A stretch of 64,000 bases of DNA from a bacterium (GTDB lineage: Bacteria > Pseudomonadota > Alphaproteobacteria > SP197), in NCBI GenBank assembly GCA_028821455.1, contig JAPPGE010000047.1:80161-144160 (forward strand). The letters are read 5' to 3'. The notes under the pieces were generated by a model. The model had not been told where the DNA came from. It searched no databases and saw only the letters and a program-made list of their open reading frames with translations. Position 1 is the stretch's first letter, and each line of letters begins with the position of its first letter. This document shows positions 1 to 64,000 of this stretch, piece by piece. A program made the position numbers and the translations under genes.

Positions 1-861
1 CGTCATCGCATGATGAAACTTCTCTCGGGCTCCGGGCGGTGCCGGCGTATCGTCTGTCCCTACCACGCCTGGACCTACGACCTCGATGGCAGCCTGCTTG
101 AGGCACGCCACATGGACAGGACCCGGGGCTTCGATGTCTCAGCGATCTCGTTGCCTCGGGTCCGCTGCGAGGTCTGGCAGGGATGGATCTACGTCACGCT
201 GGATGCTGACATTCCGACCCCGAAGGAGAGGCTTGCGGGGCTCGAACGCGTGATCGCCGATTATCATGCGGCCGACTATGTCGAGGTCGACAGGCAGGAC
301 CATGTCTGGAAGACGAACTGGAAGCTCCTCACGGAGAACTTCATGGAGGGCTATCACCTTCCGGTCACGCATCGCCGGACGGTGGGCGCATACTTCCCGG
401 TTGAAGAAACATGCTTCGGTGACGACGAAGCGGCGTTCACCCACCAGTGGTTCTCCAAGACCCCCGATGCCCCGGTGGGAACTGCGCATCCTCAGAACCG
501 CAGACTGGAAGGCAGGGCTCGCTCGACATCGGTTCTGGGCACGGTCTTTCCCTGTCACATGTTCGTCCTTGCCCCAGATCATCTGTGGTATCTGAGTCTG
601 CAGCCCAGGAATCCTGGTGAGATCGACGTGCGTTACGGCCTTGCGTTTGCCCCCGAAGTCATGGCTGATCAGGAGGTTTATGATGCTCGGTTTGAGGAAG
701 CGAAGGCCTTCCTAGACGCCACCAACGAGGAAGACCGTGTTGTGGTCGAAGCTCTCTGGGAGGGCGTGCAGGCACCGCTAGCGGAACCCGGGCCACTGAG
801 TTGGCTGGAAAAGGAAAACCTCGACTTTCTGCGCTACATCCTGAGGATGGTGACAGCCTGA
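1..861 (+). CDS. Rieske [2Fe-2S] aromatic ring-hydroxylating oxygenase, alpha subunit (5' end outside window)
   Basis: The frame is open from base 1, where codons 1-3 read R-H-R; with C-P-Y-H at residues 19-22 this gives the second half of a Rieske CxH-x16-CxxH cluster motif, so the first cysteine and the N-terminus lie left of the window. The rest is the SRPBCC catalytic domain: NWKLLTENFMEGYHLPVTH carries the two histidines for mononuclear iron, and the acidic stretch NEED near the C-terminus can supply the carboxylate. The family hydroxylates or demethylates aromatic or quaternary-amine substrates (for example choline, betaine or carnitine oxygenases) with a separate reductase. No reductase gene follows, so the substrate is unknown. 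The track ATG at base 10 is internal, not the true start. Confidence 0.85.
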   Translation, partial: RHRMMKLLSGSGRCRRIVCPYHAWTYDLDGSLLEARHMDRTRGFDVSAISLPRVRCEVWQGWIYVTLDADIPTPKERLAGLERVIADYHAADYVEVDRQDHVWKTNWKLLTENFMEGYHLPVTHRRTVGAYFPVEETCFGDDEAAFTHQWFSKTPDAPVGTAHPQNRRLEGRARSTSVLGTVFPCHMFVLAPDHLWYLSLQPRNPGEIDVRYGLAFAPEVMADQEVYDARFEEAKAFLDATNEEDRVVVEALWEGVQAPLAEPGPLSWLEKENLDFLRYILRMVTA

Positions 862-1133
862 GGTCACCCGCCGTCAGCTGAATCAGAAGACCGCCACGTG
901 CCGAGCCCTGCAGGAACCGAGCGAAACACATCGAGCGATCAAGATGGCAATGTGCCGGACGGGCGCCAGCGAACGCATCGTGAGATTGTCGGTTCGCGTA
1001 CGAGTGGTGATCAGGTCAATCGCCCCGTTCTGATGTTGGATGTCGTTCTTGCGCTTGCGGGCCGCCACACTGCTGCGCAGACCGGCCCGATGATGCTCTG
1101 AGGGTGGGAAGGCGGGTCACCGAAGGCTTGCAA
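862..1133. other. Gap without a convincing gene
   Basis: The stretch between the Rieske oxygenase stop and the parDE control region is GC-rich and has only short open frames on both strands. None has a ribosome binding site or a recognisable protein, and I see no RNA gene. Confidence 0.5.
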
Positions 1134-1162
1134 TGTATTCGTTTTTGATTAATTTGAATACA
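1134..1162. promoter_or_regulatory. Palindromic operator/promoter region of parDE
   Basis: Perfect 7-base arms TGTATTC (1134-1140) and GAATACA (1156-1162) are separated by 15 AT-rich bases, in an otherwise GC-rich neighbourhood. The palindrome ends 23 bases before the parD start. Ribbon-helix-helix antitoxins bind such inverted repeats and repress their own operon, so this is the likely ParD operator. The exact -35/-10 boxes are not clear. Confidence 0.55.
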
Positions 1163-1185
1163 AGGAGAATAGGAGATGCCGCGCT

Positions 1186-1440
1186 ATGTCCCGATCGACC
1201 ACGATGACCGTCCGGCTTGGTGGGGCCCTGAGCGACTTCGTGTCGGCCAATGTCGGTGACGACGGGTCCTTCGAGAACGTTAGCGAGTACATCCGCGATT
1301 TGATCAGGCGTGACAAGGAGCGGGCTGAAGCCGAAGCCTTCGACCGACTGAAGACCGAACTGACCCATGCCTTCGCAGCACCTGAAAAGACGTATCAGCC
1401 ACTGACCGCAGCCGAGACCATTGCGCGGAACCGGAACTGA
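1186..1440 (+). CDS. parD: ParD-family ribbon-helix-helix antitoxin
   Basis: This 84-residue protein has the ParD pattern. An N-terminal beta strand (residues 3-12, STTMTVRLGG) should pair in a dimer to bind DNA, followed by helices containing ENVSEYIRDLIRRDKERAE, a hallmark of the family. The charged, less ordered C-terminus (about residues 50-84) would wrap the toxin. AGGAG lies 10 bases before the ATG; an out-of-frame ATG at 1176 overlaps that site and is not used here. The toxin gene follows after 3 bases. By family analogy ParD neutralises ParE and represses the operon through the palindrome upstream. Confidence 0.85.
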   Translation: MSRSTTMTVRLGGALSDFVSANVGDDGSFENVSEYIRDLIRRDKERAEAEAFDRLKTELTHAFAAPEKTYQPLTAAETIARNRN

Positions 1441-1443
1441 CCC

Positions 1444-1761
1444 GTGGCAGCCATCCGTATCCAGGATGGAGCATCCCATCGCCTCGATGACATCTATTGC
1501 TACACCCGCGACAGGTGGGGTGAGGATCAGGCCGAGAAATACATCACCGGCCTGTTCGCGGCCTTCGACAAGATCGCCACGCACGGTGTCGTGTCAAAGC
1601 CCATCCCGGCCGAGTTTGGTGTCGACGGGTACTTCTTTCGCTACGAGCGCCATTTCGTCTACTGGCGTCATCTTTGTAGTGGTGACATCGGGATCGTAAC
1701 CATCCTGCATGAGCGGATGCATCAGATCGACCGCTTCCGGGATGACTTCGGACTCGGCTGA
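1444..1761 (+). CDS. parE: ParE/RelE-family toxin
   Basis: A 105-residue protein starting at GTG, 3 bases after parD. It has the ParE fold pattern: ARIQ-like first strand, two helices (HRLDDIYCYTRDRWGEDQAEKY, about residues 12-33), then the strand region GVDGYFFRYERHFVYWRH and a C-terminal strand with VTILHERMHQIDRF. ParE toxins usually poison DNA gyrase, whereas RelE cousins cut mRNA; the target cannot be read from the sequence. The length and intact motifs suggest a complete toxin. The order antitoxin then toxin, with tight spacing, is typical. Confidence 0.85.
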   Translation: MAAIRIQDGASHRLDDIYCYTRDRWGEDQAEKYITGLFAAFDKIATHGVVSKPIPAEFGVDGYFFRYERHFVYWRHLCSGDIGIVTILHERMHQIDRFRDDFGLG

Positions 1762-1829
1762 TCAGCTGATTTCGAACGGACGTCAGATTTGCGCAGGATT
1801 TCGCGTTGTACCTGGGTCGGACGAAAACT

Positions 1830-1867
1830 GGGGCGCTTGGGCATTCGACCGAATGGAACCGCGCCCC
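1830..1867 (-). terminator. Two-tier palindrome between convergent parE and gloA, likely terminator
   Basis: Outer arms GGGGCGC (1830-1836) and GCGCCCC (1861-1867) flank an inner perfect stem CATTCG/CGAATG with a 2-base loop, separated by a 5x5 internal loop. On the minus strand it is followed by a short T run (AGTTTTCG), which suits an intrinsic terminator for gloA transcripts, about 54 bases past the gloA stop. It may also stop parDE transcripts from the other side, where the T run is missing. Confidence 0.5.
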
Positions 1868-1920
1868 AATCATGCTGGAATGTTGTCAAGCCTCGATGGC
1901 TGTCCGGCCAGGTCAGTTGG

Positions 1921-2340
1921 TTACCACGCGCCCGTGTTCGGCATGGAGACCCAGGGTTCACAGGGTTCGAGTGCGGCACCCTTCTGCAGCAGTTCGATGG
2001 AAATGCCGTCGGGAGAACGTACGAATGCCATCCTTCCGTCACGTGGAGGACGGTTGATGGTGACCCCGTTCTCTGCCAGCCGGCTGCACATCTCATGAAT
2101 GTCATCCACCTCGTAGGCAAGGTGGCCGAAGTTGCGTCCGCCGGTGTACTCCTCGTCATCCCAGTTCCACGTCAGTTCGACCTGTGAATCGGGATTTGCC
2201 TCGGCGCCCAGAAAGACCAGCGTGAAGCGTCCGGCGCTGTTCTCGTGGCGATCGATCTCGACGAGTCCGAGTTTGCGGCAGTAGAAGTCGAGCGATTCAT
2301 CGAGATCCCTGACTCGTACCATGGTGTGCAGGTATTTCAT
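1921..2340 (-). CDS. gloA: Lactoylglutathione lyase (glyoxalase I)
   Basis: A 139-residue VOC-fold metalloenzyme that converts the hemithioacetal of methylglyoxal and glutathione into S-lactoylglutathione in the cytoplasm. Two beta-alpha-beta-beta-beta modules are visible: [20 protein letters not shown] at residues 1-20 starts the first, [12 protein letters not shown] (about 70-81) starts the second. Metal ligands fit H5 and E55 (QVELTWNW) from the first module and H73 and E116 (GISIELLQ) from the second. The start at 2340 is chosen because [10 protein letters not shown] is the usual N-terminus; an upstream extension of the frame runs into gltA. It lies 25 bases after gltA and is probably cotranscribed. 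Confidence 0.93.
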
Positions 2341-2365
2341 GCCTCTTGTCTCGCTTGCTTGAGTT

Positions 2366-3700
2366 TCAGCGGGCGCCCATGTCGACGTAATCGCGCCTCT
2401 GGCTGCCAGTATAGATCTGGCGGGGGCGTCCGATGCGCTGTGACAGATCGACGTGCATCTCGTTCCACTGTGCAATCCAGCCGACCGTTCTGGCGACGGC
2501 AAAGACGGCCGTGAAGAGGTGTCTTGGAATGCCCATGGCCTTGAGAATGATCCCGGAATAGAAATCGACATTGGGATAGAGATTGCGGGAGACGAAATAG
2601 GCATCGTCGAGAGCGATCTTTTCGAGTTCCATGGCAATCTTCAGGTGGGGATCCTCGCGCACATCAAGTTCATCGAGAACCTGGTGACACGCTTCTCGCA
2701 TGATCTTGGCACGCGGGTCGTAATTCTTGTAGACGCGGTGCCCGAAACCCATGAGGCGAATCGAATCGCCCTTGTCCTTTGCCCGGTCGAGAAACTCCGG
2801 AATTCTGTCGAAGGTGCCGATTTCCTCCAGCATTTGCAGCACCGCCTCGTTCGCGCCGCCGTGGGCAGGTCCCCAGAGGCTGGCAATGCCCGAAGCGACA
2901 CTGGCAAAGGGGTTGGCACCCGATGAACCGGTCAGGCGAACCGTTGACGTGGAAGCATTCTGTTCATGCTCGGCATGGAGGATGAGGATGAGATCCATTG
3001 CTCGTGCCAGGACAGGATTGACCGTGTAGTCCTCGCACGGCACCGCAAACATCATGTGAAGAAGGTTTTCGGCATAGCCAAGCTTGTTCATGGGGTACAT
3101 GAAGGGTTGGCCGATCGACCACTTGTAGGCCATGGCGGCAATGGTCGGCATCTTGGCGAGGAGCCTGTAGGCCGAGATCATCCGTTGGCGTTCGCTCGCG
3201 ACGTCGGAACTTTCCGAATAGAATGCCGAAAGCGCGCCAACGATACCCACCATCAGGGCCATGGGATGTGCATCCCGGCGAAAACCACGGAACAGGAAAC
3301 TCACCTGTTCGTGCAGCATCGTGTGGTGGGTGACATCATGACTGAACTTCTCGAAAGCCTCTCGTTCCGGCAGGTCGCCGGTCAGGATGAGGTAGCAGAC
3401 TTCCAGGAAGTTGGACTTTTCCGCAAGCTGTTCGATGGGATAGCCACGATAGAGCAGTTCACCCTTGTCACCGTCAACGTAGGTGATGGTGGATTCGCAG
3501 CTTGCCGTGGCCATGTATCCGGGATCGTAGGAAAACATGCCGCTCTGCGCATGGAGCGTGCGCACGTCAATCACATCGGGGCCTCTGGTACCGCGAAGAA
3601 CCGGCAGCTTGGCGAGGCGTTCTCCGGTCTCGGGATCAGTGACGTAGACAAAACCGTCCGGGGTTGGCCCGGGCAGGGCAGGTGTTGCAAATCCCGACAT
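2366..3700 (-). CDS. gltA: Citrate synthase, type II
   Basis: This 444-residue enzyme condenses acetyl-CoA and oxaloacetate to citrate, the entry step of the TCA cycle. Catalytic residues of the family are in place: H280 in [13 protein letters not shown]321 in [14 protein letters not shown] and D379 in PNVDFYSG. The N-terminal beta-rich extension (residues 1-50) and the length match the hexameric, NADH-sensitive bacterial type. A purine-rich site (AGGGGAAGAGAG) directly precedes the ATG. A promoter-like sequence lies about 70 bases upstream, and gloA follows closely. gltX lies upstream on the same strand, an order common in alphaproteobacteria. Confidence 0.97.
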
Positions 3701-3772
3701 TCTCTCTTCCCCTTGTGCTCGAGCGCCTGCCCTCGGTTACGCCACCCGTCGATACTGCCCTCAGGGGCACCG

Positions 3773-3802
3773 TCTATAGCAACTGCGAGGCTTGTCCGTC
3801 AA
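3773..3802 (-). promoter_or_regulatory. Predicted sigma-70 promoter of gltA
   Basis: On the minus strand TTGACG (3802-3797) and TATAGA (3778-3773) are spaced by 18 bases; read one base earlier this is CTATAG with 17 bases. It sits about 70 bases before the gltA ATG in the 206-base gap after gltX. The upstream flank (about 3820-3880) is unusually AT-rich for this window, which could help polymerase binding. Confidence 0.55.
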
Positions 3803-3906
3803 GCAAACATGGTCTCGCCGTAAGATAACAGAGGATAATTATTACGCATATTCCTGAAGATACGGGTATTTTGTAACATGGAAATGCGATGCGGAGCACT
3901 GACCGC

Positions 3907-5319
3907 TCAGGGACGGGCGGCCTGCGTGACATCCTTGATCCTGGCAAGACACTCGTCGCGACCAAGGAGTGCGAGAACATCGAAAATGGGCGGTGAAACG
4001 GTGCTGCCGGTCAGGGCGGCTCTGAGTGGTTGGGCCACCCTGCCCAACGAAATGGATTGCTCTTCGCTGAATGCACGCACGCACGATTCAAGTGATGTCA
4101 CATCCCATGATTCAAGGCGATCGAACCGTGGCAACAGGTCGGCGAGGCGCATTGCGGCATCGCCTCCGAGTGCCTTCGCCGCTTTAGGATCGATCAGCAG
4201 AGGCCGTGCATCAAAGAGAAAACAGGCGCTTTTGGCCAGTTCCGCCAGGGTTTTCGATCTCTCCTTGAGAACCGGCATCGCCTTCACCAGCAAGGCTGCC
4301 TCGTCGTCATCAAGATCCCGTGCCAACCGGCTGGCGACATGGCTGACGGCAAGGTGGGCGAGTGTCGCATCGTCGGAATTCCTGATGTAGTGCCGGTTGA
4401 GAGTGGAGAGCCTCTCGGGATCGAAGCGGGCAGGGGACTTGCCGACCGCCGGAAGATCGAACCAGTGAACCGCACTTTCCCTTGATATCACTTCCTCGTC
4501 ACCGTGGCTCCATCCCAGGCGCAGCAGGTGGTTGATGAGGGCATCGGCGAGGTATCCCTCCTCGCGATAGTGTGCGACGCCGGTTGCGCCATGGCGTTTC
4601 GACAGGCGGGTTCCATCGGCGCCGTGAATCAGGGGGATGTGGGCAAACTCCGGCGCCGCCCAACCGAGTGCCTGGTAGAGCTGGCTCTGGCGGGCTGCGT
4701 TGACAAGGTGCTCGTCACCACGGATCACGTGCGTGACATCCATGTCATGATCATCGACGACAACCGACAACATGTATGTCGGGGTGCCGTCGGCGCGCAG
4801 GAGAACCATGTCGTCGAGTTCGGCGTTGGCAATCGCCACCTCTCCCTGCACATGATCATTGATGACCGTGTGTCCCTCGCGCGGCGCCTTCAACCGGATT
4901 GCGGGAGCAACCCCAGGGGGGGCATCGGAAGGATTCCTGTCACGCCAGGCTCCATCGTAACGCCATGCGCGCCCCTCATCCTTCGCGCGTGTCCTGGCGC
5001 GCTGCAATTCCTCACTGGTCATGTAACAGCGGTAGGCATGGCCGGAATCAAGCAGGCCCTCGGCCATCTCCCGGTGGCGGGCCGAACGCTCGAACTGAAA
5101 TACGGGATCTCCATCCCAGTCGATTCCAAGCCAGTCGAGGGCATCGAAGATGGCCTCGACCGACTCCTGCGTCGATCGCTTGCGGTCCGTATCCTCGATG
5201 CGCAGCCGGAATGAACCGTGCCAGTGGCGGGCGTAAAGCCAGTTGAACAGTGCCGTGCGGGCGCCGCCAATGTGCAGGGCCCCCGTCGGAGACGGGGCAA
5301 ATCGTGTCACAATGTTCAT
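3907..5319 (-). CDS. gltX: Glutamyl-tRNA synthetase
   Basis: A 470-residue class I aminoacyl-tRNA synthetase that charges tRNA with glutamate. The HIGH-type signature is H16-I-G-G in [12 protein letters not shown], and the KMSKS-type loop is L239-S-K-R-H. Other family segments are [10 protein letters not shown] and [20 protein letters not shown]. The all-helical anticodon-binding domain fills the last third. The start at 5319 gives the standard N-terminus [13 protein letters not shown]; a longer frame upstream would overlap lexA. The gene begins 7 bases after the lexA stop, so it is almost certainly cotranscribed with the SOS repressor gene. Confidence 0.96.
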
Positions 5320-5326
5320 GAAGGCA

Positions 5327-5998
5327 TCAGTACCGACGCAACAGGCCCACCAGACGGCCCTGGATCCTGACGCGATCCGAATCATAGTGGTTTGTGCTGT
5401 ACGCCGGATTGGATGCCTCAAGCGCAGTGGTCCTGCCGGATCGGCGCAGCCGCTTGAGTGTCGCCTCGGTCTCATCGATCAGGGCGACAACGATGGTGCC
5501 ATTCTCTGCCGTTTCGGCGTGCTCGATGATGACCGTATCACCATCGAGAATACCGGCGCCGATCATGGAATCACCCTCGATCTCCAGGGCGTAGCACTTT
5601 TTCGCGCCAACGATGCCTGCCGGCACCTCGACATTTCCACTGGGATCACGCAGTGCCTCGATGGGCGTGCCGGCGGCTATCCTGCCGTGCAGAGGCAACA
5701 TCACGGTGTTGTCATTGGACGCTGCCGGAGAGTCGCCAAACATGGCTCCCATGCTTCCGGACACGTCACGCTGGTTGTGGGGTTGAGGCGGCATTTTCAG
5801 GATCTCAAGCGCCCGGGCACGATAGGGGAGGCGCCGGAGGAATCGGCGCTCTTCCAAAGCCTTGATCATGCGGTGGATTCCGGATTTTGACCTGATACCG
5901 ACCGCGTTCTTCATTTCCTCGAAGGAGGGCGAAATGCCGTCCTTGGTCAGACGGCTGTTGATGTAGAGCAACAGCTCCTGCTGTTTGGGTGTCAACAT
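5327..5998 (-). CDS. lexA: LexA repressor, SOS response
   Basis: A 223-residue protein that represses SOS genes and cleaves itself when RecA is activated. Residues 1-65 are the winged helix ([17 protein letters not shown], then [18 protein letters not shown] with the recognition helix). Residues 100-223 are the S24 latent protease: the cleavage bond is A109-G110, the nucleophile S144 is in EGDSM and the general base K182 is in TLKRL. The start at 5998 gives the standard N-terminus; the frame runs 22 codons further upstream but would swallow the operator. An alphaproteobacterial SOS box lies 38 bases upstream, indicating autoregulation. Confidence 0.96.
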
Positions 5999-6035
5999 GT
6001 CCAGATCGCCTTGCACGAGAGAGATGTTGCCATTT

Positions 6036-6050
6036 GTTCTAGTAAAGTTC
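6036..6050 (-). promoter_or_regulatory. LexA operator (SOS box)
   Basis: The plus strand reads GTTC-N7-GTTC (equivalently GAAC-N7-GAAC on the coding strand of lexA). This direct repeat is the established alphaproteobacterial LexA box and differs from the enterobacterial CTGT-N8-ACAG palindrome. It lies 38 bases upstream of the lexA start and 4 bases from the moeA stop, within the 55-base moeA-lexA gap. Confidence 0.85.
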
Positions 6051-6053
6051 ACC

Positions 6054-7253
6054 TTATGTGTCAAGTCTCAGGATGGTCACCTGGCCACCCGCAGGAACGG
6101 CGGGAGCGTGGGGTGCACGAATGATGAAGCAGGATGCCGAGGCGAGCACCGCCACCATGGAACTGTCCTGTCTGTCGAATGCCGTCACGTCGATTTGGCC
6201 GGACGCATTCCGTGTGTGGGTCGCCCTCAGGTAGTCCTGCCGCTCGTCGTTGGCCGCCAGATCGGTTGTGGTGACCGCGGGTTCCTTCCCGATATCGCCA
6301 TCGACGCGACCGAGCATGGTGTGTATGGCCGGACGCAGGAACAGGTGTCCGCACACCAGAGTGGAAACGGGATTGCCGGGAAACCCGAGAACGGGCATGG
6401 AACCCAGGAGGCCGAAGGCCAGTGGCTTGCCCGGTCGCATCGCAACCTTCCAGAAGTCAAGGTCCATGCCCTGATCTTCCATGACCTTGCGGACCAGGTC
6501 GTGTTCGCCCACGGACATCCCGCCGGTCACGACAAGCATGTCGCTTCCGGCCGCGTGGCGAAGACAGTCGAGTATGGACTGCCTGTTGTCGCGGGCGATG
6601 CCAAGGCTGACCGCTTCGCCCCCCGCTTGGGTGACAAGCGCTCCCAGTACCAGAGAATTCGAACTGACGACCTGGTCGGAACGTGGAACATCACCCGGCC
6701 TCACCAGTTCGTCGCCGGTGCCCATGATGGCGATCCTCGGTCGTCGGGCGACCTGGACCCAGGAAGCGTTCATCGAAGCGATCAGGCCAATCTCGCGTGG
6801 TCCCAGAAGGCGTCCGGCCAGTCCGGCCGCATCGCCCTGGGCAAAATCAAGACCACGCTGGCGCACGAATCTGCCTTCATGAACCGACTCCTGAACGATT
6901 ACCCTTGATCCGTCACGGACGGTGTTTTCCTGGATCACCACACTGTCGGCTCCGACCGGCAACACGCCGCCGGTGAAGATCCGCACTGCCTCGCCGGGCC
7001 CGATGGTTCCGGTCAGGGCATGGCCCGCCGGAGCCTCGCCGACGATGTCGAGAGTGGTCGGGACGGTGGAAACATCGACGGCTCGCACCGCATAGCCATC
7101 CATGGACGAGACGGCGGCAGGAGGTTTGGTAACAGCGGAAACGACATCGACGGCCAGAACCCGGCCGGCAGACTGTGACAGTGTCACTTCCTCGAAGGGA
7201 ACCCTCGCCAGGTTCCGTCGAATGCGTGCTCCGGCTTCATCAACGCTGATCAT
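6054..7253 (-). CDS. moeA: Molybdopterin molybdenumtransferase
   Basis: This 399-residue enzyme inserts molybdate into adenylylated molybdopterin, the last general step of molybdenum cofactor synthesis. Family signatures are [14 protein letters not shown] near residue 50, the MPT-binding [17 protein letters not shown] and GFPGNPVST. All four MoeA domains fit the length. The start at 7253 is chosen because [15 protein letters not shown] matches the family start and overlaps the end of moaC by 14 bases. moaC and moeA are thus translationally linked. moeA sits inside a run that also holds trp genes and lexA. Confidence 0.94.
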
Positions 7254-7725
7254 GGCGCCAATCGCCGGAACGTCCGCCCGATTTCTCGACGAGGTGGATG
7301 CCGTCGATCGCCATGCGCCGGTCAACGGCTTTCAGCATGTCATAGACCGTCAATGCCGCCACCGAAACAGCTGTCAGAGCTTCCATTTCCACTCCGGTCT
7401 TGCCCGTCACCCGGCATGTGGCGACGATCGTGATGGCCGAGCGCTCCGTGTCTGGTTCAAGCACGACGCTTGCCGAGGTCAACCCCAGGGGATGGCACAA
7501 CGGAATGATCTCCGATGTCTTCTTGGCCGCCATGATGCCGGCGATACGGGCCACTGCGAGCACGTCTCCCTTGGGCGCGTCGCCGGCGACGACGAGATCG
7601 AGTGTGCGCGGATCCATTGTTACGCGGCCTCGGGCCGTCGCCACCCTCTCGGTCACTGCCTTGGCCGAGACATCAACCATGCGTGCATTTCCGCTGGCAT
7701 CGAGATGGGTCAGTGAATCTCTCAT
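7240..7725 (-). CDS. moaC: Cyclic pyranopterin monophosphate synthase
   Basis: A 161-residue protein catalysing the step to cyclic pyranopterin monophosphate in molybdenum cofactor synthesis, downstream of MoaA (no moaA is present here). Signatures are [31 protein letters not shown] around residues 65-77, and [17 protein letters not shown], which carry the active-site lysines and histidine. The length matches the hexameric bacterial enzyme. The start at 7725 ([12 protein letters not shown]) fits; the frame upstream belongs to the trpC-moaC gap. It is 40 bases from trpC and overlaps moeA. Confidence 0.95.
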
Positions 7726-7765
7726 CGCATGGTTTCCTTGTGCCAATGCAGCCAGGTGGAGCGTG

Positions 7766-8560
7766 TCACGACGAGGCGCCGAGGAGTGCCCGCGTGGCGG
7801 CTCCGATATCAGCCTGGCGCATGAGGTGTTCACCAGCCAGGAAACGCCTGATCCCCGCCCGCATCATGGTCAACAGGTCTCCGTGGAATCTGAGCCCGCT
7901 TTCACAAACCACATCCCGGTCCGGAGGCACAAGGGGGCAGAGCGAGAGAGCCGTCTGGAGATCCACGCGGAGCGTTCTGAGATTGCGGTTGTTGATGCCG
8001 ACAAGCCTGGTATCGAGGATGAGGGCCCGCTCCAGTTCGCTGCGATCGTGAACTTCGACAAGCACATCGAGATCATGGTCCCTCGCTGCCGACACGAGTT
8101 CTCCGGCAAGCGCATCGTCGACGACGGCAAGAATGATGAGGATGCAGTCGGCGCCGATGGCTCTCGATTCAGTCACCTGGTAGGGATCGACCATGAAGTC
8201 CTTGCGCAGGCAGGGCAGGCCACTGGAGTCACGGGCAGCCCGGAGATCGTCATCCTTGCCGGCAAACCACGGTGTGTCGGTCAGAACGGAAAGACAGGCA
8301 GCTCCTGCCTTCCTGTAGGTGTCGGCGATGGTTCCGGCGTCGAAATCCTCCCGAATCAACCCGGCGCTGGGCGAGGCCTTCTTGATTTCGGCGATGAGCC
8401 CGATACCGTCCGCAGCCTTGGTTGCCAGTGCTGCCGCAAACCCGGCAGGTGGGGCCAGAGTGCGGATCGTTGCCTCGAGGTCCGCGAGCGGCCGGCATGT
8501 CTTGCGGTGCGCCACATGGTTCCGCTTGTCACGGCAGATGCGTTCGAGAACATCCGACAT
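7766..8560 (-). CDS. trpC: Indole-3-glycerol phosphate synthase
   Basis: A single-function 264-residue TIM-barrel enzyme that closes the indole ring in tryptophan synthesis. Strand-end motifs are ordered as expected: [46 protein letters not shown] and VVCESGL. The lysines of the first two motifs and the glutamates are the catalytic set. It is not fused to trpF. The trpD stop lies 5 bases upstream, so the gene is part of the trpE-G-D-C block. Confidence 0.96.
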
Positions 8561-8565
8561 GGCGG

Positions 8566-9597
8566 TCAGGCGTTACCGCCGGTAATCGCCACCAGGCGCT
8601 CGAGTGCCTGCCGGGCAGCACCGCTGTCGATCGACGCGCGGGCCAGTGCCACCCCTTGTGAAAGGGAGGATGCCCGTTTCGCAACGCAAAGCGATGCAGC
8701 GACGTTCAGAAGCACGGTATCGCGGAAAGCGCCCGGCTCGCCTTCGAGAAGGCCGCTGAGAGCCGCAGCGTTTTCTTCGGGCGAGCCACCTGCAATAGCC
8801 TGGAACGGGGCCGCTTCCAGGCCGGCATCGGCCGCACTCACCCTCGTGGTGCGGATCGTTCCGTTGTCCAGGATTGCCACGAGATTGTCCGAAGTGAGTG
8901 TCAGTTCGTCGCAGCCATCGGCACTGTGGACCACCCAGGCACTCCTGGCTCCCAGTTCCCGCAGCACCTCGGCAAATGGCTCGATCCACTCCTCCGCCGC
9001 AACACCCATGAGATAGAGACCGACACACGCCGGATTGGCCAGCGGTCCAAGGAGATTGAAGATGGTGCGCACGGCCAGTTCCTGCCGGGTCGGCATGACA
9101 TGGCGCATGGCACCGTGATGATGTGGCGCCAGCATGAAGCCGATGCCTGCGTCGTCAATGGCGCGTTGCACGGTCTCGTGATCGGCAGCGAGGTCAACGC
9201 CGAGCGCCGAGAGCACATCGGCCGCGCCCGAGCGTGATGATGCAGCCCGATTCCCGTGCTTTGCCACGGTGACGCCGCAGCCAGCGACGACGAGTGCCGT
9301 CGCAGTGGAGATGTTGAGCGTTCCCTTGCCGTCGCCTCCGGTTCCGACAATGTCCATCGCATCTTCGGGTGCAGACATGCGGACCATCCGTGAGCGCAGG
9401 GAGCGCGCTCCGCCCGTGAGTTCCGCGACCGTCTCGCCACGGACCGCGAGGGCCATGAGGAAACCGCCCATCTGCGCTTGCGTGGCATCCCCGGACATGA
9501 TGACATCGAAAGCCCGGGAGGCCTCTTCCGCGTCGAGAGTCGCGCCCCCTGCAACACGGGCGATCCATGGCTTGAGACCCTGGGATTCGTCCGTCAC
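8566..9597 (-). CDS. trpD: Anthranilate phosphoribosyltransferase
   Basis: A 343-residue enzyme joining anthranilate to phosphoribosyl pyrophosphate. The diphosphate-binding loop GTGGDGKGTLNIST, the metal/anthranilate segment KHGNRAASSRSGAADVLSALG and the QTGIGFMLAPHHH-like segment (DAGIGFMLAPHHHGAM) are intact. The ATG overlaps the trpG stop in an ATGA arrangement, which suggests coupled translation. It is monofunctional, not fused to trpG. Confidence 0.96.
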   Translation of the reverse strand: MTDESQGLKPWIARVAGGATLDAEEASRAFDVIMSGDATQAQMGGFLMALAVRGETVAELTGGARSLRSRMVRMSAPEDAMDIVGTGGDGKGTLNISTATALVVAGCGVTVAKHGNRAASSRSGAADVLSALGVDLAADHETVQRAIDDAGIGFMLAPHHHGAMRHVMPTRQELAVRTIFNLLGPLANPACVGLYLMGVAAEEWIEPFAEVLRELGARSAWVVHSADGCDELTLTSDNLVAILDNGTIRTTRVSAADAGLEAAPFQAIAGGSPEENAAALSGLLEGEPGAFRDTVLLNVAASLCVAKRASSLSQGVALARASIDSGAARQALERLVAITGGNA

Positions 9598-10181
9598 GTG
9601 TGTTCTCCCGTCTCCAGCATGTTGAGAAAGTTCCCGAGAATGCCATGACCATGTTCCGATTCGATGCTCTCGGGATGGAACTGGACGCCATGAATCGGCA
9701 ATTCCCTGTGGCGCACACCCATGATGACTCCGTCTTCTGTCCAGGAATTGACTTCAAGACAACCGGGTACGCTCCCGGGGCGAAGAGTCAGTGAATGGTA
9801 GCGTGTCGCACGAAGCGGCGAGGGGATGGCGTCGAAGATGCCGTTGCCATCATGTTCGATGACTGAAATCTTGCCATGCATGGGACGGGGTGCGCGATCG
9901 ATGGTTCCGCCAAAGGCCTGACCGATTGCCTGATGTCCAAGACAGACGCCAAGCAGGGGCAGAGACTCGCGGGCCGAGCGTTTCACGAGTTCAAGGCAGA
10001 TACCGGCCCGGTCGGGGTCACACGGTCCGGGAGATATGACAATGCCCCGTGGTCGCATGGCCATGATCTCGTCAACGGTGATCGCGTCGTTGCGACGGAC
10101 ATCACACGAAGCACCCAACTCTCCCAGGAAGTGCAGCAGGTTGTAGGTGAAGCTGTCATAGTTGTCGATCAGCACAAGCAT
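9594..10181 (-). CDS. trpG: Anthranilate synthase, glutamine amidotransferase subunit
   Basis: A 195-residue class I amidotransferase that feeds ammonia to TrpE. The catalytic triad is C80 (GVCLGHQAIG), H169 and E171 (VQFHPES). The start at 10181 gives the standard N-terminus MLVLIDNYDSFTYNL; the open frame upstream is unrelated sequence. It lies 56 bases after trpE and overlaps trpD by 4 bases. Keeping trpE and trpG separate differs from the fused TrpEG of rhizobia. Confidence 0.96.
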   Translation of the reverse strand: MLVLIDNYDSFTYNLLHFLGELGASCDVRRNDAITVDEIMAMRPRGIVISPGPCDPDRAGICLELVKRSARESLPLLGVCLGHQAIGQAFGGTIDRAPRPMHGKISVIEHDGNGIFDAIPSPLRATRYHSLTLRPGSVPGCLEVNSWTEDGVIMGVRHRELPIHGVQFHPESIESEHGHGILGNFLNMLETGEHT

Positions 10182-10237
10182 GGTCACCCTCTTACCGCCG
10201 GGGAAAACTGGCCAGGTCGGCATCGATGGACTATGCG

Positions 10238-11767
10238 TCAGGTCTGCCTCGGGTTGAAGCCCCGGGTCTGGCTGGCGAAAGCCACCGCTTCCTCGGCCGC
10301 CCTCAGGAGGGCGCGTGCCTTGTTGCGGCACTCCACGTGCTCGGCCTCCGGTTCGCTGTCCGCGACAATGCCCGCGCCAGCCTGGACATGAAGCACACCG
10401 TTTCGGATGATCGCCGTGCGCAACGCGATACAGGTGTCCATGGCGCCGTTTGCCGAAAAATAGCCGATGGCTCCGGCGTAGACACCACGGCGGTCCGTCT
10501 CGAGCTCGTCGATGATCTCCATGGCGCGCACCTTCGGAGCACCGCTCACCGTGCCGGCCGGAAATCCGGCGATGAGGGCATCGATGGCATCACATCCATC
10601 CTTCATCTCGCCCTCGACATTGGAACTGATGTGCATGACATGGCTGTAGCGTTCGATCTGGAAGCTCTCGGTCACCTGGACACTGCCGATCCTGGCAACG
10701 CGCCCGACGTCGTTGCGTCCAAGATCAAGCAGCATCAGGTGTTCGGCGCGCTCCTTGGCATCCGCCAGCAGTTCGTCGCCGAGTTCCTGGTCCTCGGCTG
10801 CATCACGTCCCCGCCGGCGGGTCCCCGCGAGCGGACGGATGGTCACGCGGCCGTCTCTCACCCGCACCAGTATCTCCGGGCTCGACCCGACGACCGCGAA
10901 GCTGTCAAAATTGAGATAGAACAGAAATGGCGAAGGATTGACTCGTCTCAGCGCCCGGTAATAGGCAAAGGGAGGCAGGGTGAAGGGCAGGTCAAATCTC
11001 TGGGAGAGCACGATCTGGAACGCATCGCCAGCATTAATGTAGTCCTTGGCCTTCTCCACCATCTCAAGAAATCGCTCGTGGGGCGTGTTGGAAATCGCCT
11101 CCGCCGGACCATCATCACTGATCGCATGACCGCTGGCAGGGAGTGGGCGATCAAAGTCCGCCACGACATCGGAGAGTCGTTCACATGCTCTTGCATAGGC
11201 AGCGCGGGCAGGGATGTCTGCCGCCGGCCAGACCGGTGTGACGATGGTGACTTCGTCCGCCACATTGTCGAAGATGGCCATGATCGTCGGGCGAATGAGC
11301 AGGCCGTCGGGCACATCGAGAAACCTCGCAGCTGTGGTCGGCAGGCGTTCCATGAGGCGCACCATCTCGTACCCGACATAGCCCACCAGCGCTGACGCCA
11401 TGGGCGGCAGGGTTTCCGGCAAGGGAATTGCGCACTCCCTGACCAGGCGTTTCAGGGATTCGATTGCGCCGACATTTTCCTCGACGAAGGCATCCGGTTC
11501 GTAACGCGCGCGGCGGTTGATGTCCGCCCGGTTGCCGTGACACCGCCAGACGAGATCGGGGCGCATTCCGATGATTGAATATCGCCCCCTCGACTCACCT
11601 CCCTCGACGGATTCCAGCAGGAAGGTGTTCTTTTGCGATCCGGCAATCCTGAGCATCGCCGAGACCGGCGTCTCGAGATCGGCCACCAGTCTTGTCCACA
11701 CGACCTGGGGTGCGGCGCTTCGATACTGTTCCTCGAACAGCGGATAGTCGGGATCGTATTCTGCCAT
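10238..11767 (-). CDS. trpE: Anthranilate synthase component I
   Basis: This 509-residue enzyme converts chorismate to anthranilate. The N-terminal feedback site is visible as L50-L-E-S in LLESVEGGESRGRYS, which in relatives binds tryptophan. The chorismate-binding C-terminal domain has GRNDVGRVA, SYVMHI-like SHVMHISSNVEG and GTVSGAPKVRAMEIIDELE. It begins one base after the ppiD stop, so there is no room for a trp attenuator here. Regulation is probably by feedback and from the ppiD promoter or an internal promoter I cannot see. Confidence 0.96.
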   Translation of the reverse strand: MAEYDPDYPLFEEQYRSAAPQVVWTRLVADLETPVSAMLRIAGSQKNTFLLESVEGGESRGRYSIIGMRPDLVWRCHGNRADINRRARYEPDAFVEENVGAIESLKRLVRECAIPLPETLPPMASALVGYVGYEMVRLMERLPTTAARFLDVPDGLLIRPTIMAIFDNVADEVTIVTPVWPAADIPARAAYARACERLSDVVADFDRPLPASGHAISDDGPAEAISNTPHERFLEMVEKAKDYINAGDAFQIVLSQRFDLPFTLPPFAYYRALRRVNPSPFLFYLNFDSFAVVGSSPEILVRVRDGRVTIRPLAGTRRRGRDAAEDQELGDELLADAKERAEHLMLLDLGRNDVGRVARIGSVQVTESFQIERYSHVMHISSNVEGEMKDGCDAIDALIAGFPAGTVSGAPKVRAMEIIDELETDRRGVYAGAIGYFSANGAMDTCIALRTAIIRNGVLHVQAGAGIVADSEPEAEHVECRNKARALLRAAEEAVAFASQTRGFNPRQT

Positions 11768-11768
11768 T

Positions 11769-13613
11769 TCAGAATGACTGATCGATCATCTCGTCATTGA
11801 TGCTGACCGTCACGTCGTCGTGCAGGCTCGAAACGAGTCCCTCACTGATGTCGCGAATGACTCCCTGCCGAAGCCTGGCACCGACCGCGGATACGTCCTC
11901 AGGAGAATGCACTGCATTGATAACATCGACCAGGCGGGCCACGACCTGGTGACTGCCATCCTCGGAAGTCCGCACCACCGTGTCACCCGGTCGTGCGTCG
12001 AAGAGGGCTTCAACCGTCGCGAAGGAAATATTGGCGACCGGTGGCATGGAGTGACGCATGAATGGCTCTGTCACCAGGAAGGTGACACCGGCAAAGCCAA
12101 AGACATCATTGAGATCGCCCGTCGAGCCGGCGCTGCCGGCGAGCCGGTCCGCTTCTCGTGTTGCCAGTTCTGTCTGGCGCTCGGCCTGCCAGTCCGAAAG
12201 AGCCTCGTTCCGCACCTCATCGAGAGTGCGCGCGCGCGCCGGCACGATCTCCGTCACTTCGACTACCAGCAGACCGCCGTCGTCGGTTTCAAGCACTGTC
12301 GAGACGAAGTCGAGGTGGGCAAGAAAGACCTCCTCCAGAAACTCGGGCGTTTCAGGCACGATCTGGAGGGAACCGGCATCCCGGGTCAGGCCACTTGCCG
12401 ACACCCCTTCTACTGTCTTCAGTTCGAGGCCCAGGGTTGAAGCCATTTCCGAAGGCGAGGCACCGGTGGCAATGAGATCATCGAGATCGTCGGCAAGGTC
12501 GAAGAGGGCGTAGCGTGCCTGTGCGAGAGCAAGCTCGCCACGAATGATGTCATGCGCCTCCTCCAGGGATGTCACGACCCGGGCTTCAACTTCGTCGATC
12601 CTGTAGGTCAGCCAGCCTCCCAGGGGCGATTCAACGGGGCCTGCAGTATCGCCGACGGTGGCGGCGAACACCGGTTCGGCCAGTTCCTCGAGGAGATCGT
12701 CGCGACGCAGCCACCGCGCTTCGCTCTGTCCGGGCGCGGTCTCTTCAAAGGCCGTGGCGAGACTCTCCTCAGCCTCCTCGCGTGTCGCGAAGCGGGCCTG
12801 TCTGACCAGACGGCGCTCCGGCTCGACCCACCGGTCCGGCGTCGCGTCGTATGCCGCCTCGATCTCTTCGGGTGCTATCTCGATCGTCCCGGCAATGTCC
12901 TCGGCGTAAATCAGAAGATAGGACGCTGAACGGTACTCCGGCGCGTCGTATGCTCCGCTCCGGTCGGCAAACCACGACGCCAGCTCTGCATCTTGCGGTT
13001 CGGGCCGGGCAACCAGAACATCGTTGGGAATGACCGCCAGTTCCGCCGTTCTCTCTTCCTGACGGTACTGCGTGATTCTGCGAACCAGTTCATCGGGAAG
13101 GGAGGGCAGCGCACCCAGGCTGGCGATCAGCTGGCTGCGGGCGATGCCGCGAGAGAGACTGGCGAGATAGGTTTCCTCGGTGAGTCCATTCATTGACAGG
13201 ACGCCGGCAAAGACGTTGCTGTCAAAGTTGCCTGACACACCATGAAACATCTCGTTGTTGACGATCGCGGCCCTGAGGGTAGCGTCGCTTGCCGTGATGC
13301 CGAATGTCCCTGCCGCCTGATCGAGGAGCGTGTCCTGAACAAGCTGTTCGAGAGCCAGTCTTGCCTGATTGCGCGCCAGATCGGTACCAGGGTCGATCCG
13401 GACACCGCTGGTCTGCAGGGAACGCACACGATTGCGGTAGGCCACCTGCAGGTCCCGAACGTCGATGGCGTCGTCACCGACCTCGGCAACCGTGGTCTCT
13501 CCCCGGCTAACGAAGATGTCGCCGACGCCCCAGCCAACGAAACTGAGAGCGACGACGCACAATATCACCTTGGCGGGCCACGACGAGGCGCCTTCACGAA
13601 GCTTGGTCAGCAT
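11769..13613 (-). CDS. ppiD: Periplasmic peptidyl-prolyl isomerase/chaperone, PpiD-like
   Basis: A 614-residue inner-membrane-anchored folding factor. One N-terminal membrane helix (about residues 16-35, VILCVVALSFVGWGVGDIFV) is followed by a SurA_N-like helical chaperone region (about 45-180). A parvulin-like domain lies around residues 265-370 (RQARFATREEAEESL to GGWLTYRIDEVEA), and a second chaperone lobe follows. The parvulin domain is divergent, so isomerase activity is uncertain. It heads the run into trpE, a conserved alphaproteobacterial order. A purine-rich ribosome binding site is not seen before the ATG, and the predicted leader is short. Confidence 0.88.
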   Translation of the reverse strand: MLTKLREGASSWPAKVILCVVALSFVGWGVGDIFVSRGETTVAEVGDDAIDVRDLQVAYRNRVRSLQTSGVRIDPGTDLARNQARLALEQLVQDTLLDQAAGTFGITASDATLRAAIVNNEMFHGVSGNFDSNVFAGVLSMNGLTEETYLASLSRGIARSQLIASLGALPSLPDELVRRITQYRQEERTAELAVIPNDVLVARPEPQDAELASWFADRSGAYDAPEYRSASYLLIYAEDIAGTIEIAPEEIEAAYDATPDRWVEPERRLVRQARFATREEAEESLATAFEETAPGQSEARWLRRDDLLEELAEPVFAATVGDTAGPVESPLGGWLTYRIDEVEARVVTSLEEAHDIIRGELALAQARYALFDLADDLDDLIATGASPSEMASTLGLELKTVEGVSASGLTRDAGSLQIVPETPEFLEEVFLAHLDFVSTVLETDDGGLLVVEVTEIVPARARTLDEVRNEALSDWQAERQTELATREADRLAGSAGSTGDLNDVFGFAGVTFLVTEPFMRHSMPPVANISFATVEALFDARPGDTVVRTSEDGSHQVVARLVDVINAVHSPEDVSAVGARLRQGVIRDISEGLVSSLHDDVTVSINDEMIDQSF

Positions 13614-13639
13614 GGAGAGATCACGACTTGCAACGTTTC

Positions 13640-13668
13640 ATTCTAGGTTCACCGGCGAGCCTGAACAA
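13640..13668 (-). promoter_or_regulatory. Predicted sigma-70 promoter of the ppiD-trp run
   Basis: On the minus strand TTGTTC (13668-13663) and TAGAAT (13645-13640) are separated by 17 bases. The predicted start point is about 20 bases before the ppiD ATG. It faces away from the tpiA promoter candidate in the same 153-base divergent gap. Confidence 0.45.
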
Positions 13669-13708
13669 CCGTGTTGTCTGACACGCAGGTTCGGACTGCG
13701 CGACAAAC

Positions 13709-13737
13709 TTGTTCCGGGGCCGGCATCGCACTATTGA
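13709..13737 (+). promoter_or_regulatory. Predicted sigma-70 promoter of tpiA
   Basis: TTGTTC (13709-13714) and TATTGA (13732-13737) are separated by 17 bases and lie 29 bases before the tpiA start. The -35 box is identical to that of the divergent ppiD candidate. Confidence 0.4.
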
Positions 13738-13766
13738 AAGGGCGCTTCACAGGTTTCAAGGCGTTC

Positions 13767-14507
13767 ATGCGTTCACTGATAGCAGGCAACTGGAAGATGC
13801 ACGGCACGTTGGCCTGGGCACGGGACCAGGCACGCCGACTTGCCGAAAAGGCGGCAAGCGGCCTTCCCTGCGATGTCCTCATCTGTCCTCCGGCGACGCT
13901 GCTCGGCACGGTGGCAGAGCCGCTTCGCAATGCCGGGATCCTCGTGGGTGCCCAGGACTGCCATCACGCGACGCATGGCGCGTTCACCGGCGACATCGCT
14001 GCCACCATGCTGGCGGACCTCGGGTGCAGCCATGTTCTGGTGGGCCATTCGGAACGCCGGACGATTCACCGGGAAAGCAGCCACGACGCCATGAGAAAGG
14101 CCGTGGCCGCCCATCAGGCAGGTCTCATCGCCATTGTCTGCATTGGTGAGAACCGGGATGAGCGACGGGCGGGAAAGGCATTTGAAACAGCGGCAGGCCA
14201 GCTGGCTCGTTCGCTGCCGGCGGATGCCACGGCGGCCAATACCGTCATCGCCTGGGAGCCTGTCTGGGCCATCGGCACCGGCGATACCGCGAATGCGGCC
14301 GATGTGGTTGCCATGCACCGGTTGGTCAAGCAGCAGTTGAGCGCACTGTTGGGGGACGGCGTTCGTGTTCTCTACGGCGGCTCCGTCAATCCGTCGAACT
14401 CTCGCGAGCTTCTCGCCATCGAACATGTCGATGGCCTGCTTGTCGGCGGCGCCAGTCTCGACCCCGACATATTCTGGCAGATCGCCACTGACGGCGCGCC
14501 GGATTGA
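13767..14507 (+). CDS. tpiA: Triose-phosphate isomerase
   Basis: A 246-residue TIM barrel interconverting dihydroxyacetone phosphate and glyceraldehyde 3-phosphate. The catalytic residues are K10 (GNWKMHG), H94 (GHSERR) and E164 (AWEPVWAIGTG), and the phosphate-gripping YGGSVNPSN is near the end. The start at 13767 gives MRSLIAGNWK; the longer frame upstream crosses the promoter candidate. In alphaproteobacteria tpiA commonly precedes secG and pyrG, as here. Confidence 0.97.
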   Translation: MRSLIAGNWKMHGTLAWARDQARRLAEKAASGLPCDVLICPPATLLGTVAEPLRNAGILVGAQDCHHATHGAFTGDIAATMLADLGCSHVLVGHSERRTIHRESSHDAMRKAVAAHQAGLIAIVCIGENRDERRAGKAFETAAGQLARSLPADATAANTVIAWEPVWAIGTGDTANAADVVAMHRLVKQQLSALLGDGVRVLYGGSVNPSNSRELLAIEHVDGLLVGGASLDPDIFWQIATDGAPD

Positions 14508-14573
14508 AGTGAGTGGCACTGCCAGGAGCGCTGTGCTACATCAGCGGCGCGGTGAACGTGTGTGAGGCCTGCC

Positions 14574-14882
14574 GTGCAGACCATCCTTCTCATTCTGCAT
14601 GTGCTCTTCGCCCTGGCCATTGTCGGACTCGTCCTGTTGCAGCGGGGTGAGGGCGGTGGACTGGGCATGGGCGGCGGCGGCAACATGCAGGGACTGATGT
14701 CCGCGCGCGGCACGGCAAGCATGATGACGCGTGCCACGGCAATTGCAGCCACGCTCTTCTTCATCTCGAGCCTGGCGCTCAGCATCATGGTGTCAGATCG
14801 TGGCGAGAGCATCTCGATTGTCGATGAGATCGAGATACCGGCGCCGGTCGAGACCATTCCCACCGTACCGACTTCGGAATGA
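14574..14882 (+). CDS. secG: Preprotein translocase subunit SecG
   Basis: A 102-residue inner-membrane protein of the SecYEG channel. It has two membrane helices (about residues 2-20, TILLILHVLFALAIVGLVLL, and 50-72) joined by the glycine-rich GEGGGLGMGGGGN loop that marks the family. I chose GTG at 14574 because it begins M-Q-T-I-L-L as usual and GAGG lies 6 bases before it; another GTG at 14562 would add four residues. The acidic, proline-rich tail is typical of alphaproteobacteria. Confidence 0.92.
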   Translation: MQTILLILHVLFALAIVGLVLLQRGEGGGLGMGGGGNMQGLMSARGTASMMTRATAIAATLFFISSLALSIMVSDRGESISIVDEIEIPAPVETIPTVPTSE

Positions 14883-14970
14883 CGCCCGGGGGCACGGCGG
14901 ACCATTTTTCCACAGCAGGCGTGATCCCTGACACTTTGTCCGGCAGGGCCGTGTGCTACGTTGGGCGTCC

Positions 14971-16599
14971 ATGACGCGATACATTTTCGTGACCGGCGGC
15001 GTGGTGTCCTCCCTCGGCAAGGGGTTGACGACGGCCGCGCTGGGCGCCCTTCTGCAGTCCCGCGGCTACTCGGTTCGGCTGCGCAAGTTCGATCCCTATC
15101 TCAACGTTGATCCCGGGACCATGAACCCGTATCAGCACGGAGAGGTGTTCGTCACCGATGACGGCGCCGAGACCGACCTCGACCTTGGACACTATGAACG
15201 GTTCACCGGCGTTCCGGCCCGTCGCTCGGATACGGTGACCAGCGGACGGGTCTATTCCGATGTGCTGACCCGGGAACGGCGTGGAGACTATCTCGGTGGT
15301 ACCGTCCAGGTCATTCCCCACGTCACTGATGTCATCAAGGAGTACATTCGGGCGGATACCGATCGAGCCGACTTCGTCCTGTGCGAGGTCGGCGGCACGG
15401 TTGGGGATATCGAGGGGCTGCCATTCCTGGAGGCGATGCGGCAGATGGTGCAGGAGCTTCCCCCGCACCATTCGATCCTCATTCACCACACCCTGGTGCC
15501 CTACCTGAAGGCATCCGGCGAACTCAAGACCAAGCCAACCCAGCATTCCGTCAAGGAACTGCGGTCGATCGGCCTGCAGCCGGACATCCTGGTTTGCCGT
15601 TGCGAACGCGACATACCGGAAGGTGAACGCAGCAAGATTGCACTCTTCTGCAACGTCCGCGAGTCGGCGGTCATTCCGGCGCTTGATGTCGACACCATTT
15701 ACCAGGTTCCCGTTTCCTATCACGAGGCGGGTCTGGACCGAGAAGTTCTGAAGGCTTTCGCCATGAGCGATGAGCACGCTCCCGATCTCGAGTCATGGCG
15801 CCAGGTGGTGAAGGGCATACGCAGTCCGGAAGACGAGGTCACCATCGCCGTCGTCGGCAAGTACACCGGTCTGGCCGACGCCTACAAGTCACTCAACGAA
15901 GCGCTGGCGCACGGAGGGATTGCCAACCGTGTGAGGGTCAGCTTGCGCTGGATCGATTCCGAGGTGTTCGAACGCGAGGACGCGGTAGCTCATCTTGACT
16001 CGGTGGATGGCATTCTGGTGCCCGGAGGATTCGGCTCGCGTGGCACCCGCGGCAAGATCGCCGCCGTCTCCTTCGCCAGGGAACACCGCATTCCCTATTT
16101 CGGAATCTGTTTCGGAATGCAGATGGCGGTCATCGAGGTGTCGCGGAACATGGCCGGAATCGAAGGGGCGTCTTCGACGGAGTTCGGACCGGCGCGGGAT
16201 CCGGTGGTCGGCCTGCTGACGGAATGGACCGACGGCGACAAGGTCGAGACACGCACTGGCGACGGGAACCTCGGGGGCACGATGCGTCTTGGCGCCTTCG
16301 ACTGCGCCATCGCCAAAGGCACCCGGGTTGCCGACATCTACCGCAAGAACCTCATCAGTGAACGGCATCGGCACCGCTATGAGGTCAACATCAACTACCG
16401 TGTCCTCCTGGAAGAGCACGGGTTGGTGTTTTCGGGCCTGTCACCGGACGGCCAGCTGCCGGAGATCGTCGAACTGGGCGATCACCCCTGGTTTGTCGGG
16501 GTCCAGTTTCATCCGGAGCTCAAGTCGCGACCCTTCGATCCGCATCCGCTCTTTGCCTCCTTCATCGAGGCAGCCGTGACACAATCGAGGCTGGTCTGA
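14971..16599 (+). CDS. pyrG: CTP synthase
   Basis: A 542-residue enzyme that aminates UTP to CTP. The synthetase domain starts with [20 protein letters not shown] and contains the ATP/UTP segments [20 protein letters not shown] and [15 protein letters not shown]. The glutaminase domain has C380 in GICFGMQ and the distal H-P-E of FHPELKSRP. The start at 14971 is the conserved one. kdsA follows after 3 bases, the typical pyrG-kdsA-eno order. Confidence 0.98.
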
Positions 16600-16602
16600 A
16601 CC

Positions 16603-17439
16603 ATGATGAGTGGGCGTCATGTGCGAGCCGGTTCCGTCACGATCGGCAATGATCTTCCGTTCGTCCTGATATCGGGACCTTGCCAGATCGAGAATCGCGA
16701 TCATGCGTTCCTCGTGGCGGAACGGCTGGTGACCATGACGACCCGCCGGGGCATCGGCTTCATCTACAAGAGTTCGTTCGACAAGGCCAACCGGACGAGT
16801 CTCGATGGTGCCCGTGGTGCCGGCATGGAAGAGGGTCTGCGGATCCTGGATGACGTGCGGTCCCGGTTGGGCTGCCCGGTTCTCACCGATGTCCACCTGC
16901 CCGACCAGTGCCGGGCAGTTGCCAGCGCCGTCGATGTCCTGCAGATTCCGGCATTCCTGTGCCGGCAGACAGATCTCCTGGTCGCCGCGGCGAAGACCGG
17001 AAGGATTGTCAATGTCAAGAAGGGCCAGTTTCTGGCGCCCTGGGACATGGCGCATGCGGTGAACAAGATCACGGCATCCGGGAATCCTCATGTCATGGTG
17101 ACGGAGCGCGGCACAAGTTTCGGTTACAACACGCTCGTGTCCGACATGCGCGCCCTTCCGCAACTTGCGGAAGGTGGGACGCCGGTGGTGTTCGACGCCA
17201 CCCATTCGGTCCAGCAACCGGGGGGCAGGGGCGGCGCCAGCGGCGGTCAGCGGGAGTATGTCCCACTCCTGGCGCAGGCGGCCGTTGCCGTCGGTGTCGC
17301 GGCGGTCTTCATGGAATCCCACGAGGAACCGGATCGGGCGCCTTCCGACGGTGCCACCATGATGGCGCTTGATGACATGCCTGCCCTTCTCGACCGCCTC
17401 CTGGCTATCGATTCCCTCACGAAGGGACGGAGGGGTTGA
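16603..17439 (+). CDS. kdsA: 3-deoxy-8-phosphooctulonate (Kdo-8-P) synthase
   Basis: A 278-residue enzyme condensing arabinose 5-phosphate with phosphoenolpyruvate to make Kdo-8-phosphate for lipopolysaccharide. Family segments are [80 protein letters not shown] and [12 protein letters not shown]. Its presence supports a Kdo-bearing outer membrane. Two adjacent ATGs (16603, 16606) are possible starts. Confidence 0.97.
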
Positions 17440-17522
17440 CAGCCAGCAACCAAGTGCGGTTCAGGAACGAGAGTTGTACAACGCGCCGCGCCGACACCGG
17501 CAGGAACAATGAGGGGATGACC

Positions 17523-18788
17523 ATGACTGCCATCATTGACGTTCGCGGCAGGGAAATCCTCGACAGCCGCGGCAATCCGACCGTCGAAGTCGACGTCCTT
17601 CTCGAAGACGGCGCCAGTGGACGCGCTGCGGTTCCCTCAGGCGCCTCGACAGGAACCCACGAAGCCATGGAACTGCGCGATGGTGATCGCACGCGCTTTC
17701 ACGGGAAAGGCGTGCTGAAGGCCCTCGACGGCATCAACGGCGACATCTTTGATGCGGTGCGCGGCATGGACCCACATTGCCAGCGCGAGGTCGATGACTG
17801 CCTGGTGTCGCTTGACGGCACACCCGACAAGTCGCGCCTTGGCGCCAACGCCACTCTGGGCGTCAGCCTTGCCGTGGCCCATGCGGCAGCGAACCAGGCT
17901 GGCGTTCCCCTGTGGCGTCATGTCGGCGGCCTCACGGCGCGTCGGCTGCCTGTGCCACAGATGAATGTCATCAACGGTGGCGCCCATGCGGACAATGCTC
18001 TCGACTTCCAGGAGTTCATGATCCTGCCAGCCGGATGCAGCTCGTTCAGGGAAGCCGTACGTGCGGGTTCCGAGATCTTCCATCAGCTGAAGCACACGCT
18101 CCAGGCCCGGGGTCATTCGACCAATGTCGGTGACGAGGGAGGGTTTGCGCCGCAGATTTCGGATGCCAGGGAGGCCCTCGACCTTCTGATGGCCGCCATC
18201 GACGGCGCGGGCTACCGCGCGGGCGAGGATGTCTTCCTTGCCCTTGATCCCGCCGCAAGCGAACTCTGGCGTGACGGACGCTATGTTTTCAGCGCCAACG
18301 GTCGCAAGCTCGACGCACCCGGGATGATCGAACTCTACCGCGACCTTCTGGAGTCCTACCCGATCGCCTCCATCGAGGACGGCCTTGCGGAGGATGACTG
18401 GGAAGGCTGGCAGGCGATGACACAGGAACTGGGCGACAGGGTCCAGCTGGTGGGGGACGACATCTTCGTGACAAGGGAATGTCGCCTTGAACAGGGCATC
18501 AGGAGTGGAGTGGCCAATGCTATTCTCGTCAAGGTCAACCAGGTGGGAACACTCAGCGAAGCGATGGCGACGGTGGCGTGTGCGCACGAGGGAAGTTATC
18601 GCACCGTGATGTCTCACCGCTCCGGAGAGACGGAAGACACCACCATCGCCGATCTTGCCGTCGGTCTGGGATGCCGCCACATCAAGACCGGCTCGGTGTC
18701 GCGTTCCGATCGCACGGCGAAGTACAACAGGTTGTTGAAAATCGAAGAAGAACTTGATGCCGGGGCCCTCTGGTCCGGGCACCCTTGA
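17523..18788 (+). CDS. eno: Enolase
   Basis: A 421-residue glycolytic enzyme converting 2-phosphoglycerate to phosphoenolpyruvate. Signatures are [26 protein letters not shown], the loop [26 protein letters not shown], the magnesium ligands in ALDPAASE and [11 protein letters not shown], and the [18 protein letters not shown] segment. The ATG at 17523 is favoured because AGGGGA sits five bases before it; ATG at 17517 is possible and adds two residues. It closes the pyrG-kdsA-eno group. Confidence 0.97.
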
Positions 18789-18848
18789 TCGAGCGCCTGA
18801 CCATGGACGAGCTTGACAATCTTCCTGGTGCTGTGCTTTGTTGACGCT

Positions 18849-19178
18849 ATGCGCGGCCTGCATGAACGCTTCCGCTCGACCCTTCGTTCATTGCCTTGCC
18901 TTCTTGGCATGTTTGCAGTCGTCTACTTTGGTTACCATGCCATCCAGGGTGAAAACGGCATTCTCGCGATCATGTCCCTGGAACAGCAGATCGAACGGGC
19001 CGAAGCCGAGCGCGTGCGTCTGACTGCCGTGGAGCAGAGGTTGTTGAACCATGTCACGCTTCTCAACCCACCGAGTATCGATCGGGACATGCTTGACGAA
19101 CAGGCGCGCCGGACCCTCAATCTGGCGCATCCCCATGAGCTCGTGATTATGAGAAGCGATGATGGCGCTTTCGACTGA
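18849..19178 (+). CDS. Septum formation initiator, FtsB/DivIC-like
   Basis: A 109-residue protein with one membrane helix (about residues 15-32, LPCLLGMFAVVYFGYHAI), a coiled coil (about 40-75, SLEQQIERAEAERVRLTAVEQRL) and a short C-terminal part ending in PHELVIMRSDD. This is the layout of FtsB, which bridges FtsL and FtsQ in the divisome. The position between eno and pdhA matches the alphaproteobacterial septum-initiator gene. The start is not certain: a TTG at 18813 would add 12 residues. Confidence 0.82.
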   Translation: MRGLHERFRSTLRSLPCLLGMFAVVYFGYHAIQGENGILAIMSLEQQIERAEAERVRLTAVEQRLLNHVTLLNPPSIDRDMLDEQARRTLNLAHPHELVIMRSDDGAFD

Positions 19179-19223
19179 TTTCCTGCCCTGCCACCGTTCT
19201 GTTCCGTCCTGTCGCGGGAGGGC

Positions 19224-20222
19224 ATGATGTCCGCTGCACCTGCAGACGATCCCGCACTCCTGGTGGATTTTTATCGCACCATGCTTCTGGTGCGACGTTT
19301 CGAGGAAAAGGTGGGCCAGATGTATGGCATGGGGCTGATCGGCGGATTCTGCCATCTCTACATTGGCCAGGAAGCCGTGGTGGTCGGCATGGACGCCGCG
19401 ATCAGGGCGGACGATGCCGTGATCACCAGCTACCGCTGTCACGCCCACGCCCTGGTGCGCGGTATCCCGCCCGCAGCCATCATGGCCGAACTGACCGGCC
19501 GTGGCACCGGTGTCTCGAAAGGCAAGGGCGGCTCCATGCACATGTTCGACATGGAACGCGGATTCTATGGCGGCCACGGCATTGTCGGCGCCCAGGTTCC
19601 GCTGGGCGCCGGTATTGCCTTTGCCCAGAAGTACCAGAAGCGTGACAACGTCACCCTGATCTTCTTCGGTGAAGGGGCCGCAAACCAGGGACAGGTCTAC
19701 GAGACCTTCAACATGGCGAGTTTGTGGAAGTTGCCCGCGATCTTCGTCATTGAAAACAACCAGTACGCCATGGGAACGGCCATTCGCCGCGCCAAGGCGG
19801 GAACGGAACTCTGCCATCGTGGTGAAGCCTTCGGCATTCACGGCGTTCAGGTCGACGGCATGGATGTCGTGGCGGTTCATGAGGCCTCCAGGGATCTGGT
19901 GGCACGGGTGCGCGACGGCGAGGGTCCGATGCTGGTCGAGATGCAGACCTATCGCTACCGGGGCCACTCGATGTCGGATCCGGTCAAGTACCGTACCCGG
20001 GACGAAGTCCAGAAGGTCCGTGAGCGGCAGGATCCGATCGAACAGTTGCGGGCCCGGCTCGTCGAGAGTGGCACCATCGACGATGCGGCACTGAAGGCCA
20101 TAGACAGGGACGTCAAGAAAACCGTGGCGGAGGCGGCTGAACACGCCCAGACAAGTCCGGAACCCGATATCAGCGAACTCATGACCGACGTCATGGTCGA
20201 CGCAGACGGCGGGAGCGCATGA
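19224..20222 (+). CDS. pdhA: Pyruvate dehydrogenase E1 component, alpha subunit
   Basis: A 332-residue thiamine-diphosphate subunit of the pyruvate dehydrogenase complex. The cofactor motif runs from G149-E-G-A-A-N-Q-G to IENNQ around residue 180. The phosphorylation-loop-like [11 protein letters not shown] is present as in all E1-alpha proteins. GGGAGG precedes the tandem ATGs. The stop overlaps the pdhB start by 4 bases (ATGA), so the two subunits are made together. Confidence 0.96.
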
Positions 20223-21199
20223 TGGTCGAGATGACAGTGCGTCAAGCCCTGCGCGATGCCATGGCAGAGGAAATGCGGCGCGACGACCGGGTTCTCCTGA
20301 TCGGCGAGGAAGTTGCAGAGTACCAGGGCGCATACAAGGTGAGCCAGGGTCTGCTCGAGGAGTTTGGCGCCGACCGGGTCATCGACACGCCCATCACGGA
20401 GCACGGCTTCGCCGGCCTTGCCATCGGCGCCGCCATGGCCGGACTGAGACCCATTAACGAGTTCATGACCTTCAATTTCGCCATGCAGGCGATGGACCAG
20501 ATCATCAACTCGGCGGCCAAGACACTTTACATGTCTGGCGGCCAGGTGCGGTGCCCCATCGTCCTTCGAGGGCCAAACGGCGCTGCGGCACGGGTGGCTG
20601 CCCAGCACTCCCAGGACTACGCATCTTGGTTCGCTCATGTTCCCGGGCTGAAGGTCATCGCACCGTGGTCGGCCACGGATGCCAAGGGACTCCTCAAGGC
20701 CGCCGTACGGGACCCCAACCCGGTCATCTTCCTCGAAAACGAAATCCTCTATGGCGTCTCATTCGACGTCGGTGACGAAGATGTCGTCCTTGACATCGGC
20801 AAGGCAGCAATCGAGCGGACGGGCAGGGATGTCACGGTTGTCGGTTACTCGATCACGGTCAGCCGTGCCCTCGAAGCGGCCGGCATTCTGGCCGAAGAAG
20901 GTGTCGAGGCCGAAGTCATCAATCTGCGCACCATACGTCCCCTCGATATAGCCACCATCATCGATTCCATCGCCCGCACCAACCGGCTTGTGATGGTCGA
21001 GGAGGGATGGGCCTTTGCCGGGATCGGCGCCGAGGTGATCGCCGCCGTTTGTCACGGGGGATTCGATCATCTCGACGCCCCGCCCGCTCGGGTGTCGGCA
21101 GCGGACGTGCCATTGCCCTATGCTGCCAACCTGGAAGAGGCGGCACTGCCCCGGGCGGACCAGGTCGTCCGGGCGGTGCGTGAGGTCTGCTATGTCTAA
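20219..21199 (+). CDS. pdhB: Pyruvate dehydrogenase E1 component, beta subunit
   Basis: This 326-residue partner of PdhA has the transketolase-like pyrimidine-binding region ([38 protein letters not shown]) and the C-terminal domain with [11 protein letters not shown]. It lacks the N-terminal lipoyl domain that rhizobial PdhB proteins carry. Lipoyl function therefore rests on the E2 subunit. The gene overlaps pdhA by 4 bases and is followed after 21 bases by pdhC. Confidence 0.96.
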
Positions 21200-21220
21200 T
21201 TGCGGCTGAGGGAGACCGAC

Positions 21221-22435
21221 ATGCCGATCACCGTCACCATGCCCCAGCTTTCACCCACCATGGAGGTGGGCACATTGGCGCGGTGGCTGGTCAGTGAGGG
21301 CGACACCGTCACTTCGGGTGATGTGCTCGCCGAGATCGAGACCGACAAGGCCACCATGGAGGTCGAGGCCATCGATGATGGAACCGTCGGCCGTATTCTG
21401 GTCGCGGAGGGAACCGAAAATGTCCCGGTGAACCAGGCCATCGCCCTCATTCTGGAAGAGGGCGAGGAAGCTCTCGAGGAGGAACCCGGCAGCATCGAAG
21501 CCGTCCCGCTGCCATCCGGCCCTGCGTCGGGAGAGGCCGATTCCGAACCGGAGAAAGCGGTCGTCCAGGACGGACCCGGCAAGCCGGCTTCGAGCGGCCG
21601 CAAAAGAGCCGCCAGTCCCCTTGCACGCAGCATGGCGTTGAAGGCAGGGCTGTCGCTCGACGATGTCACGGGCAGTGGCCCGGGCGGCCGCATCATCAAG
21701 CGCGACATCGAAAAGGCCCTGAAGGCCGGCGTGCCTGCCACATCTCCGGCCATCGCGAGCGCCTGGGAAGAGATCAGGGTGACGGGCATGCGCCGCGTGA
21801 TCGCCGAGCGCCTGCAGGAAGCCAAACAGACCATCCCGCATTTCTACCTGTCGCTGGACTGCGACATCGATCGATTGCTCGAGGCACGGCGCGAAATCAA
21901 CGCTGCGGGATATCGGGTCTCTGTGAACGACTTCATTATCCGCGCGCTTGCACTGGCCTTGAGGGACGTTCCTGACGCCAATGTCCAGTGGGGAGGCGAT
22001 GTCATCCGGCGATTTGCCCATGTCGATCTCTCCGTGGCCGTTGCTGTCGATGGCGGACTTGTGACTCCTGTCATCCGCGATGCTGCCTCCCGGAGTCTCC
22101 TGGACATCGCCACCGCCATGCGGGACCTGGCCGATCGGGCCCGCAGTGGAAAACTCATGCCGGAGGAGTACCAGGGCGGGAGCTTCACCCTGTCGAATCT
22201 CGGCATGTACGGAATCAGGGAGTTCGATGCTGTCATCAATCCGCCGCAGGCCGGAATTCTGGCAGTCGGTGCGGGCTATCCGCGACCGGTGGCAAGGGAT
22301 GGAGCACTCGCCGTGGCGACCCTGATGAGCACGACGCTTTCCGCCGATCACCGGGTTGTCGACGGTGCAACCGGCGCGGCCCTGCTGAACGCATTCAGGA
22401 ACTTCATCGAATCGCCGACTTCCCTGCTCTTGTAG
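21221..22435 (+). CDS. pdhC: Dihydrolipoamide acetyltransferase, E2 of pyruvate dehydrogenase
   Basis: A 404-residue core protein with one lipoyl domain (lipoylated lysine K43 in [11 protein letters not shown]), an acidic/proline linker, a subunit-binding domain (about residues 130-168, [20 protein letters not shown]) and the acetyltransferase domain. The active-site histidine is H377 in [15 protein letters not shown] lies before ATG 21221, and the N-terminus [14 protein letters not shown] is standard. It accepts acetyl groups from PdhAB and passes them to CoA. Confidence 0.96.
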
Positions 22436-22446
22436 AGGATCAACCG

Positions 22447-23835
22447 ATGGCCCAGTCGCGATACGACCTTGCTATCCTCGGTGGGGGACCGGGAGGCTAT
22501 GTTGCCGCCATCCGTGCTGCGCAGCTCGGAATGTCGGTCGCGGTCATCGAACGCGAGCATCTCGGTGGCGTGTGCCTCAACTGGGGATGCATCCCCACCA
22601 AGGCGCTGTTGCGCTCGGCGGAAGTGATGCGCCTGGCACGTCATGGCGACGCCTTCGGCCTCGACATCGACAGCCCGCGCTTTGACATTGCAGCCGTGGT
22701 CGGGAGGAGCCGCAAGGTGGCCGACCGTCTTTCGCAAGGTGTCAGGCACCTGCTGTCCAAGCACTCGGTGACGATCATCAATGACGAGGGGCAACTGGCG
22801 GGACCAGGAACGGTCCGCGTTGGCGAGACGCTGCTGGAAGCCGGCCACATTGTCCTTGCCACGGGCGCGCGTCCCCGGGAGCTTCCCGAAGTGAAGGCCG
22901 ACGAAAGAGTCATCTGGACCTATCGCAAGGCCATGGTGCCCGAGACCATGCCGGAGTCGGTCATCGTCATAGGCTCAGGCGCCATCGGCATCGAGTTCGC
23001 AAGCTTCTACCGCGACATGGGAGCAGGGGTCACGGTGGTCGAGGTGGTCGACCGCATACTTCCCTCTGAGGATGAGGAAATATCCGCCATCGCGCGAAAA
23101 TCATTCGAGAAACAGGGAATCAACATTCACACTGGAAGCGTCGTGCAAGAGGTCACCACATCACAGGAAGGCGCTACGGTCCGGATCGCGGATGATGCCG
23201 GCGAGGAACACCTGTTGGCGGCCGAACGCGTCATTCTCGCCGTCGGCATTGTCGGCAACACGGAAAACCTCGGGCTCGAGGGTACGGGTGTCACTGTCTC
23301 GGGAGGCCATGTCGCCGTCAACCGTTGGCTGGAAACGGGAGAAGAGGGGGTTTTCGCCATCGGCGATCTTGCCGGTCCCCCCTGGCTTGCCCACAAGGCC
23401 AGCCACGAGGGCATCATCGCTGTCGAGAGGATTGCCGGTCTCGATCATGTCGAACCACTCGACACCGGCAGCATTCCGGGCTGCACCTACTGCCATCCGC
23501 AGATTGCCAGCATCGGCCTTACGGAAGCGGCTGCCCGCGATGCTGGGCATGCCGTGCGCGTCGGGCGCTTTCCATTCCTCGGCAACGGCAAGGCCATCGC
23601 CATGGGTGACGACGAAGGCATGGTCAAGACCGTGTTCGACGCCGATACCGGCGAACTTCTGGGCGCCCACATGATCGGCGCCGAAGTCACGGAACTGATC
23701 CATGGATTTGCCATTGCCCGCACGCTTGAAACCACCGAGGCCGAACTCATGGCCACGATCTTTCCCCATCCGACGTTGTCGGAGATGATGGGTGAATCGG
23801 TTCTCGCGGCCTATGGCCGCGCCCTTCACATCTGA
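22447..23835 (+). CDS. lpdA: Dihydrolipoamide dehydrogenase, E3
   Basis: A 462-residue flavoprotein that reoxidises lipoamide. The FAD-binding GGGPGGYVAA begins near residue 12; the redox disulfide is C43 and C48 (GGVCLNWGC). The NAD site is GSGAIGIEFASFY, and the C-terminal catalytic histidine pair is in IFPHPTLSE. The start at 22447 gives the usual N-terminus; a much longer frame upstream is a shadow of pdhC. It completes the pdhA-B-C-lpdA operon, 11 bases after pdhC. Confidence 0.97.
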   Translation: MAQSRYDLAILGGGPGGYVAAIRAAQLGMSVAVIEREHLGGVCLNWGCIPTKALLRSAEVMRLARHGDAFGLDIDSPRFDIAAVVGRSRKVADRLSQGVRHLLSKHSVTIINDEGQLAGPGTVRVGETLLEAGHIVLATGARPRELPEVKADERVIWTYRKAMVPETMPESVIVIGSGAIGIEFASFYRDMGAGVTVVEVVDRILPSEDEEISAIARKSFEKQGINIHTGSVVQEVTTSQEGATVRIADDAGEEHLLAAERVILAVGIVGNTENLGLEGTGVTVSGGHVAVNRWLETGEEGVFAIGDLAGPPWLAHKASHEGIIAVERIAGLDHVEPLDTGSIPGCTYCHPQIASIGLTEAAARDAGHAVRVGRFPFLGNGKAIAMGDDEGMVKTVFDADTGELLGAHMIGAEVTELIHGFAIARTLETTEAELMATIFPHPTLSEMMGESVLAAYGRALHI

Positions 23836-23841
23836 CGTGTC

Positions 23842-24789
23842 ATGACCAGGCTCTCCCGCATCCAGCCCATTCGTGAACGCCACCCGGAAAAGGCGTGGAG
23901 GGACCCTGTCGCCGTGCCCCGCAAACCGAAGTGGATCAGGGCCCGGGCGCCGGGATCACCGGCCTACCACGCGACACGCCAGCTCGTCCGCAAGGCTGGG
24001 TTGGCAACAGTTTGCGAGGAGGCCGCCTGTCCCAACATCGGGGAGTGCTGGTCGAAGAGACATGTCACCGTCATGATTCTCGGCGATATCTGCACCCGGG
24101 GCTGTACTTTCTGCAATGTCACCACGGGCCGGCCCGGTCCGGTCGATGACGACGAGCCACGGCGTCTGGCACAAGCCATCCGCGACCTTGGGCTTGAGCA
24201 TGTGGTCATCACCTCGGTGGACAGGGACGATCTCGATGATGGTGGGGCAGGGCAGTTTGTCGCCTGCATCAACGAGATACGGCGGGTATCTCCGGCCACG
24301 ACCATCGAAGTCCTGACCCCCGATTTCCTGCGCAAGGAGGGGGCGGTCGAGCAGGTTGTCGCGGCGCGTCCTGACGTCCTGAACCACAACCTGGAGACTG
24401 TGCCCAGACTCTATCGCGAGGTGAGGCCCGGCTCACGGTACTTCGCGTCCCTCAACCTGCTGTGGCGTGTCAAGGAGATCGATTCAGGGATCTTCACCAA
24501 GTCGGGATTGATGGTGGGGCTTGGCGAAACCAGGGACGAGGTCATGCAGGTCATGGACGACATGCGACAGGCTGATGTCGATTTCCTGACGGTCGGGCAG
24601 TACCTGCAGCCCACGACACGCCACCATGCCATCGACCGTTTCTGGACGCCGGAAGAGTTCCGGGAACTGGAGGCGGTTGCCCGGGCTCGGGGCTTTCTCA
24701 TGGTGAGCGCCAGTCCGCTCACCAGGTCATCCCATCATGCCGGTCGGGACTTTGCCATCATGCAGGCACGTCGCCATGCCGGAGGCTGA
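23842..24789 (+). CDS. lipA: Lipoyl synthase
   Basis: A 315-residue radical-SAM enzyme inserting two sulfurs into octanoyl groups to make lipoate, needed by the E2 protein encoded just upstream. The auxiliary iron-sulfur cluster cysteines are C58, C63 and C69 ([12 protein letters not shown]), and the radical-SAM cysteines are C84, C88 and C91 (CTRGCTFC). The C-terminal serine motif is RSSHHAG, close to the usual RSSYHA. It follows lpdA by 6 bases and overlaps the next gene by one base. Confidence 0.96.
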
Positions 24790-25253
24790 TGGTGGCCCGG
24801 CATCGCGAACAGAAGCTCCTGCCGTGGACGGCTGATCAGCTCTACAGCCTGGTGGCCGATGTCGGCCGGTATCCCGAGTTCCTCCCCTGGTGTGTGGCGG
24901 CGCGTGTCACCAGACGCGACGGCAATGTCTTCTGGGCCGATCTGGTGATCGGATTTCGCCTCATCCGGGAAAGCTATACGTCCAGGGTAACCCTGGTGCC
25001 CGGCCGGGAAATCCACACGGCCTACACCTCGGGGCCGTTCAGGAAGATGGAGGGATGCTGGCGTTTCGTTCCCCGGGAAGGCGGGGAATGTCTCGTCGAA
25101 TTCGCCATCGATTTCGAGTTCAACTCGCGTCTTTTGCAACGGACCATCGGAGTCCTTTACCTTGAGGCGGCCCGGCGTCTCGTTCGTTCCTTCGAAGACC
25201 GGGCCCGAGACCTCTACGGTCCGACGATCAGGGACGAAGACAGCTCGCGATGA
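24789..25253 (+). CDS. COQ10/RatA-family START-domain protein
   Basis: A 154-residue single-domain protein of the polyketide cyclase/START fold. LPWTADQLYSLVADVGRYPEFLPWC at the N-terminus is diagnostic, and WRFVPREGGECLVEFAIDFEF forms later strands. Mitochondrial COQ10 and its bacterial relatives bind ubiquinone and support respiration; some databases name the family RatA toxins after the E. coli member. The lipA stop and this ATG overlap as TGATG. Its end overlaps the cinA-like gene on the opposite strand by 26 bases. A ubiquinone role is more likely than a toxin in this setting, but this is inference. Confidence 0.85.
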   Translation: MVARHREQKLLPWTADQLYSLVADVGRYPEFLPWCVAARVTRRDGNVFWADLVIGFRLIRESYTSRVTLVPGREIHTAYTSGPFRKMEGCWRFVPREGGECLVEFAIDFEFNSRLLQRTIGVLYLEAARRLVRSFEDRARDLYGPTIRDEDSSR

Positions 25254-25719
25254 GCATCAGGGCATCGCGTACCGAGGCCATTCTGACAGCGTGGCGCCCG
25301 ATGTCGCCGTAGCGGTTTTCCGCGACCACGATGTCTCCGTCAGCAACCGCCGCCAGGTACACAAGTCCTGCGGGCTTGGTCTGGGAATCGCTGCCCGGAC
25401 CGGCAACCCCGGTAACGGCAACTCCGATGCGCTCCGGATGATGGCTGCGGATGCCGTCGACCATGGCCCGCGCCACCTCGGCACTGACCGCGCCGTGCGC
25501 GTGGATGAGGGCGGCAGGCACTCCGAGAAGCGCGGTCTTGGCGGAACAGGAATAGGTCACATATCCGCAGTCGACGATGTCGGAGGATCCGGCGACGGCC
25601 GTCAGTGATCCGGCGAGCAGACCTCCGGTGCAGGACTCGGCGGTGACAACCATCGCCCCGCGCTGCCGGCAGAGGTCGAGAACGCGCTCGGCGGCATCGA
25701 GAATTGCCGCATCAAACAT
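25228..25719 (-). CDS. pncC: CinA C-terminal-domain protein, nicotinamide-nucleotide amidohydrolase type
   Basis: A 163-residue stand-alone CinA_C domain, which in E. coli PncC deamidates NMN to nicotinate mononucleotide in NAD recycling. Motifs are VTAESCTGGLLAGSLTAVAGSS (residues 24-45), YVTYSCSAKTALLGV and VAVTGVAGPGSDSQTKPAGLVY. The N-terminal competence/damage domain of full CinA is absent. The start overlaps the pgpA stop by 8 bases. The end overlaps the COQ10-like gene in a convergent arrangement. Confidence 0.9.
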   Translation of the reverse strand: MFDAAILDAAERVLDLCRQRGAMVVTAESCTGGLLAGSLTAVAGSSDIVDCGYVTYSCSAKTALLGVPAALIHAHGAVSAEVARAMVDGIRSHHPERIGVAVTGVAGPGSDSQTKPAGLVYLAAVADGDIVVAENRYGDIGRHAVRMASVRDALMLIASCLRP

Positions 25720-26203
25720 CGGTCCATCCTGTCAGGGAGAATGCCCAGACGCATGCCGCCGCCGCAGCGCCTGCGGCCACGTCGTCCAGCATGACACCCC
25801 AGGCGCCCCTGAAGCGCCGCTCGATCAAGCGAATGGGTCCGGGTTTCCAGATGTCGAAGAGTCGGAACAAGGCGAAAGAGAGAATCCACAGGACGGGGGA
25901 CAACATGGCTGGCGTGAGAGCAAGGAACTGGCCACACGCCTCATCGATGACAATGTCGGCGCGGTCCGGGTCCGCTCCTGCCTCCATCGCGCCGGCAACA
26001 TGCCGGACAGATGCGAACCCCACCAGGAGAAGGATGAATGACGCCGCAAGGACTGCCCATGGTCCGGCAAACCACATGACAAGGAAGGCGGGCGGCAGGG
26101 CTGCCAGGGAGCCCAGGGTTCCAGGCATCGGACGAAGGAGGCCGACGCCTCCCAGGGTCGCCACCCACGGCGCGAACCCCGTCATTGCCGGATTGTGGCC
26201 CAT
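25712..26203 (-). CDS. pgpA: Phosphatidylglycerophosphatase A
   Basis: A 163-residue membrane enzyme removing phosphate from phosphatidylglycerophosphate to give phosphatidylglycerol. LLRPMPGTLGSLAALP near residue 25 and the acidic segments DIVIDEACGQFL and VMLDDVAAG are the family's catalytic features. Several hydrophobic helices follow. The start at 26203 lies one base after ispDF; an ATG at 26185 would remove six residues and neither has a clear ribosome binding site. Confidence 0.9.
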   Translation of the reverse strand: MGHNPAMTGFAPWVATLGGVGLLRPMPGTLGSLAALPPAFLVMWFAGPWAVLAASFILLLVGFASVRHVAGAMEAGADPDRADIVIDEACGQFLALTPAMLSPVLWILSFALFRLFDIWKPGPIRLIERRFRGAWGVMLDDVAAGAAAAACVWAFSLTGWTDV

Positions 26204-26204
26204 G

Positions 26205-27362
26205 TCACGGCAGCGGCCGGCGAAGGGTAACCGTAGCCGCGGCGGCGATGCCCTCGCAACGGCCCAGGAATCCGAGCCCATCGGTGGACGTGACCTTGAT
26301 GTTGACCCGTTGTTCCCCGACACCAAGAAGCTTCGCCACTTTGTGGCGCATCGCCTCCTGGTGCGGCGCGAGCCGCGGTCTCTGGCACATCAGGGTGATA
26401 TCGGCATGAAGCAGAATTGCGTGGCATTCCGTCATCAGATCCCGTGCCACCCTGACGAGGTCGCCCGAAGGGCGCCCATGCCACTTGGCGTCGTCCACCG
26501 GAAAATGTTGTCCGAGATCACCGCATCCAAGTGCCCCGAGAATGGCGTCGATCAGGGCGTGGAGCCCGACGTCGCCATCCGTGTTGCCTTCGAGGGTCCG
26601 ATCGTGGTCGACACGCACGCCGCACAGCATGACATGATCGCCGTCCACGAGCGCATGGGCGTCATAGCCCGTGCCGGTTGAGACTTCGGTCTGGTTGAAG
26701 GGCAATGAGAAATCCTCGTGATGCGTCATCTTGATGTTGGCCCGGTCGCCGTTGACGGTAACGACAGTCATGCCGACGGCTTCGGCAACCGCGGCGTCAT
26801 CGGTGAATGTCCGGCCGTCAACTTGCCTGTGGGCCGCCATAATCCCGACATAGGGAAATCCCTGGGGTGTCTGCGCACAAACGAGCCGGTTTCTGTCTGC
26901 GGTTCCTGTCACCTCGTTGCCCGAGCGGTACTTCACTGTATCGGTGATGCCGGTCACCGGAATGACGCCACATTCTTGCTCCCGGAGAGTCCGCACGACC
27001 TCATCGAGAAGGTGGTCACTGACGAAAGGCCGCGCCGCATCATGAATGAGTACAAAGTCAGGTGCGTGAACGCGCAAGGCCTCGAGACCATTCAGCACCG
27101 ATTCCTGGCGTGTGGCGCCGCCGTAGACGGCAGGGAGAAGATCGAGCCCGGCGACAGATTCCTCGTGAAGAGTCGCGAAATCGGGATGAATGACGGCGAG
27201 AACCGGGTGAACTGCCGGGTGCGCCACGAAACGACTGAGCGACCAGTGGATTAGCGGGCGACCGCCCAGGGACCGGTACTGCTTGGGTACCGGTCCGCCC
27301 ATACGCTCGCCACGGCCGGCCGCCACGACGACGGCAGCAATCGAATGCGCCGACTTGCCCAT
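26205..27362 (-). CDS. ispDF: Bifunctional IspD/IspF isoprenoid enzyme
   Basis: A 385-residue fusion for two steps of the non-mevalonate isoprenoid pathway. Residues 1 to about 225 are MEP cytidylyltransferase (VVVAAGRGERMGGPVPKQY, LIHDAARPFV, AQTPQGF). Residues about 230-385 are MECDP synthase, with the zinc-binding TGYDAHAL and LEGNTDGDVGLHALIDAILGALG. Fusion of the two is common in alphaproteobacteria. The order ispDF-pgpA-cinA is conserved there. It diverges from the CcsA-like gene across 105 bases. Confidence 0.97.
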   Translation of the reverse strand: MGKSAHSIAAVVVAAGRGERMGGPVPKQYRSLGGRPLIHWSLSRFVAHPAVHPVLAVIHPDFATLHEESVAGLDLLPAVYGGATRQESVLNGLEALRVHAPDFVLIHDAARPFVSDHLLDEVVRTLREQECGVIPVTGITDTVKYRSGNEVTGTADRNRLVCAQTPQGFPYVGIMAAHRQVDGRTFTDDAAVAEAVGMTVVTVNGDRANIKMTHHEDFSLPFNQTEVSTGTGYDAHALVDGDHVMLCGVRVDHDRTLEGNTDGDVGLHALIDAILGALGCGDLGQHFPVDDAKWHGRPSGDLVRVARDLMTECHAILLHADITLMCQRPRLAPHQEAMRHKVAKLLGVGEQRVNIKVTSTDGLGFLGRCEGIAAAATVTLRRPLP

Positions 27363-27467
27363 GCCGGCAACCTAGCGCGTTCACGCTCTGCGTGAAACCG
27401 CCCGCAGAGGGGCCCTCATGGCATGCGTGGGATTGCGGCAGCGAGATGAATTGGCGAGGATGCCTCC

Positions 27468-28259
27468 ATGATCTTCTGGCACCATCTGGTCCCTGTTCTG
27501 CTGGTTCCGGCGGGCGTGCTGCCGTTTCTGGGCCGCTTCGAAAAGGGGTTGTACTTCTGGTGTGCCTTCGGAATGGCGGCGCTTGCCGCCACGGCGTGGA
27601 CAGCGGCCCAGTTCAGCGACTCCTGGTCCACCGGATTCGGGCCCGCGATCTGGCTGACGGTATCAGCCTGTCTGGTATTGTTCCTTGTCCTTTCGCTCCT
27701 GGTTCCGGAGTTCTGGCGGCTGGGGGCCATCCTCGGTCCCTGGATCCTCGTCATGGCGGTTCTGGCCCTGGCCTGGAACCAGGCAGAGGCGACCCGGTCT
27801 CCCGGGATCGATTCCGTCTCGGACTGGATCGGCCTTCACGTGATCCTGTCAGTCACCACCTACGTGTTTCTCACAATGGCGGCGATCGCAGGTTTCGCCG
27901 TCATTCTCCAGGAACGCTCACTCAAGCGCCGCACGCCGGGGCGGCTGACGCCATTGTTGCCGTCCCTGGCCGACTGTGAGCGACTCGAGTTCCGCCTGTT
28001 GGTGACAAGCGAGATCATCCTTGCCGCTGGAATCGCCACAGGGCTGGCGGCCACCTCGTCGGCGGATGCAATCACCGGCATGAACCACAAGATCGTCTTT
28101 ACAGCCGCCGCCTTCGCCGTCATTGCCATGCTTCTCGTAGCCCGCCAGCTCTGGGGAACACGGGGCCGCAGGGCGGCACGTCTGGTGTTGACCGGCTATC
28201 TCCTGATGACTCTCGCCTATCCCGGAGTCAAGTTCGTCACGGACGTCGTCATCGGATAG
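27468..28259 (+). CDS. CcsA/YpjD-like cytochrome c assembly family membrane protein
   Basis: A 263-residue integral membrane protein with about eight hydrophobic helices, starting at residues 1-20. HVILSVTTYVFLTMAAIAGFAVILQE and MNHKIVFTAAAFAVIAMLLVARQLWG match the CcsA/YpjD family, in which paired histidines handle heme in c-type cytochrome maturation. The conserved tryptophan-rich WWD loop of true CcsA/CcmC is not evident, so heme delivery is uncertain. It stands 78 bases before ntrY and could share its promoter. Translation start is the first ATG of the long frame. Confidence 0.72.
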   Translation: MIFWHHLVPVLLVPAGVLPFLGRFEKGLYFWCAFGMAALAATAWTAAQFSDSWSTGFGPAIWLTVSACLVLFLVLSLLVPEFWRLGAILGPWILVMAVLALAWNQAEATRSPGIDSVSDWIGLHVILSVTTYVFLTMAAIAGFAVILQERSLKRRTPGRLTPLLPSLADCERLEFRLLVTSEIILAAGIATGLAATSSADAITGMNHKIVFTAAAFAVIAMLLVARQLWGTRGRRAARLVLTGYLLMTLAYPGVKFVTDVVIG

Positions 28260-28337
28260 CCGCTGGCGGCAGGGTGCATGTCCGTGGCGGCGACTGTATG
28301 ATGGTCGGGGCTGCTTTCGGGGGCTCCACCTCAATCC

Positions 28338-30581
28338 ATGAGTCTCGAGACGACCGGCGGGCACTCCCCGGACAACCCGATCAGAGCGAAACTGCCCAGG
28401 CTGCTCGGCTGGTTCCGCAAGCCGACGGGACGGTGGTCACGCAGCCGGATCGTCAACGTGGCTCTTGCGGTGATGGCAGTGCTTTCCGGTCTTGCGACCT
28501 ACGGGGCACTTACAGGTTCGGGACCGTTCGAACCTGACCAGAACACCCTCATCGTTCTCCTGAACATCGATCTGGCTCTCCTCCTTGCCTTTGCCGTCAT
28601 CATCATCCGCCGCCTTGCGGACATGTGGTCGCAGCGCCGGGAGGGAATGACAGGTTCAAGACTGCAGGCACGACTGGTTGCCGCATTCGGTCTGGCGGCT
28701 ACCATTCCCGCCGTTCTCATCGGCGTGTCATCGGCCACCTTCTTCAACATGGGCATCGACTCCTGGTTCAATGAACGGGTTCAGACCGCCATTGCCCAGT
28801 CGACCAGAATTGCCGATGCCTACCTGGAAGAACACCGCATTGCCCTTGGGTCCGGCGCACTCGCGCTCGCCCGCGACTTCCATCTCTACGTTCCGAAGTC
28901 AGGCGGTAGCATGGAGGAGTTCACGTCCTACCTTGAGGAGCGCGCCAGCGTGAGAGGCATCTCCGAATGGGTCGTGTTGAGCAGTCTTGGCCAGATCATC
29001 ATGCAGGGTTCTCTTTCGACGGGTCTCGGCATGGAACCTCTCACGGCGCACGAGATTGAACGTGCCGACGCAGGTGACGCCGTCATTCTGAAATCAAGCG
29101 CCAGGGACAGGGTGCGCGCGCTCGTCAGCCTCAGTCGGGGCAGCACCTACCTGCTGGCGGGAAGCAGTGTCGACCCTGACGTCATCGAAAGCACCAGGAA
29201 GGTGTCTGCGGTCGCATCCTCCTACAGAAAACTCGCGCTGGAGCGAACCAGCCTGCAACTGACCTTCTCCCTCTTCTATGCCGTCGCCGCCCTTCTCCTG
29301 CTGTTCGTTGCAGTGTGGTTCGCGCTACAGCTTGCCTCTCGCCTGGTGGGCCCGGTCGTAGCACTGGCCAATGCTGCCGAGAAGATTCGCCAGGACGACC
29401 TTTCCGTGCGCGTGTCACTGAGTGGACGATCCGACGAAATCTCCTTGCTCGGCCAGGCCTTCAACCGCATGGCCGACCGGATCGCCGAGCAACGTCATGC
29501 CCTGATTGAGACCAACAAGGATCTCGAGGCTCGGAGGCGCTTCACTGAATCGGTCCTCTCCGGCGTCAGTGCGGGTGTCATCGGACTCGATGATGCCGGG
29601 ATTGTCGAACTGGTGAACCGCCGGGCGCTGGAACTGCTCAATGTGACCGAGAGCGATCTGGTCGGAGCGAGCCTCATCGACACCATGCCCGAGGCGGCCG
29701 GACTTCTCGTGGAGGCCATGAAGGCGCGTGCGGCATCGGGCAGCGTCAACCTCGAAAACGACGCCGGGTTGCGGCGGCTCTTCGTGCGTATCGGCAATGT
29801 CGCGGGTGAACCGGAGGGACACGTGCGACGGGGCGGGTTCGTGATGACCATCGATGACGTCACGCCGCTCGTGCTTGCACAGCGCAAGGCAGCGTGGAGT
29901 GACGTGGCACTGCGGGTGGCCCATGAAATCAAGAATCCGCTGACGCCCATCACGCTTTCCGCCGAGCGGCTGGAACGCAAGTTCGCAGGCGCCATCACCG
30001 AATCGCCCGAGGTGTTCCGGGAACTCACCGACACCATCAAGCGACAGGCGATGCACATGACCAATGTGGTCAACGAGTTCTCCCGCCACGCGCGGATGCC
30101 GATACTCATCATGTCTTCGGAAAGTGCGGTTGACATTGTCGAAAAGGCCATTCGGCTTCAGGAGATTTCCGACACCCGCGTCGTCTTCGAGCGCGTCTAT
30201 CCCGAGACCCCGCCGGTCGTGCATTGTGACGGGGACATGATCTGTGCCGCCATCTTCAACATCGTCAAGAACGCAGCGGAGGCCTTCCGCATGGACGATG
30301 TGGAGAGACAGGAGGGCGACGTCGTGAAGGTCACCATTGCGGAAGAGGGCGCATGGTGTGTTATCAGGATCGAGGACAATGGTCCGGGTTTTCCCGTGGA
30401 GCGCCCCGAGACACTCCTTGAACCGCATGAATCCCATGGCAAGGATGACGGCTACGGCCTCGGTCTGACGATTGCACGATCGACGGTCAGGGACCACGGT
30501 GGGGACCTCGTCTTGCAGAACAGGGAGGAAGGCGGTGCATCGGTGATCCTGTCGCTGCCTCTGGAACGGAACGACGGCTGA
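28338..30581 (+). CDS. ntrY: NtrY sensor histidine kinase
   Basis: A 747-residue membrane kinase. Membrane helices lie at about residues 39-60, 73-92 and 112-134, then an extracytoplasmic sensor segment and another helix (about 313-335). A HAMP region (LVGPVVALANAAEKIRQDDL), a PAS domain (about 395-500) and the kinase core follow. The phospho-accepting histidine is H529 in VAHEIKNPLTPI; the ATP-binding boxes are FNIVKNAAEAF, EDNGPGF and GYGLGLTIA. NtrY phosphorylates NtrX and has been linked to nitrogen and redox control. The stop overlaps the ntrX ATG by one base. The usual ntrB-ntrC pair is not upstream. Confidence 0.95.
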   Translation: MSLETTGGHSPDNPIRAKLPRLLGWFRKPTGRWSRSRIVNVALAVMAVLSGLATYGALTGSGPFEPDQNTLIVLLNIDLALLLAFAVIIIRRLADMWSQRREGMTGSRLQARLVAAFGLAATIPAVLIGVSSATFFNMGIDSWFNERVQTAIAQSTRIADAYLEEHRIALGSGALALARDFHLYVPKSGGSMEEFTSYLEERASVRGISEWVVLSSLGQIIMQGSLSTGLGMEPLTAHEIERADAGDAVILKSSARDRVRALVSLSRGSTYLLAGSSVDPDVIESTRKVSAVASSYRKLALERTSLQLTFSLFYAVAALLLLFVAVWFALQLASRLVGPVVALANAAEKIRQDDLSVRVSLSGRSDEISLLGQAFNRMADRIAEQRHALIETNKDLEARRRFTESVLSGVSAGVIGLDDAGIVELVNRRALELLNVTESDLVGASLIDTMPEAAGLLVEAMKARAASGSVNLENDAGLRRLFVRIGNVAGEPEGHVRRGGFVMTIDDVTPLVLAQRKAAWSDVALRVAHEIKNPLTPITLSAERLERKFAGAITESPEVFRELTDTIKRQAMHMTNVVNEFSRHARMPILIMSSESAVDIVEKAIRLQEISDTRVVFERVYPETPPVVHCDGDMICAAIFNIVKNAAEAFRMDDVERQEGDVVKVTIAEEGAWCVIRIEDNGPGFPVERPETLLEPHESHGKDDGYGLGLTIARSTVRDHGGDLVLQNREEGGASVILSLPLERNDG

Positions 30582-31981
30582 TGAAGTATGACATCCTCAT
30601 TGTTGATGACGAGCGCGACATCCGTCGCGCGCTGGCCGATGTTCTCGAGGATGAGGGCTATCAGGCACGCACAGCGTCCGATCCCGATTCCGCCGATGCC
30701 GAGATCGCTGCACAGGTGCCTTCCCTGTTGATCCTCGATATCTGGTATCGCGGGTCACGGCGCGATGGTGTCGACCTGCTGCGCGACTACGTCGCCCACC
30801 ATCCATTCATGCCGATCATCATGATCAGTGGTCACGGCACCATCACCACCGCTGTCAAGTGCACCAGGATCGGCGCCTACGACTTTATCGAGAAGCCCCT
30901 TCAGACCGACAAGGTGCTCCTGGTGGTCAAGCGGGCGCTCGACGAAGCACGACTGCGTCGCGAGAACGAGGAACTGCGGCGTTCCACCCGTGTTCTCGAC
31001 GATCTCGTCGGCGAGTCACGGGCGATGGTGCAGTTGCGCGAGGCCATTTCCCGGGTTGCGCCCACCGGCAGCAGAGTCCTGATCACGGGCCCTGCAGGTT
31101 CCGGCAAGGAACTCGTGGCACGGCATATTCACCGGCAGTCGCCACGCACAGGTGGGCCGTTCGTTGCCATCAATGCCGCAACGATGGAGCCCGAGAGGGT
31201 GGAGGAGGAGCTCTTCGGACGGGAAACCCGGACCTCACCCGGCGTACCGGTCATCACCCACGGTGTGTTCGAGCGCGCCAACGGAGGCACACTGTTCCTC
31301 GACAATGTTCCGGACATGCCGCTGGCCACGCAGGGCAAGATCCTGAGAGCTCTCCAGGAACAGGTGTTCACCAGGCTGGGTGGCGACACGCCGGTCAGGG
31401 CCGATGTGCGGGTCCTCACATCCGCGAGTGGCAACATCACCACAGCGGTGCAATCGGGTCACTTCCGCGAGGATCTCTACTACCGTCTGAATGTCGTGTC
31501 GATCGATGTCCCGCCACTTTCGGAAAGACGGGAAGATGTGGCGTTGCTGTCGAAGTACTTCATCAGGCGAGCCGTGCGTCAGCAGGGTCTCTGCGCCCGG
31601 ACACTGACGGGCGATGCCGAGATGGCCCTGTTGATGGCCAACTGGCCTGGCAATGTGCGCCAGTTGCGCAATGTGATCGAATCCCTGCTGATCATGACTC
31701 CGGAAGGCAAGGACGGGGCAATCACGGTGGATATGCTGCCCGGCGAAGTGAGGCAGACCAGCCCGGCCCCGGTCCTGTTTCACGATTCGAGCGAGGTGAT
31801 GTCCCTTGGACTGCGCGAGGCAAGGGCGGCATTCGAACGCAAGTACCTGTTGACCCAGCTGGCGCGTTTCGGCAACAACATTTCGCGGACGGCCGCGGCG
31901 GTCGGCATGGAACGGTCCGCGTTGCACCGGAAACTGAGAGCGCTGGGTGTCAGCGTCACCGAACGCGACGCCGGAGTCTGA
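30581..31981 (+). CDS. ntrX: NtrX-type response regulator with degenerate AAA+ domain
   Basis: This 466-residue regulator has a receiver domain (phospho-accepting D53 in LILDIWYRGSRRDG), an AAA+ domain and a Fis-type DNA-binding helix-turn-helix (NNISRTAAAVGMERSALHRKL). The Walker A loop G170-PAGSGKE is intact. The GAFTGA loop that contacts sigma-54 is absent, as in other NtrX proteins. Unusually, Walker B reads L-F-L-D241-N242 instead of D-E, and the sensor I segment is TSAS-G-N (S283) where ATN is usual. Arginine-finger region FREDLYYRLN remains. The protein may bind ATP but probably hydrolyses it poorly, and is likely to act as a phospho-dependent DNA-binding factor. Confidence 0.93.
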   Translation: MKYDILIVDDERDIRRALADVLEDEGYQARTASDPDSADAEIAAQVPSLLILDIWYRGSRRDGVDLLRDYVAHHPFMPIIMISGHGTITTAVKCTRIGAYDFIEKPLQTDKVLLVVKRALDEARLRRENEELRRSTRVLDDLVGESRAMVQLREAISRVAPTGSRVLITGPAGSGKELVARHIHRQSPRTGGPFVAINAATMEPERVEEELFGRETRTSPGVPVITHGVFERANGGTLFLDNVPDMPLATQGKILRALQEQVFTRLGGDTPVRADVRVLTSASGNITTAVQSGHFREDLYYRLNVVSIDVPPLSERREDVALLSKYFIRRAVRQQGLCARTLTGDAEMALLMANWPGNVRQLRNVIESLLIMTPEGKDGAITVDMLPGEVRQTSPAPVLFHDSSEVMSLGLREARAAFERKYLLTQLARFGNNISRTAAAVGMERSALHRKLRALGVSVTERDAGV

Positions 31982-31986
31982 GTGCC

Positions 31987-33363
31987 ATGCGTGTGATTGT
32001 CTGTGGAGCCGGACAGGTCGGCTACAACATTGCCCGTAGACTGGCGGAGGAAGCCAACGACGTCACGGTGATCGACAATGATGCCTCCCGCATCGCCAGA
32101 GTGACGGAGAACATTGACGCGAAAGGACTGGTGGGATTTGCTGCCCATCCGCCGGTACTCCAGCGCGCCGGCGCCGAAGATGCAGACATGCTGATTGCCG
32201 TCACCTACGCCGACGAAGTCAACATGATTGCCTGCCAGGTGGCGCATTCCATCTTCGAAGTACCCACAAAAATCGCCCGGGTGCGTCACCAGTCCTATCT
32301 CGATCTCGCGTGGAGCAATCTCTACAGCCGGGATCACATGCCCATCAACGTCATCATCTCGCCGGAAATTGAAGTGGGACGCGCCATCATCAGGCGTCTC
32401 GAGGTACCGGGCGCAATCGATATCGTGCCGATGGCCGATGACCGGGTGCGCGCCATTGCCGTGCGATGCCATGCCGATTGCCCAATCCTTGACACGCCCC
32501 TTGAGGAACTCACGGAACTCTTCCCCAACCTCAAGGTCTTTGTTGTCGGCATCGTGCGCCATGGCGAACTGTTCATTCCCACGGGCCGGACGGAAATGCG
32601 CGCTGGGGATGTCGTCTACTTCGTCACCTCAAGCGACCACATGCACCGGTCGATGTCCGTCTTTGGCCATGAGGAACCGGAAGCCCGCCGGGTGATCATA
32701 GTAGGCGGCGGCAACATCGGCCTCTACGTTGCGCGCGAGATGGAAAAGCACCATGCCGAAGTGCGTTGCAAGGTCATCGAGATCAATGAGAGCCGGGCCC
32801 GTGAGGTCGCCGATCAGTTGATACGAACGACGGTGCTGCTTGGTGATGCGCTGGAACGCAAGATCCTTGAGGAAGCCGGCGCCGGGGATGTCGAAACAGT
32901 GGTTGCCGTTTCCAATGATGACGAGGTCAACATTCTCTCGTCGCTCCTCGCCAAGAGGCTTGGTGCAAAACGGGCCATTACACTGGTCAATTCGGAGAGT
33001 TACGACCCCCTGGTCGAGGATCTTGGTGTCGATTCTGTGGTCAATCCCAGGGGTTCCACGGTCTCGACGATCCTCCAGCACATTCGCCGCGGCCGCGTTC
33101 GCAGCGTCTACAGCATTCACGAGGGCGCCGGTGAGTTCATAGAGGCCGAAGCCCTTGAGACAACCCGGATCACGAACCGGAAAATTCGCGACATTCACCT
33201 CGCCAGAGGCATCCTCATCGCCGCTCTCGTACGCAGTCAGGAAGTCATCGTTCCCCACGGTGACACGCGGATCCAGGTCGGTGACCGGGTGGTTCTCTTC
33301 GCCAGCACCAACCTGATGAGCAAGGTCGAGAAACTCCTCTCCGTGGGCCTCGAGTTCTTCTGA
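31987..33363 (+). CDS. trkA: Trk potassium uptake regulator TrkA
   Basis: A 458-residue cytoplasmic gating protein with two RCK/KTN units. Each has an NAD-binding Rossmann motif: CGAGQVGYNIA near residue 5 and VGGGNIGLYVA near residue 240, each followed by a TrkA_C domain. It binds TrkH/TrkG-type channels; none is encoded here. The start at 31987 is 5 bases after ntrX. A longer overlapping frame upstream is a shadow of ntrX. The ntrX-trkA order is conserved in alphaproteobacteria. Confidence 0.95.
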   Translation: MRVIVCGAGQVGYNIARRLAEEANDVTVIDNDASRIARVTENIDAKGLVGFAAHPPVLQRAGAEDADMLIAVTYADEVNMIACQVAHSIFEVPTKIARVRHQSYLDLAWSNLYSRDHMPINVIISPEIEVGRAIIRRLEVPGAIDIVPMADDRVRAIAVRCHADCPILDTPLEELTELFPNLKVFVVGIVRHGELFIPTGRTEMRAGDVVYFVTSSDHMHRSMSVFGHEEPEARRVIIVGGGNIGLYVAREMEKHHAEVRCKVIEINESRAREVADQLIRTTVLLGDALERKILEEAGAGDVETVVAVSNDDEVNILSSLLAKRLGAKRAITLVNSESYDPLVEDLGVDSVVNPRGSTVSTILQHIRRGRVRSVYSIHEGAGEFIEAEALETTRITNRKIRDIHLARGILIAALVRSQEVIVPHGDTRIQVGDRVVLFASTNLMSKVEKLLSVGLEFF

Positions 33364-33364
33364 G

Positions 33365-34240
33365 ATGTCGCGCATCGCCTATGTAAATGGCCGGTACTGC
33401 GCCCATTCCCGGGCCAGTGTTCATATCGATGACCGCGCCCACACCTTTGCCGACGGAGTCTACGAAGTCATACTCGTGGTCAACCACCATCTGATCGACC
33501 TTGACGATCATTTCCGGCGCCTGAATCGCTCGCTCGTCGAACTCGACATTCCCCGACCGATGACAGGGCGCGTTCTGACCCACATCATGAATCGCACGAT
33601 CCACCTGAACAGGGTGGTCGACGGTATCGTCTATCTCCAGATCAGCCGAGGCACGGCGCCTCGCAACCACGTCTTCGACAACGCGTCCCTCGCCCCGGGC
33701 GTGGTGTGCACGGCACGGCGCCTGACGTTGCCCGCGACGTCGCGTGACGTTTCAGGGGTCGAGGTCATCACGCTCCCCGACACGCGCTGGGCACGCGTCG
33801 ACATCAAGAGCGTCTCCCTTCTTCCCAATGTGCTGGCCCGTACAAGGGCAGCCGGGCAGGGAGCCTACGAGGCCTGGCTCGTCGACGGGGACGGACTTGT
33901 GACAGAGTGCGCCGCCTCCAATGCCTGGATCGTTGATTCCGGCGGGCGTCTTGTGACACGGCCGGTCGCGGACGGGATCCTGCGAGGCATTACCCGCGAG
34001 CGGTTGATGGCTCTGGCTCGCGAGTTGTCAATCGAGGTTGTCGAGCGTCCTTTCAGCGTGGCCGAGGCGAAGGAGGCCCGTGAAGCCTTCCTGACCAGTA
34101 CCACTTCCCTGGTCAAGGCTGTTTCGCGCATCGATGAGACCGTCATCGGCAACGGCCATCCCGGCCATGTGACCTGCCGGTTGCTCGATGCCTACCTCGA
34201 CTTCGCGCGCCGGCCGGCGCTGCCGCGCGGGGTTTCCTGA
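33365..34240 (+). CDS. dat: D-amino-acid aminotransferase, class IV PLP enzyme
   Basis: A 291-residue fold-type IV transaminase. The PLP lysine is K148 in DIKSVSLLPNVLA; RGTAPRNH (residues 95-102) is the substrate-gate motif of D-alanine aminotransferases, and TSTTSLVKAVSRIDE near the C-terminus binds the cofactor phosphate. Dat makes D-glutamate or D-alanine for peptidoglycan from 2-oxo acids. Branched-chain aminotransferase is the alternative but the RGTAPR motif argues for Dat. It starts 2 bases after the trkA stop. Confidence 0.9.
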   Translation: MSRIAYVNGRYCAHSRASVHIDDRAHTFADGVYEVILVVNHHLIDLDDHFRRLNRSLVELDIPRPMTGRVLTHIMNRTIHLNRVVDGIVYLQISRGTAPRNHVFDNASLAPGVVCTARRLTLPATSRDVSGVEVITLPDTRWARVDIKSVSLLPNVLARTRAAGQGAYEAWLVDGDGLVTECAASNAWIVDSGGRLVTRPVADGILRGITRERLMALARELSIEVVERPFSVAEAKEAREAFLTSTTSLVKAVSRIDETVIGNGHPGHVTCRLLDAYLDFARRPALPRGVS

Positions 34241-34318
34241 CGGCCATTCGCGTGTAGTCTTGGGGTGCGAGGCACGGGCCGCCATCCTCCATGGTCGCGG
34301 CGCACGTAAAGGAACAGC

Positions 34319-34594
34319 ATGCGGGATACCGGTATCATGGCACAGACGAGACAGCAGAACCTGCAGGACACGTTCCTCAATGCCGTTCGCAAATCGAAGA
34401 CTCCGGTGACGGTCTATCTCGTGAACGGCGTGAAACTGCAGGGCACCATCACCTGGTTTGACAACTTCTGCCTGCTCCTGCGACGGGACGGCCATTCGCA
34501 GCTCATCTACAAGCACGCGGTGTCGACCGTCATGCCCGAGGGATTGGTGAACCTGCAGCTCGCCGGTGAAGGAGAGACGCGCGACGATGCCTGA
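34319..34594 (+). CDS. hfq: RNA chaperone Hfq
   Basis: A short hexameric RNA chaperone (91 residues from 34319) that helps small RNAs pair with messages. The Sm1 region [31 protein letters not shown] and the Sm2 motif [10 protein letters not shown] are intact, with a short tail. ATG 34319 has AAAGGA five bases before it and is chosen; the family-typical start [10 protein letters not shown] lies six codons in, at 34337, with a weaker site. The hflX start lies inside the last codons of hfq. Confidence 0.96.
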
Positions 34595-35903
34595 GGCATC
34601 GCACGACGCCGCAATCACGCGGACCAGCGTCATTCATCCCTCGCTCGGCGGCAGGCAAGGCCGACGCAACGGACCCGAGGCTCTGGAGGAAGCGGTCAGC
34701 CTTGCAAGGGCCATCGATCTCGAGGTCCGAGACGCACGTGTCCTTCCGGTGAAGCGTCCCCGGGCGGGCACGTTCCTGGGAAAGGGGCAGGTTGAGGAGC
34801 TCAAGTTCCAGGTCGCTTCGGCGTCGATCGACCTTGTCTTTGTCGACACGGCCCTGTCGCCGGTACAGCAACGCAATCTGGAACAGCAGCTTCAGACCAA
34901 GGTCATCGATCGAACCGGGCTCATTCTCGATATCTTCGGTGCCCGTGCCGCCACACGCGAAGGCGTGCTGCAGGTGGAGATGGCGGCGCTCACCTATCAG
35001 CGCAGCCGTCTTGTGCGGAGCTGGACCCATCTGGAACGCCAGCGTGGCGGGCTGGGTTTTGTGGGCGGACCTGGCGAGTCCCAGCTCGAGATCGACCGTC
35101 GTCTGATCGGCCAGCGCATAGCGCGGCTGCGTCGTGAGCTCGATGGCGTCGCTGCCATGCGTGGCCAGCATCGCAATGCCCGGAGCAAGGCGCCGTGGCC
35201 AACCGTCGCCTTGGTGGGTTACACCAACGCCGGCAAATCAACCCTCTTCAACCGCCTGACCGGGGCCGGCGTCTACGCCGATGACAGGCTGTTTGCCACA
35301 CTCGATCCTACCATGCGGGCTCTTGACCTCGGACGCGGGATGCGTGCCATCCTTTCCGACACCGTCGGATTTGTATCCGACCTTCCCGAGACCCTGGTTG
35401 CCGCGTTTCGCGCCACCCTTGAGGAGGTGACGGAGGCTTCGCTCATCGTTCACGTGCGCAACGCGCACCACCCGGAGCACGAACTTCAGGCCGCCGATGT
35501 GATGGCCGTGCTGGCAAACCTTGGCATCGACGAACTCGACGCGTCCGAGAGGATGGTCACCGTCTACAACAAACGTGACATGCTCGATGACGACTCCGCG
35601 TCACGGTTGCACGCGATTGTCGAGCGCCAGGGCGATGCAGCCGTCATTTCGGCCCGGACGGGGGAGGGGCTCGACGATCTTGTCGACCTCATTGCCCGTC
35701 GCCTGGCCGGCAGGCAACGCCTCGTCGAACTCAGCGTACCCGTCAAGGATGGCGCCGCCATCGGTTATCTCTATCGCCACGCCGAAGTCGTGGAACGCAG
35801 TGATGGCGATCACGACATCCATCTCAAGGTCCGCATCCAGGCCAGCGACCTCGGCCGCTTCCACAAGCATTTCCCTCGTCCGGCTCCCTCGTGCCGCCAG
35901 TAA
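34587..35903 (+). CDS. hflX: Ribosome-associated GTPase HflX
   Basis: A 438-residue GTPase that splits stalled 70S ribosomes under stress. The N-terminal glycine-rich nucleotide-binding domain ([28 protein letters not shown]) precedes the G domain with [12 protein letters not shown] (G1), DTVGFV (G3) and NKRDM (G4). The ATG at 34587 overlaps the hfq stop by 8 bases, the normal hfq-hflX arrangement; AGGAG is 12 bases upstream. It converges on mazG. Confidence 0.95.
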
Positions 35904-35937
35904 GCGGCGTGATCATCGCTCAATGCGTGGCCGACAA

Positions 35938-36753
35938 TTACCTGTTGGCGGCTTCCTCGTCCTTGGCAGAAGTCCACAACGCATCAAGTTCGTCCGCCGG
36001 GCAGTCACTGATCGTCCGGTTGTCACGGCTGAGGCGGCGTTCGATGAAACGGAAGCGTTTCTCAAAGCGCGCGGCGCTGAGGCGCAATGCGCTCTCGGGA
36101 TCGACGTCGAGATGACGGGCAAGATTGACGGTGGCGAAGAGAACATCGCCGAGTTCATCGGCAACGCGTTCGGGTGTACCGTCTGCAATCTCCTGCGAAA
36201 GCTCCTCGACTTCAGAGATCACATCCTCCAGCGCCTCGCCTGGCGAAGCGAGACCGAACCCCTGGCCCGCCACCCGGTCATGGATCTTGCGAGTGCGGGT
36301 GAGGGCAGGGAGGTTGGCGCTGATTCCATCGAGCGCGGACACGTCTGCGCCCCGGGCCCGGGACTGGTCCCGGCGTTCCTGTGCCTTCAGTTCTTCCCAC
36401 TTCACCGTTTGTTCGGCGGCCGAGTTCACATCCGCTCCATCCGCGAAGACATGGGGATGACGGCGTACCATCTTCTCCGAGATCGACTCGACGACCTCGT
36501 CAAACCCGAAGAGGCCGCGCTCACTCGCCATGCGGGCATGAAACACCACCTGGAACAGCAGGTCGCCCAGTTCCGTCTTCAGCGCCGGCCAGTCCTCCCT
36601 GTCGATGGCATCGGCAACCTCATAGGCTTCCTCGATGGTGTAGGGAGCGATCGAGGCGAAGGACTGTTCAACGTCCCACGGGCAACCGGTAGCGGGATCG
36701 CGCAGACGCGCCATGATGTCGAGCAACCGGGCAATGGATCCGCCGCGATGCAT
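35938..36753 (-). CDS. mazG: Nucleoside triphosphate pyrophosphohydrolase MazG
   Basis: A 271-residue protein that hydrolyses NTPs and dNTPs to monophosphates, cleaning the nucleotide pool and, in E. coli, lowering ppGpp. Two MazG domains are visible, each with a metal-binding E-E-x-x-E then E-x-x-D pattern: IEEAYEVADAI/ELGDLLFQVVFHA and SEVEELSQEI/ELGDVLFATVNLA. The conserved order hfq-hflX-mazG is kept, but mazG is on the opposite strand. The start is GTG or ATG at 36753 (MHRGGSIARLLDIMARLRDP). Confidence 0.94.
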   Translation of the reverse strand: MHRGGSIARLLDIMARLRDPATGCPWDVEQSFASIAPYTIEEAYEVADAIDREDWPALKTELGDLLFQVVFHARMASERGLFGFDEVVESISEKMVRRHPHVFADGADVNSAAEQTVKWEELKAQERRDQSRARGADVSALDGISANLPALTRTRKIHDRVAGQGFGLASPGEALEDVISEVEELSQEIADGTPERVADELGDVLFATVNLARHLDVDPESALRLSAARFEKRFRFIERRLSRDNRTISDCPADELDALWTSAKDEEAANR

Positions 36754-36766
36754 TGCCGGTCAACCG

Positions 36767-36798
36767 AAAACGCCCGGCGCTGGAAGCGCCGGGCGTTT
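36767..36798 (-). terminator. Strong intrinsic terminator after the ABC binding protein gene
   Basis: A perfect 13-base GC-rich stem (36768-36780 with 36786-36798; core CGCCCGGCGC) has a 5-base loop. On the minus strand it is followed by T-rich GTTTTCGG. It begins 21 bases after the stop of the 36819-38396 gene, so it ends that transcript before mazG. Confidence 0.85.
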
Positions 36799-36818
36799 CC
36801 TGCAACTGCACCCCTGCA

Positions 36819-38396
36819 TCAGGTCCAGGCGAACCTCTGCATGTAGAACTGCCAGCCGCTCGGCCGGATCGACGGCGAGAGATCGTCACGATGGATGATG
36901 CCCACCGGCTCATGCGTGATCCACACATAGGCGCCGGTGTCTTCCATGATGTCCTGCATGCGCAGGTAGATCTCCTCGCGTCGCGCCACGTCGGTTTCGC
37001 CAAGGCCTTCGAGAAAGAGTGCGTCGAACTCGGAATCCTTCCACCGTTCCCAGTTCCACACCCCGACCTGGGCCTCGACATACCACTGCGACATCTGGCT
37101 GGGGTCCGGAGCGTCACCGTAGCGCATGATCCACAACTGCAGGTCTTTCCAGTCGTCTCCCGACGATTCCAGTCCCAGGTTCCAGAAGGGCCCCGGATCC
37201 AGCGGAATGACATCAAGCTCGATCCCGACATCCGCCAGATTGGCCTGGATGACCGTGGCTGCCGCCATGCGGTCTGTACGGTTGATCGTCTTGAGCTCCA
37301 GCTGAAGGCCCTCGGCGCCAGCCTCGGCAACCAGGGCCCGCGCTTCGTCCGGTGCATAGCTGTAGTTGCTGTAGTCGCGGTGACCTATGACACCTGGAGG
37401 CACGATACCGTGGGACTTCGGCGCCACGCCGGCATAGGCGGCCTCGAGGATGGTATCGACGTCAATGGCGCGCTGGATGGCCTTGCGCACGCGGACATCC
37501 TGAAGCTTGGGATGTTCGGTGTTGATCCCCATCCAGGTCCACAACAGTCCCGGATAGACCTTGAGAATGGTGTCGTCCGGGGCTCCGTCGGTCTGGTAGC
37601 GGGCCAGCGTGTCCGTACTGATGTGGGTGAAGTCGACATCGCCGGCTTCATAGGCGATTTCAGCCGTCTTCTCGTCCTCGATGATGATGAACCGCACGGT
37701 GTTGATGGCGGCGGGCGTTCCGGTCCAGAACGGATTGGCCTCGAGTTCATAGAACTGCTTGGGAGACCACTCCTTCACCCGGAAGGGGCCGATATAGAAG
37801 TTGAAGATGCCGTCGTACTTGCCGCCGGCTGCCTCCACCGCCTTGCGGCACAGGATGTTGCCGGTTCCGGATGCCAGCCATGTGTACCAGACCGGAGCAA
37901 AGGGCTGGTTGAGATGGATGACGCCGGAATGGGATCCCGTGACCTCGACATGATCGAGTGTCGCCGCCTTGTCCTTCCACTCGGACTCCTTGATCCGCTC
38001 GAGCGAGAACTTGACGTCTTTGGCATCAAGCTCGCTGATGACCTCGTGGGTCGTGCCATCGTGCCATTCAATTCCCTTCTTGAGTTCGAAGACGATGGTC
38101 TGGGCATCCACCTGCTCGACATGCGTGACAAATTCGCTGGGCGACCAGGACCAGTCCGGCCCATCGTTGAAGGTTGCCAGCTGAGCCAGGCAGGCGTACT
38201 GCAGGACCGTTTCCATGCCGCCCACCATGTAGCCCGGGTCCGTCGACACGATGGTGCGGTTGGTGCGCATGCGCAGGGTCCGATCAGGCGTGACGGAAGC
38301 CTGTGCCGGCGTCATCCACGACTGCACCATCGCCGCAGCCGACATCGCCGCGGTGGCTTCCATGAGCGTGCGGCGGTTGAGTTCCGGTTGTTTCAT
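36819..38396 (-). CDS. ABC transporter substrate-binding protein, family 5 (peptide/opine type)
   Basis: A 525-residue periplasmic solute-binding protein of the DppA/OppA class. The N-terminus NRRTLMEATAAMSAAAMV is a twin-arginine-like signal with cleavage likely near AQAS. Body segments FELKKGIEWHDGT, FIGPFRVKEWSPKQFYELEAN-like and INTEHPKLQDVRVRKAIQRAID are typical. The ligand cannot be read; dipeptides, opines, nickel and glutathione are all known ligands. No permease or ATPase genes are near, so it is an orphan here. It has its own terminator and shares a 129-base divergent region with the Gfo/Idh gene. Confidence 0.88.
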   Translation of the reverse strand: MKQPELNRRTLMEATAAMSAAAMVQSWMTPAQASVTPDRTLRMRTNRTIVSTDPGYMVGGMETVLQYACLAQLATFNDGPDWSWSPSEFVTHVEQVDAQTIVFELKKGIEWHDGTTHEVISELDAKDVKFSLERIKESEWKDKAATLDHVEVTGSHSGVIHLNQPFAPVWYTWLASGTGNILCRKAVEAAGGKYDGIFNFYIGPFRVKEWSPKQFYELEANPFWTGTPAAINTVRFIIIEDEKTAEIAYEAGDVDFTHISTDTLARYQTDGAPDDTILKVYPGLLWTWMGINTEHPKLQDVRVRKAIQRAIDVDTILEAAYAGVAPKSHGIVPPGVIGHRDYSNYSYAPDEARALVAEAGAEGLQLELKTINRTDRMAAATVIQANLADVGIELDVIPLDPGPFWNLGLESSGDDWKDLQLWIMRYGDAPDPSQMSQWYVEAQVGVWNWERWKDSEFDALFLEGLGETDVARREEIYLRMQDIMEDTGAYVWITHEPVGIIHRDDLSPSIRPSGWQFYMQRFAWT

Positions 38397-38525
38397 CGGA
38401 CAATCTCCCTCAGGTGTTTCGGCAACAGACTACCAACTTTGCTGCCGGAGAACCATGACGCCACGAAGACGGAAAAGTCTGACGCGTGACTATTGAACTC
38501 AAGGTGAAATAGGAAGGGGAACACT

Positions 38526-39536
38526 ATGGAAAGATTGACGATTGCGGTGATAGGGCTCGGCTGGTTTGGCGAAATTCATTGCGAGGCCATCGCCGGCATT
38601 CCGGAACTGGAACTCGTTGCCCTTGCCACCAGGCGTCCGCATCGACTGCAGGAGATGTCGGCCAAATTCGGTGTCGGGAAGACGGCAACGGACTATCACG
38701 AGATCCTCGCTGATCCCTCCATTGACGCCGTTTCAATTGTCACCCAGTGGCATCAGCATGTGGAACCGGCGTACGCCGCCCTCGAGGCCGGCAAGCACGT
38801 CTTTCTCGAAAAGCCGATGGCCATGGACCTCGGCGAATGCAGGAGGATCCTCGATGCGGCGCGTTCGGCCCGGGGTATCCTGCAGGTGGGGCATATCTGC
38901 CGTTTCAATCCGCGCTACCGCATGGCCAAACAAGCCATCGAGGACGGCCGGATCGGCAGGATCGTCGCCATGAGTTCAAGACGGAACATTCCCCTGGCAT
39001 GGACACACGACATCATCCGCAAGATCGGGCCTGTCGTTGGTGATGGTGTTCACGACACCGACCTCATGCTCTGGCTGACCGGTGATCGCATCATCTCTGC
39101 CTATTGTCAGACGGTCACTGTCAGGGGCCTGGAGAATCCGGATGTCGGCCAGACCATGTACAGATTCGCAAGTGGCGCCACGGCCACCATGGAGACCGCC
39201 ATGTGTATGCCAGAACAGACACCATTCGATATCGACGAGCGCCTGGCGATCATCGGCAGCGAGGGAATCATTCATGTCCAGGACACGTTCCCCAATCTTG
39301 CGATCGTCGATTCCAGCAAACTCGCCAGCCCGGATACGACGTACTGGCCGATGTTCGATGGTGTCAGGGGAGGAGCGCTGCGGGACGAACTTGCCTACTT
39401 CGCACGTGCAGCACTGGATGGCACGACTCCGGAGATCGGCCGGCCGGAAGACGCCGCAGCTGCGGTTGCCGCAACCCTGGCGGCGGAACGTTCGTCACGG
39501 ACGGGCAACGTCGAGCCAGTGGAGAAAGTCGCATAA
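38526..39536 (+). CDS. Gfo/Idh/MocA-family NAD(P)-dependent oxidoreductase
   Basis: A 336-residue two-domain dehydrogenase: a Rossmann domain with IAVIGLGWFGEIHCEAI (residues 5-21) and the EKP motif in HVFLEKPMAMDL, then a C-terminal substrate domain with DGVHDTDLMLWLTG supplying the conserved acid/histidine. The family oxidises sugars, inositols and related hydroxy compounds; the substrate is unknown. AGGGGA lies just before the ATG. It is divergent from the ABC binding protein gene, so the two may serve one substrate. Confidence 0.88.
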   Translation: MERLTIAVIGLGWFGEIHCEAIAGIPELELVALATRRPHRLQEMSAKFGVGKTATDYHEILADPSIDAVSIVTQWHQHVEPAYAALEAGKHVFLEKPMAMDLGECRRILDAARSARGILQVGHICRFNPRYRMAKQAIEDGRIGRIVAMSSRRNIPLAWTHDIIRKIGPVVGDGVHDTDLMLWLTGDRIISAYCQTVTVRGLENPDVGQTMYRFASGATATMETAMCMPEQTPFDIDERLAIIGSEGIIHVQDTFPNLAIVDSSKLASPDTTYWPMFDGVRGGALRDELAYFARAALDGTTPEIGRPEDAAAAVAATLAAERSSRTGNVEPVEKVA

Positions 39537-39552
39537 GGCATATTATGGAACA

Positions 39553-40338
39553 TTATGGACGTTGTGCGGCACGAAACAGGCGGAAGAAGTTGTCGGTCGT
39601 GATGGCGGCGAGGTCGCCTTCGCACACCTCCTTCAGTTCGGCAACGCAACGGGCCGTGTGGACGACGAGTGCCGGCTCGTTGCGCTTGCCACGTTTCGGC
39701 ACGGGAGCAAGGAACGGCGCATCGGTCTCGACCAGCAGCCGATCCAAGGGAATGTCCCGGACGATGTCACGCAGGTCGGAAGCGTTCCGGAAGGTCACAA
39801 TCCCTGATATCGAGATGGAAAACCCAAGCCGGAGACTGCGTTGGGCGAGATCCCGGCTGGCGCTGAAACAGTGAATGAGACCTGGAAAGGAACCCCCCGT
39901 TTCCGTTTCTTCCTCAAGGATTGCCATGGTGTCTTCATCAGCAGAGCGCGTATGGACGATGAGCGGCAGGCCAGTGCTGCGCGATGCCCTGACATGCTCT
40001 CTGAAGCTCTTCCGCTGGGCCTCGCGGGGACTGTTGTCGTAATGGTAGTCGAGACCGGTCTCGCCGATTCCGATGACATGCGGACAGTCGGCGAGAGCGG
40101 TGATCTCGCTCTCGGCCCGGATTCCCTCCTCGGCCACGTGGTGGGGATGGACTCCGGCTGAACAATAGATGCCTTCGTGCGCCTCGGCGATCGCCCTCAC
40201 CTCGGAAAAACGACTGAGGCGCGTCGAGATCGTCTGCATGACCGAGACGCCGGCATTCCTGGCTCGGGCGATGACGTCGTCGAGTTCATCGGCGAAGTCC
40301 GGGAAATCGAGGTGGCAATGGCTGTCCACAAGCATCAC
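39553..40338 (-). CDS. tatD: TatD-family metal-dependent hydrolase
   Basis: A 261-residue amidohydrolase-fold protein with metal ligands in VDSHCHLDF (N-terminus), IGETGLDYHYD, IVHTRSADED and LVETDAPFLAP. E. coli TatD is a magnesium-dependent 3'-5' exonuclease. The start overlaps the metG stop by 4 bases, the usual metG-tatD link. The order holB-metG-tatD is conserved in alphaproteobacteria. Confidence 0.93.
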   Translation of the reverse strand: MMLVDSHCHLDFPDFADELDDVIARARNAGVSVMQTISTRLSRFSEVRAIAEAHEGIYCSAGVHPHHVAEEGIRAESEITALADCPHVIGIGETGLDYHYDNSPREAQRKSFREHVRASRSTGLPLIVHTRSADEDTMAILEEETETGGSFPGLIHCFSASRDLAQRSLRLGFSISISGIVTFRNASDLRDIVRDIPLDRLLVETDAPFLAPVPKRGKRNEPALVVHTARCVAELKEVCEGDLAAITTDNFFRLFRAAQRP

Positions 40339-41876
40339 GACGTGCTCTCGGCAAGGCGCGGGAACACGCCCTCAGGCTCGGGCAACGGGCAGCCTGGCCG
40401 CAGGCGGTGATCCTCGCCGATCGAGGCGAAATCGCGCCTGTTGCCGGGAACGGCGAGCTGGTCGAGGAGCCGGGCCGATGACTGCGGCATGACAGGCTGG
40501 GTCAGCAATGCGAGGATGCGGATCAGTTCGGCGGTGCAGTAGAGCACGGTCTCCATGCGTTGCGGATCCGCGGCCTTCAATTTCCACGGCGCTTCGGAAT
40601 CGATGTAGCGGTTGGCAGCGCCGATGACCTCCCAGATATCCCGCAACATCAGCTGGAAAGCCTGAACATCGACGTGCCGGCGAAGGCGATCGACGAGGCC
40701 CCTGCCCTGTGCCAGGAGCTCACGGTCCTGCTCTTGAAACGTTCCAGGTGACGGCACCCTCCCCTTGCAGTTGCGGGCAATCATCTTCAGCACACGCTGT
40801 GCCAGGTTACCGTAGTCGTTGGCAAGATCATGGTTGCACCGGAGCATGGCGCCGCGATGCGAGAAGTCGCCGTCGTTGCCGAAATTCACCTCGCGCATCA
40901 GCGTATAGCGCACCTGGTCAAGCCCGTAGCGAGCAACGATTTCGGACGGCACGATGACGTTTCCCAGGGACTTGGAGATCTTCCGACCCTCGCTGGTCCA
41001 CCAGCCATGAGCGAAGACGCGGCTGGGCACATCGATGCCGGCAGCCATGAGAAAGGCAGGCCAGTAGACCGCGTGGAATCTCAGGATGTCCTTGCCGACC
41101 ATGTGCAGGGCGGGCCACCAGGACGTGAATGACTCCCCCGTTTCATCAGGATATCCGGCTGCCGTGATGTAGTTTGTCAGGGCATCGATCCAAACGTACA
41201 TGACATGGTGGGAATCGCCCGGAACCGGGATGCCCCAGGTGAAGCCCGTCCGAGAAATCGACAGATCGTTGAGTCCGCCGCTGACGAAACTCACCACCTC
41301 GTTGCGCCTCACCTCGGGCAAGATGAAGTCGGGCCGGTCCTCGTAGAGCTTCAAAAGGCGGTCCTGCCAGGCGGACAGGCGGAAGAAGTAGCTCGGTTCC
41401 TTGACCCACTCCACCGGAGCGCCCGAAGGGGCCACCTTGCGGCCCTCGTCGTCCACGCCAAGTTCGTCCTCGGTGTAGAACGCCTCATCGCGGATGGCGT
41501 ACCAGCCTTCATAGGTCCCCAGATAGATCTCGCCGGCCTCCTCAAGGCGCCGCCACAACGCCTGGACAGAGCGGATGTGGCGTTCCTCCGTCGTCCGGAT
41601 GAACTGGTCATTGGAAAAGTTCCATTCCCTGGCCAGGGTACGGAAGTTCTCCGAAACCTCGTCACAAAACGCCGCCGGATCGGTGCCGGCTTCCCGCGCC
41701 GCCTTTTCGACCTTCTGGCCGTGCTCGTCGGTTCCTGTCAGGAACAGCACGTCATACCCGTCCAGACGCTTGAAACGGGCCATCACGTCGCAGGCGAGCG
41801 TGGTATAGGCATGCCCGATATGCGGGTTGTCGTTGACGTAGTAGATCGGCGTCGTGATGTAGAACTTGTCGCGCAT
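40335..41876 (-). CDS. metG: Methionyl-tRNA synthetase
   Basis: A 513-residue class I synthetase. The HIGH motif is H19-I-G-H in YVNDNPHIGHAYTT, and the KMSKS motif is KISKS in EGRKISKSLGN. The zinc-knuckle cysteines found in E. coli MetG are absent in the connective region, which is the normal alphaproteobacterial type. There is no C-terminal EMAP tRNA-binding domain. It is 37 bases after holB. Confidence 0.96.
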   Translation of the reverse strand: MRDKFYITTPIYYVNDNPHIGHAYTTLACDVMARFKRLDGYDVLFLTGTDEHGQKVEKAAREAGTDPAAFCDEVSENFRTLAREWNFSNDQFIRTTEERHIRSVQALWRRLEEAGEIYLGTYEGWYAIRDEAFYTEDELGVDDEGRKVAPSGAPVEWVKEPSYFFRLSAWQDRLLKLYEDRPDFILPEVRRNEVVSFVSGGLNDLSISRTGFTWGIPVPGDSHHVMYVWIDALTNYITAAGYPDETGESFTSWWPALHMVGKDILRFHAVYWPAFLMAAGIDVPSRVFAHGWWTSEGRKISKSLGNVIVPSEIVARYGLDQVRYTLMREVNFGNDGDFSHRGAMLRCNHDLANDYGNLAQRVLKMIARNCKGRVPSPGTFQEQDRELLAQGRGLVDRLRRHVDVQAFQLMLRDIWEVIGAANRYIDSEAPWKLKAADPQRMETVLYCTAELIRILALLTQPVMPQSSARLLDQLAVPGNRRDFASIGEDHRLRPGCPLPEPEGVFPRLAESTS

Positions 41877-41913
41877 GCCTCATCGCCCCCCCGACCTGGC
41901 GGATGACGGTGTC

Positions 41914-43026
41914 TCAGGTCCTGACAGCCGCCTGCAGGGTACCGAATACCGACAGAATGGACTGCCTGCGATCCAGATTGAGTGACTGGACCGTCCGACG
42001 CAGGTGCGCGACCTTTTCCCACACGGCCATCCATCGTTCAAGAGCGGGATCACCGGCGATGCGCGCCATCGCCTCGGTCTCCTCCGGCAGGACGGGTGGC
42101 GCGGTCTGCCCCGTGGCCGCCTTGCGAATCATCGCTGCGGACCAATTCGAGAGGAAATCGAATGCCAGGTTCCAGGATGCCTCGCCGCCGGGCCTGCCGA
42201 GGCGTTCCGCAAGACGGTGGAGTGCCGCCGGATCAATGTCCGGAGCCGTGGCAACCAGGCCGATCATCTCGCGATAAAGGGCGAGACCGTCTTTCTCGGC
42301 CAGCAGCAGCGCGCGGCCTGGACTGCCATCTGACAGGCGCGCCAGCGAGTCCCTCTCTTCCGCCGCCAGATCCGGCAGAAACCGTTCAAGCAACAGCTCC
42401 ACCTGCTCATTCAAAAGCGGGGAAAGGGGGAGCTTTCTGCAACGGGATCTGATGGTAGCCAGCAAGGAGGACGGTACCGCGGAGATGAGCAATACAACCG
42501 CGCGACGAGGGGGCTCCTCGATCACCTTGAGAGCGGCGTTGGCCGCACTCGAATTCATCAGATCGGCGTCGTCGATGATGACGACCCGCCAGCCATCGTT
42601 GCCGGCGGTCCGGGCAAAGAAGGGCCTGATGCGGCGCACATCGTCGACGATGACTTCCTGGCGGCGCTTTCCCCGCTCACCCACCGTGAGCTCGATGCCG
42701 AGGACATCGCCGTGTGACCGTGCCGAGATCCAGGTGGCAGCGGGATCGCCGGCATTGAAGTCCAGGGTTGCCGGCGACTCTCCGAACAGATCTTCGCCTG
42801 GACCGCACAAGAGATGCCGGGCCAGGCGCCAGGCCAGTGTTGCCTTGCCGATACCCGCCTTGCCACCGATGATCCAGGCGCCCGCGATGCGTTCGTCCGC
42901 CACCAGACCTGCGAGCCGGCGCTCGGCCTTATCATGTCCGATGAGTTCCTCGTTCGCCCAGGGAGCTGGAACCGGGAGTTCCGGGAAGTCCGGATGTTTG
43001 CGGATGTCAACCGGATCGTCCTTCAC
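41914..43026 (-). CDS. holB: DNA polymerase III delta' subunit
   Basis: A clamp-loader subunit, 370 residues from the GTG at 43026. It has NEELIGHDKAERRLAGLV, the Walker-A-like GGKAGIGKATLAWRLARHL, VVIIDDADLMNSSAANALLK-type (NSSAANAALKVIEEPP) and SAVPSSLLATIRSRCRKL motifs, which mark delta'. The start is uncertain: the frame stays open far into tmk with no family-like sequence, and GTG 43026 (VKDDPVDIRKHPDFP) is the nearest plausible one, 58 bases after the tmk stop. Neighbours tmk and metG fit. Confidence 0.88.
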   Translation of the reverse strand: MKDDPVDIRKHPDFPELPVPAPWANEELIGHDKAERRLAGLVADERIAGAWIIGGKAGIGKATLAWRLARHLLCGPGEDLFGESPATLDFNAGDPAATWISARSHGDVLGIELTVGERGKRRQEVIVDDVRRIRPFFARTAGNDGWRVVIIDDADLMNSSAANAALKVIEEPPRRAVVLLISAVPSSLLATIRSRCRKLPLSPLLNEQVELLLERFLPDLAAEERDSLARLSDGSPGRALLLAEKDGLALYREMIGLVATAPDIDPAALHRLAERLGRPGGEASWNLAFDFLSNWSAAMIRKAATGQTAPPVLPEETEAMARIAGDPALERWMAVWEKVAHLRRTVQSLNLDRRQSILSVFGTLQAAVRT

Positions 43027-43084
43027 GGCAGCTGACGGCAGAACACGCCCGACGCCCCTCCTCCGTCGACCTGCTGACCGCTCG

Positions 43085-43720
43085 TCATGGAATTGGCCAT
43101 CTTCGCGACACCTCTGATCCAAGACGCCGGGCCACGTCATCCTCGCTGCCTGAGGCATCCACGACCTTGATGCGATCGGTCTCCTTGCTGGCAATGGTGA
43201 GGAATGCGGCGCGCAAGCGTTCGTGGAAAGCCTCCCCCATACGCTCGTAGCGGTTGGTGGTCCCGCGGATTTCGGCTCTGGCAAGTCCCATGCCGACCGG
43301 AAGATCGAGCAAGAACGTGAGATCCGGCCGCACCATGCTGCCAATGGCGAGATGACTGATGTCGTCAACGAATTCGAGGCCCGCACCCTGCACTACCCCC
43401 TGGTAGGCCCGTGTTGAGTCGGAAAATCGATCGCTGATCACCCAGCGACCCTCTGCAAGGGCCGGACAGATTGTTCTGAGGACATGCTCGCGCCGGGCTG
43501 CAACATGAAGGAGAACTTCGGTTCCCGGATCCCACCGGTCCGTGGCTCCTGCAACGACCAGTTCCCGGATTGCCTCGGCGCCCGGTGCTCCACCAGGCTC
43601 ACGCGTGACCACAACGTCGACGTCATATGTACCGGCGATCCAAGATGCCAGACGCCGGGCCTGGGTTGACTTGCCGGCCCCCTCTCCGCCTTCAAGGGTG
43701 ATCAGCCTGCCCTGTCTCAA
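43085..43720 (-). CDS. tmk: Thymidylate kinase
   Basis: A 211-residue enzyme phosphorylating dTMP. The P-loop is GGEGAGKST (residues 11-19), with the DR(Y/F) motif ISDRFSDSTRAYQG and the lid segment near RGTTNRYERMG. The start overlaps the dacA stop in an ATGA arrangement. It forms the dacA-tmk-holB-metG-tatD run. Confidence 0.95.
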   Translation of the reverse strand: MRQGRLITLEGGEGAGKSTQARRLASWIAGTYDVDVVVTREPGGAPGAEAIRELVVAGATDRWDPGTEVLLHVAARREHVLRTICPALAEGRWVISDRFSDSTRAYQGVVQGAGLEFVDDISHLAIGSMVRPDLTFLLDLPVGMGLARAEIRGTTNRYERMGEAFHERLRAAFLTIASKETDRIKVVDASGSEDDVARRLGSEVSRRWPIP

Positions 43721-44850
43721 AGCGCGCCCGCATCGCCGAAAATCAGATAGCCGAGAACCGTCGCCATCCTCAGCAACAAGGAAGGTTTCCCGACATCACG
43801 GCCAGCCAGCAGAGGTTGCTCGACGGTGCTCACACCTGGAGCCTCGATCACCAGTCGGGCAATCTCCTGACCTTCTTCGATCGGCGCCGGAACCGGTCCT
43901 TCGTAGACGATGCGAACAGCGAGCGAGTCCCGGGTTGCTCGAGGCAGGGTGACAACCAGATCGTCCGCCAGAACAAGCGGCACCGTATCAGACTCGCCAA
44001 GCCAGACCCTTGCCGTGCCCACTTCGTCACCGGTACCCAGGAGATGGTAGGCGTCATACTCCCTGAATCCCCATTCTATGATCGCCTGGGATTCCCGGGC
44101 CCGGGCCGTGGCACTCTCGAACCCGTTGACGGCGAGGATCAATCGACGGTCTCCCCGTGTTGCGGAAGCCGTGAGGCCGTATCCTGCCGCACGGGTGTAG
44201 CCGGTCTTGAGGCCGTCAGCGCCAACTCCACTGTAGAGCAGAGGATTCCGGTTCGTCTGATGGATGCTGTTGTAGGTGAATTCCGTCTCGGCATAGTAAT
44301 GATAATATTGCGGAAAATCCCTTATCGTTCGGCTTGCGAGAAGGGCAAGATCGGTCACGGTCGTCACATGTCCCTCTTCGGGCCAACCCGAAGAATTGCG
44401 AAACGTGGTGCCGTTCATGCCGAGTTCCCGGGCGCGTTCAGTCATGAGTTCGCCGAATTCGCCTTCGGATCCGGACAGTCCCTCGGCGACCACGATCGAT
44501 GCATCATTGCCTGACTGGACAACGATTCCCCGCAACAGGTCCTCGACCATCACGCTGTCGCCGACCTCGACGAACATTTTCGATCCACCCTTGCGCCAGG
44601 CCTTCTCGCTGACCGGCAGGGTATCCTCCAGAGTGAGTGTTCCCGACGCGAGCTTCTCGAACAGGAGATACACAGTCATCAGCTTGGTCATGGATGAGGG
44701 TTCGGTCGGTGCGTTGGCGTTCTTCTGATAGAGAATTGTGCCGGTCGTCTCGTCGACGAGGATGGCCTCACGCGCCGAAATCTCGAACGCCGCCAGTGGC
44801 GACGACAGACCGACAACGGCAACGAGACAAATCAGGATTCGCCAGATCAT
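43717..44850 (-). CDS. dacA: D-alanyl-D-alanine carboxypeptidase, penicillin-binding protein 5/6 type
   Basis: A 377-residue exported serine peptidase that trims peptidoglycan pentapeptides. A signal peptide (residues 1 to about 21) precedes the catalytic motifs S53-M-T-K56, S113-G-N115 and K215-T-G217. A beta-rich PBP5 C-domain (about 270-355) and a final hydrophobic helix for membrane attachment follow. ATG 44850 has GGAAGG at good spacing and is chosen; a GTG at 44871 is possible. The clinical note is that such proteins bind beta-lactams. Confidence 0.93.
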   Translation of the reverse strand: MIWRILICLVAVVGLSSPLAAFEISAREAILVDETTGTILYQKNANAPTEPSSMTKLMTVYLLFEKLASGTLTLEDTLPVSEKAWRKGGSKMFVEVGDSVMVEDLLRGIVVQSGNDASIVVAEGLSGSEGEFGELMTERARELGMNGTTFRNSSGWPEEGHVTTVTDLALLASRTIRDFPQYYHYYAETEFTYNSIHQTNRNPLLYSGVGADGLKTGYTRAAGYGLTASATRGDRRLILAVNGFESATARARESQAIIEWGFREYDAYHLLGTGDEVGTARVWLGESDTVPLVLADDLVVTLPRATRDSLAVRIVYEGPVPAPIEEGQEIARLVIEAPGVSTVEQPLLAGRDVGKPSLLLRMATVLGYLIFGDAGAL

Positions 44851-45408
44851 GGATAGCCTTCCGCTCAGCACTGCAACAGGGACACGTCCAAGCCGGTGTC
44901 GTCACCGAGGCGCGGTGCGAGGATACCGCTTCCCCCTGCCGCGCGTCGATACCACGAACATTACTGGCAACGCGGTGCGGCATTCCTGTGACAGGATTCC
45001 TCAAGTCGTCTCCTTGCAGCCCTGCCAGGCGACACTCGTGATGCTCATCAGGAGTTCAGGTGCCCACCGCAAGCACCGGTCGGACATTCGGCGGCGGGCA
45101 CAAGCGACCCCTGCAAGATCGGCAGCGAATGATCCTGCACATTCATTGAAGTGACGAAGTTCGGCACTTGGGCAGGCACGTGCGCAAGGTGAACGACCTC
45201 AAGGTTCTTGTTGCTGGTCCTGCCCCGTCGTTCGACCGGACGGCTGGTGCCAGCCGCCTGGGCAGTTCTCGGGAATGGAGAATGTCCGGTGACATTGTGA
45301 AGAAGACCGCTAATCAGCGTATTGAACGGAGAATCCCGGACTCTTGCTCTTCCATGTCTGGCCGGGCCGCCAATTGAACCCACCTCGGGCATCGGGACGC
45401 TGGTACGG
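44851..45408. other. 558-base gap, no convincing gene
   Basis: Between rlpA and dacA I find no recognised protein or RNA. A 128-codon frame on the minus strand (45434-45048) and a 69-codon frame on the plus strand (45168-45377) have no family resemblance or clear ribosome binding sites. A perfect 7-base palindrome with a 2-base loop (CGGCTGG/CCAGCCG, 45241-45256) is the only sharp structure; it has no T run. The right part must hold the dacA promoter, which I cannot place. Confidence 0.5.
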
Positions 45409-46206
45409 TCACATGGCGGTGACGACGATCGCATCGTGATAGCCGAGATTCACCACCTGCTCGAGAATGCGATCGGCCTGGCCGCGAGCGAGGAAGGGAC
45501 CGACACGGACTCGGTAGAAGACCTGGTTGTCAATCACGGCGCGAATGACATGGATATCGCCGGTGCCGACGAGTGCGTTGCTCACCACGAAGGCGTTTGC
45601 CGCGTTTGTGAAGGCGCCTGCCTGGACGAACAGACCACCACCCGGATCCTCATGGATCAGATCGATGGCAGGTGCTGGCGCACCGTCTGTCCCCACTGGC
45701 TCGCGACCGAGCTCGGCCCAGGTCCTGCCACTTTCCTGGTCAACCACCTGAACCCTGACCCGGGCCGTCCCCTTCTCTTCGAAACCGAGCAGCTGGGCGC
45801 CTCGGCGCGACACATCGATGATACGCCCGGCAATGAAGGGACCGCGGTCATTGACCCTGAGGACAAGACTCTGTCCATTCTCCAGATTCGTGACCTTGAC
45901 GTAGACGGGCATGGGCAGCGTCTTGTGAGCCGCCGTCAGTTCGTTCATGTCATAGATTTCACCGTTGGCGGTCAGCTGACCGTGGAAGGGTTCTCCATAC
46001 CAGGATGCTATTCCCTCCTCGTCGTAGAAGGGATCCTCCGCAGGGTGGTACCAGACACCCTTGATTTCATAGGGTTGCCCGACCTTGTAGTGCCCCCGTG
46101 CCTCCTGACCGCCGGACTTCATGACCGTGGCGGCAAAGTCGATCTCGGCACAGGCCGCCAGGAAAAGGGCAAGAAGCGCGATGCCAGCCCAGCGCCCGGG
46201 CGTCAT
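45409..46206 (-). CDS. rlpA: Septal ring lytic transglycosylase RlpA, lipoprotein
   Basis: A 265-residue outer-membrane lipoprotein. The lipobox L-A-A-C19 closes a short signal sequence. A double-psi beta-barrel follows (about residues 60-150, EGIASWYGEPFHGQLTANGE, VKVTNLENGQSLVLRVNDRGPF), then a C-terminal SPOR domain (about 190-265) that binds denuded glycan at the septum. The start at 46206 overlaps the mltB stop by 4 bases. RlpA cuts glycan strands lacking peptides in Pseudomonas. Confidence 0.93.
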   Translation of the reverse strand: MTPGRWAGIALLALFLAACAEIDFAATVMKSGGQEARGHYKVGQPYEIKGVWYHPAEDPFYDEEGIASWYGEPFHGQLTANGEIYDMNELTAAHKTLPMPVYVKVTNLENGQSLVLRVNDRGPFIAGRIIDVSRRGAQLLGFEEKGTARVRVQVVDQESGRTWAELGREPVGTDGAPAPAIDLIHEDPGGGLFVQAGAFTNAANAFVVSNALVGTGDIHVIRAVIDNQVFYRVRVGPFLARGQADRILEQVVNLGYHDAIVVTAM

Positions 46207-47180
46207 GACTGTCGGGAAAGCGCATCCGCGATGGCGGTCACCGACATCGCGAAGTAGTCGGATCGGTTCCATTTGAGAATGGCCCGGTAGTTGTCGAACA
46301 CAAGGAAGGCAGGTCCATCGGTGCCGGAGGGCGAGACGAGCGATGCTGCGGCGTCCAGCGGAAGGACGGGAGTCTCACCCTGCCACGTCACGCCCCGAGA
46401 AAGCCACGTTTCAAGGGGCGCGACGTCGTCACGCGTGAAGTCGAATCCTGACGGCACGGTAACCGCACCACCCCACGGCATGCCTCGCTGCCATCCCGCA
46501 CGCGCCAGGTAGTTGGCAATCGAAGCAAAGACATCCCCCCGGTTCCGCCAGATGTCACGACGCCGATCGAGGTCCCAGTCCACTGCGAACCGGTTGAAAC
46601 TCGATGGCATGAACTGGCTCTGACCCATGGCGCCCGCCCAAGATCCCGTCATGTCGGTGCGGGCGATATGTCCCTCCTCGAGAATCGTCAGGGCATGGAG
46701 GAGTTCATTGCGGAAAAAGGTACTGCGCCGGCCATCGAAGGCGAGGGTCGCCACAGCGGCAATCACGTCAAAACCGCCGGTATAGCTCCCGAACCTCGTT
46801 TCAACGGCCCAGATGGCGACGATGTACTCGGCGTCGAATCCGTAGTGGGCGGCGATCGCCTCCAGAAGCGGACGGTGTTCGGCGTACTTTTCCGCCGCCC
46901 TCGCGATCAGGGACTCCGGCACCCGGCTTTCCATGTATTCGTCGAAGGTCAACACGCCTTCGGGCTGGCGGCGATCGAGCTCGATCACCCGCGCATCAGG
47001 CTCCAGTTCGGAAAGTGCCGCATCAAGGGTCTGCTGACTGATCCCGGCGGTTGAAGCCTCCGCGCGCACTCCGGCGAGAAACTCCTCCCACCCGGAAGCC
47101 CGGACTGAAGGCATGAAAAGCAGCAAGAGGGTGCTGCAGGCGAGCACCGCCACCGGCAGTCGTAGTGAATCAGGCAACAC
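46203..47180 (-). CDS. mltB: Lytic murein transglycosylase, MltB type
   Basis: A 325-residue exported enzyme cleaving glycan strands to anhydro-muropeptides. A hydrophobic signal segment (about residues 6-24, RLPVAVLACSTLLLLFM) is followed by the catalytic domain with the acid E in VAIWAVETRFGSYTG, then GAMGQSQFMPSSF and YDRRRDIW-like segments. GTG 47180 is chosen since GGGAGGAG lies 7 bases before it; the longer ATG frame reads into the regulator gene. It overlaps that regulator's stop by 11 bases. Confidence 0.91.
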   Translation of the reverse strand: MLPDSLRLPVAVLACSTLLLLFMPSVRASGWEEFLAGVRAEASTAGISQQTLDAALSELEPDARVIELDRRQPEGVLTFDEYMESRVPESLIARAAEKYAEHRPLLEAIAAHYGFDAEYIVAIWAVETRFGSYTGGFDVIAAVATLAFDGRRSTFFRNELLHALTILEEGHIARTDMTGSWAGAMGQSQFMPSSFNRFAVDWDLDRRRDIWRNRGDVFASIANYLARAGWQRGMPWGGAVTVPSGFDFTRDDVAPLETWLSRGVTWQGETPVLPLDAAASLVSPSGTDGPAFLVFDNYRAILKWNRSDYFAMSVTAIADALSRQS

Positions 47181-48111
47181 CGCGCCGCTCCTCCCGTGGC
47201 GGACGACCGAACAGTTCGCGATAGCGGTGACTGAAATGCGAGGCTGACACAAATCCCGCGGAAAGGGCGATCGACAGGATCGAAGTCGATCCCTGCAGCA
47301 ACATCAGGCGGGCATGATGCAGTCGAAGCTCCCGGTAGTAGCGTGAAGGGGATCGCCCCAGGTGTCTGGTGAACAGGCGTTCCAGTTGCCGGGTCGAAAG
47401 GCTCACGCTTCTGGCGATGTCGGGAATCGTCAGCGGCTCTTCGAGATTGCGTTCCATGACATCGATAGCGGCCAGAACCTTCGCATCACTGACCCCGGTG
47501 CGTGAATGGAGCGCCATCCGCTGCCGGTCATCGGATTGCCGGATCCTCTCGTGAATGAACTGTTCGGAAACCCGGCCGGCCAGTTCGACGCCGTGATCGA
47601 GCATGATGAGATGAAGCATGAGATCGAGCGAGGCCGTTCCGCCCGAGCATGTGATCCTGTTGCGGTCGATCTCGAACAGGTCGTCAGTCACCTCGATGTC
47701 CGGATAGAGTTCGGTAAAGCTCTCGTGATCTTCCCAGTGAATGGTGCAGCGATGCCCCCGGATCAGGCCGGCGCGGGCAAGAATGTGCGTCCCTGTACAC
47801 AGGCTTCCCATGACGGTGCCCTGGCGCGCCAGCTTGCGCAGCCAGGCCATGACTGACCTGTCAGCGAACTTCTGGGCATCGATTCCCGAACAGACGAACA
47901 ATGTCTCGCAGGCGGAAACGTCGCTCATCGCATGATGGGGCACGACCTCCATGCCGTTGCTGGCCTTGACCGGCCGGCCGTCGCGCGAGATGAACGTCCA
48001 GCGGTAATGGGTGGCGCCACTCATGCGGTTGGCCGAACGCAACGGCTCGACGGCGGCAGCGAAAGCCATCATCGAAAAATCCGGGATCAGGAGAAAGGCG
48101 AAGGACTTCAC
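47170..48111 (-). CDS. GlxA-family transcriptional regulator (DJ-1/PfpI domain + AraC helix-turn-helix)
   Basis: A 313-residue two-domain regulator. Residues 1 to about 180 are a DJ-1/PfpI-like fold (AFLLIPDFSMMAFAAAVEPL, SLCTGTHILARAGL) that probably senses a small molecule. The last 100 residues form an AraC/XylS HTH (NLEEPLTIPDIARSVSLSTRQLERLF, ALSAGFVSASHFSHRYRELFG). Relatives control carnitine, choline and arginine catabolism. GTG 48111 is preferred; GTG 48117 is possible. The target is unknown, and the nearest candidate metabolic genes lie elsewhere in the window. Confidence 0.87.
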   Translation of the reverse strand: MKSFAFLLIPDFSMMAFAAAVEPLRSANRMSGATHYRWTFISRDGRPVKASNGMEVVPHHAMSDVSACETLFVCSGIDAQKFADRSVMAWLRKLARQGTVMGSLCTGTHILARAGLIRGHRCTIHWEDHESFTELYPDIEVTDDLFEIDRNRITCSGGTASLDLMLHLIMLDHGVELAGRVSEQFIHERIRQSDDRQRMALHSRTGVSDAKVLAAIDVMERNLEEPLTIPDIARSVSLSTRQLERLFTRHLGRSPSRYYRELRLHHARLMLLQGSTSILSIALSAGFVSASHFSHRYRELFGRPPREERRGVA

Positions 48112-48185
48112 AACCACTGTCCCCGATGCCTGCCAAGCATACCAGGGGGTGTGCGCGCCGGGGAGCAGGTTGTCAATCCCGGCAC

Positions 48186-50315
48186 TCAGGCCTCCCCTGC
48201 CGAGTCGAGACGGACGTAGGCCGGCGATGTTCGGCCGCCACGGACTTCGCCGAAATAGACCGTCATGTGCGGATAGGGAATCTCGATACCGGCCTCGTCG
48301 AATCCCAGTTTGAGGCGTCTGAGGTACTCGCGGCGTACGCCCCACTGATACCCGGCAAGAGTGCGGATCCGGAACCTCAGGGTCACCGACGAATCACCCA
48401 GATCATTGACACCCAGCACCTCGAGGTCTCCGGCAAGACGTTCGTTCAGTGTGTCATCGCTGCGTGCTTCCTCGTCGATCCGCCGCACCACATCGATCAC
48501 CTTGTCCGTGTTCTCCTGGTAGGCGACACCGATGTCGATCACCGCGTAGCCGAAGTCCCGCATCATGTTGGTGACAGACGAGATGTCCCCGAAGGGAATG
48601 GTATGTACGTAGCCACTCAGGTCGCGCAACTGCACCGTGCGCACGGACACGCTCTCGACTCCGCCCATCTTGCCGCCGGCCTCGATCCAGTCACCCACCG
48701 TGAACTGGTTCTCGAACAGGATGAACGTGCCAGTGATAATGTCCTTGATGAGGGACTGGGCGCCAAATCCGATGGCGAGCCCGACCACGCCGGCACCTGC
48801 GAGCAATGGAGTGATGTCGAGTCCGAGCTCTCCGAGAATCGTCATGACGGCCACGCTGCCAATCACCACGACAAGAATGTTCCTCGCCAGTGGGAGAAGG
48901 GTGAGGACTCGCGGGTTGGTCCCTTCCCCGTGACTGCGCCTGAGCTGGTTGGCGATGACACCGTCGCCGACTTCCCAGGCCAGCACGGCGATCACCACAA
49001 TCACGATGATCGCTATCAGCCTCCCCAGGAGATCGAGCCCCTCGGACGACAGGAAAATGTGCGTCGCCTCGACTCCCCAACTCTCCAGCGCGGCGATGAT
49101 GGCGACCGTCCAGATCACCACATTGGTAAGGGCGCCTACAAGATAGAGATAGCGATTGCTGCGCCGCTCGAGATCCGGAAATCTCTCCCGCAGGTCAGCA
49201 CCAATGCGAAAGAGCCTCGACAGGGTTCGCCGCGCCAGGGTGCTGGCCAATGCTCCGGCCAGTCCGGCAAGAAACGTGAAGGCAAGGCCATGGAGGATGA
49301 ACATCGTGCCCGAGCGTGCCTCGAAGACCCACACGGTGAAGGTGATGGCAACCGCAAGAACGGCCACGACATGCCAGACATCACCGAGGCGAGAACGCAT
49401 GAAGTGCGTCCGGCCATCCGCACCACCGCCGATCCAGGCAGCAACGCCAGCCCGGTTCTGCAGGATGACGACAATCGCCATGATGGCGAGGACCAGCCCG
49501 ACGACACGCACCAGAGAGTCGACGCTCGCTACGGGTGCACCCATCGTCAGCAACAGGTCCGTGGCCAGGAATCCCGCGAGTCCAACTCCCCAGAAGCGGT
49601 TGAACCAGACCACCAGGTAGGCCGCCTCGCGATCGGCAATCGGGAGCAGCCGGATGGTCGGGCGCAGCGGTGACAGGATGACGCGGACCAGAACGACGGC
49701 AATGGCGTAGAGTCCGGTGATCGTGGCTGCCGTGAAGACGACGGCCATGGCGACGGCGTCAGGCGTCAGAACGAAGGTGGCAAGCCAGGTCACAAGGAGG
49801 AAGCCCATGACCGGCGCAATTTCAAGCAGAAATCGGGACCCGGCATCGATCAGCCGCTCCATCACGCTTCCGCCCTCGTCCTCCTGCAACCTCTTCCGCG
49901 GAGCAGTTGTGAAACCGAGGAATGCCAGCCAGGCGAGGATGCCAGCGGCAAGGGCGAGTCCGGCCTGGCCCGCGATCCGGAAGAGGCTGGATCCGAAATC
50001 CTGACGCGACACGCTATCGATGATCCAGCCCGTCAACTGTCTGCCATCATCTAGATTCGCCAGGAGGTCCTTCAGTCTCTGATCGAGTCCGGAGATACCG
50101 GAGCCGTTCTCCTGTCCAGGGGCTTCGTCTCCGGTCGATGTCAGTGCATTGAGTCTGTCGATCAGTTGCTGGCGCTTGACGGGATCCTCGAGAATGGACA
50201 CGAGTTCGGGGATGGTGTCGACAGTCTCCTGTGCGGCAGCAGGCGCAAGAGGCAATGCGATCATCCACAGTGCGAACAGTCCCGGAAGCGGGAGATGGCG
50301 CAACACGGTCAGCAT
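48186..50315 (-). CDS. Large mechanosensitive channel of the MscS family
   Basis: A 709-residue inner-membrane channel that opens under membrane tension in osmotic downshift. A signal peptide (residues 1-27, ending APAAAQ) is followed by a periplasmic stretch and about ten membrane helices. The MscS pore helix is LLAGAGVVGLAIGFGAQSLI, followed by the beta domain (FENQFTVGDWIEAGGKMGGV) and a C-terminal mixed domain. The extra N-terminal helices put it with the larger YbdG/YnaI/MscM types rather than MscS itself. ATG 50315 is chosen for the signal peptide. Confidence 0.9.
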   Translation of the reverse strand: MLTVLRHLPLPGLFALWMIALPLAPAAAQETVDTIPELVSILEDPVKRQQLIDRLNALTSTGDEAPGQENGSGISGLDQRLKDLLANLDDGRQLTGWIIDSVSRQDFGSSLFRIAGQAGLALAAGILAWLAFLGFTTAPRKRLQEDEGGSVMERLIDAGSRFLLEIAPVMGFLLVTWLATFVLTPDAVAMAVVFTAATITGLYAIAVVLVRVILSPLRPTIRLLPIADREAAYLVVWFNRFWGVGLAGFLATDLLLTMGAPVASVDSLVRVVGLVLAIMAIVVILQNRAGVAAWIGGGADGRTHFMRSRLGDVWHVVAVLAVAITFTVWVFEARSGTMFILHGLAFTFLAGLAGALASTLARRTLSRLFRIGADLRERFPDLERRSNRYLYLVGALTNVVIWTVAIIAALESWGVEATHIFLSSEGLDLLGRLIAIIVIVVIAVLAWEVGDGVIANQLRRSHGEGTNPRVLTLLPLARNILVVVIGSVAVMTILGELGLDITPLLAGAGVVGLAIGFGAQSLIKDIITGTFILFENQFTVGDWIEAGGKMGGVESVSVRTVQLRDLSGYVHTIPFGDISSVTNMMRDFGYAVIDIGVAYQENTDKVIDVVRRIDEEARSDDTLNERLAGDLEVLGVNDLGDSSVTLRFRIRTLAGYQWGVRREYLRRLKLGFDEAGIEIPYPHMTVYFGEVRGGRTSPAYVRLDSAGEA

Positions 50316-50608
50316 GAACTGGCATCCCGGATACTGGGTCGGTTGAGTGTAGCGATGCCGGGATGGCAATCCAGTCGCCAGGAGAATCCCGCACAATGAG
50401 CGGTGGACTGCTCTGGTGCCATCGTGCGGAACGCACTCCATCGGCCTTGGAACAGCGCCCGGTCTCGGCCCTCCCGGCGTGATCCGGCCGTTCGACATTT
50501 CGCCGTGACCGGGGCAGCGCGATTCGACCTTTCCCCGCGCTTGAGCGAAGGCCCCCCTGCCGATACAGTCCGCACCGCGAGTGAAGACAGTCCGATCGGG
50601 AATCATCC

Positions 50609-50746
50609 ATGGCCGAAGTCATCGCCGACTGGCAACGCGCTAACAGCGAACACCTTTCCACCTACAAGCGGGTCATGCGCCTGACCGTGGCGTCGACGGT
50701 GTCATGTGCCGTTATTCTCGTGCTGCTTGCCGTTTTCCTGCTTTGA
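50609..50746 (+). CDS. aa3-type cytochrome c oxidase subunit IV
   Basis: A 45-residue protein missed by length cut-offs. It has a short polar N-terminus ending in EHLSTYKRVMRLTVAS and one membrane helix (about residues 25-45, ending VILVLLAVFLL). This matches the small bacterial subunit IV (COX4_pro_2) of alphaproteobacterial aa3 oxidases, which has the T-Y then helix then L-A-x-F-L-L pattern. It sits in the inner membrane with no cox operon near, as is common. The TGA overlaps a TTG start of the next gene, so the two are probably coupled. Confidence 0.75.
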   Translation: MAEVIADWQRANSEHLSTYKRVMRLTVASTVSCAVILVLLAVFLL

Positions 50747-51219
50747 AAATCATTTCCGGGGGGCAGACGGGCGCCGACCGGGCGGCACTCGATGCCGCAC
50801 TGTCCAGTGGTGAGCCGGTCGGCGGGTGGTGTCCCAGGGGCCGAATGGCTGAAGACGGCGCCATAGACGACCGCTACCCACTGACCGAGACCTCCCGGCG
50901 TGACTATACCCAGCGCACGCGCTTCAACGTGCGCGATTCCGACGCCACGCTCATCGTGGCGCGTCGGCCGTTGACAGGAGGTACCGCGCTCACCGAAAGG
51001 CTGGCACTGGCATCCGGCAAACCCTGCCTCGTGGTGCATCCAGACGAGACCCCGGATGCCATCGCCGTCTGCCGGAGCTGGATGGAGCGGCATGGGGTGC
51101 AGACTCTCAATGTCGCCGGTCCGCGCCACAGCACCAACGCCTCAGCCTACTCCGACACCAGACGCATCATGGATGCCCTGCTCACCTTCTACTCCTCATC
51201 GTGCAGCAGCCGCAGGTAG
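50743..51219 (+). CDS. SLOG-family putative molybdenum carrier-like Rossmann protein
   Basis: A 158-residue cytoplasmic protein. IISGGQTGADRAALDAAL (residues 3-20), GGWCPRGRMAEDG and RFNVRDSDATLIVA are hallmarks of the MoCo_carrier/YpsA branch of the SLOG superfamily, nucleotide-binding Rossmannoid proteins. The database name molybdenum carrier rests on thin evidence, and the ligand is unknown. The start is TTG 50743, overlapping the upstream TGA; ATG 50704 would extend 13 residues in a frame that overlaps the small subunit gene. The 3' end overlaps rsgA on the other strand by 31 bases. Confidence 0.8.
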   Translation: MKIISGGQTGADRAALDAALSSGEPVGGWCPRGRMAEDGAIDDRYPLTETSRRDYTQRTRFNVRDSDATLIVARRPLTGGTALTERLALASGKPCLVVHPDETPDAIAVCRSWMERHGVQTLNVAGPRHSTNASAYSDTRRIMDALLTFYSSSCSSRR

Positions 51220-52106
51220 GTCTCCATGCGGCCTGCCGGAATAGCCCCGGACCGGACCGCCACACGCACGGCGCATCCCGGTTCGTGGTCGTGAGTGCAG
51301 TCACGGAACCGGCAGCGATGGCCGGTCTCATCGATGTCGGGGAACAGCGCGGAGAGTTCTTCGCGGGTGATGCCGGCAAGGCCCAGGGAACGGATTCCCG
51401 GAGTATCGATGAGGGATGTGCCGCCACCGAGGTCATAAAGCGATGAACGGGCGGTGGTGTGCCTCCCCTGCCGCCGCCGACCGCCGAGACCTCCGACGCG
51501 GGCGCTCCGCGAGCCGGTCAGCGCGTTGACAAGGGAGGACTTTCCGACACCGCTCGGCCCGGTCAGGACAACGGTCTGTCCCTCGATGCAACAGACCAGC
51601 CGGTCGAGTCCCTCCCCGGTCGCCGCAGAAGCCTCAACAATCGTCAGTCCCGCCCTGCGGTATTCGGCAAGATCCGGACGAGGCCTCTCGAGGTCGATCT
51701 TGTTGAGCACGACGATGACCCCGACACCACCTCTGGCGGCGATCACCGTGTAGCGGTCGATGATACGCGGATGGAACGGCGGATTGGCCACCGAGACGAC
51801 GACGAGGGCGTGATCGACGTTGGCTGCGAGAACGTGTTCCGTGGCACTCCCGGAAGATCGCCTGCTGGCATCACGTCGCCAGCGAGCCAGCACCCCGCGT
51901 CTCTCAAGGACCGAGTCGATCCTCGGCGGTCTGGTTCCCGTCGTGACGAGCACCCGGTCGCCCACCACCGGATAGGGATTGATGCCCGGGCGTGGAGCGC
52001 AGCGTACCGGGCCACCATCCAGTTCCACGGTCACGAGTATGCCGTGCACCTCGATGACACGACAGATGCTGCCATTCCCCGTTGTCGACTTGGCAGGTCC
52101 TGTCAC
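51189..52106 (-). CDS. rsgA: Ribosome small-subunit GTPase RsgA
   Basis: A 305-residue circularly permuted GTPase that checks late 30S assembly. An OB-fold N-terminus precedes the permuted G motifs in the order NKID (G4), GPSGVGKSSL (G1) and DTPGIRSLG (G3). The zinc-binding tail is CRFRDCTHDHEPGC. GTG 52106 overlaps the ettA TGA by 4 bases and fits the family length; the frame upstream only overlaps ettA. Its end overlaps the SLOG gene in a convergent layout. Confidence 0.93.
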   Translation of the reverse strand: MTGPAKSTTGNGSICRVIEVHGILVTVELDGGPVRCAPRPGINPYPVVGDRVLVTTGTRPPRIDSVLERRGVLARWRRDASRRSSGSATEHVLAANVDHALVVVSVANPPFHPRIIDRYTVIAARGGVGVIVVLNKIDLERPRPDLAEYRRAGLTIVEASAATGEGLDRLVCCIEGQTVVLTGPSGVGKSSLVNALTGSRSARVGGLGGRRRQGRHTTARSSLYDLGGGTSLIDTPGIRSLGLAGITREELSALFPDIDETGHRCRFRDCTHDHEPGCAVRVAVRSGAIPAGRMETYLRLLHDEE

Positions 52107-53779
52107 CGTGTCAGCGGCCTGTACCTGATCCGGCGGGGATCGTGCGCTCCCAGTCGCCTGATCCTGTCCTCTTCGTAGGCTTCGTAGTTGCCCTCGAACC
52201 ACTCGACGTGGCTGTCACCCTCGAAGGCGACGATGTGGGTGGCAAGGCGGTCGAGGAACCAGCGGTCATGACTGATGATCACGATACATCCGGCAAAGCC
52301 CATCAAGGCCTCCTCGAGGGCCCTCAGGGTATCGACATCGAGATCGTTGGACGGTTCGTCAAGAAAGAGGACATTGGCTCCGGACTTCAGCATGGTAGCG
52401 AGGTGCACGCGATTGCGTTCACCTCCCGACAGTTCGCCGACCTTCTTCTGCTGGTCGGGACCGCGAAATCCGAATGCACCCACATAGGCGCGGCTCGACA
52501 CCTCCATTGCGCCCATGGGCAGTGTCTCGGCGCCGCCTGTGATCTGCTCCCACACTGTCGCTCCGGGATCGAGGTCATCACGGTCCTGGTCAACGTAGCC
52601 GGTGACCACCGTGTCGCCGATGGCGATGGATCCCCCATCCGGCGTGTCGCGAGCGGTCAGCATCTTCACGAGTGTCGTCTTGCCGGCGCCATTGGCGCCT
52701 ATGACGCCAACGATTCCGGCTCGGGGCAGGGTGAATTCGAGGCCCTCCATGAGCAACCGGTCACCGAAGGCCTTCGACAGTCCCTCGACACGGATCACCA
52801 GATCGCCGAGGCGAGGTCCCGGCGGGATGGCGATGCGACCACGTGCCGGTCCTTCCGCCCGGTTGCGGCTCTCGGCAAGAAGGTCCTCATAGGCGCCCAG
52901 GCGCGCCCGCCCCTTCGTGCGTCTTGCCCCGGGTGACGAGCGAACCCACTCCAGCTCACGCGCAAGCGCCTTCCGCCGTGCCTCCTCTTCCCTGCCCTGC
53001 CTTCGCAGCCGTTCCTGCTTGCTCTCCAGCCATCTCGAGTAGTTCCCTTCGAAGGGAATGCCTTCACCGCGATCGAGTTCAAGAATCCAACCGGCCACGT
53101 TTTCCAGGAAATAGCGATCATGCGTCACCGCCACGACGGTTCCCTCATATGCAGCGAGATGGCGTTCCAGCCATGCCACACATTCGGCATCGAGGTGGTT
53201 GGTCGGCTCGTCAAGGAGAAGAAGGTCGGGTTTCCGCAGGAGCAGGCGGCACAGCGCCACCCGCCGCTTCTCGCCCCCTGAGAGATGCCCGACATTGGCA
53301 TCGCCCGGCGGCAGGCGCAGCGCATTCATGGCGATCTCCAGCGTGCGTTCAAGGTCCCAGCCGCCTACGGCATCAATCTGTTGCTGAATCTCGCCCTGTT
53401 CCTCGATCAGCGCATTCATCTCGTTGTCGTCAAGGGGTTCGGCGAAGCGCGCGGATACCTCGTTGAAACGCTCCAGCAGGACCTTCGTTTCCGCCATCGC
53501 CTCCATGACATTGCCCATGACGTCCTTCGAGGGGTCGAGCTCCGGTTCCTGGGGCAGATACCCAACCGTTGCCTGGGCAGCCGCCCAGGCCTCGCCATCG
53601 AAGTCCGGTTCTGCACCGGCCATGATTCTCAGCAGCGTGGATTTGCCGGCGCCATTGGGCCCGAGTACGCCGATCTTGGCGCCAGGCAGGAATGAGAGCC
53701 AGATGTTCCGCAGAACGGTTCTGCCTCCAGGCCAGGTCTTGGTAAGACCCTTCATGACATAGACAAACTGGTAGGACAC
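52103..53779 (-). CDS. ettA: Energy-dependent translational throttle protein EttA (ABC-F)
   Basis: A 558-residue soluble ABC-F ATPase with two nucleotide-binding domains and no membrane part. Domain 1 has GPNGAGKSTLLR and LSGGEKRRVAL; domain 2 has GANGAGKTTLVK and LSGGERNRVHL. The charged P-site tRNA-interaction linker between them is present (RWLESKQERLRRQGREEEARRKAL). In E. coli EttA gates the first elongation step by the ATP/ADP ratio. It heads the ettA-rsgA pair and diverges from dinB. Confidence 0.94.
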   Translation of the reverse strand: MSYQFVYVMKGLTKTWPGGRTVLRNIWLSFLPGAKIGVLGPNGAGKSTLLRIMAGAEPDFDGEAWAAAQATVGYLPQEPELDPSKDVMGNVMEAMAETKVLLERFNEVSARFAEPLDDNEMNALIEEQGEIQQQIDAVGGWDLERTLEIAMNALRLPPGDANVGHLSGGEKRRVALCRLLLRKPDLLLLDEPTNHLDAECVAWLERHLAAYEGTVVAVTHDRYFLENVAGWILELDRGEGIPFEGNYSRWLESKQERLRRQGREEEARRKALARELEWVRSSPGARRTKGRARLGAYEDLLAESRNRAEGPARGRIAIPPGPRLGDLVIRVEGLSKAFGDRLLMEGLEFTLPRAGIVGVIGANGAGKTTLVKMLTARDTPDGGSIAIGDTVVTGYVDQDRDDLDPGATVWEQITGGAETLPMGAMEVSSRAYVGAFGFRGPDQQKKVGELSGGERNRVHLATMLKSGANVLFLDEPSNDLDVDTLRALEEALMGFAGCIVIISHDRWFLDRLATHIVAFEGDSHVEWFEGNYEAYEEDRIRRLGAHDPRRIRYRPLTR

Positions 53780-53897
53780 GGTCGGCGGCCTTCTGTACCT
53801 GATACTGCGTCATGTTAGCACGACACGGACATCGCAAGACGCGTGGGCACCCCGTGGATTTTGGCCAACGGCGTGCGCGATGCCTTATGCTTGTCAC

Positions 53898-55169
53898 ATG
53901 AAGTCCCTTTGCCGCACATGCGGCCATCGGCTGCAATCCGGTTTCGAGACTTGCGATGCCTGCGGGTCACGACGCATCGTGCGCCATCGGGAGCTTGATG
54001 ACCTTGCCATCGCCCATCTCGATTGCGACGCCTTCTATGCGACTATCGAGAAACGGGATCGGCCGGAACTTGCCGATTTACCGGTGATCGTTGGCGGCCG
54101 CCATCGCGGGGTAGTTGCCGCCTGCTGCTACATTGCCCGGTCCTTCGGCGTGCGCTCGGCCATGCCGATGTTCCGAGCTCTGAAGCTGTGTCCCGAGGCC
54201 CATGTAATTGCCCCGGAGATGAGAAAGTACGTCGCGACGGGAAAAGAAGTCCGCACCATGATGCAGAACGTTACGCCGCTGGTTGAGACACTCTCCATCG
54301 ACGAGGCGTTCATGGATCTCTCCGGAACCGGGGCCCTGCACGGTGGTTCGCCCGCCCAGACGCTTGCCCGCCTGGCCAACCAGATTGAACAGGAACTGGG
54401 CATCACGGTCTCCATCGGACTGAGTTATAACAAGTTTCTTGCCAAGATCGCCTCCGATCTCGACAAGCCTCGTGGGTTTGCGATCATCGGTCGTGGTGAG
54501 GCACGACGCTTTCTTGCCGACAAACCCGTCAGCCTTCTCTGGGGCGTGGGCGATGCAACCCGCCGCCGCCTGGCCCGCGACGGCATCACCCTGATCGGCG
54601 ATCTTGCCCGCATCGATGAAGCGGAACTGGTCTTACGCTACGGCAAGATTGGTCACCGATTCTTCCAGTTCAGCCGGGGTGAAGATGATCGAACGGTGGA
54701 ACCGGAAGGAGAGACCCGGAGTATCTCTTCAGAGACCACCCTCCATGACGACACGGCGGAGTTTGCGATATTGCGCAGGGTACTCTGGCAGCTCTCGGAG
54801 AACGTCGCCGAACGCATGAAGAAGGCCGGCTTGGCCGCAAGGGGTGTCGCGCTCAAGCTGAAGACTTCGAACTTCCGGATCATCACCCGCACCCGCCACC
54901 TGCAACATCCCACCCGGTCGGCCGAGGAGATCTTTCTCGTCGGCGAGGGACTGCTGGCCCGTGAAACCGATGGCCGGACCTTCCGCCTGATCGGCATCGG
55001 CGTTCACGACTTCGTCGAGTCCGGAGACACCGCGTTTGGCGACCTCTTCGATCACGCGCGAAAGCAGTCGAACGCACGGGTCGACGAGGCGCTCGATGCC
55101 GTCCGCGAAAGATTCGGGAAGGACTCCCTCGTCAGGGGCCGCGCCTTCGGCGACCCTTCGGAGCGATAA
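53898..55169 (+). CDS. dinB: DNA polymerase IV with N-terminal zinc ribbon
   Basis: A 423-residue Y-family translesion polymerase. Residues 1-30 carry C5-x2-C8 and C19-x2-C22, a small zinc-ribbon-like module found in many alphaproteobacterial DinB proteins. The palm has LDCDAFY (D42, D44) and SIDEAFMDL, the catalytic acids. The thumb and little finger domains follow. The start is chosen at 53898 just before the first cysteine; ATG 53880 adds six residues. I find no GTTC-N7-GTTC SOS box upstream, so SOS control is not shown. Confidence 0.93.
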   Translation: MKSLCRTCGHRLQSGFETCDACGSRRIVRHRELDDLAIAHLDCDAFYATIEKRDRPELADLPVIVGGRHRGVVAACCYIARSFGVRSAMPMFRALKLCPEAHVIAPEMRKYVATGKEVRTMMQNVTPLVETLSIDEAFMDLSGTGALHGGSPAQTLARLANQIEQELGITVSIGLSYNKFLAKIASDLDKPRGFAIIGRGEARRFLADKPVSLLWGVGDATRRRLARDGITLIGDLARIDEAELVLRYGKIGHRFFQFSRGEDDRTVEPEGETRSISSETTLHDDTAEFAILRRVLWQLSENVAERMKKAGLAARGVALKLKTSNFRIITRTRHLQHPTRSAEEIFLVGEGLLARETDGRTFRLIGIGVHDFVESGDTAFGDLFDHARKQSNARVDEALDAVRERFGKDSLVRGRAFGDPSER

Positions 55170-55172
55170 GCA

Positions 55173-55207
55173 ATCAGGGCGCCAGGCGCAGCACCTGGCG
55201 CCCTGAT
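55173..55207. terminator. Perfect 14-base hairpin between convergent dinB and hsp20
   Basis: Arms 55173-55186 and 55194-55207 (core CAGGGCGCCAGG) pair perfectly around a 7-base loop, directly after the dinB stop and 20 bases from the hsp20 stop. There is no T run on either side, so termination may be partial or the hairpin may mainly protect mRNA ends. It can serve both strands. Confidence 0.65.
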
Positions 55208-55226
55208 GCAGGATGGAGCGGAGGCG

Positions 55227-55688
55227 TCAGGCCGCCTGGCGCGGGTTCTCGATCTGGCGCGGGTCCTGGCCCGTCGCGATCTTGATCGTCCGCGGCTTCA
55301 GAGCCTCCGGCACCTCGCGTACGAGGTCGATGTGAAGCAGTCCGTTCTCCAGTGCCGCTGCGGACACATGGACATGGTCTGCCAGCTGGAAGGCGCGCTT
55401 GAAGCTCCGGCCCGCGATGCCGCGATAGAGATAAGTGCGCTCCTTGTCGCCATTGGCGTTGACCGAGCCGGAAACCGTCACGGTCCCGTCCTTGACCTCG
55501 ATCGTGAGGTCATCCTCGCCGAAGCCGGCGACGGCCATGGTGATACGGTAGTCGTTGTCGCCCTTTTTCTCGATGTTGTAGGGCGGATACCCGTCTTCGC
55601 CTGTGCGGGAACTGGCTTCGAGCAGATTCATCATGCGGTCGAAGCCGACGGTCGAACGAAACAGGGGAGAAAAATCGAAGCGTGTCAT
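55227..55688 (-). CDS. Small heat-shock protein Hsp20, IbpA type
   Basis: A 153-residue chaperone holding unfolded proteins in oligomers. The alpha-crystallin domain runs from about residue 35 (YPPYNIEKKGDNDYRITMAVAGF) to 127, with the dimer-groove motif AALENGLLHIDLVRE. The short N- and C-tails are of the IbpA/class A rhizobial type. The final LKPRTIKI is the I-x-I anchor. The 5' leader carries a sigma-32-like promoter and a hairpin over the ribosome binding site, indicating heat control at two levels. Confidence 0.94.
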   Translation of the reverse strand: MTRFDFSPLFRSTVGFDRMMNLLEASSRTGEDGYPPYNIEKKGDNDYRITMAVAGFGEDDLTIEVKDGTVTVSGSVNANGDKERTYLYRGIAGRSFKRAFQLADHVHVSAAALENGLLHIDLVREVPEALKPRTIKIATGQDPRQIENPRQAA

Positions 55689-55692
55689 CGTA

Positions 55693-55716
55693 CATATCCT
55701 CCGGTTGAGCGGTATG
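55693..55716 (-). promoter_or_regulatory. Hairpin over the hsp20 ribosome binding site, ROSE-like RNA thermometer candidate
   Basis: The 24-base leader segment ends 4 bases before the ATG and holds the ribosome binding site GGAGG. It can fold with CATA pairing to TATG at the base, CC with GG after a bulged A, and mismatches next to the site. An imperfect GC-containing hairpin with a G-C-U-C segment opposite GGAGGAU is the style of the 3' hairpin of ROSE thermometers in rhizobial small heat-shock genes. The fold is from reading the sequence; no energy was computed. Confidence 0.5.
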
Positions 55717-55799
55717 TGTAGACGGTCCCCCCGAAGGCAGGACCCCTTTTGCTTCCGTCTGGTCTTCCGTCAAGAGGCAAGGGACGGTCGCACCCGGTG

Positions 55800-55827
55800 A
55801 TATGGGGTGAAAACGGGCGCATTCAAG
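55800..55827 (-). promoter_or_regulatory. Predicted sigma-32 (RpoH) heat-shock promoter of hsp20
   Basis: On the minus strand CTTGAAT (55827-55821) and CCCCATAT (55807-55800) are spaced by 13 bases, close to the CTTGAAA-N11-16-CCCCATNT heat-shock consensus. It would start a leader of about 100 bases to the ATG, the length range of ROSE-type leaders. Confidence 0.75.
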
Positions 55828-55933
55828 GCTTCAGCGACGGTCAGGCATCCATCTCGGATCCTGTCACGGCAGGCTGTCTGCATGGCTGGCTGTCTGCTAC
55901 CAATGGCGGCGGACAGTGCTGGAGATGGCAGGC

Positions 55934-57028
55934 ATGCCGGAAACCCTCGACCTGCTCGCCCTGGGTGGCGATGGCATCGGGCCTGAAGTGACCGGCTGCG
56001 CGCTCAAGGTTGTCGAGAAGGCGTGCGACAGCGACACTCGCGTCGACATCACCGAGGATCTCCTGCACGGCGCCTGCTACGATGAAGCAGGGACCTTCCT
56101 CAAGGAGACAACTCTCGATCACGCCAGAAGGGCTGACGCCGTTCTCGTCGGTGCCACCGGGGGTCCGCGATGGGATCACATCCGCCCTGCCGGTGAGGCG
56201 GCCATGTCGGACGGCCTCATGCAGCTGCGCATGGAACTCGACACCTTTGCCGGCCTGCGCCCGGCGCGTGCGATTGCCTGTCTCGAACCCCTGACTCCCT
56301 ATCGGCCAGGCCTGACGGACGGTGCCGATGTGCTGGTGCTGCGTGAAATGACCGGTGGCAACTTCTTTTCGGCGGAGAGGGGGGTCGACCGGTCGCCGCA
56401 GGCCCCTCGGCGGGGATACGATCTCGGTGTCTATGACGAGCATCAGGTCGCCCGCTTCGCCCATGTCGGCTTCCGTCTTGCCGAAAGACGGCGCCGGCAT
56501 CTTGTTTCGGCCGACAAGTCCAACGTCATGGAAATGCACGTGCTGTGGCGCGAGGTGGTCTCGGAGGTCGCCCTGGACTATCCCGGAGTCACCCTGGAAC
56601 ACCTCTACGCTGACAACGCAAGCTATCAGCTCGCCCGTGATCCGGGCCGGTTTGACGTCATCATGGCCGACAACCTCTTCGGTGACATGCTGAGCGACCA
56701 GGCCGGCGTCATTGTCGCCGGTCTCGGAATGCTGCCTTCCGCCTGCCTGACCGGATTTCCCGATGACGCCACGCGGGTCCGCGGTATCTTCGAACCGGTC
56801 CACGGATCGGCCCCGGACATTGCCGGCGAGGGAATAGCCAATCCCGTCGGTGCCATACTGTCGGTCGCCATGATGTTCGACTACGCCTTCGGCCGTGCGG
56901 ACATCGCGAGGGCCGTCGAAGGCGCCGTGACCACCGCTCTCGAGGCGGGCGCCCGGACACGGGATCTCGGAGGCAGGCTTTCAAGCGCCGCCATGACCGA
57001 CGCCATTATCGCAGAGCTCGAGGCCTGA
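55934..57028 (+). CDS. Isopropylmalate dehydrogenase-like beta-decarboxylating dehydrogenase
   Basis: A 364-residue member of the isocitrate/isopropylmalate dehydrogenase family, oxidising and decarboxylating a 2-hydroxy acid with NAD. Signatures are LGGDGIGPEV, FAGLRPARA, REMTGGNFF, SADKSNVM, YADNASYQL and the metal aspartates in DNLFGDMLSDQAG, then EPVHGSAPDIAGEG. It could be LeuB, but no other leu genes are near and the next gene is a catabolic-looking decarboxylase, so a different substrate is likely. ATG 55934 has GGAG 9 bases before it; ATG 55925 and GTG 55916 are alternatives. Confidence 0.85.
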   Translation: MPETLDLLALGGDGIGPEVTGCALKVVEKACDSDTRVDITEDLLHGACYDEAGTFLKETTLDHARRADAVLVGATGGPRWDHIRPAGEAAMSDGLMQLRMELDTFAGLRPARAIACLEPLTPYRPGLTDGADVLVLREMTGGNFFSAERGVDRSPQAPRRGYDLGVYDEHQVARFAHVGFRLAERRRRHLVSADKSNVMEMHVLWREVVSEVALDYPGVTLEHLYADNASYQLARDPGRFDVIMADNLFGDMLSDQAGVIVAGLGMLPSACLTGFPDDATRVRGIFEPVHGSAPDIAGEGIANPVGAILSVAMMFDYAFGRADIARAVEGAVTTALEAGARTRDLGGRLSSAAMTDAIIAELEA

Positions 57029-58662
57029 TGGAGAAGCAGTCCATGACGAACCGGATGACATGCGGTGAAGCGACGATCCGACTCCTCGGACACTACGGCG
57101 TCCGGGAGGTCTTCGGCATTCCCGGTGTCCATACTCTCGACTTCTGTCGGGGTCTCGATACCGGTGAGGTCCGGCACGTGCAGTCGCGCAATGAACAGGG
57201 GGCGGGGTTTATGGCCGAGGGGTATGCCCGGGCCACCGGCAAGCCGGGAGTCGCACTGGTCATCTCCGGGCCCGGTGTGACGAATGCCGCCACCGCTGTC
57301 GGCCAGGCCTGGGCCGATTCACTGCCCCTTCTCCTGCTCTCGGCGGAGGCATCGAGCGAGACCATCGGCAAGGGCTGGGGTGTGCTCCACGAGATCACCG
57401 AACAAAGGGACGTCACGCGGCCCCTGACGGCTCTCAGCGCCACGGCACACCGGCCGCAGGATGTTCCCGAACTGATGGCCCAGGCCTTCTCCATCTTCGC
57501 CGGCAAGAGACCCCGGCCGGTCCATCTGTCGATCCCGATCGATGTTCTCGGTCAGGAGGTCGGCGATGACTGGCAACCGGTGCCCCTGCCCTCAAGACCC
57601 GGGCCAGCCGCAGGCCTGGTGGAAGATGCAGCGGCAATGCTGCGTGCCGCCACACGACCCGTCATCATGGTCGGGGGCGGAGCGGCGGAAGCGGGGCCAG
57701 GACTCACCCGGATCGCTGAATCTCTCGGCGCGGCAGTCATCGCCAGCACCGCCGGCAAGGGAATCGTTCCGGATGACCATCCCTTGAGTCTCTCTGGCAG
57801 CACGGTCCGCGAGGAAGTCCGCCGATTCCTCGGGCAGGCCGACACCATCCTTGCGGTCGGCACGGAACTCTCCGAGACCGACAGTTTTGTCGAACGTCTC
57901 GACATCAATGGCCGTCTCGTCAGGGTCGACATCGATCCAGGCAAGATGAACGATCTCTATCCAGCGGATCTTGCCATCATTTCCGACGCCGCCCCCGTGA
58001 TCGAACGTCTGGCCTCCCTGCTCGAAGGCCATGATGGCGCCTCCGTGCGCCGCAGCACCGAGAGTTCCGTCAGGCATATCCGGTCCACGATGATGGCCAA
58101 CCTGACCGCGTCCGAGCAGCAGCATGTCAGACTCCTGGAATGTCTGCGGTCCGCGACGCCGCGTGACACGGTGTTCGCCGGCGATGCCTGCCAGCTGGTC
58201 TACACCGGGGCATTTGCCTTTCCGGTTTTCGCACCCCGCCAGTGGTTCTACCCTGCCGGATACTGTGCCCTTGGCTGTGCGCTTCCCAACGCCATCGGCG
58301 CCATGCGCGCACCCGGTGAGCGACCTGTCGTCGCCATGGCCGGTGATGGCGGCTTCATGTTCACCATGCCCGAACTCATGGTTGCCAGTGATCTCGGGCT
58401 GGCATTGCCCGTGATCATCTGGGAGAACGGCGGCCTCAAGCAGATCCAGGATGATCTCGACGGCCGCGGCATCCACCGGGTAGGAGTGGAGGGAAGCAAT
58501 CCGGACTTCCTGATGCTCGCCCGCGCCTGTCGCGCCCATGCCGTACGTCCGGACAGTCTTGACGGCTTTGCGGATGCCGTCACCCGGGCTCTGGGAGCAT
58601 CGAGGCCGACCATCATTGCTGTCGAGGAGGGAGCCTCCTGGCTCATGGCGAATGACACCTGA
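57028..58662 (+). CDS. Thiamine-diphosphate enzyme, acetolactate synthase/guanidino-oxo-acid decarboxylase type
   Basis: A 544-residue enzyme of the acetolactate synthase superfamily. It has the pyrimidine domain (VFGIPGVHTLDF, catalytic glutamate in SRNEQGAGFMAEGYARATG), a central domain and the cofactor domain with AGDGGFMFT to WENGGLKQ. The N-terminal half resembles 5-guanidino-2-oxopentanoate decarboxylases (AruI) more than biosynthetic IlvB; no small subunit gene is present. It starts at the last base of the upstream stop (overlap of one base). It probably decarboxylates or cleaves a 2-oxo acid in the same pathway. Confidence 0.8.
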   Translation: MEKQSMTNRMTCGEATIRLLGHYGVREVFGIPGVHTLDFCRGLDTGEVRHVQSRNEQGAGFMAEGYARATGKPGVALVISGPGVTNAATAVGQAWADSLPLLLLSAEASSETIGKGWGVLHEITEQRDVTRPLTALSATAHRPQDVPELMAQAFSIFAGKRPRPVHLSIPIDVLGQEVGDDWQPVPLPSRPGPAAGLVEDAAAMLRAATRPVIMVGGGAAEAGPGLTRIAESLGAAVIASTAGKGIVPDDHPLSLSGSTVREEVRRFLGQADTILAVGTELSETDSFVERLDINGRLVRVDIDPGKMNDLYPADLAIISDAAPVIERLASLLEGHDGASVRRSTESSVRHIRSTMMANLTASEQQHVRLLECLRSATPRDTVFAGDACQLVYTGAFAFPVFAPRQWFYPAGYCALGCALPNAIGAMRAPGERPVVAMAGDGGFMFTMPELMVASDLGLALPVIIWENGGLKQIQDDLDGRGIHRVGVEGSNPDFLMLARACRAHAVRPDSLDGFADAVTRALGASRPTIIAVEEGASWLMANDT

Positions 58663-58663
58663 G

Positions 58664-60112
58664 ATGACAATTGCATTTCGGTCGGCGGAAGATCTTGCCG
58701 GCATGATCCGGCGCCGGGAAATCGGTGCGGTAGAACTTCTGGAGCTCTACTTCGGACGAATCGATACCCTGGATGCGACTATCAATGCCGTGATCTGGCA
58801 GGATCGCGAGGGGGCGTTGGAAACAGCGAGGGCCGCGGATTCACGAACCGTCACCGGTGATGACTTGCCGCCACTACACGGCGTGCCCATGACGATCAAG
58901 GAGAGCTTTGACGTCGCCGGTGCTCCCACCACGTGGGGAGATCCGGCCTTTCGGGACAACGTTGCCAGACATGACTGCGTTGCCGTGGAGCGCCTGAAAC
59001 GCGCCGGCGTGACTCTCTTTGGCAAGACGAATGTCCCGCTCAATCTTGCCGACTGGCAGAGTTTCAACGACATCTACGGAATCACCTCGAACCCCTGGGA
59101 TACCGGACGGACGCCCGGAGGATCCTCGGGTGGCTCTGCCGCCGCCCTGGCTGCCGGACTGACGGGCATCGAAACCGGCAGCGACATCGGTGCGTCGATA
59201 CGCAATCCGGCCCACTACTGTGGTGTTTTCGGTCACAAGCCGAGTTTCGGAATCTGCCCGCCCCGGGGGCAAGCCCTGCCCGGAGTCCTCACCGGAGCCG
59301 ACATGGCCGTGATCGGACCTCTGGCGCGTTCAGCGGGCGACCTCGAGGTGGCGCTGAACGTCCTGGCAGGGCCGGATGTGCTCGATGCCGCCGGCTGGCG
59401 ACTCGAACTTCCCGCCCGCCGCGCCCGCAAACTGGCAGACCTGCGCGTCGCCGTGATGCTCGAAAGCGGATTGTCCGAGGTGGACGGACCCTACCTCGAC
59501 ATGCTGCAGGACCTGGTGGATGGCATTGCCCGCACGGGAGCCACTCTCAGCGATGCGGCGCGGCCCGACATCGACATGCGCGATGCCCACGAAACCTACA
59601 TTCAGCTGCTTCGCGCCGCCACCAGCGCCCGGTTGCCGCAGGACAGGCTGGAGGATTTCCAGGCAGCGCGCGCGCGGCTTGACCCCGGTGATGCCAGCTA
59701 CTTTGCCTTGATGACCCGCGGCAACACCATGACCCATCGCGAGTGGATGGCGCTCAATGAACGGCGTGAACATATCCGGTGGGCCTGGCACCGGTTCTTC
59801 GATGATTGGGACATTCTGATCTCGCCCGTCGCTGCTTCCACGGCCTTCCCTCATGATCACTCCGGCGAGCGGCATGATCGCACGATTCCGGTGAACGGCC
59901 ACGAGGCCCCGACCACCGACCAGATGTTCTGGGCCGGATTTGGCCTCATGGCCCTGCTTCCGGGAACCGTGGCCCCGGCCGGCATCAGTCGCGACGGCTT
60001 GCCGGGAGGGATCCAGATCACCGGGCCGTGGCTGGGAGATCTCACGACAATCGAGGCGGCCCGCCTGATCGAGCGCGAGTTCGGCGGTTTCCAGCCGCCT
60101 TCCGGATTCTGA
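58664..60112 (+). CDS. Amidase, amidase-signature family
   Basis: A 482-residue hydrolase of amide bonds. The Ser-cisSer-Lys triad is visible: lysine in VPMTIKESFD, serine in GGSSGGSAAALAAG and serine in TGSDIGASIRNPA. The family ranges over aryl amidases, acetamidases and indole acetamide hydrolases. ATG 58664 is 2 bases after the upstream stop; ATG 58652 would overlap and add four residues. It belongs to the same run as the decarboxylase-like gene. Confidence 0.88.
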   Translation: MTIAFRSAEDLAGMIRRREIGAVELLELYFGRIDTLDATINAVIWQDREGALETARAADSRTVTGDDLPPLHGVPMTIKESFDVAGAPTTWGDPAFRDNVARHDCVAVERLKRAGVTLFGKTNVPLNLADWQSFNDIYGITSNPWDTGRTPGGSSGGSAAALAAGLTGIETGSDIGASIRNPAHYCGVFGHKPSFGICPPRGQALPGVLTGADMAVIGPLARSAGDLEVALNVLAGPDVLDAAGWRLELPARRARKLADLRVAVMLESGLSEVDGPYLDMLQDLVDGIARTGATLSDAARPDIDMRDAHETYIQLLRAATSARLPQDRLEDFQAARARLDPGDASYFALMTRGNTMTHREWMALNERREHIRWAWHRFFDDWDILISPVAASTAFPHDHSGERHDRTIPVNGHEAPTTDQMFWAGFGLMALLPGTVAPAGISRDGLPGGIQITGPWLGDLTTIEAARLIEREFGGFQPPSGF

Positions 60113-60149
60113 TCCCCCAACCTGATGTCCCGGATAATGGAGAAAGCTC

Positions 60150-61118
60150 GTGTCCGATGACCTGCGACTTCTGGTTCTGGCCGAAGACCCGGACGTTGTC
60201 GTGTCCGCCATCGAATCCCGGTTCTCCGGTCTGCAGATGACCACGGTGGCGGACTTTGACATGCTTGGGGAGGCCATCGCGAGCGACCCCCATGTCGCCT
60301 ACACCGAGCGATTCAAGCCTGGACCCTTCCCGCGCGACATCCTGTTCAGCCAGCCGTCCCTCAGGTTCGTTCATGCTTCGGGTGTTGGCGTCAATCACCT
60401 TGTTCCCTGGGACCCGGCGCAGGTGGTCGTGTGCAACTCCGCCGGCGTTCAGGATGAGGCCATGGCCCAGTTCGCCATTGCCCGGCTGATCGCCATGACC
60501 TGCCACTTCTTCCGCTATCACGACCAGCAGAAGCAAAGGATCTGGAAGGGGCACGATGCGCTACGCTCGACGGGAGGAACGCTGACGGTCGTCGGTCTCG
60601 GCAGGATCGGAAAGGCGTGCGCGCGGATCGCGGGAGCACTGGGCATGACGGTCCATGGCGTCAAGGCCCGCGTGGAAGCCGTACCGGGAGTCTCACGCGT
60701 GGTGCGCCCCGAGGACATCAACGATGTTCTCTGCCTTTCGGATTACGTGATCATCGTCACACCGCTCACCGAAGCCACGCGGGGCCTCATCGGTGAAAAG
60801 GCCATCGCCGCGATGAAACCCGGAGTCATGATTCACAACATGTCGCGAGGCGGGGTGGTGGACGAGGCGGCACTTGTGGACGCTCTCGAGAGCGGCCATG
60901 TGAGGGCTGCGTCCCTGGATGTCTTCGAAACCGAACCGCTGCCTGCAACGAGCATTCTCTGGGAGATGGAGAATGTGCACATCACGCCGCACAACGGAAT
61001 CATGATGACCTGGGAAGACTATATCCACGATGCCATCGAGGTGTTTCTGGCAAACCTCGACCGCTACATCAACGGTATCGCGCTGAAGAATGTCGTCGAT
61101 CCCTCCAGGGGATACTGA
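60150..61118 (+). CDS. D-isomer-specific 2-hydroxyacid dehydrogenase
   Basis: A 322-residue NAD(P)-dependent oxidoreductase. The nucleotide motif is VVGLGRIGKACARIAG, and the catalytic residues are arginine in NMSRGGVVDE, glutamate in DVFETEPLP and histidine in ITPHNG. Relatives reduce glyoxylate, hydroxypyruvate or bulkier 2-oxo acids. The start is GTG 60150. The stop abuts directly on the stop of the M20 gene on the other strand. Confidence 0.88.
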   Translation: MSDDLRLLVLAEDPDVVVSAIESRFSGLQMTTVADFDMLGEAIASDPHVAYTERFKPGPFPRDILFSQPSLRFVHASGVGVNHLVPWDPAQVVVCNSAGVQDEAMAQFAIARLIAMTCHFFRYHDQQKQRIWKGHDALRSTGGTLTVVGLGRIGKACARIAGALGMTVHGVKARVEAVPGVSRVVRPEDINDVLCLSDYVIIVTPLTEATRGLIGEKAIAAMKPGVMIHNMSRGGVVDEAALVDALESGHVRAASLDVFETEPLPATSILWEMENVHITPHNGIMMTWEDYIHDAIEVFLANLDRYINGIALKNVVDPSRGY

Positions 61119-62246
61119 TCACGCCTGCAGCCAGGCCAGGGCAATGCGGCGGTAGAGTTCGACCGCCCTTTCGACATCGCTCACCATGACGTGTTCATCG
61201 GTCCTGCCACTCATGCCGAGGCGCCCCGGGCCGATGATGACCATGGGCAGGTCAAACGCAGGCGACAGGATAGTTGCGTCGGAATAGTAGGACGCGCCGC
61301 CAGGCTCAGCCGGTACTCCTCGTTCAGCCGAGACCACGTCAAGGCACAGGCGTGCAAAGGGATGATCGACTGCGGTCTCGACGGCCGGCTTGTGATCAAG
61401 GCGCTCGAGTTCGAGGTCATGGCCGACATGATCGAGAAGGTGCTTCTCGACCTCGTTGGCCACCATGCCCGGCAGCGTGCGGATGTCGATGTCGACTTCG
61501 CACCTGTCCGGGGTCAGATTCACCACCGTTCCGCCCTCGATGCGCCCCGCACTCACGGTCGGCAGACCAAGAAGGGGATGTGGGCAATTGTTGAAGTCGA
61601 GAGAACGCAGGTCGCACAGAACGTCCGCCATGCGTTCGATGGCACTGCCGCGGGATCCCTCCTCGGCCGACGGATGACCAGATGACCCACGGGCGGTCAG
61701 ACGCAGCCACAGGGCGCCCTTTTCCGCCAGCAGCACCTCCATCGACGTCGGCTCGCTCACGAGCAGCGCTCCGGCACCTTCCAGAGCGCGGGACCGCGAG
61801 AGCTCGGCGGCGCCGAGACAGTTCGAGCTTTCCCCGGCGGTGAAGGCAAGAACAAGGTCACCTGCGAGCGCCGCCGGTCCGGCCGCAAGCGATTCCGCGG
61901 CGACAATCATCGCGGCCATGCCGCTCTTCATGTCGGCTGCACCGCGGCCATAAAGGACGCCATCGATGATTGCCGCGCCGAAGGGATCGTGGGTCCAGTC
62001 TTCGTTGCCAAGCGGAACGGTGTCGAAGTGGGCGGAGAACACGAGGGCCGGCCGCTCTCCCCTCCCCTGGAGCCGCGCCACGACATTGGCCCGGCCGGAG
62101 GTGAATTCGTCGAGAACGCTCTCGAGGCCTGCCTCCAAGAGGCGATCGTGAACAACCCGCGCCATGTCGATTTCGCGGCCAGGAGGGTCGCGGGTGTCCA
62201 TCCTGACCAGCGCCTGCAGAAGTTCCGTCACGCTGGACCGTTCCAT
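61119..62246 (-). CDS. M20-family peptidase/deacylase, ArgE/DapE type
   Basis: A 375-residue zinc hydrolase that removes acyl or succinyl groups from amino acids or related amides. The first zinc site is SAHFDTVP, the bridging aspartate is in [11 protein letters not shown], the catalytic glutamate pair is AGESSN, and the dimerisation lid sits around residues 175-285. The C-terminal zinc histidine is in GRTDEHV. The start at 62246 has GGGGCG before it. It diverges from the flavoprotein gene by 109 bases and faces the 2-hydroxyacid dehydrogenase gene. Confidence 0.88.
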
Positions 62247-62297
62247 GATCGCCCCGTTCCGTCGTCCGGCGGGGCACTCTGCCACGACAGGCGCCAC

Positions 62298-62326
62298 TGA
62301 CAAGACTGAAACGGCGCGATACCATG
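62298..62326 (+). promoter_or_regulatory. Possible promoter of the flavoprotein gene
   Basis: CTGACA (62298-62303) and TACCAT (62321-62326) are spaced by 17 bases, 30 bases before the ATG at 62356. Both boxes are imperfect, so support is weak. Confidence 0.3.
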
Positions 62327-62355
62327 AACCGATCGTCGCCAGGGGGAGCGCAGTC

Positions 62356-64000
62356 ATGGCACGGGACAGCCGCTACGACATCCTCTTCGAACCCATTGCC
62401 ATCGGACCGGTCACGGCTCCCAACAGGTTCTATCAGGTGCCCCACTGTTCGGGCATGGGATTTGCCCTGCCGCAGACTCTCAATGCCATGCGCGGGATCA
62501 AGGCCGAAGGAGGTTGGGGTGTCGTGTGCACCGAATACTGCTCCATCGATCCTTCGTCAGACGATTTCGGCCACCACTACTGCACCCTGTGGGATGACGA
62601 CGATGTCAGCGTCCAGGCCGCCATGGTCGAGGCGGTACACCGGCACGGTTCGCTTGCCGGAGTCGAGTTGTGGCACGGCGGCTATTCCTCCAACAACGCT
62701 CTCACGCGGGTCATTCCGACAGCTCCGATGTCCATGCCGGTGTGGCATGGCTTCACGCAGACCAGGGCCATGGACAAGGCCGACATCCGGGAATTCCGCC
62801 GTCTGCACCGTCTGTCGGCCCTTCGAGCCCGGGAAGCGGGATTCGATCTGGTCTACGTTTATGCGGCGCACGGCTATCTTCCGGCCCAGTTCCTTTCGCC
62901 CGTCCAGAACCAGCGCTGCGATGAGTACGGAGGCAGCTTCGAGAATCGGGCACGGCTGATCCGCGAGCTGCTGGAAGAGACCCGGGAGGCTGTCGGAGAC
63001 CGGTGCGGCGTCGTGCTGCGCTTTGCCGTCGACAACCTCGATACCGACATGGGCATCACGTGCGACGGCGAAGGACGTGATCTTGTCGAGTTCGTGGCCG
63101 AGCTTCCGGACCTCTGGGACGTCAACATCGCGAACTTTCCGGCCGACGCCCGCACCGCACGCTTCGCCGAAGAGGGTGCCCAGGAAGACTACATTGCCTT
63201 CGTCAAACAGGTGACCACCAAGCCGGTTGTGGCGGTGGGTCGCTATACCTCGCCGGACCGCATGGTGTCGGTCATCAACAAGGGACTCATGGACCTCATC
63301 GGCGCCGCCCGGCCATCCATCGCCGATCCCTTTCTCCCGGCCAAGATCCGTGACGGTCGCCTCGAAGACATCCGCGAATGCATCGGCTGCAACATCTGCA
63401 TCCTCAGCAACGGCCTGGGCGTGCCGTTGAGATGCACGCAGAATCCGACCATGGGCGAGGAATGGCGACGGGGGTGGCATCCCGAGATCATTGCCGGAGC
63501 CTCGTCTGATGAGAAAGTGCTGGTGGTTGGCGCCGGACCTGCCGGACTTGAAGCGGCTCTCTCGGCCGGGCGCCGGGGGTACACGGTAGCGCTCGCCGAA
63601 GCCACCACCGAACTCGGAGGACGGGTAAGCCGGGAGGCGACCCTCGCAGGCCTTTCAACATGGTCGAGGGTCAGGGACTGGCGACTGGGCCAGATCGACA
63701 AACTGCCCAATGTGGAGATCTACCGGTCGAGCAGACTGAACGCCGAGCAGGTTCTGGAGTTTGGTTTCGGACACGTGTGTATCGCCACCGGCTCGACCTG
63801 GCGGCGCGACGGAAGGGGGCGCTCCAGCTTCTCGCCATTCGAGGGCCATGACCTCGATGGCGTCATCACGCCCGACGACGTCATGGAAGGAACGCCCATT
63901 GACGGCCCGGTGCTGGTCTATGACGACGATCACTTCTACATGGGCGGTGTCATCGCCGAGACGCTTGCCGGACGCGGTCTTGACGTTGTCGTCGCCACCA
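62356..64000 (+). CDS. Trimethylamine dehydrogenase-family flavoprotein (3' end outside window)
   Basis: The frame is open from the ATG, preceded by AGGGGGAG, to the window end: 548 residues of a family of about 730. It reads like trimethylamine/dimethylamine dehydrogenase: NRFYQVPHC (C31 aligns with the 6-S-cysteinyl FMN cysteine), TEY (Y61), [11 protein letters not shown] with active-site Y and H, the 4Fe-4S CIGCNIC-x11-C, and a second nucleotide domain [14 protein letters not shown]. The two other aromatic residues that cage trimethylamine (W264, W355) are not conserved; the second position reads N here. So it is probably an amine or N-methyl oxidising dehydrogenase with another substrate. 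Confidence 0.87.

Follow-up and report, generated by a model that had tools for sequence, protein, structure and literature searches.

The ntrYX locus and its NtrX protein

The window analysed here is a stretch of 64,000 nucleotides from an alphaproteobacterial genome. It carries a membrane sensor histidine kinase gene, ntrY, and a response regulator gene, ntrX, which share one base at the end of the former and the start of the latter (Table 1). The regulator gene lies directly 3' of ntrY in the ntr locus, as expected of NtrX, and its product matches the NCBIfam model NF051870 at 613.4 bits (cut-off 600), with the Pfam domains Response_reg, Sigma54_activat, AAA_lid_14 and HTH_8. The fold is confirmed by an AlphaFold2 model (mean pLDDT 82, pTM 0.56), catalysis being beyond such a model. 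The best match by both sequence and fold is the NtrX of Brucella abortus (PDB 5m7n/5m7o/5m7p; roughly 52% identical when aligned by structure), which has the same domain order, also lacks GAFTGA and, according to the titles of 5m7n and 5m7p, was crystallised with ATP and with ADP. The Brucella protein differs in having LDE at Walker B where that of the window has LDN, in a loop that, where GAFTGA would lie, is shorter by four residues, and in its sensor I, SSTA.

Table 1. Genes and NtrX motif positions in the window (position 1 is its first nucleotide)
Feature	Position	Strand	Description
CcsA-like cytochrome c assembly gene	27468..28259	+	Directly before ntrY; Pfam Cytochrom_C_asm
ntrY	28338..30581	+	Membrane sensor histidine kinase; Pfam NtrY_N, HAMP, PAS, HisKA, HATPase_c
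ntrX	30581..31981	+	466 aa; response regulator with receiver, AAA+ and Fis-type HTH
D53 codon	30737..30739	+	Receiver phosphoacceptor; motif LDIW, from translation
Walker A, residues 170-176	31088..31108	+	GPAGSGK; K176 in 16/16 of order
N242 codon	31304..31306	+	AAT; Walker B LFLDN, where catalytic Glu is expected
S283 codon	31427..31429	+	AGT; sensor I TSAS, unremarkable in NtrX
R296-R302 codons	31466..31486	+	FREDLYYRL, arginine-finger region; R296, D298, R302 in 16/16 of order
R360 codon	31658..31660	+	Sensor II arginine; in 16/16 of order
trkA	31987..33363	+	Next after ntrX; Pfam TrkA_N and TrkA_C; TrkA match at 24/54 loci
D-amino-acid transaminase gene	33365..34240	+	NF005209, 363.5 bits vs 320; match at 32/54 loci
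hfq (presumed)	34319..34594	+	ORF and translation; match at 49/54 loci

The last frame in the table is one that we take to be hfq from its translated sequence. In relatives having both CcsA and NtrY, an NtrC-type frame lies between the two at no fewer than 6 of 54 loci. A viral or plasmid origin of the locus was considered and rejected: a search for close relatives gave no viral one, and the plasmid matches were all below 60% identity, the best (Azospirillum) reaching 55%.

The first-pass annotation had read this frame as an NtrX with intact Walker A and arginine-finger regions, a receiver D53 and no GAFTGA loop, and its coordinates, frame and residues proved right. The GAFTGA motif, which marks a sigma-54 activator (bEBP), was not found in the ntrX product, where ETRTSPGVPVITHG occupies that place. 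The receiver Asp is present in 291 of 292 aligned rows, the remaining row being a gap. The same annotation placed N242 at Walker B, and translation and alignment agree: the residue aligns with the E of LDE in three solved NtrC-family proteins, and the second Walker B acid (Glu) of an active AAA+ domain is thus replaced by Asn.

Residue 242 across NtrX and GAFTGA-bearing proteins

A match was found in 201 genomes of the class sample, and 196 were kept; of the five dropped, three carry GAFTGA, one is incomplete and one has a frame interrupted by a stop. Three of the 196 belong to the window's order. The Walker B Glu is retained in 174 of these 196 NtrX. Outside the order it is found in 228 of 235 rows (97%) more than 45% identical, a set from which L032, L036-L038, L124 and L305 were removed, in which some species are possibly counted twice, and whose identity cut drops the most degenerate NtrX. 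The order differs throughout: the alignment of its NtrX, which the first-pass annotation had proposed as a check, has Asn in 12 genomes, Gln in 4 and Glu in none (n=16). Among 116 positions of NtrX that are near-invariant when judged against the same 235 rows, 242 is the only one altered in all 16. In sequence terms, N242 is unusual beyond chance, and the implied peculiarity of this one genome gives way to a trait shared by the 16 genomes of the order.

In a draft genome of 104 contigs, codon 242 might be suspected of having been misread or misassembled, but GAA/GAG is two base changes away, and N242 is not explained by a single sequencing error. Moreover, AAT in the window is matched by AAC in three relatives 94-95% identical, and the records L036, L037 and L038 concur, although they may duplicate other assemblies. 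These two codons, together with the spread of Asn and Gln over the 16 genomes, rule such an error out for practical purposes.

The earlier claim that both catalytic residues were lost stands for the Walker B Glu alone. Sensor I carries Asn in only 70 of the 196 class-sample NtrX, and the GAFTGA proteins divide into 26 with Asn and 44 with His. The Asn being a minority state in both, the Ser at 283 is ordinary and was discarded as a second lesion.

How often the Glu was replaced depends on the tree. On the 209-row NtrX tree, 15 switches between Glu and not-Glu are required, a number that falls to 7 when a loss is scored only in rows whose site is otherwise intact. Two of these 7 apparently fall within the order, which this FastTree tree splits, so that two changes are needed there. 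Two quick trees keep the order together (SH-aLRT 85 in a 78-row tree, a single change in the other), and in the 78-row tree Gln is basal and Asn nested. Genome G242, which has Gln, pairs with the Glu-bearing G139 of its own family, and its Gln should preferably be treated separately from that of the order; in the 78-row tree, which lacks G139, it adjoins the order (SH-aLRT 84). A single origin of the replacement in the order is, on these trees, weakly supported.

Recurrent changes of this kind could reflect neutral drift, with an NtrX that never needs hydrolysis, a Glu free to vary, and an Asn or Gln that is accidental and without regulatory effect. The number of changes in the 209-row tree and the lack of GAFTGA in NtrX both fit, as does the absence of any loss in 70 GAFTGA-bearing (NtrC-type) proteins, though these were picked for a working motif. 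However, the high retention of Glu in both samples indicates that the position is not free, and within the order it is an amide in every genome. Drift is a possible explanation, but one that we doubt. The 22 losses among 196 NtrX against 0 among 70 suggest that hydrolysis is strictly selected mainly in the sigma-54-type paralogue, the two genome sets being different and the GAFTGA set chosen by motif. Since most NtrX keep the Glu, ATP turnover may nonetheless be important in NtrX generally.

Loss of sigma-54 and selection on the ATP site

Sigma-54, which a bEBP needs in its cell, gave no PF04552 or PF00309 match in the window's genome (98.6% completeness). Neither NtrB nor NtrC was detected in it, nor any other protein of the activator family; the four weaker activator-domain matches correspond to three ORFs, two Clp-type ATPases and one ABC transporter. 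The window's clade consists of four genomes, all without rpoN and without strong NtrB/NtrC matches. The gene rpoN is found in 12 of the 16 genomes of the order, and 11 of these 12 have a GAFTGA-bearing NtrC-type protein, which in the twelfth is present only in pieces.

These observations raise the possibility of decay, in which the AAA+ domain is dying after the loss of sigma-54, with N242 and S283 as early damage. The gene content of the window's clade would suit it, and raw counts in the class sample tie Glu loss to rpoN absence (11/40 rpoN-lacking genomes vs 11/156 others, Fisher p 9e-4), the rpoN-lacking set having been drawn by list comparison and some of its 40 genomes being less than 90% complete. 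Yet the association is not significant in phylogenetically independent pairs (median p 0.5, few pairs being informative), and the timing is reversed in the order: none of the 12 rpoN-bearing relatives has the Glu, which was hence lost before rpoN. As read from these genomes, the order of losses is the Walker B Glu first, then rpoN, ntrB and ntrC in the window's clade. We thus rejected the loss of Glu as a consequence of rpoN loss.

The rest of the site does not point to decay either. K176, N198, D241, R296, D298, R302 and R360 are present in all 16 genomes, and within the window's clade dN/dS is 0.070 for the AAA+ core and 0.066 for the receiver, an equality which indicates that the ATP pocket is maintained rather than decaying. 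Over all codons, dN/dS is 0.063 in this clade and 0.025, 0.028, 0.020 and 0.092 in four sister pairs, the corresponding values for the AAA+ core of the pairs being 0.010, 0.024, 0.032 and 0.100; some dS values exceed 1 and are approximate. The excess over three of the four pairs could be taken as a sign of decay, but it affects receiver and AAA+ alike, and there may be some general relaxation in the window's clade. The stem of this clade in the NtrX tree is long (0.88 changes per column). The ratio of own-sister to sister-sister divergence is 2.49 for NtrX, 2.65 for NtrY, 2.53 for TrkA and 2.05 for HflX, and that of own-far to sister-far divergence 1.44, 1.63, 1.43 and 1.19, respectively. TrkA thus shows the same lengthening and HflX most of it, and an NtrX-specific acceleration after ntrBC loss was set aside. 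Decay, which the timing largely refutes, is very unlikely.

An intact ATP site and an AAA+ core under purifying selection, the two features sought in a regulator of the Rhodobacter capsulatus NtrC type, were both found. Taken together, they suggest that bound ATP still matters to the NtrX of the order. They also speak against the earlier claim that control would rest on phosphorylation and dimerisation alone.

Predicted working of NtrX and known systems

PspF lacks a receiver domain. Its variant E108Q resembles the order's NtrX in that an amide replaces the catalytic Glu while the switch Asn and the arginine fingers are unaltered, positions 242 and 108 being equated by motif position. It differs from the protein of the window in being man-made and in carrying Q rather than N, in a protein that has GAFTGA and acts on sigma-54. 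According to PMC4132715, E108Q retains less than 1% of the ATPase, binds ATP 30-fold more tightly and forms constitutive hexamers; the substituted residue of E108Q pairs with N64, and "E108N" is absent from the paper. This behaviour makes ATP binding with little turnover the natural prediction for N242, and by this analogy the first-pass proposal of nucleotide binding without turnover, with the Glu replaced and the binding residues kept, is supported as a prediction.

Turnover could conceivably have been kept, with D246, for example, or N242 itself giving a slow hydrolysis that acts as a timer. D246 of LDNVPDM is close to 242, no change was seen in the remaining catalytic and inter-subunit residues examined, and the same paper describes the ATPase of E108A, E108D and E108Q as reduced, not zero (PMC4132715). 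However, the residual activity of E108Q is very low, and most Glu-bearing NtrX also have an acid at 246, which is hence not a new replacement. We find this explanation unlikely.

We rather favour, with reasonable though incomplete confidence, an NtrX that is ordinary in fold, partner and locus, whose AAA+ domain is predicted to bind nucleotide with little or no turnover following an ancestral replacement. From the pairing of the genes and the conservation of D53, NtrY would phosphorylate this residue; the intact pocket would bind ATP, and N242, as in PspF E108Q, would make hydrolysis very slow, giving a long-lived ATP-bound conformation or oligomer. Because rpoN is absent, the Fis-type HTH would act at promoters of a non-sigma-54 RNA polymerase. 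The replacement would have occurred in the order's ancestor, most simply once, from Glu to Gln to Asn, and would precede the loss of rpoN, ntrB and ntrC in the window's clade. In the order's NtrX, ATP is thus probably a bound switch rather than a fuel, judging from the conserved site and the PspF analogy.

Two GAFTGA-less regulators at sigma-70 promoters can be likened to this protein by description. According to PMC10274813, R. capsulatus NtrC, cited therein, is reported to need ATP binding rather than hydrolysis; it is an NtrC, not an NtrX. The same source reports that the NtrC-family VpsR of Vibrio cholerae (printed VspR) does not require ATP and is said to work without phosphorylation (PMC10274813). 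VpsR matches the NtrX model by fold, and differs in binding c-di-GMP, as indicated by PDB titles.

A stronger version, which we regard as tentative and rather doubtful, is that an order-wide equivalent of an ATP trap, first Gln and then Asn, was fixed under selection. The AAA+ ring would thereby have ceased to be a motor and become an assembly scaffold, permanently locked with ATP, of a sigma-70-type regulator, the same Glu-only change (to N, Q or H, with the rest intact) having arisen again in at most five further families within the class sample. Among the papers retrieved on NtrX, from a collection with few subscription journals, none deals, judging by title and abstract opening, with an NtrX whose Walker B Glu has been exchanged. 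What we describe is an elegant natural variation on a known protein in one alphaproteobacterial group, not a new system. The order provides a natural experiment on the AAA+ domain of a regulator without GAFTGA, with 12 genomes having sigma-54, four having neither sigma-54 nor a GAFTGA NtrC-type protein, and a Walker B amide in all 16, and it brings the idea that ATP serves NtrX as a ligand rather than a fuel within direct reach of experiment.

The ntrX gene and its locus

Translation and alignment confirm the residues that the first-pass annotation gave for this NtrX: D53, the Walker A motif GPAGSGK, N242, S283, R296, R302 and R360 are all in place, and the sigma-54 contact motif GAFTGA is absent. 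The protein scores 613.4 bits against the NCBIfam model NF051870 (cut-off 600), and its best solved relative is the NtrX of Brucella abortus. The gene overlaps the end of ntrY in a cluster that reads ispDF (minus strand), a ccsA-like gene, ntrY, ntrX, trkA, a D-amino-acid transaminase gene and two genes taken, from their sequences, to be hfq and hflX. An NtrC-type frame precedes ntrY in at least 46 of 54 related named loci (the 12 commonest arrangements, 48 loci); no such frame precedes ntrY in the window.

Features of the ntrX locus
Feature	Coordinates	Strand	Description
ntrX	30581-31981	+	ORF of 466 residues; receiver, AAA+ (Sigma54_activat and lid) and Fis-type HTH by Pfam
HTH of NtrX	31814-31951		Protein identical within the window's clade (four close genomes); dS 0.18 vs 0.47-0.48 in receiver and AAA+ core
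ccsA-like gene to ntrY	27468-28338		ntrBC missing where relatives carry it
Mechanical ORF over ntrX and trkA	30859-33363	+	834 aa; trkA frame open upstream through most of ntrX; protein-family comparison covered the trkA part only

Distribution of the glutamate at position 242

The degenerate ATPase site had been described as a two-residue lesion, of which the N242 part holds up and the S283 part does not. From 240 genomes drawn from the class Alphaproteobacteria, 201 matched NF051870 at E <= 1e-100 and 196 usable NtrX were compared; the Walker B glutamate at 242 is retained in 174 of these, the sensor I asparagine in only 70. The control was a set of 70 GAFTGA-bearing NtrC-type proteins from fetched loci, chosen by motif and from genomes largely other than the 196: all 70 have the glutamate as well as Lys, Asn, Asp and the three Arg at the other ATP sites, whereas sensor I varies, with His in 44 of them and Asn in the other 26. 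Glutamate loss is thus a feature of the GAFTGA-less paralogue, and variation at sensor I is ordinary even in proteins whose ATPase is expected to work.

The original observation stands and its interpretation survives in part; the trait is wider and older than first supposed. All 16 genomes of the order that were examined have NtrX and none has Glu 242 (12 Asn, 4 Gln). A 78-row tree inferred with column 242 removed places the order on one side of a branch (SH-aLRT 85), with the Gln genera basal and the Asn genera nested; it is also kept together in a 60-row tree, but two changes are required on a FastTree tree of 209 rows. Among 116 positions with one residue in at least 95% of 235 other NtrX rows, only 242 is altered in all 16. 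Under a second criterion, no position of the 466 but 242 is order-specific; the corresponding counts for two other clades are 0 and 1. K176, N198, D241, R296, D298, R302 and R360 are unchanged in all 16 genomes. Codon 242 reads AAT in the window and AAC in its three close relatives; the remaining Asn genomes use either AAC or AAT, and the Gln group CAG. The constant amide and the intact pocket would favour selection of Asn or Gln, whereas the repeated loss of Glu in NtrX would favour a tolerated residue that drifted in.

Loss of Glu alone occurs in 21 rows: the order supplies 16, and five other families one each, namely G192 (N), G220 (Q), G092 (H), G242 (Q) and G042 (H). The independence of these losses is approximate: several have long branches, G220 adjoins another Glu-less row, and G242 is paired with a relative that has E. 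In 14 rows elsewhere in the class, one or more further core residues have gone along with Glu, a pattern that resembles decay. In several NtrX from records L161-L171 and L275-L310, many in genomes below 2 Mb, positions of Walker A, Walker B and the arginine fingers are altered in a scattered way; these look like true ATPase decay with the receiver Asp kept.

Sigma-54 and constraint on NtrX

The sigma-54 domains PF04552 and PF00309 have no match in the window's genome (98.6% complete), where NtrX is the sole member of its activator family; four weaker PF00158 matches fall in three ORFs, of which two encode Clp-type ATPases and one an ABC transporter. The sigma-54 gene rpoN is present in 12 of the 16 genomes of the order and missing from the window's genome and three relatives (NtrX 94-95% identical); in none of these four did the NtrX search return a second full-length relative. 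A GAFTGA-bearing NtrC-type protein occurs in 11 of the 12 rpoN-bearing genomes, and pieces of one in the twelfth. The NtrB model, whose cut-off of 240 bits was exceeded in none of the genomes, scores 172-204 bits in 11 rpoN-bearing genomes, 10 of which have the match next to an NtrC-type one. The twelfth has only weaker or fragmentary NtrB matches, and in the four without rpoN no score exceeds 78 bits. With ntrBC missing from the locus and rpoN genome-wide, the four close genomes are a compact case in which the sigma-54 nitrogen circuit was lost and NtrYX kept.

Glu is missing from the 12 relatives that carry rpoN as well, so its loss preceded that of rpoN. Class-wide raw counts associate the two (Glu lost in 11 of 40 genomes without rpoN and 11 of 156 with it, p 9e-4); in independent pairs, few of them informative, the association is not significant (median p 0.5, range 0.125-1).

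Decay of NtrX in the window's clade is argued against by dN/dS, which is 0.070 in the AAA+ core, like the receiver (0.066), with 0.077 in the lid and 0 in the HTH. Four sister pairs gave 0.025, 0.028, 0.020 and 0.092 overall and 0.010, 0.024, 0.032 and 0.100 in the AAA+ core; three of the four are thus under tighter constraint than the window's clade. The looser constraint of the clade nevertheless affects receiver and AAA+ alike, and in the divergence comparison the clade's long stem is common to neighbouring genes.

Proposed function

The sequence data establish the residues, their distribution, purifying selection and a genome in which no sigma-54 was found. In the proposed mechanism NtrY would phosphorylate D53, the intact pocket would bind ATP, and N242 would almost halt its hydrolysis, by analogy with PspF E108Q. 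This variant, whose residue 108 is equated with 242 by motif position, is reported to have <1% ATPase, to bind ATP 30-fold more tightly, and to form hexamers without nucleotide, with the switch pair engaged in every nucleotide state (PMC4132715). Structure titles describe Brucella NtrX with ATP and with ADP (5m7n, 5m7p) and an ATP-bound NtrC1 Walker B mutant (3m0e). Like the window's NtrX, the NtrC of R. capsulatus lacks GAFTGA, and its reported need for ATP binding but not hydrolysis (PMC10274813) is a precedent; Caulobacter NtrC also lacks GAFTGA, yet is reported to require its Walker B Asp (PMC10274813), which counts against that precedent. On this evidence, the window's NtrX most likely acts at non-sigma-54 promoters as a DNA-binding regulator that carries ATP as a ligand and is gated by phosphorylation.

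In its HTH, near-invariant residues are replaced (G432N and F440A) in the four NtrC-less genomes, which hints that DNA preference shifted once NtrC was lost. The low dS of the HTH possibly reflects a constraint on the DNA or RNA upstream of trkA, though over so short a stretch it may be chance.
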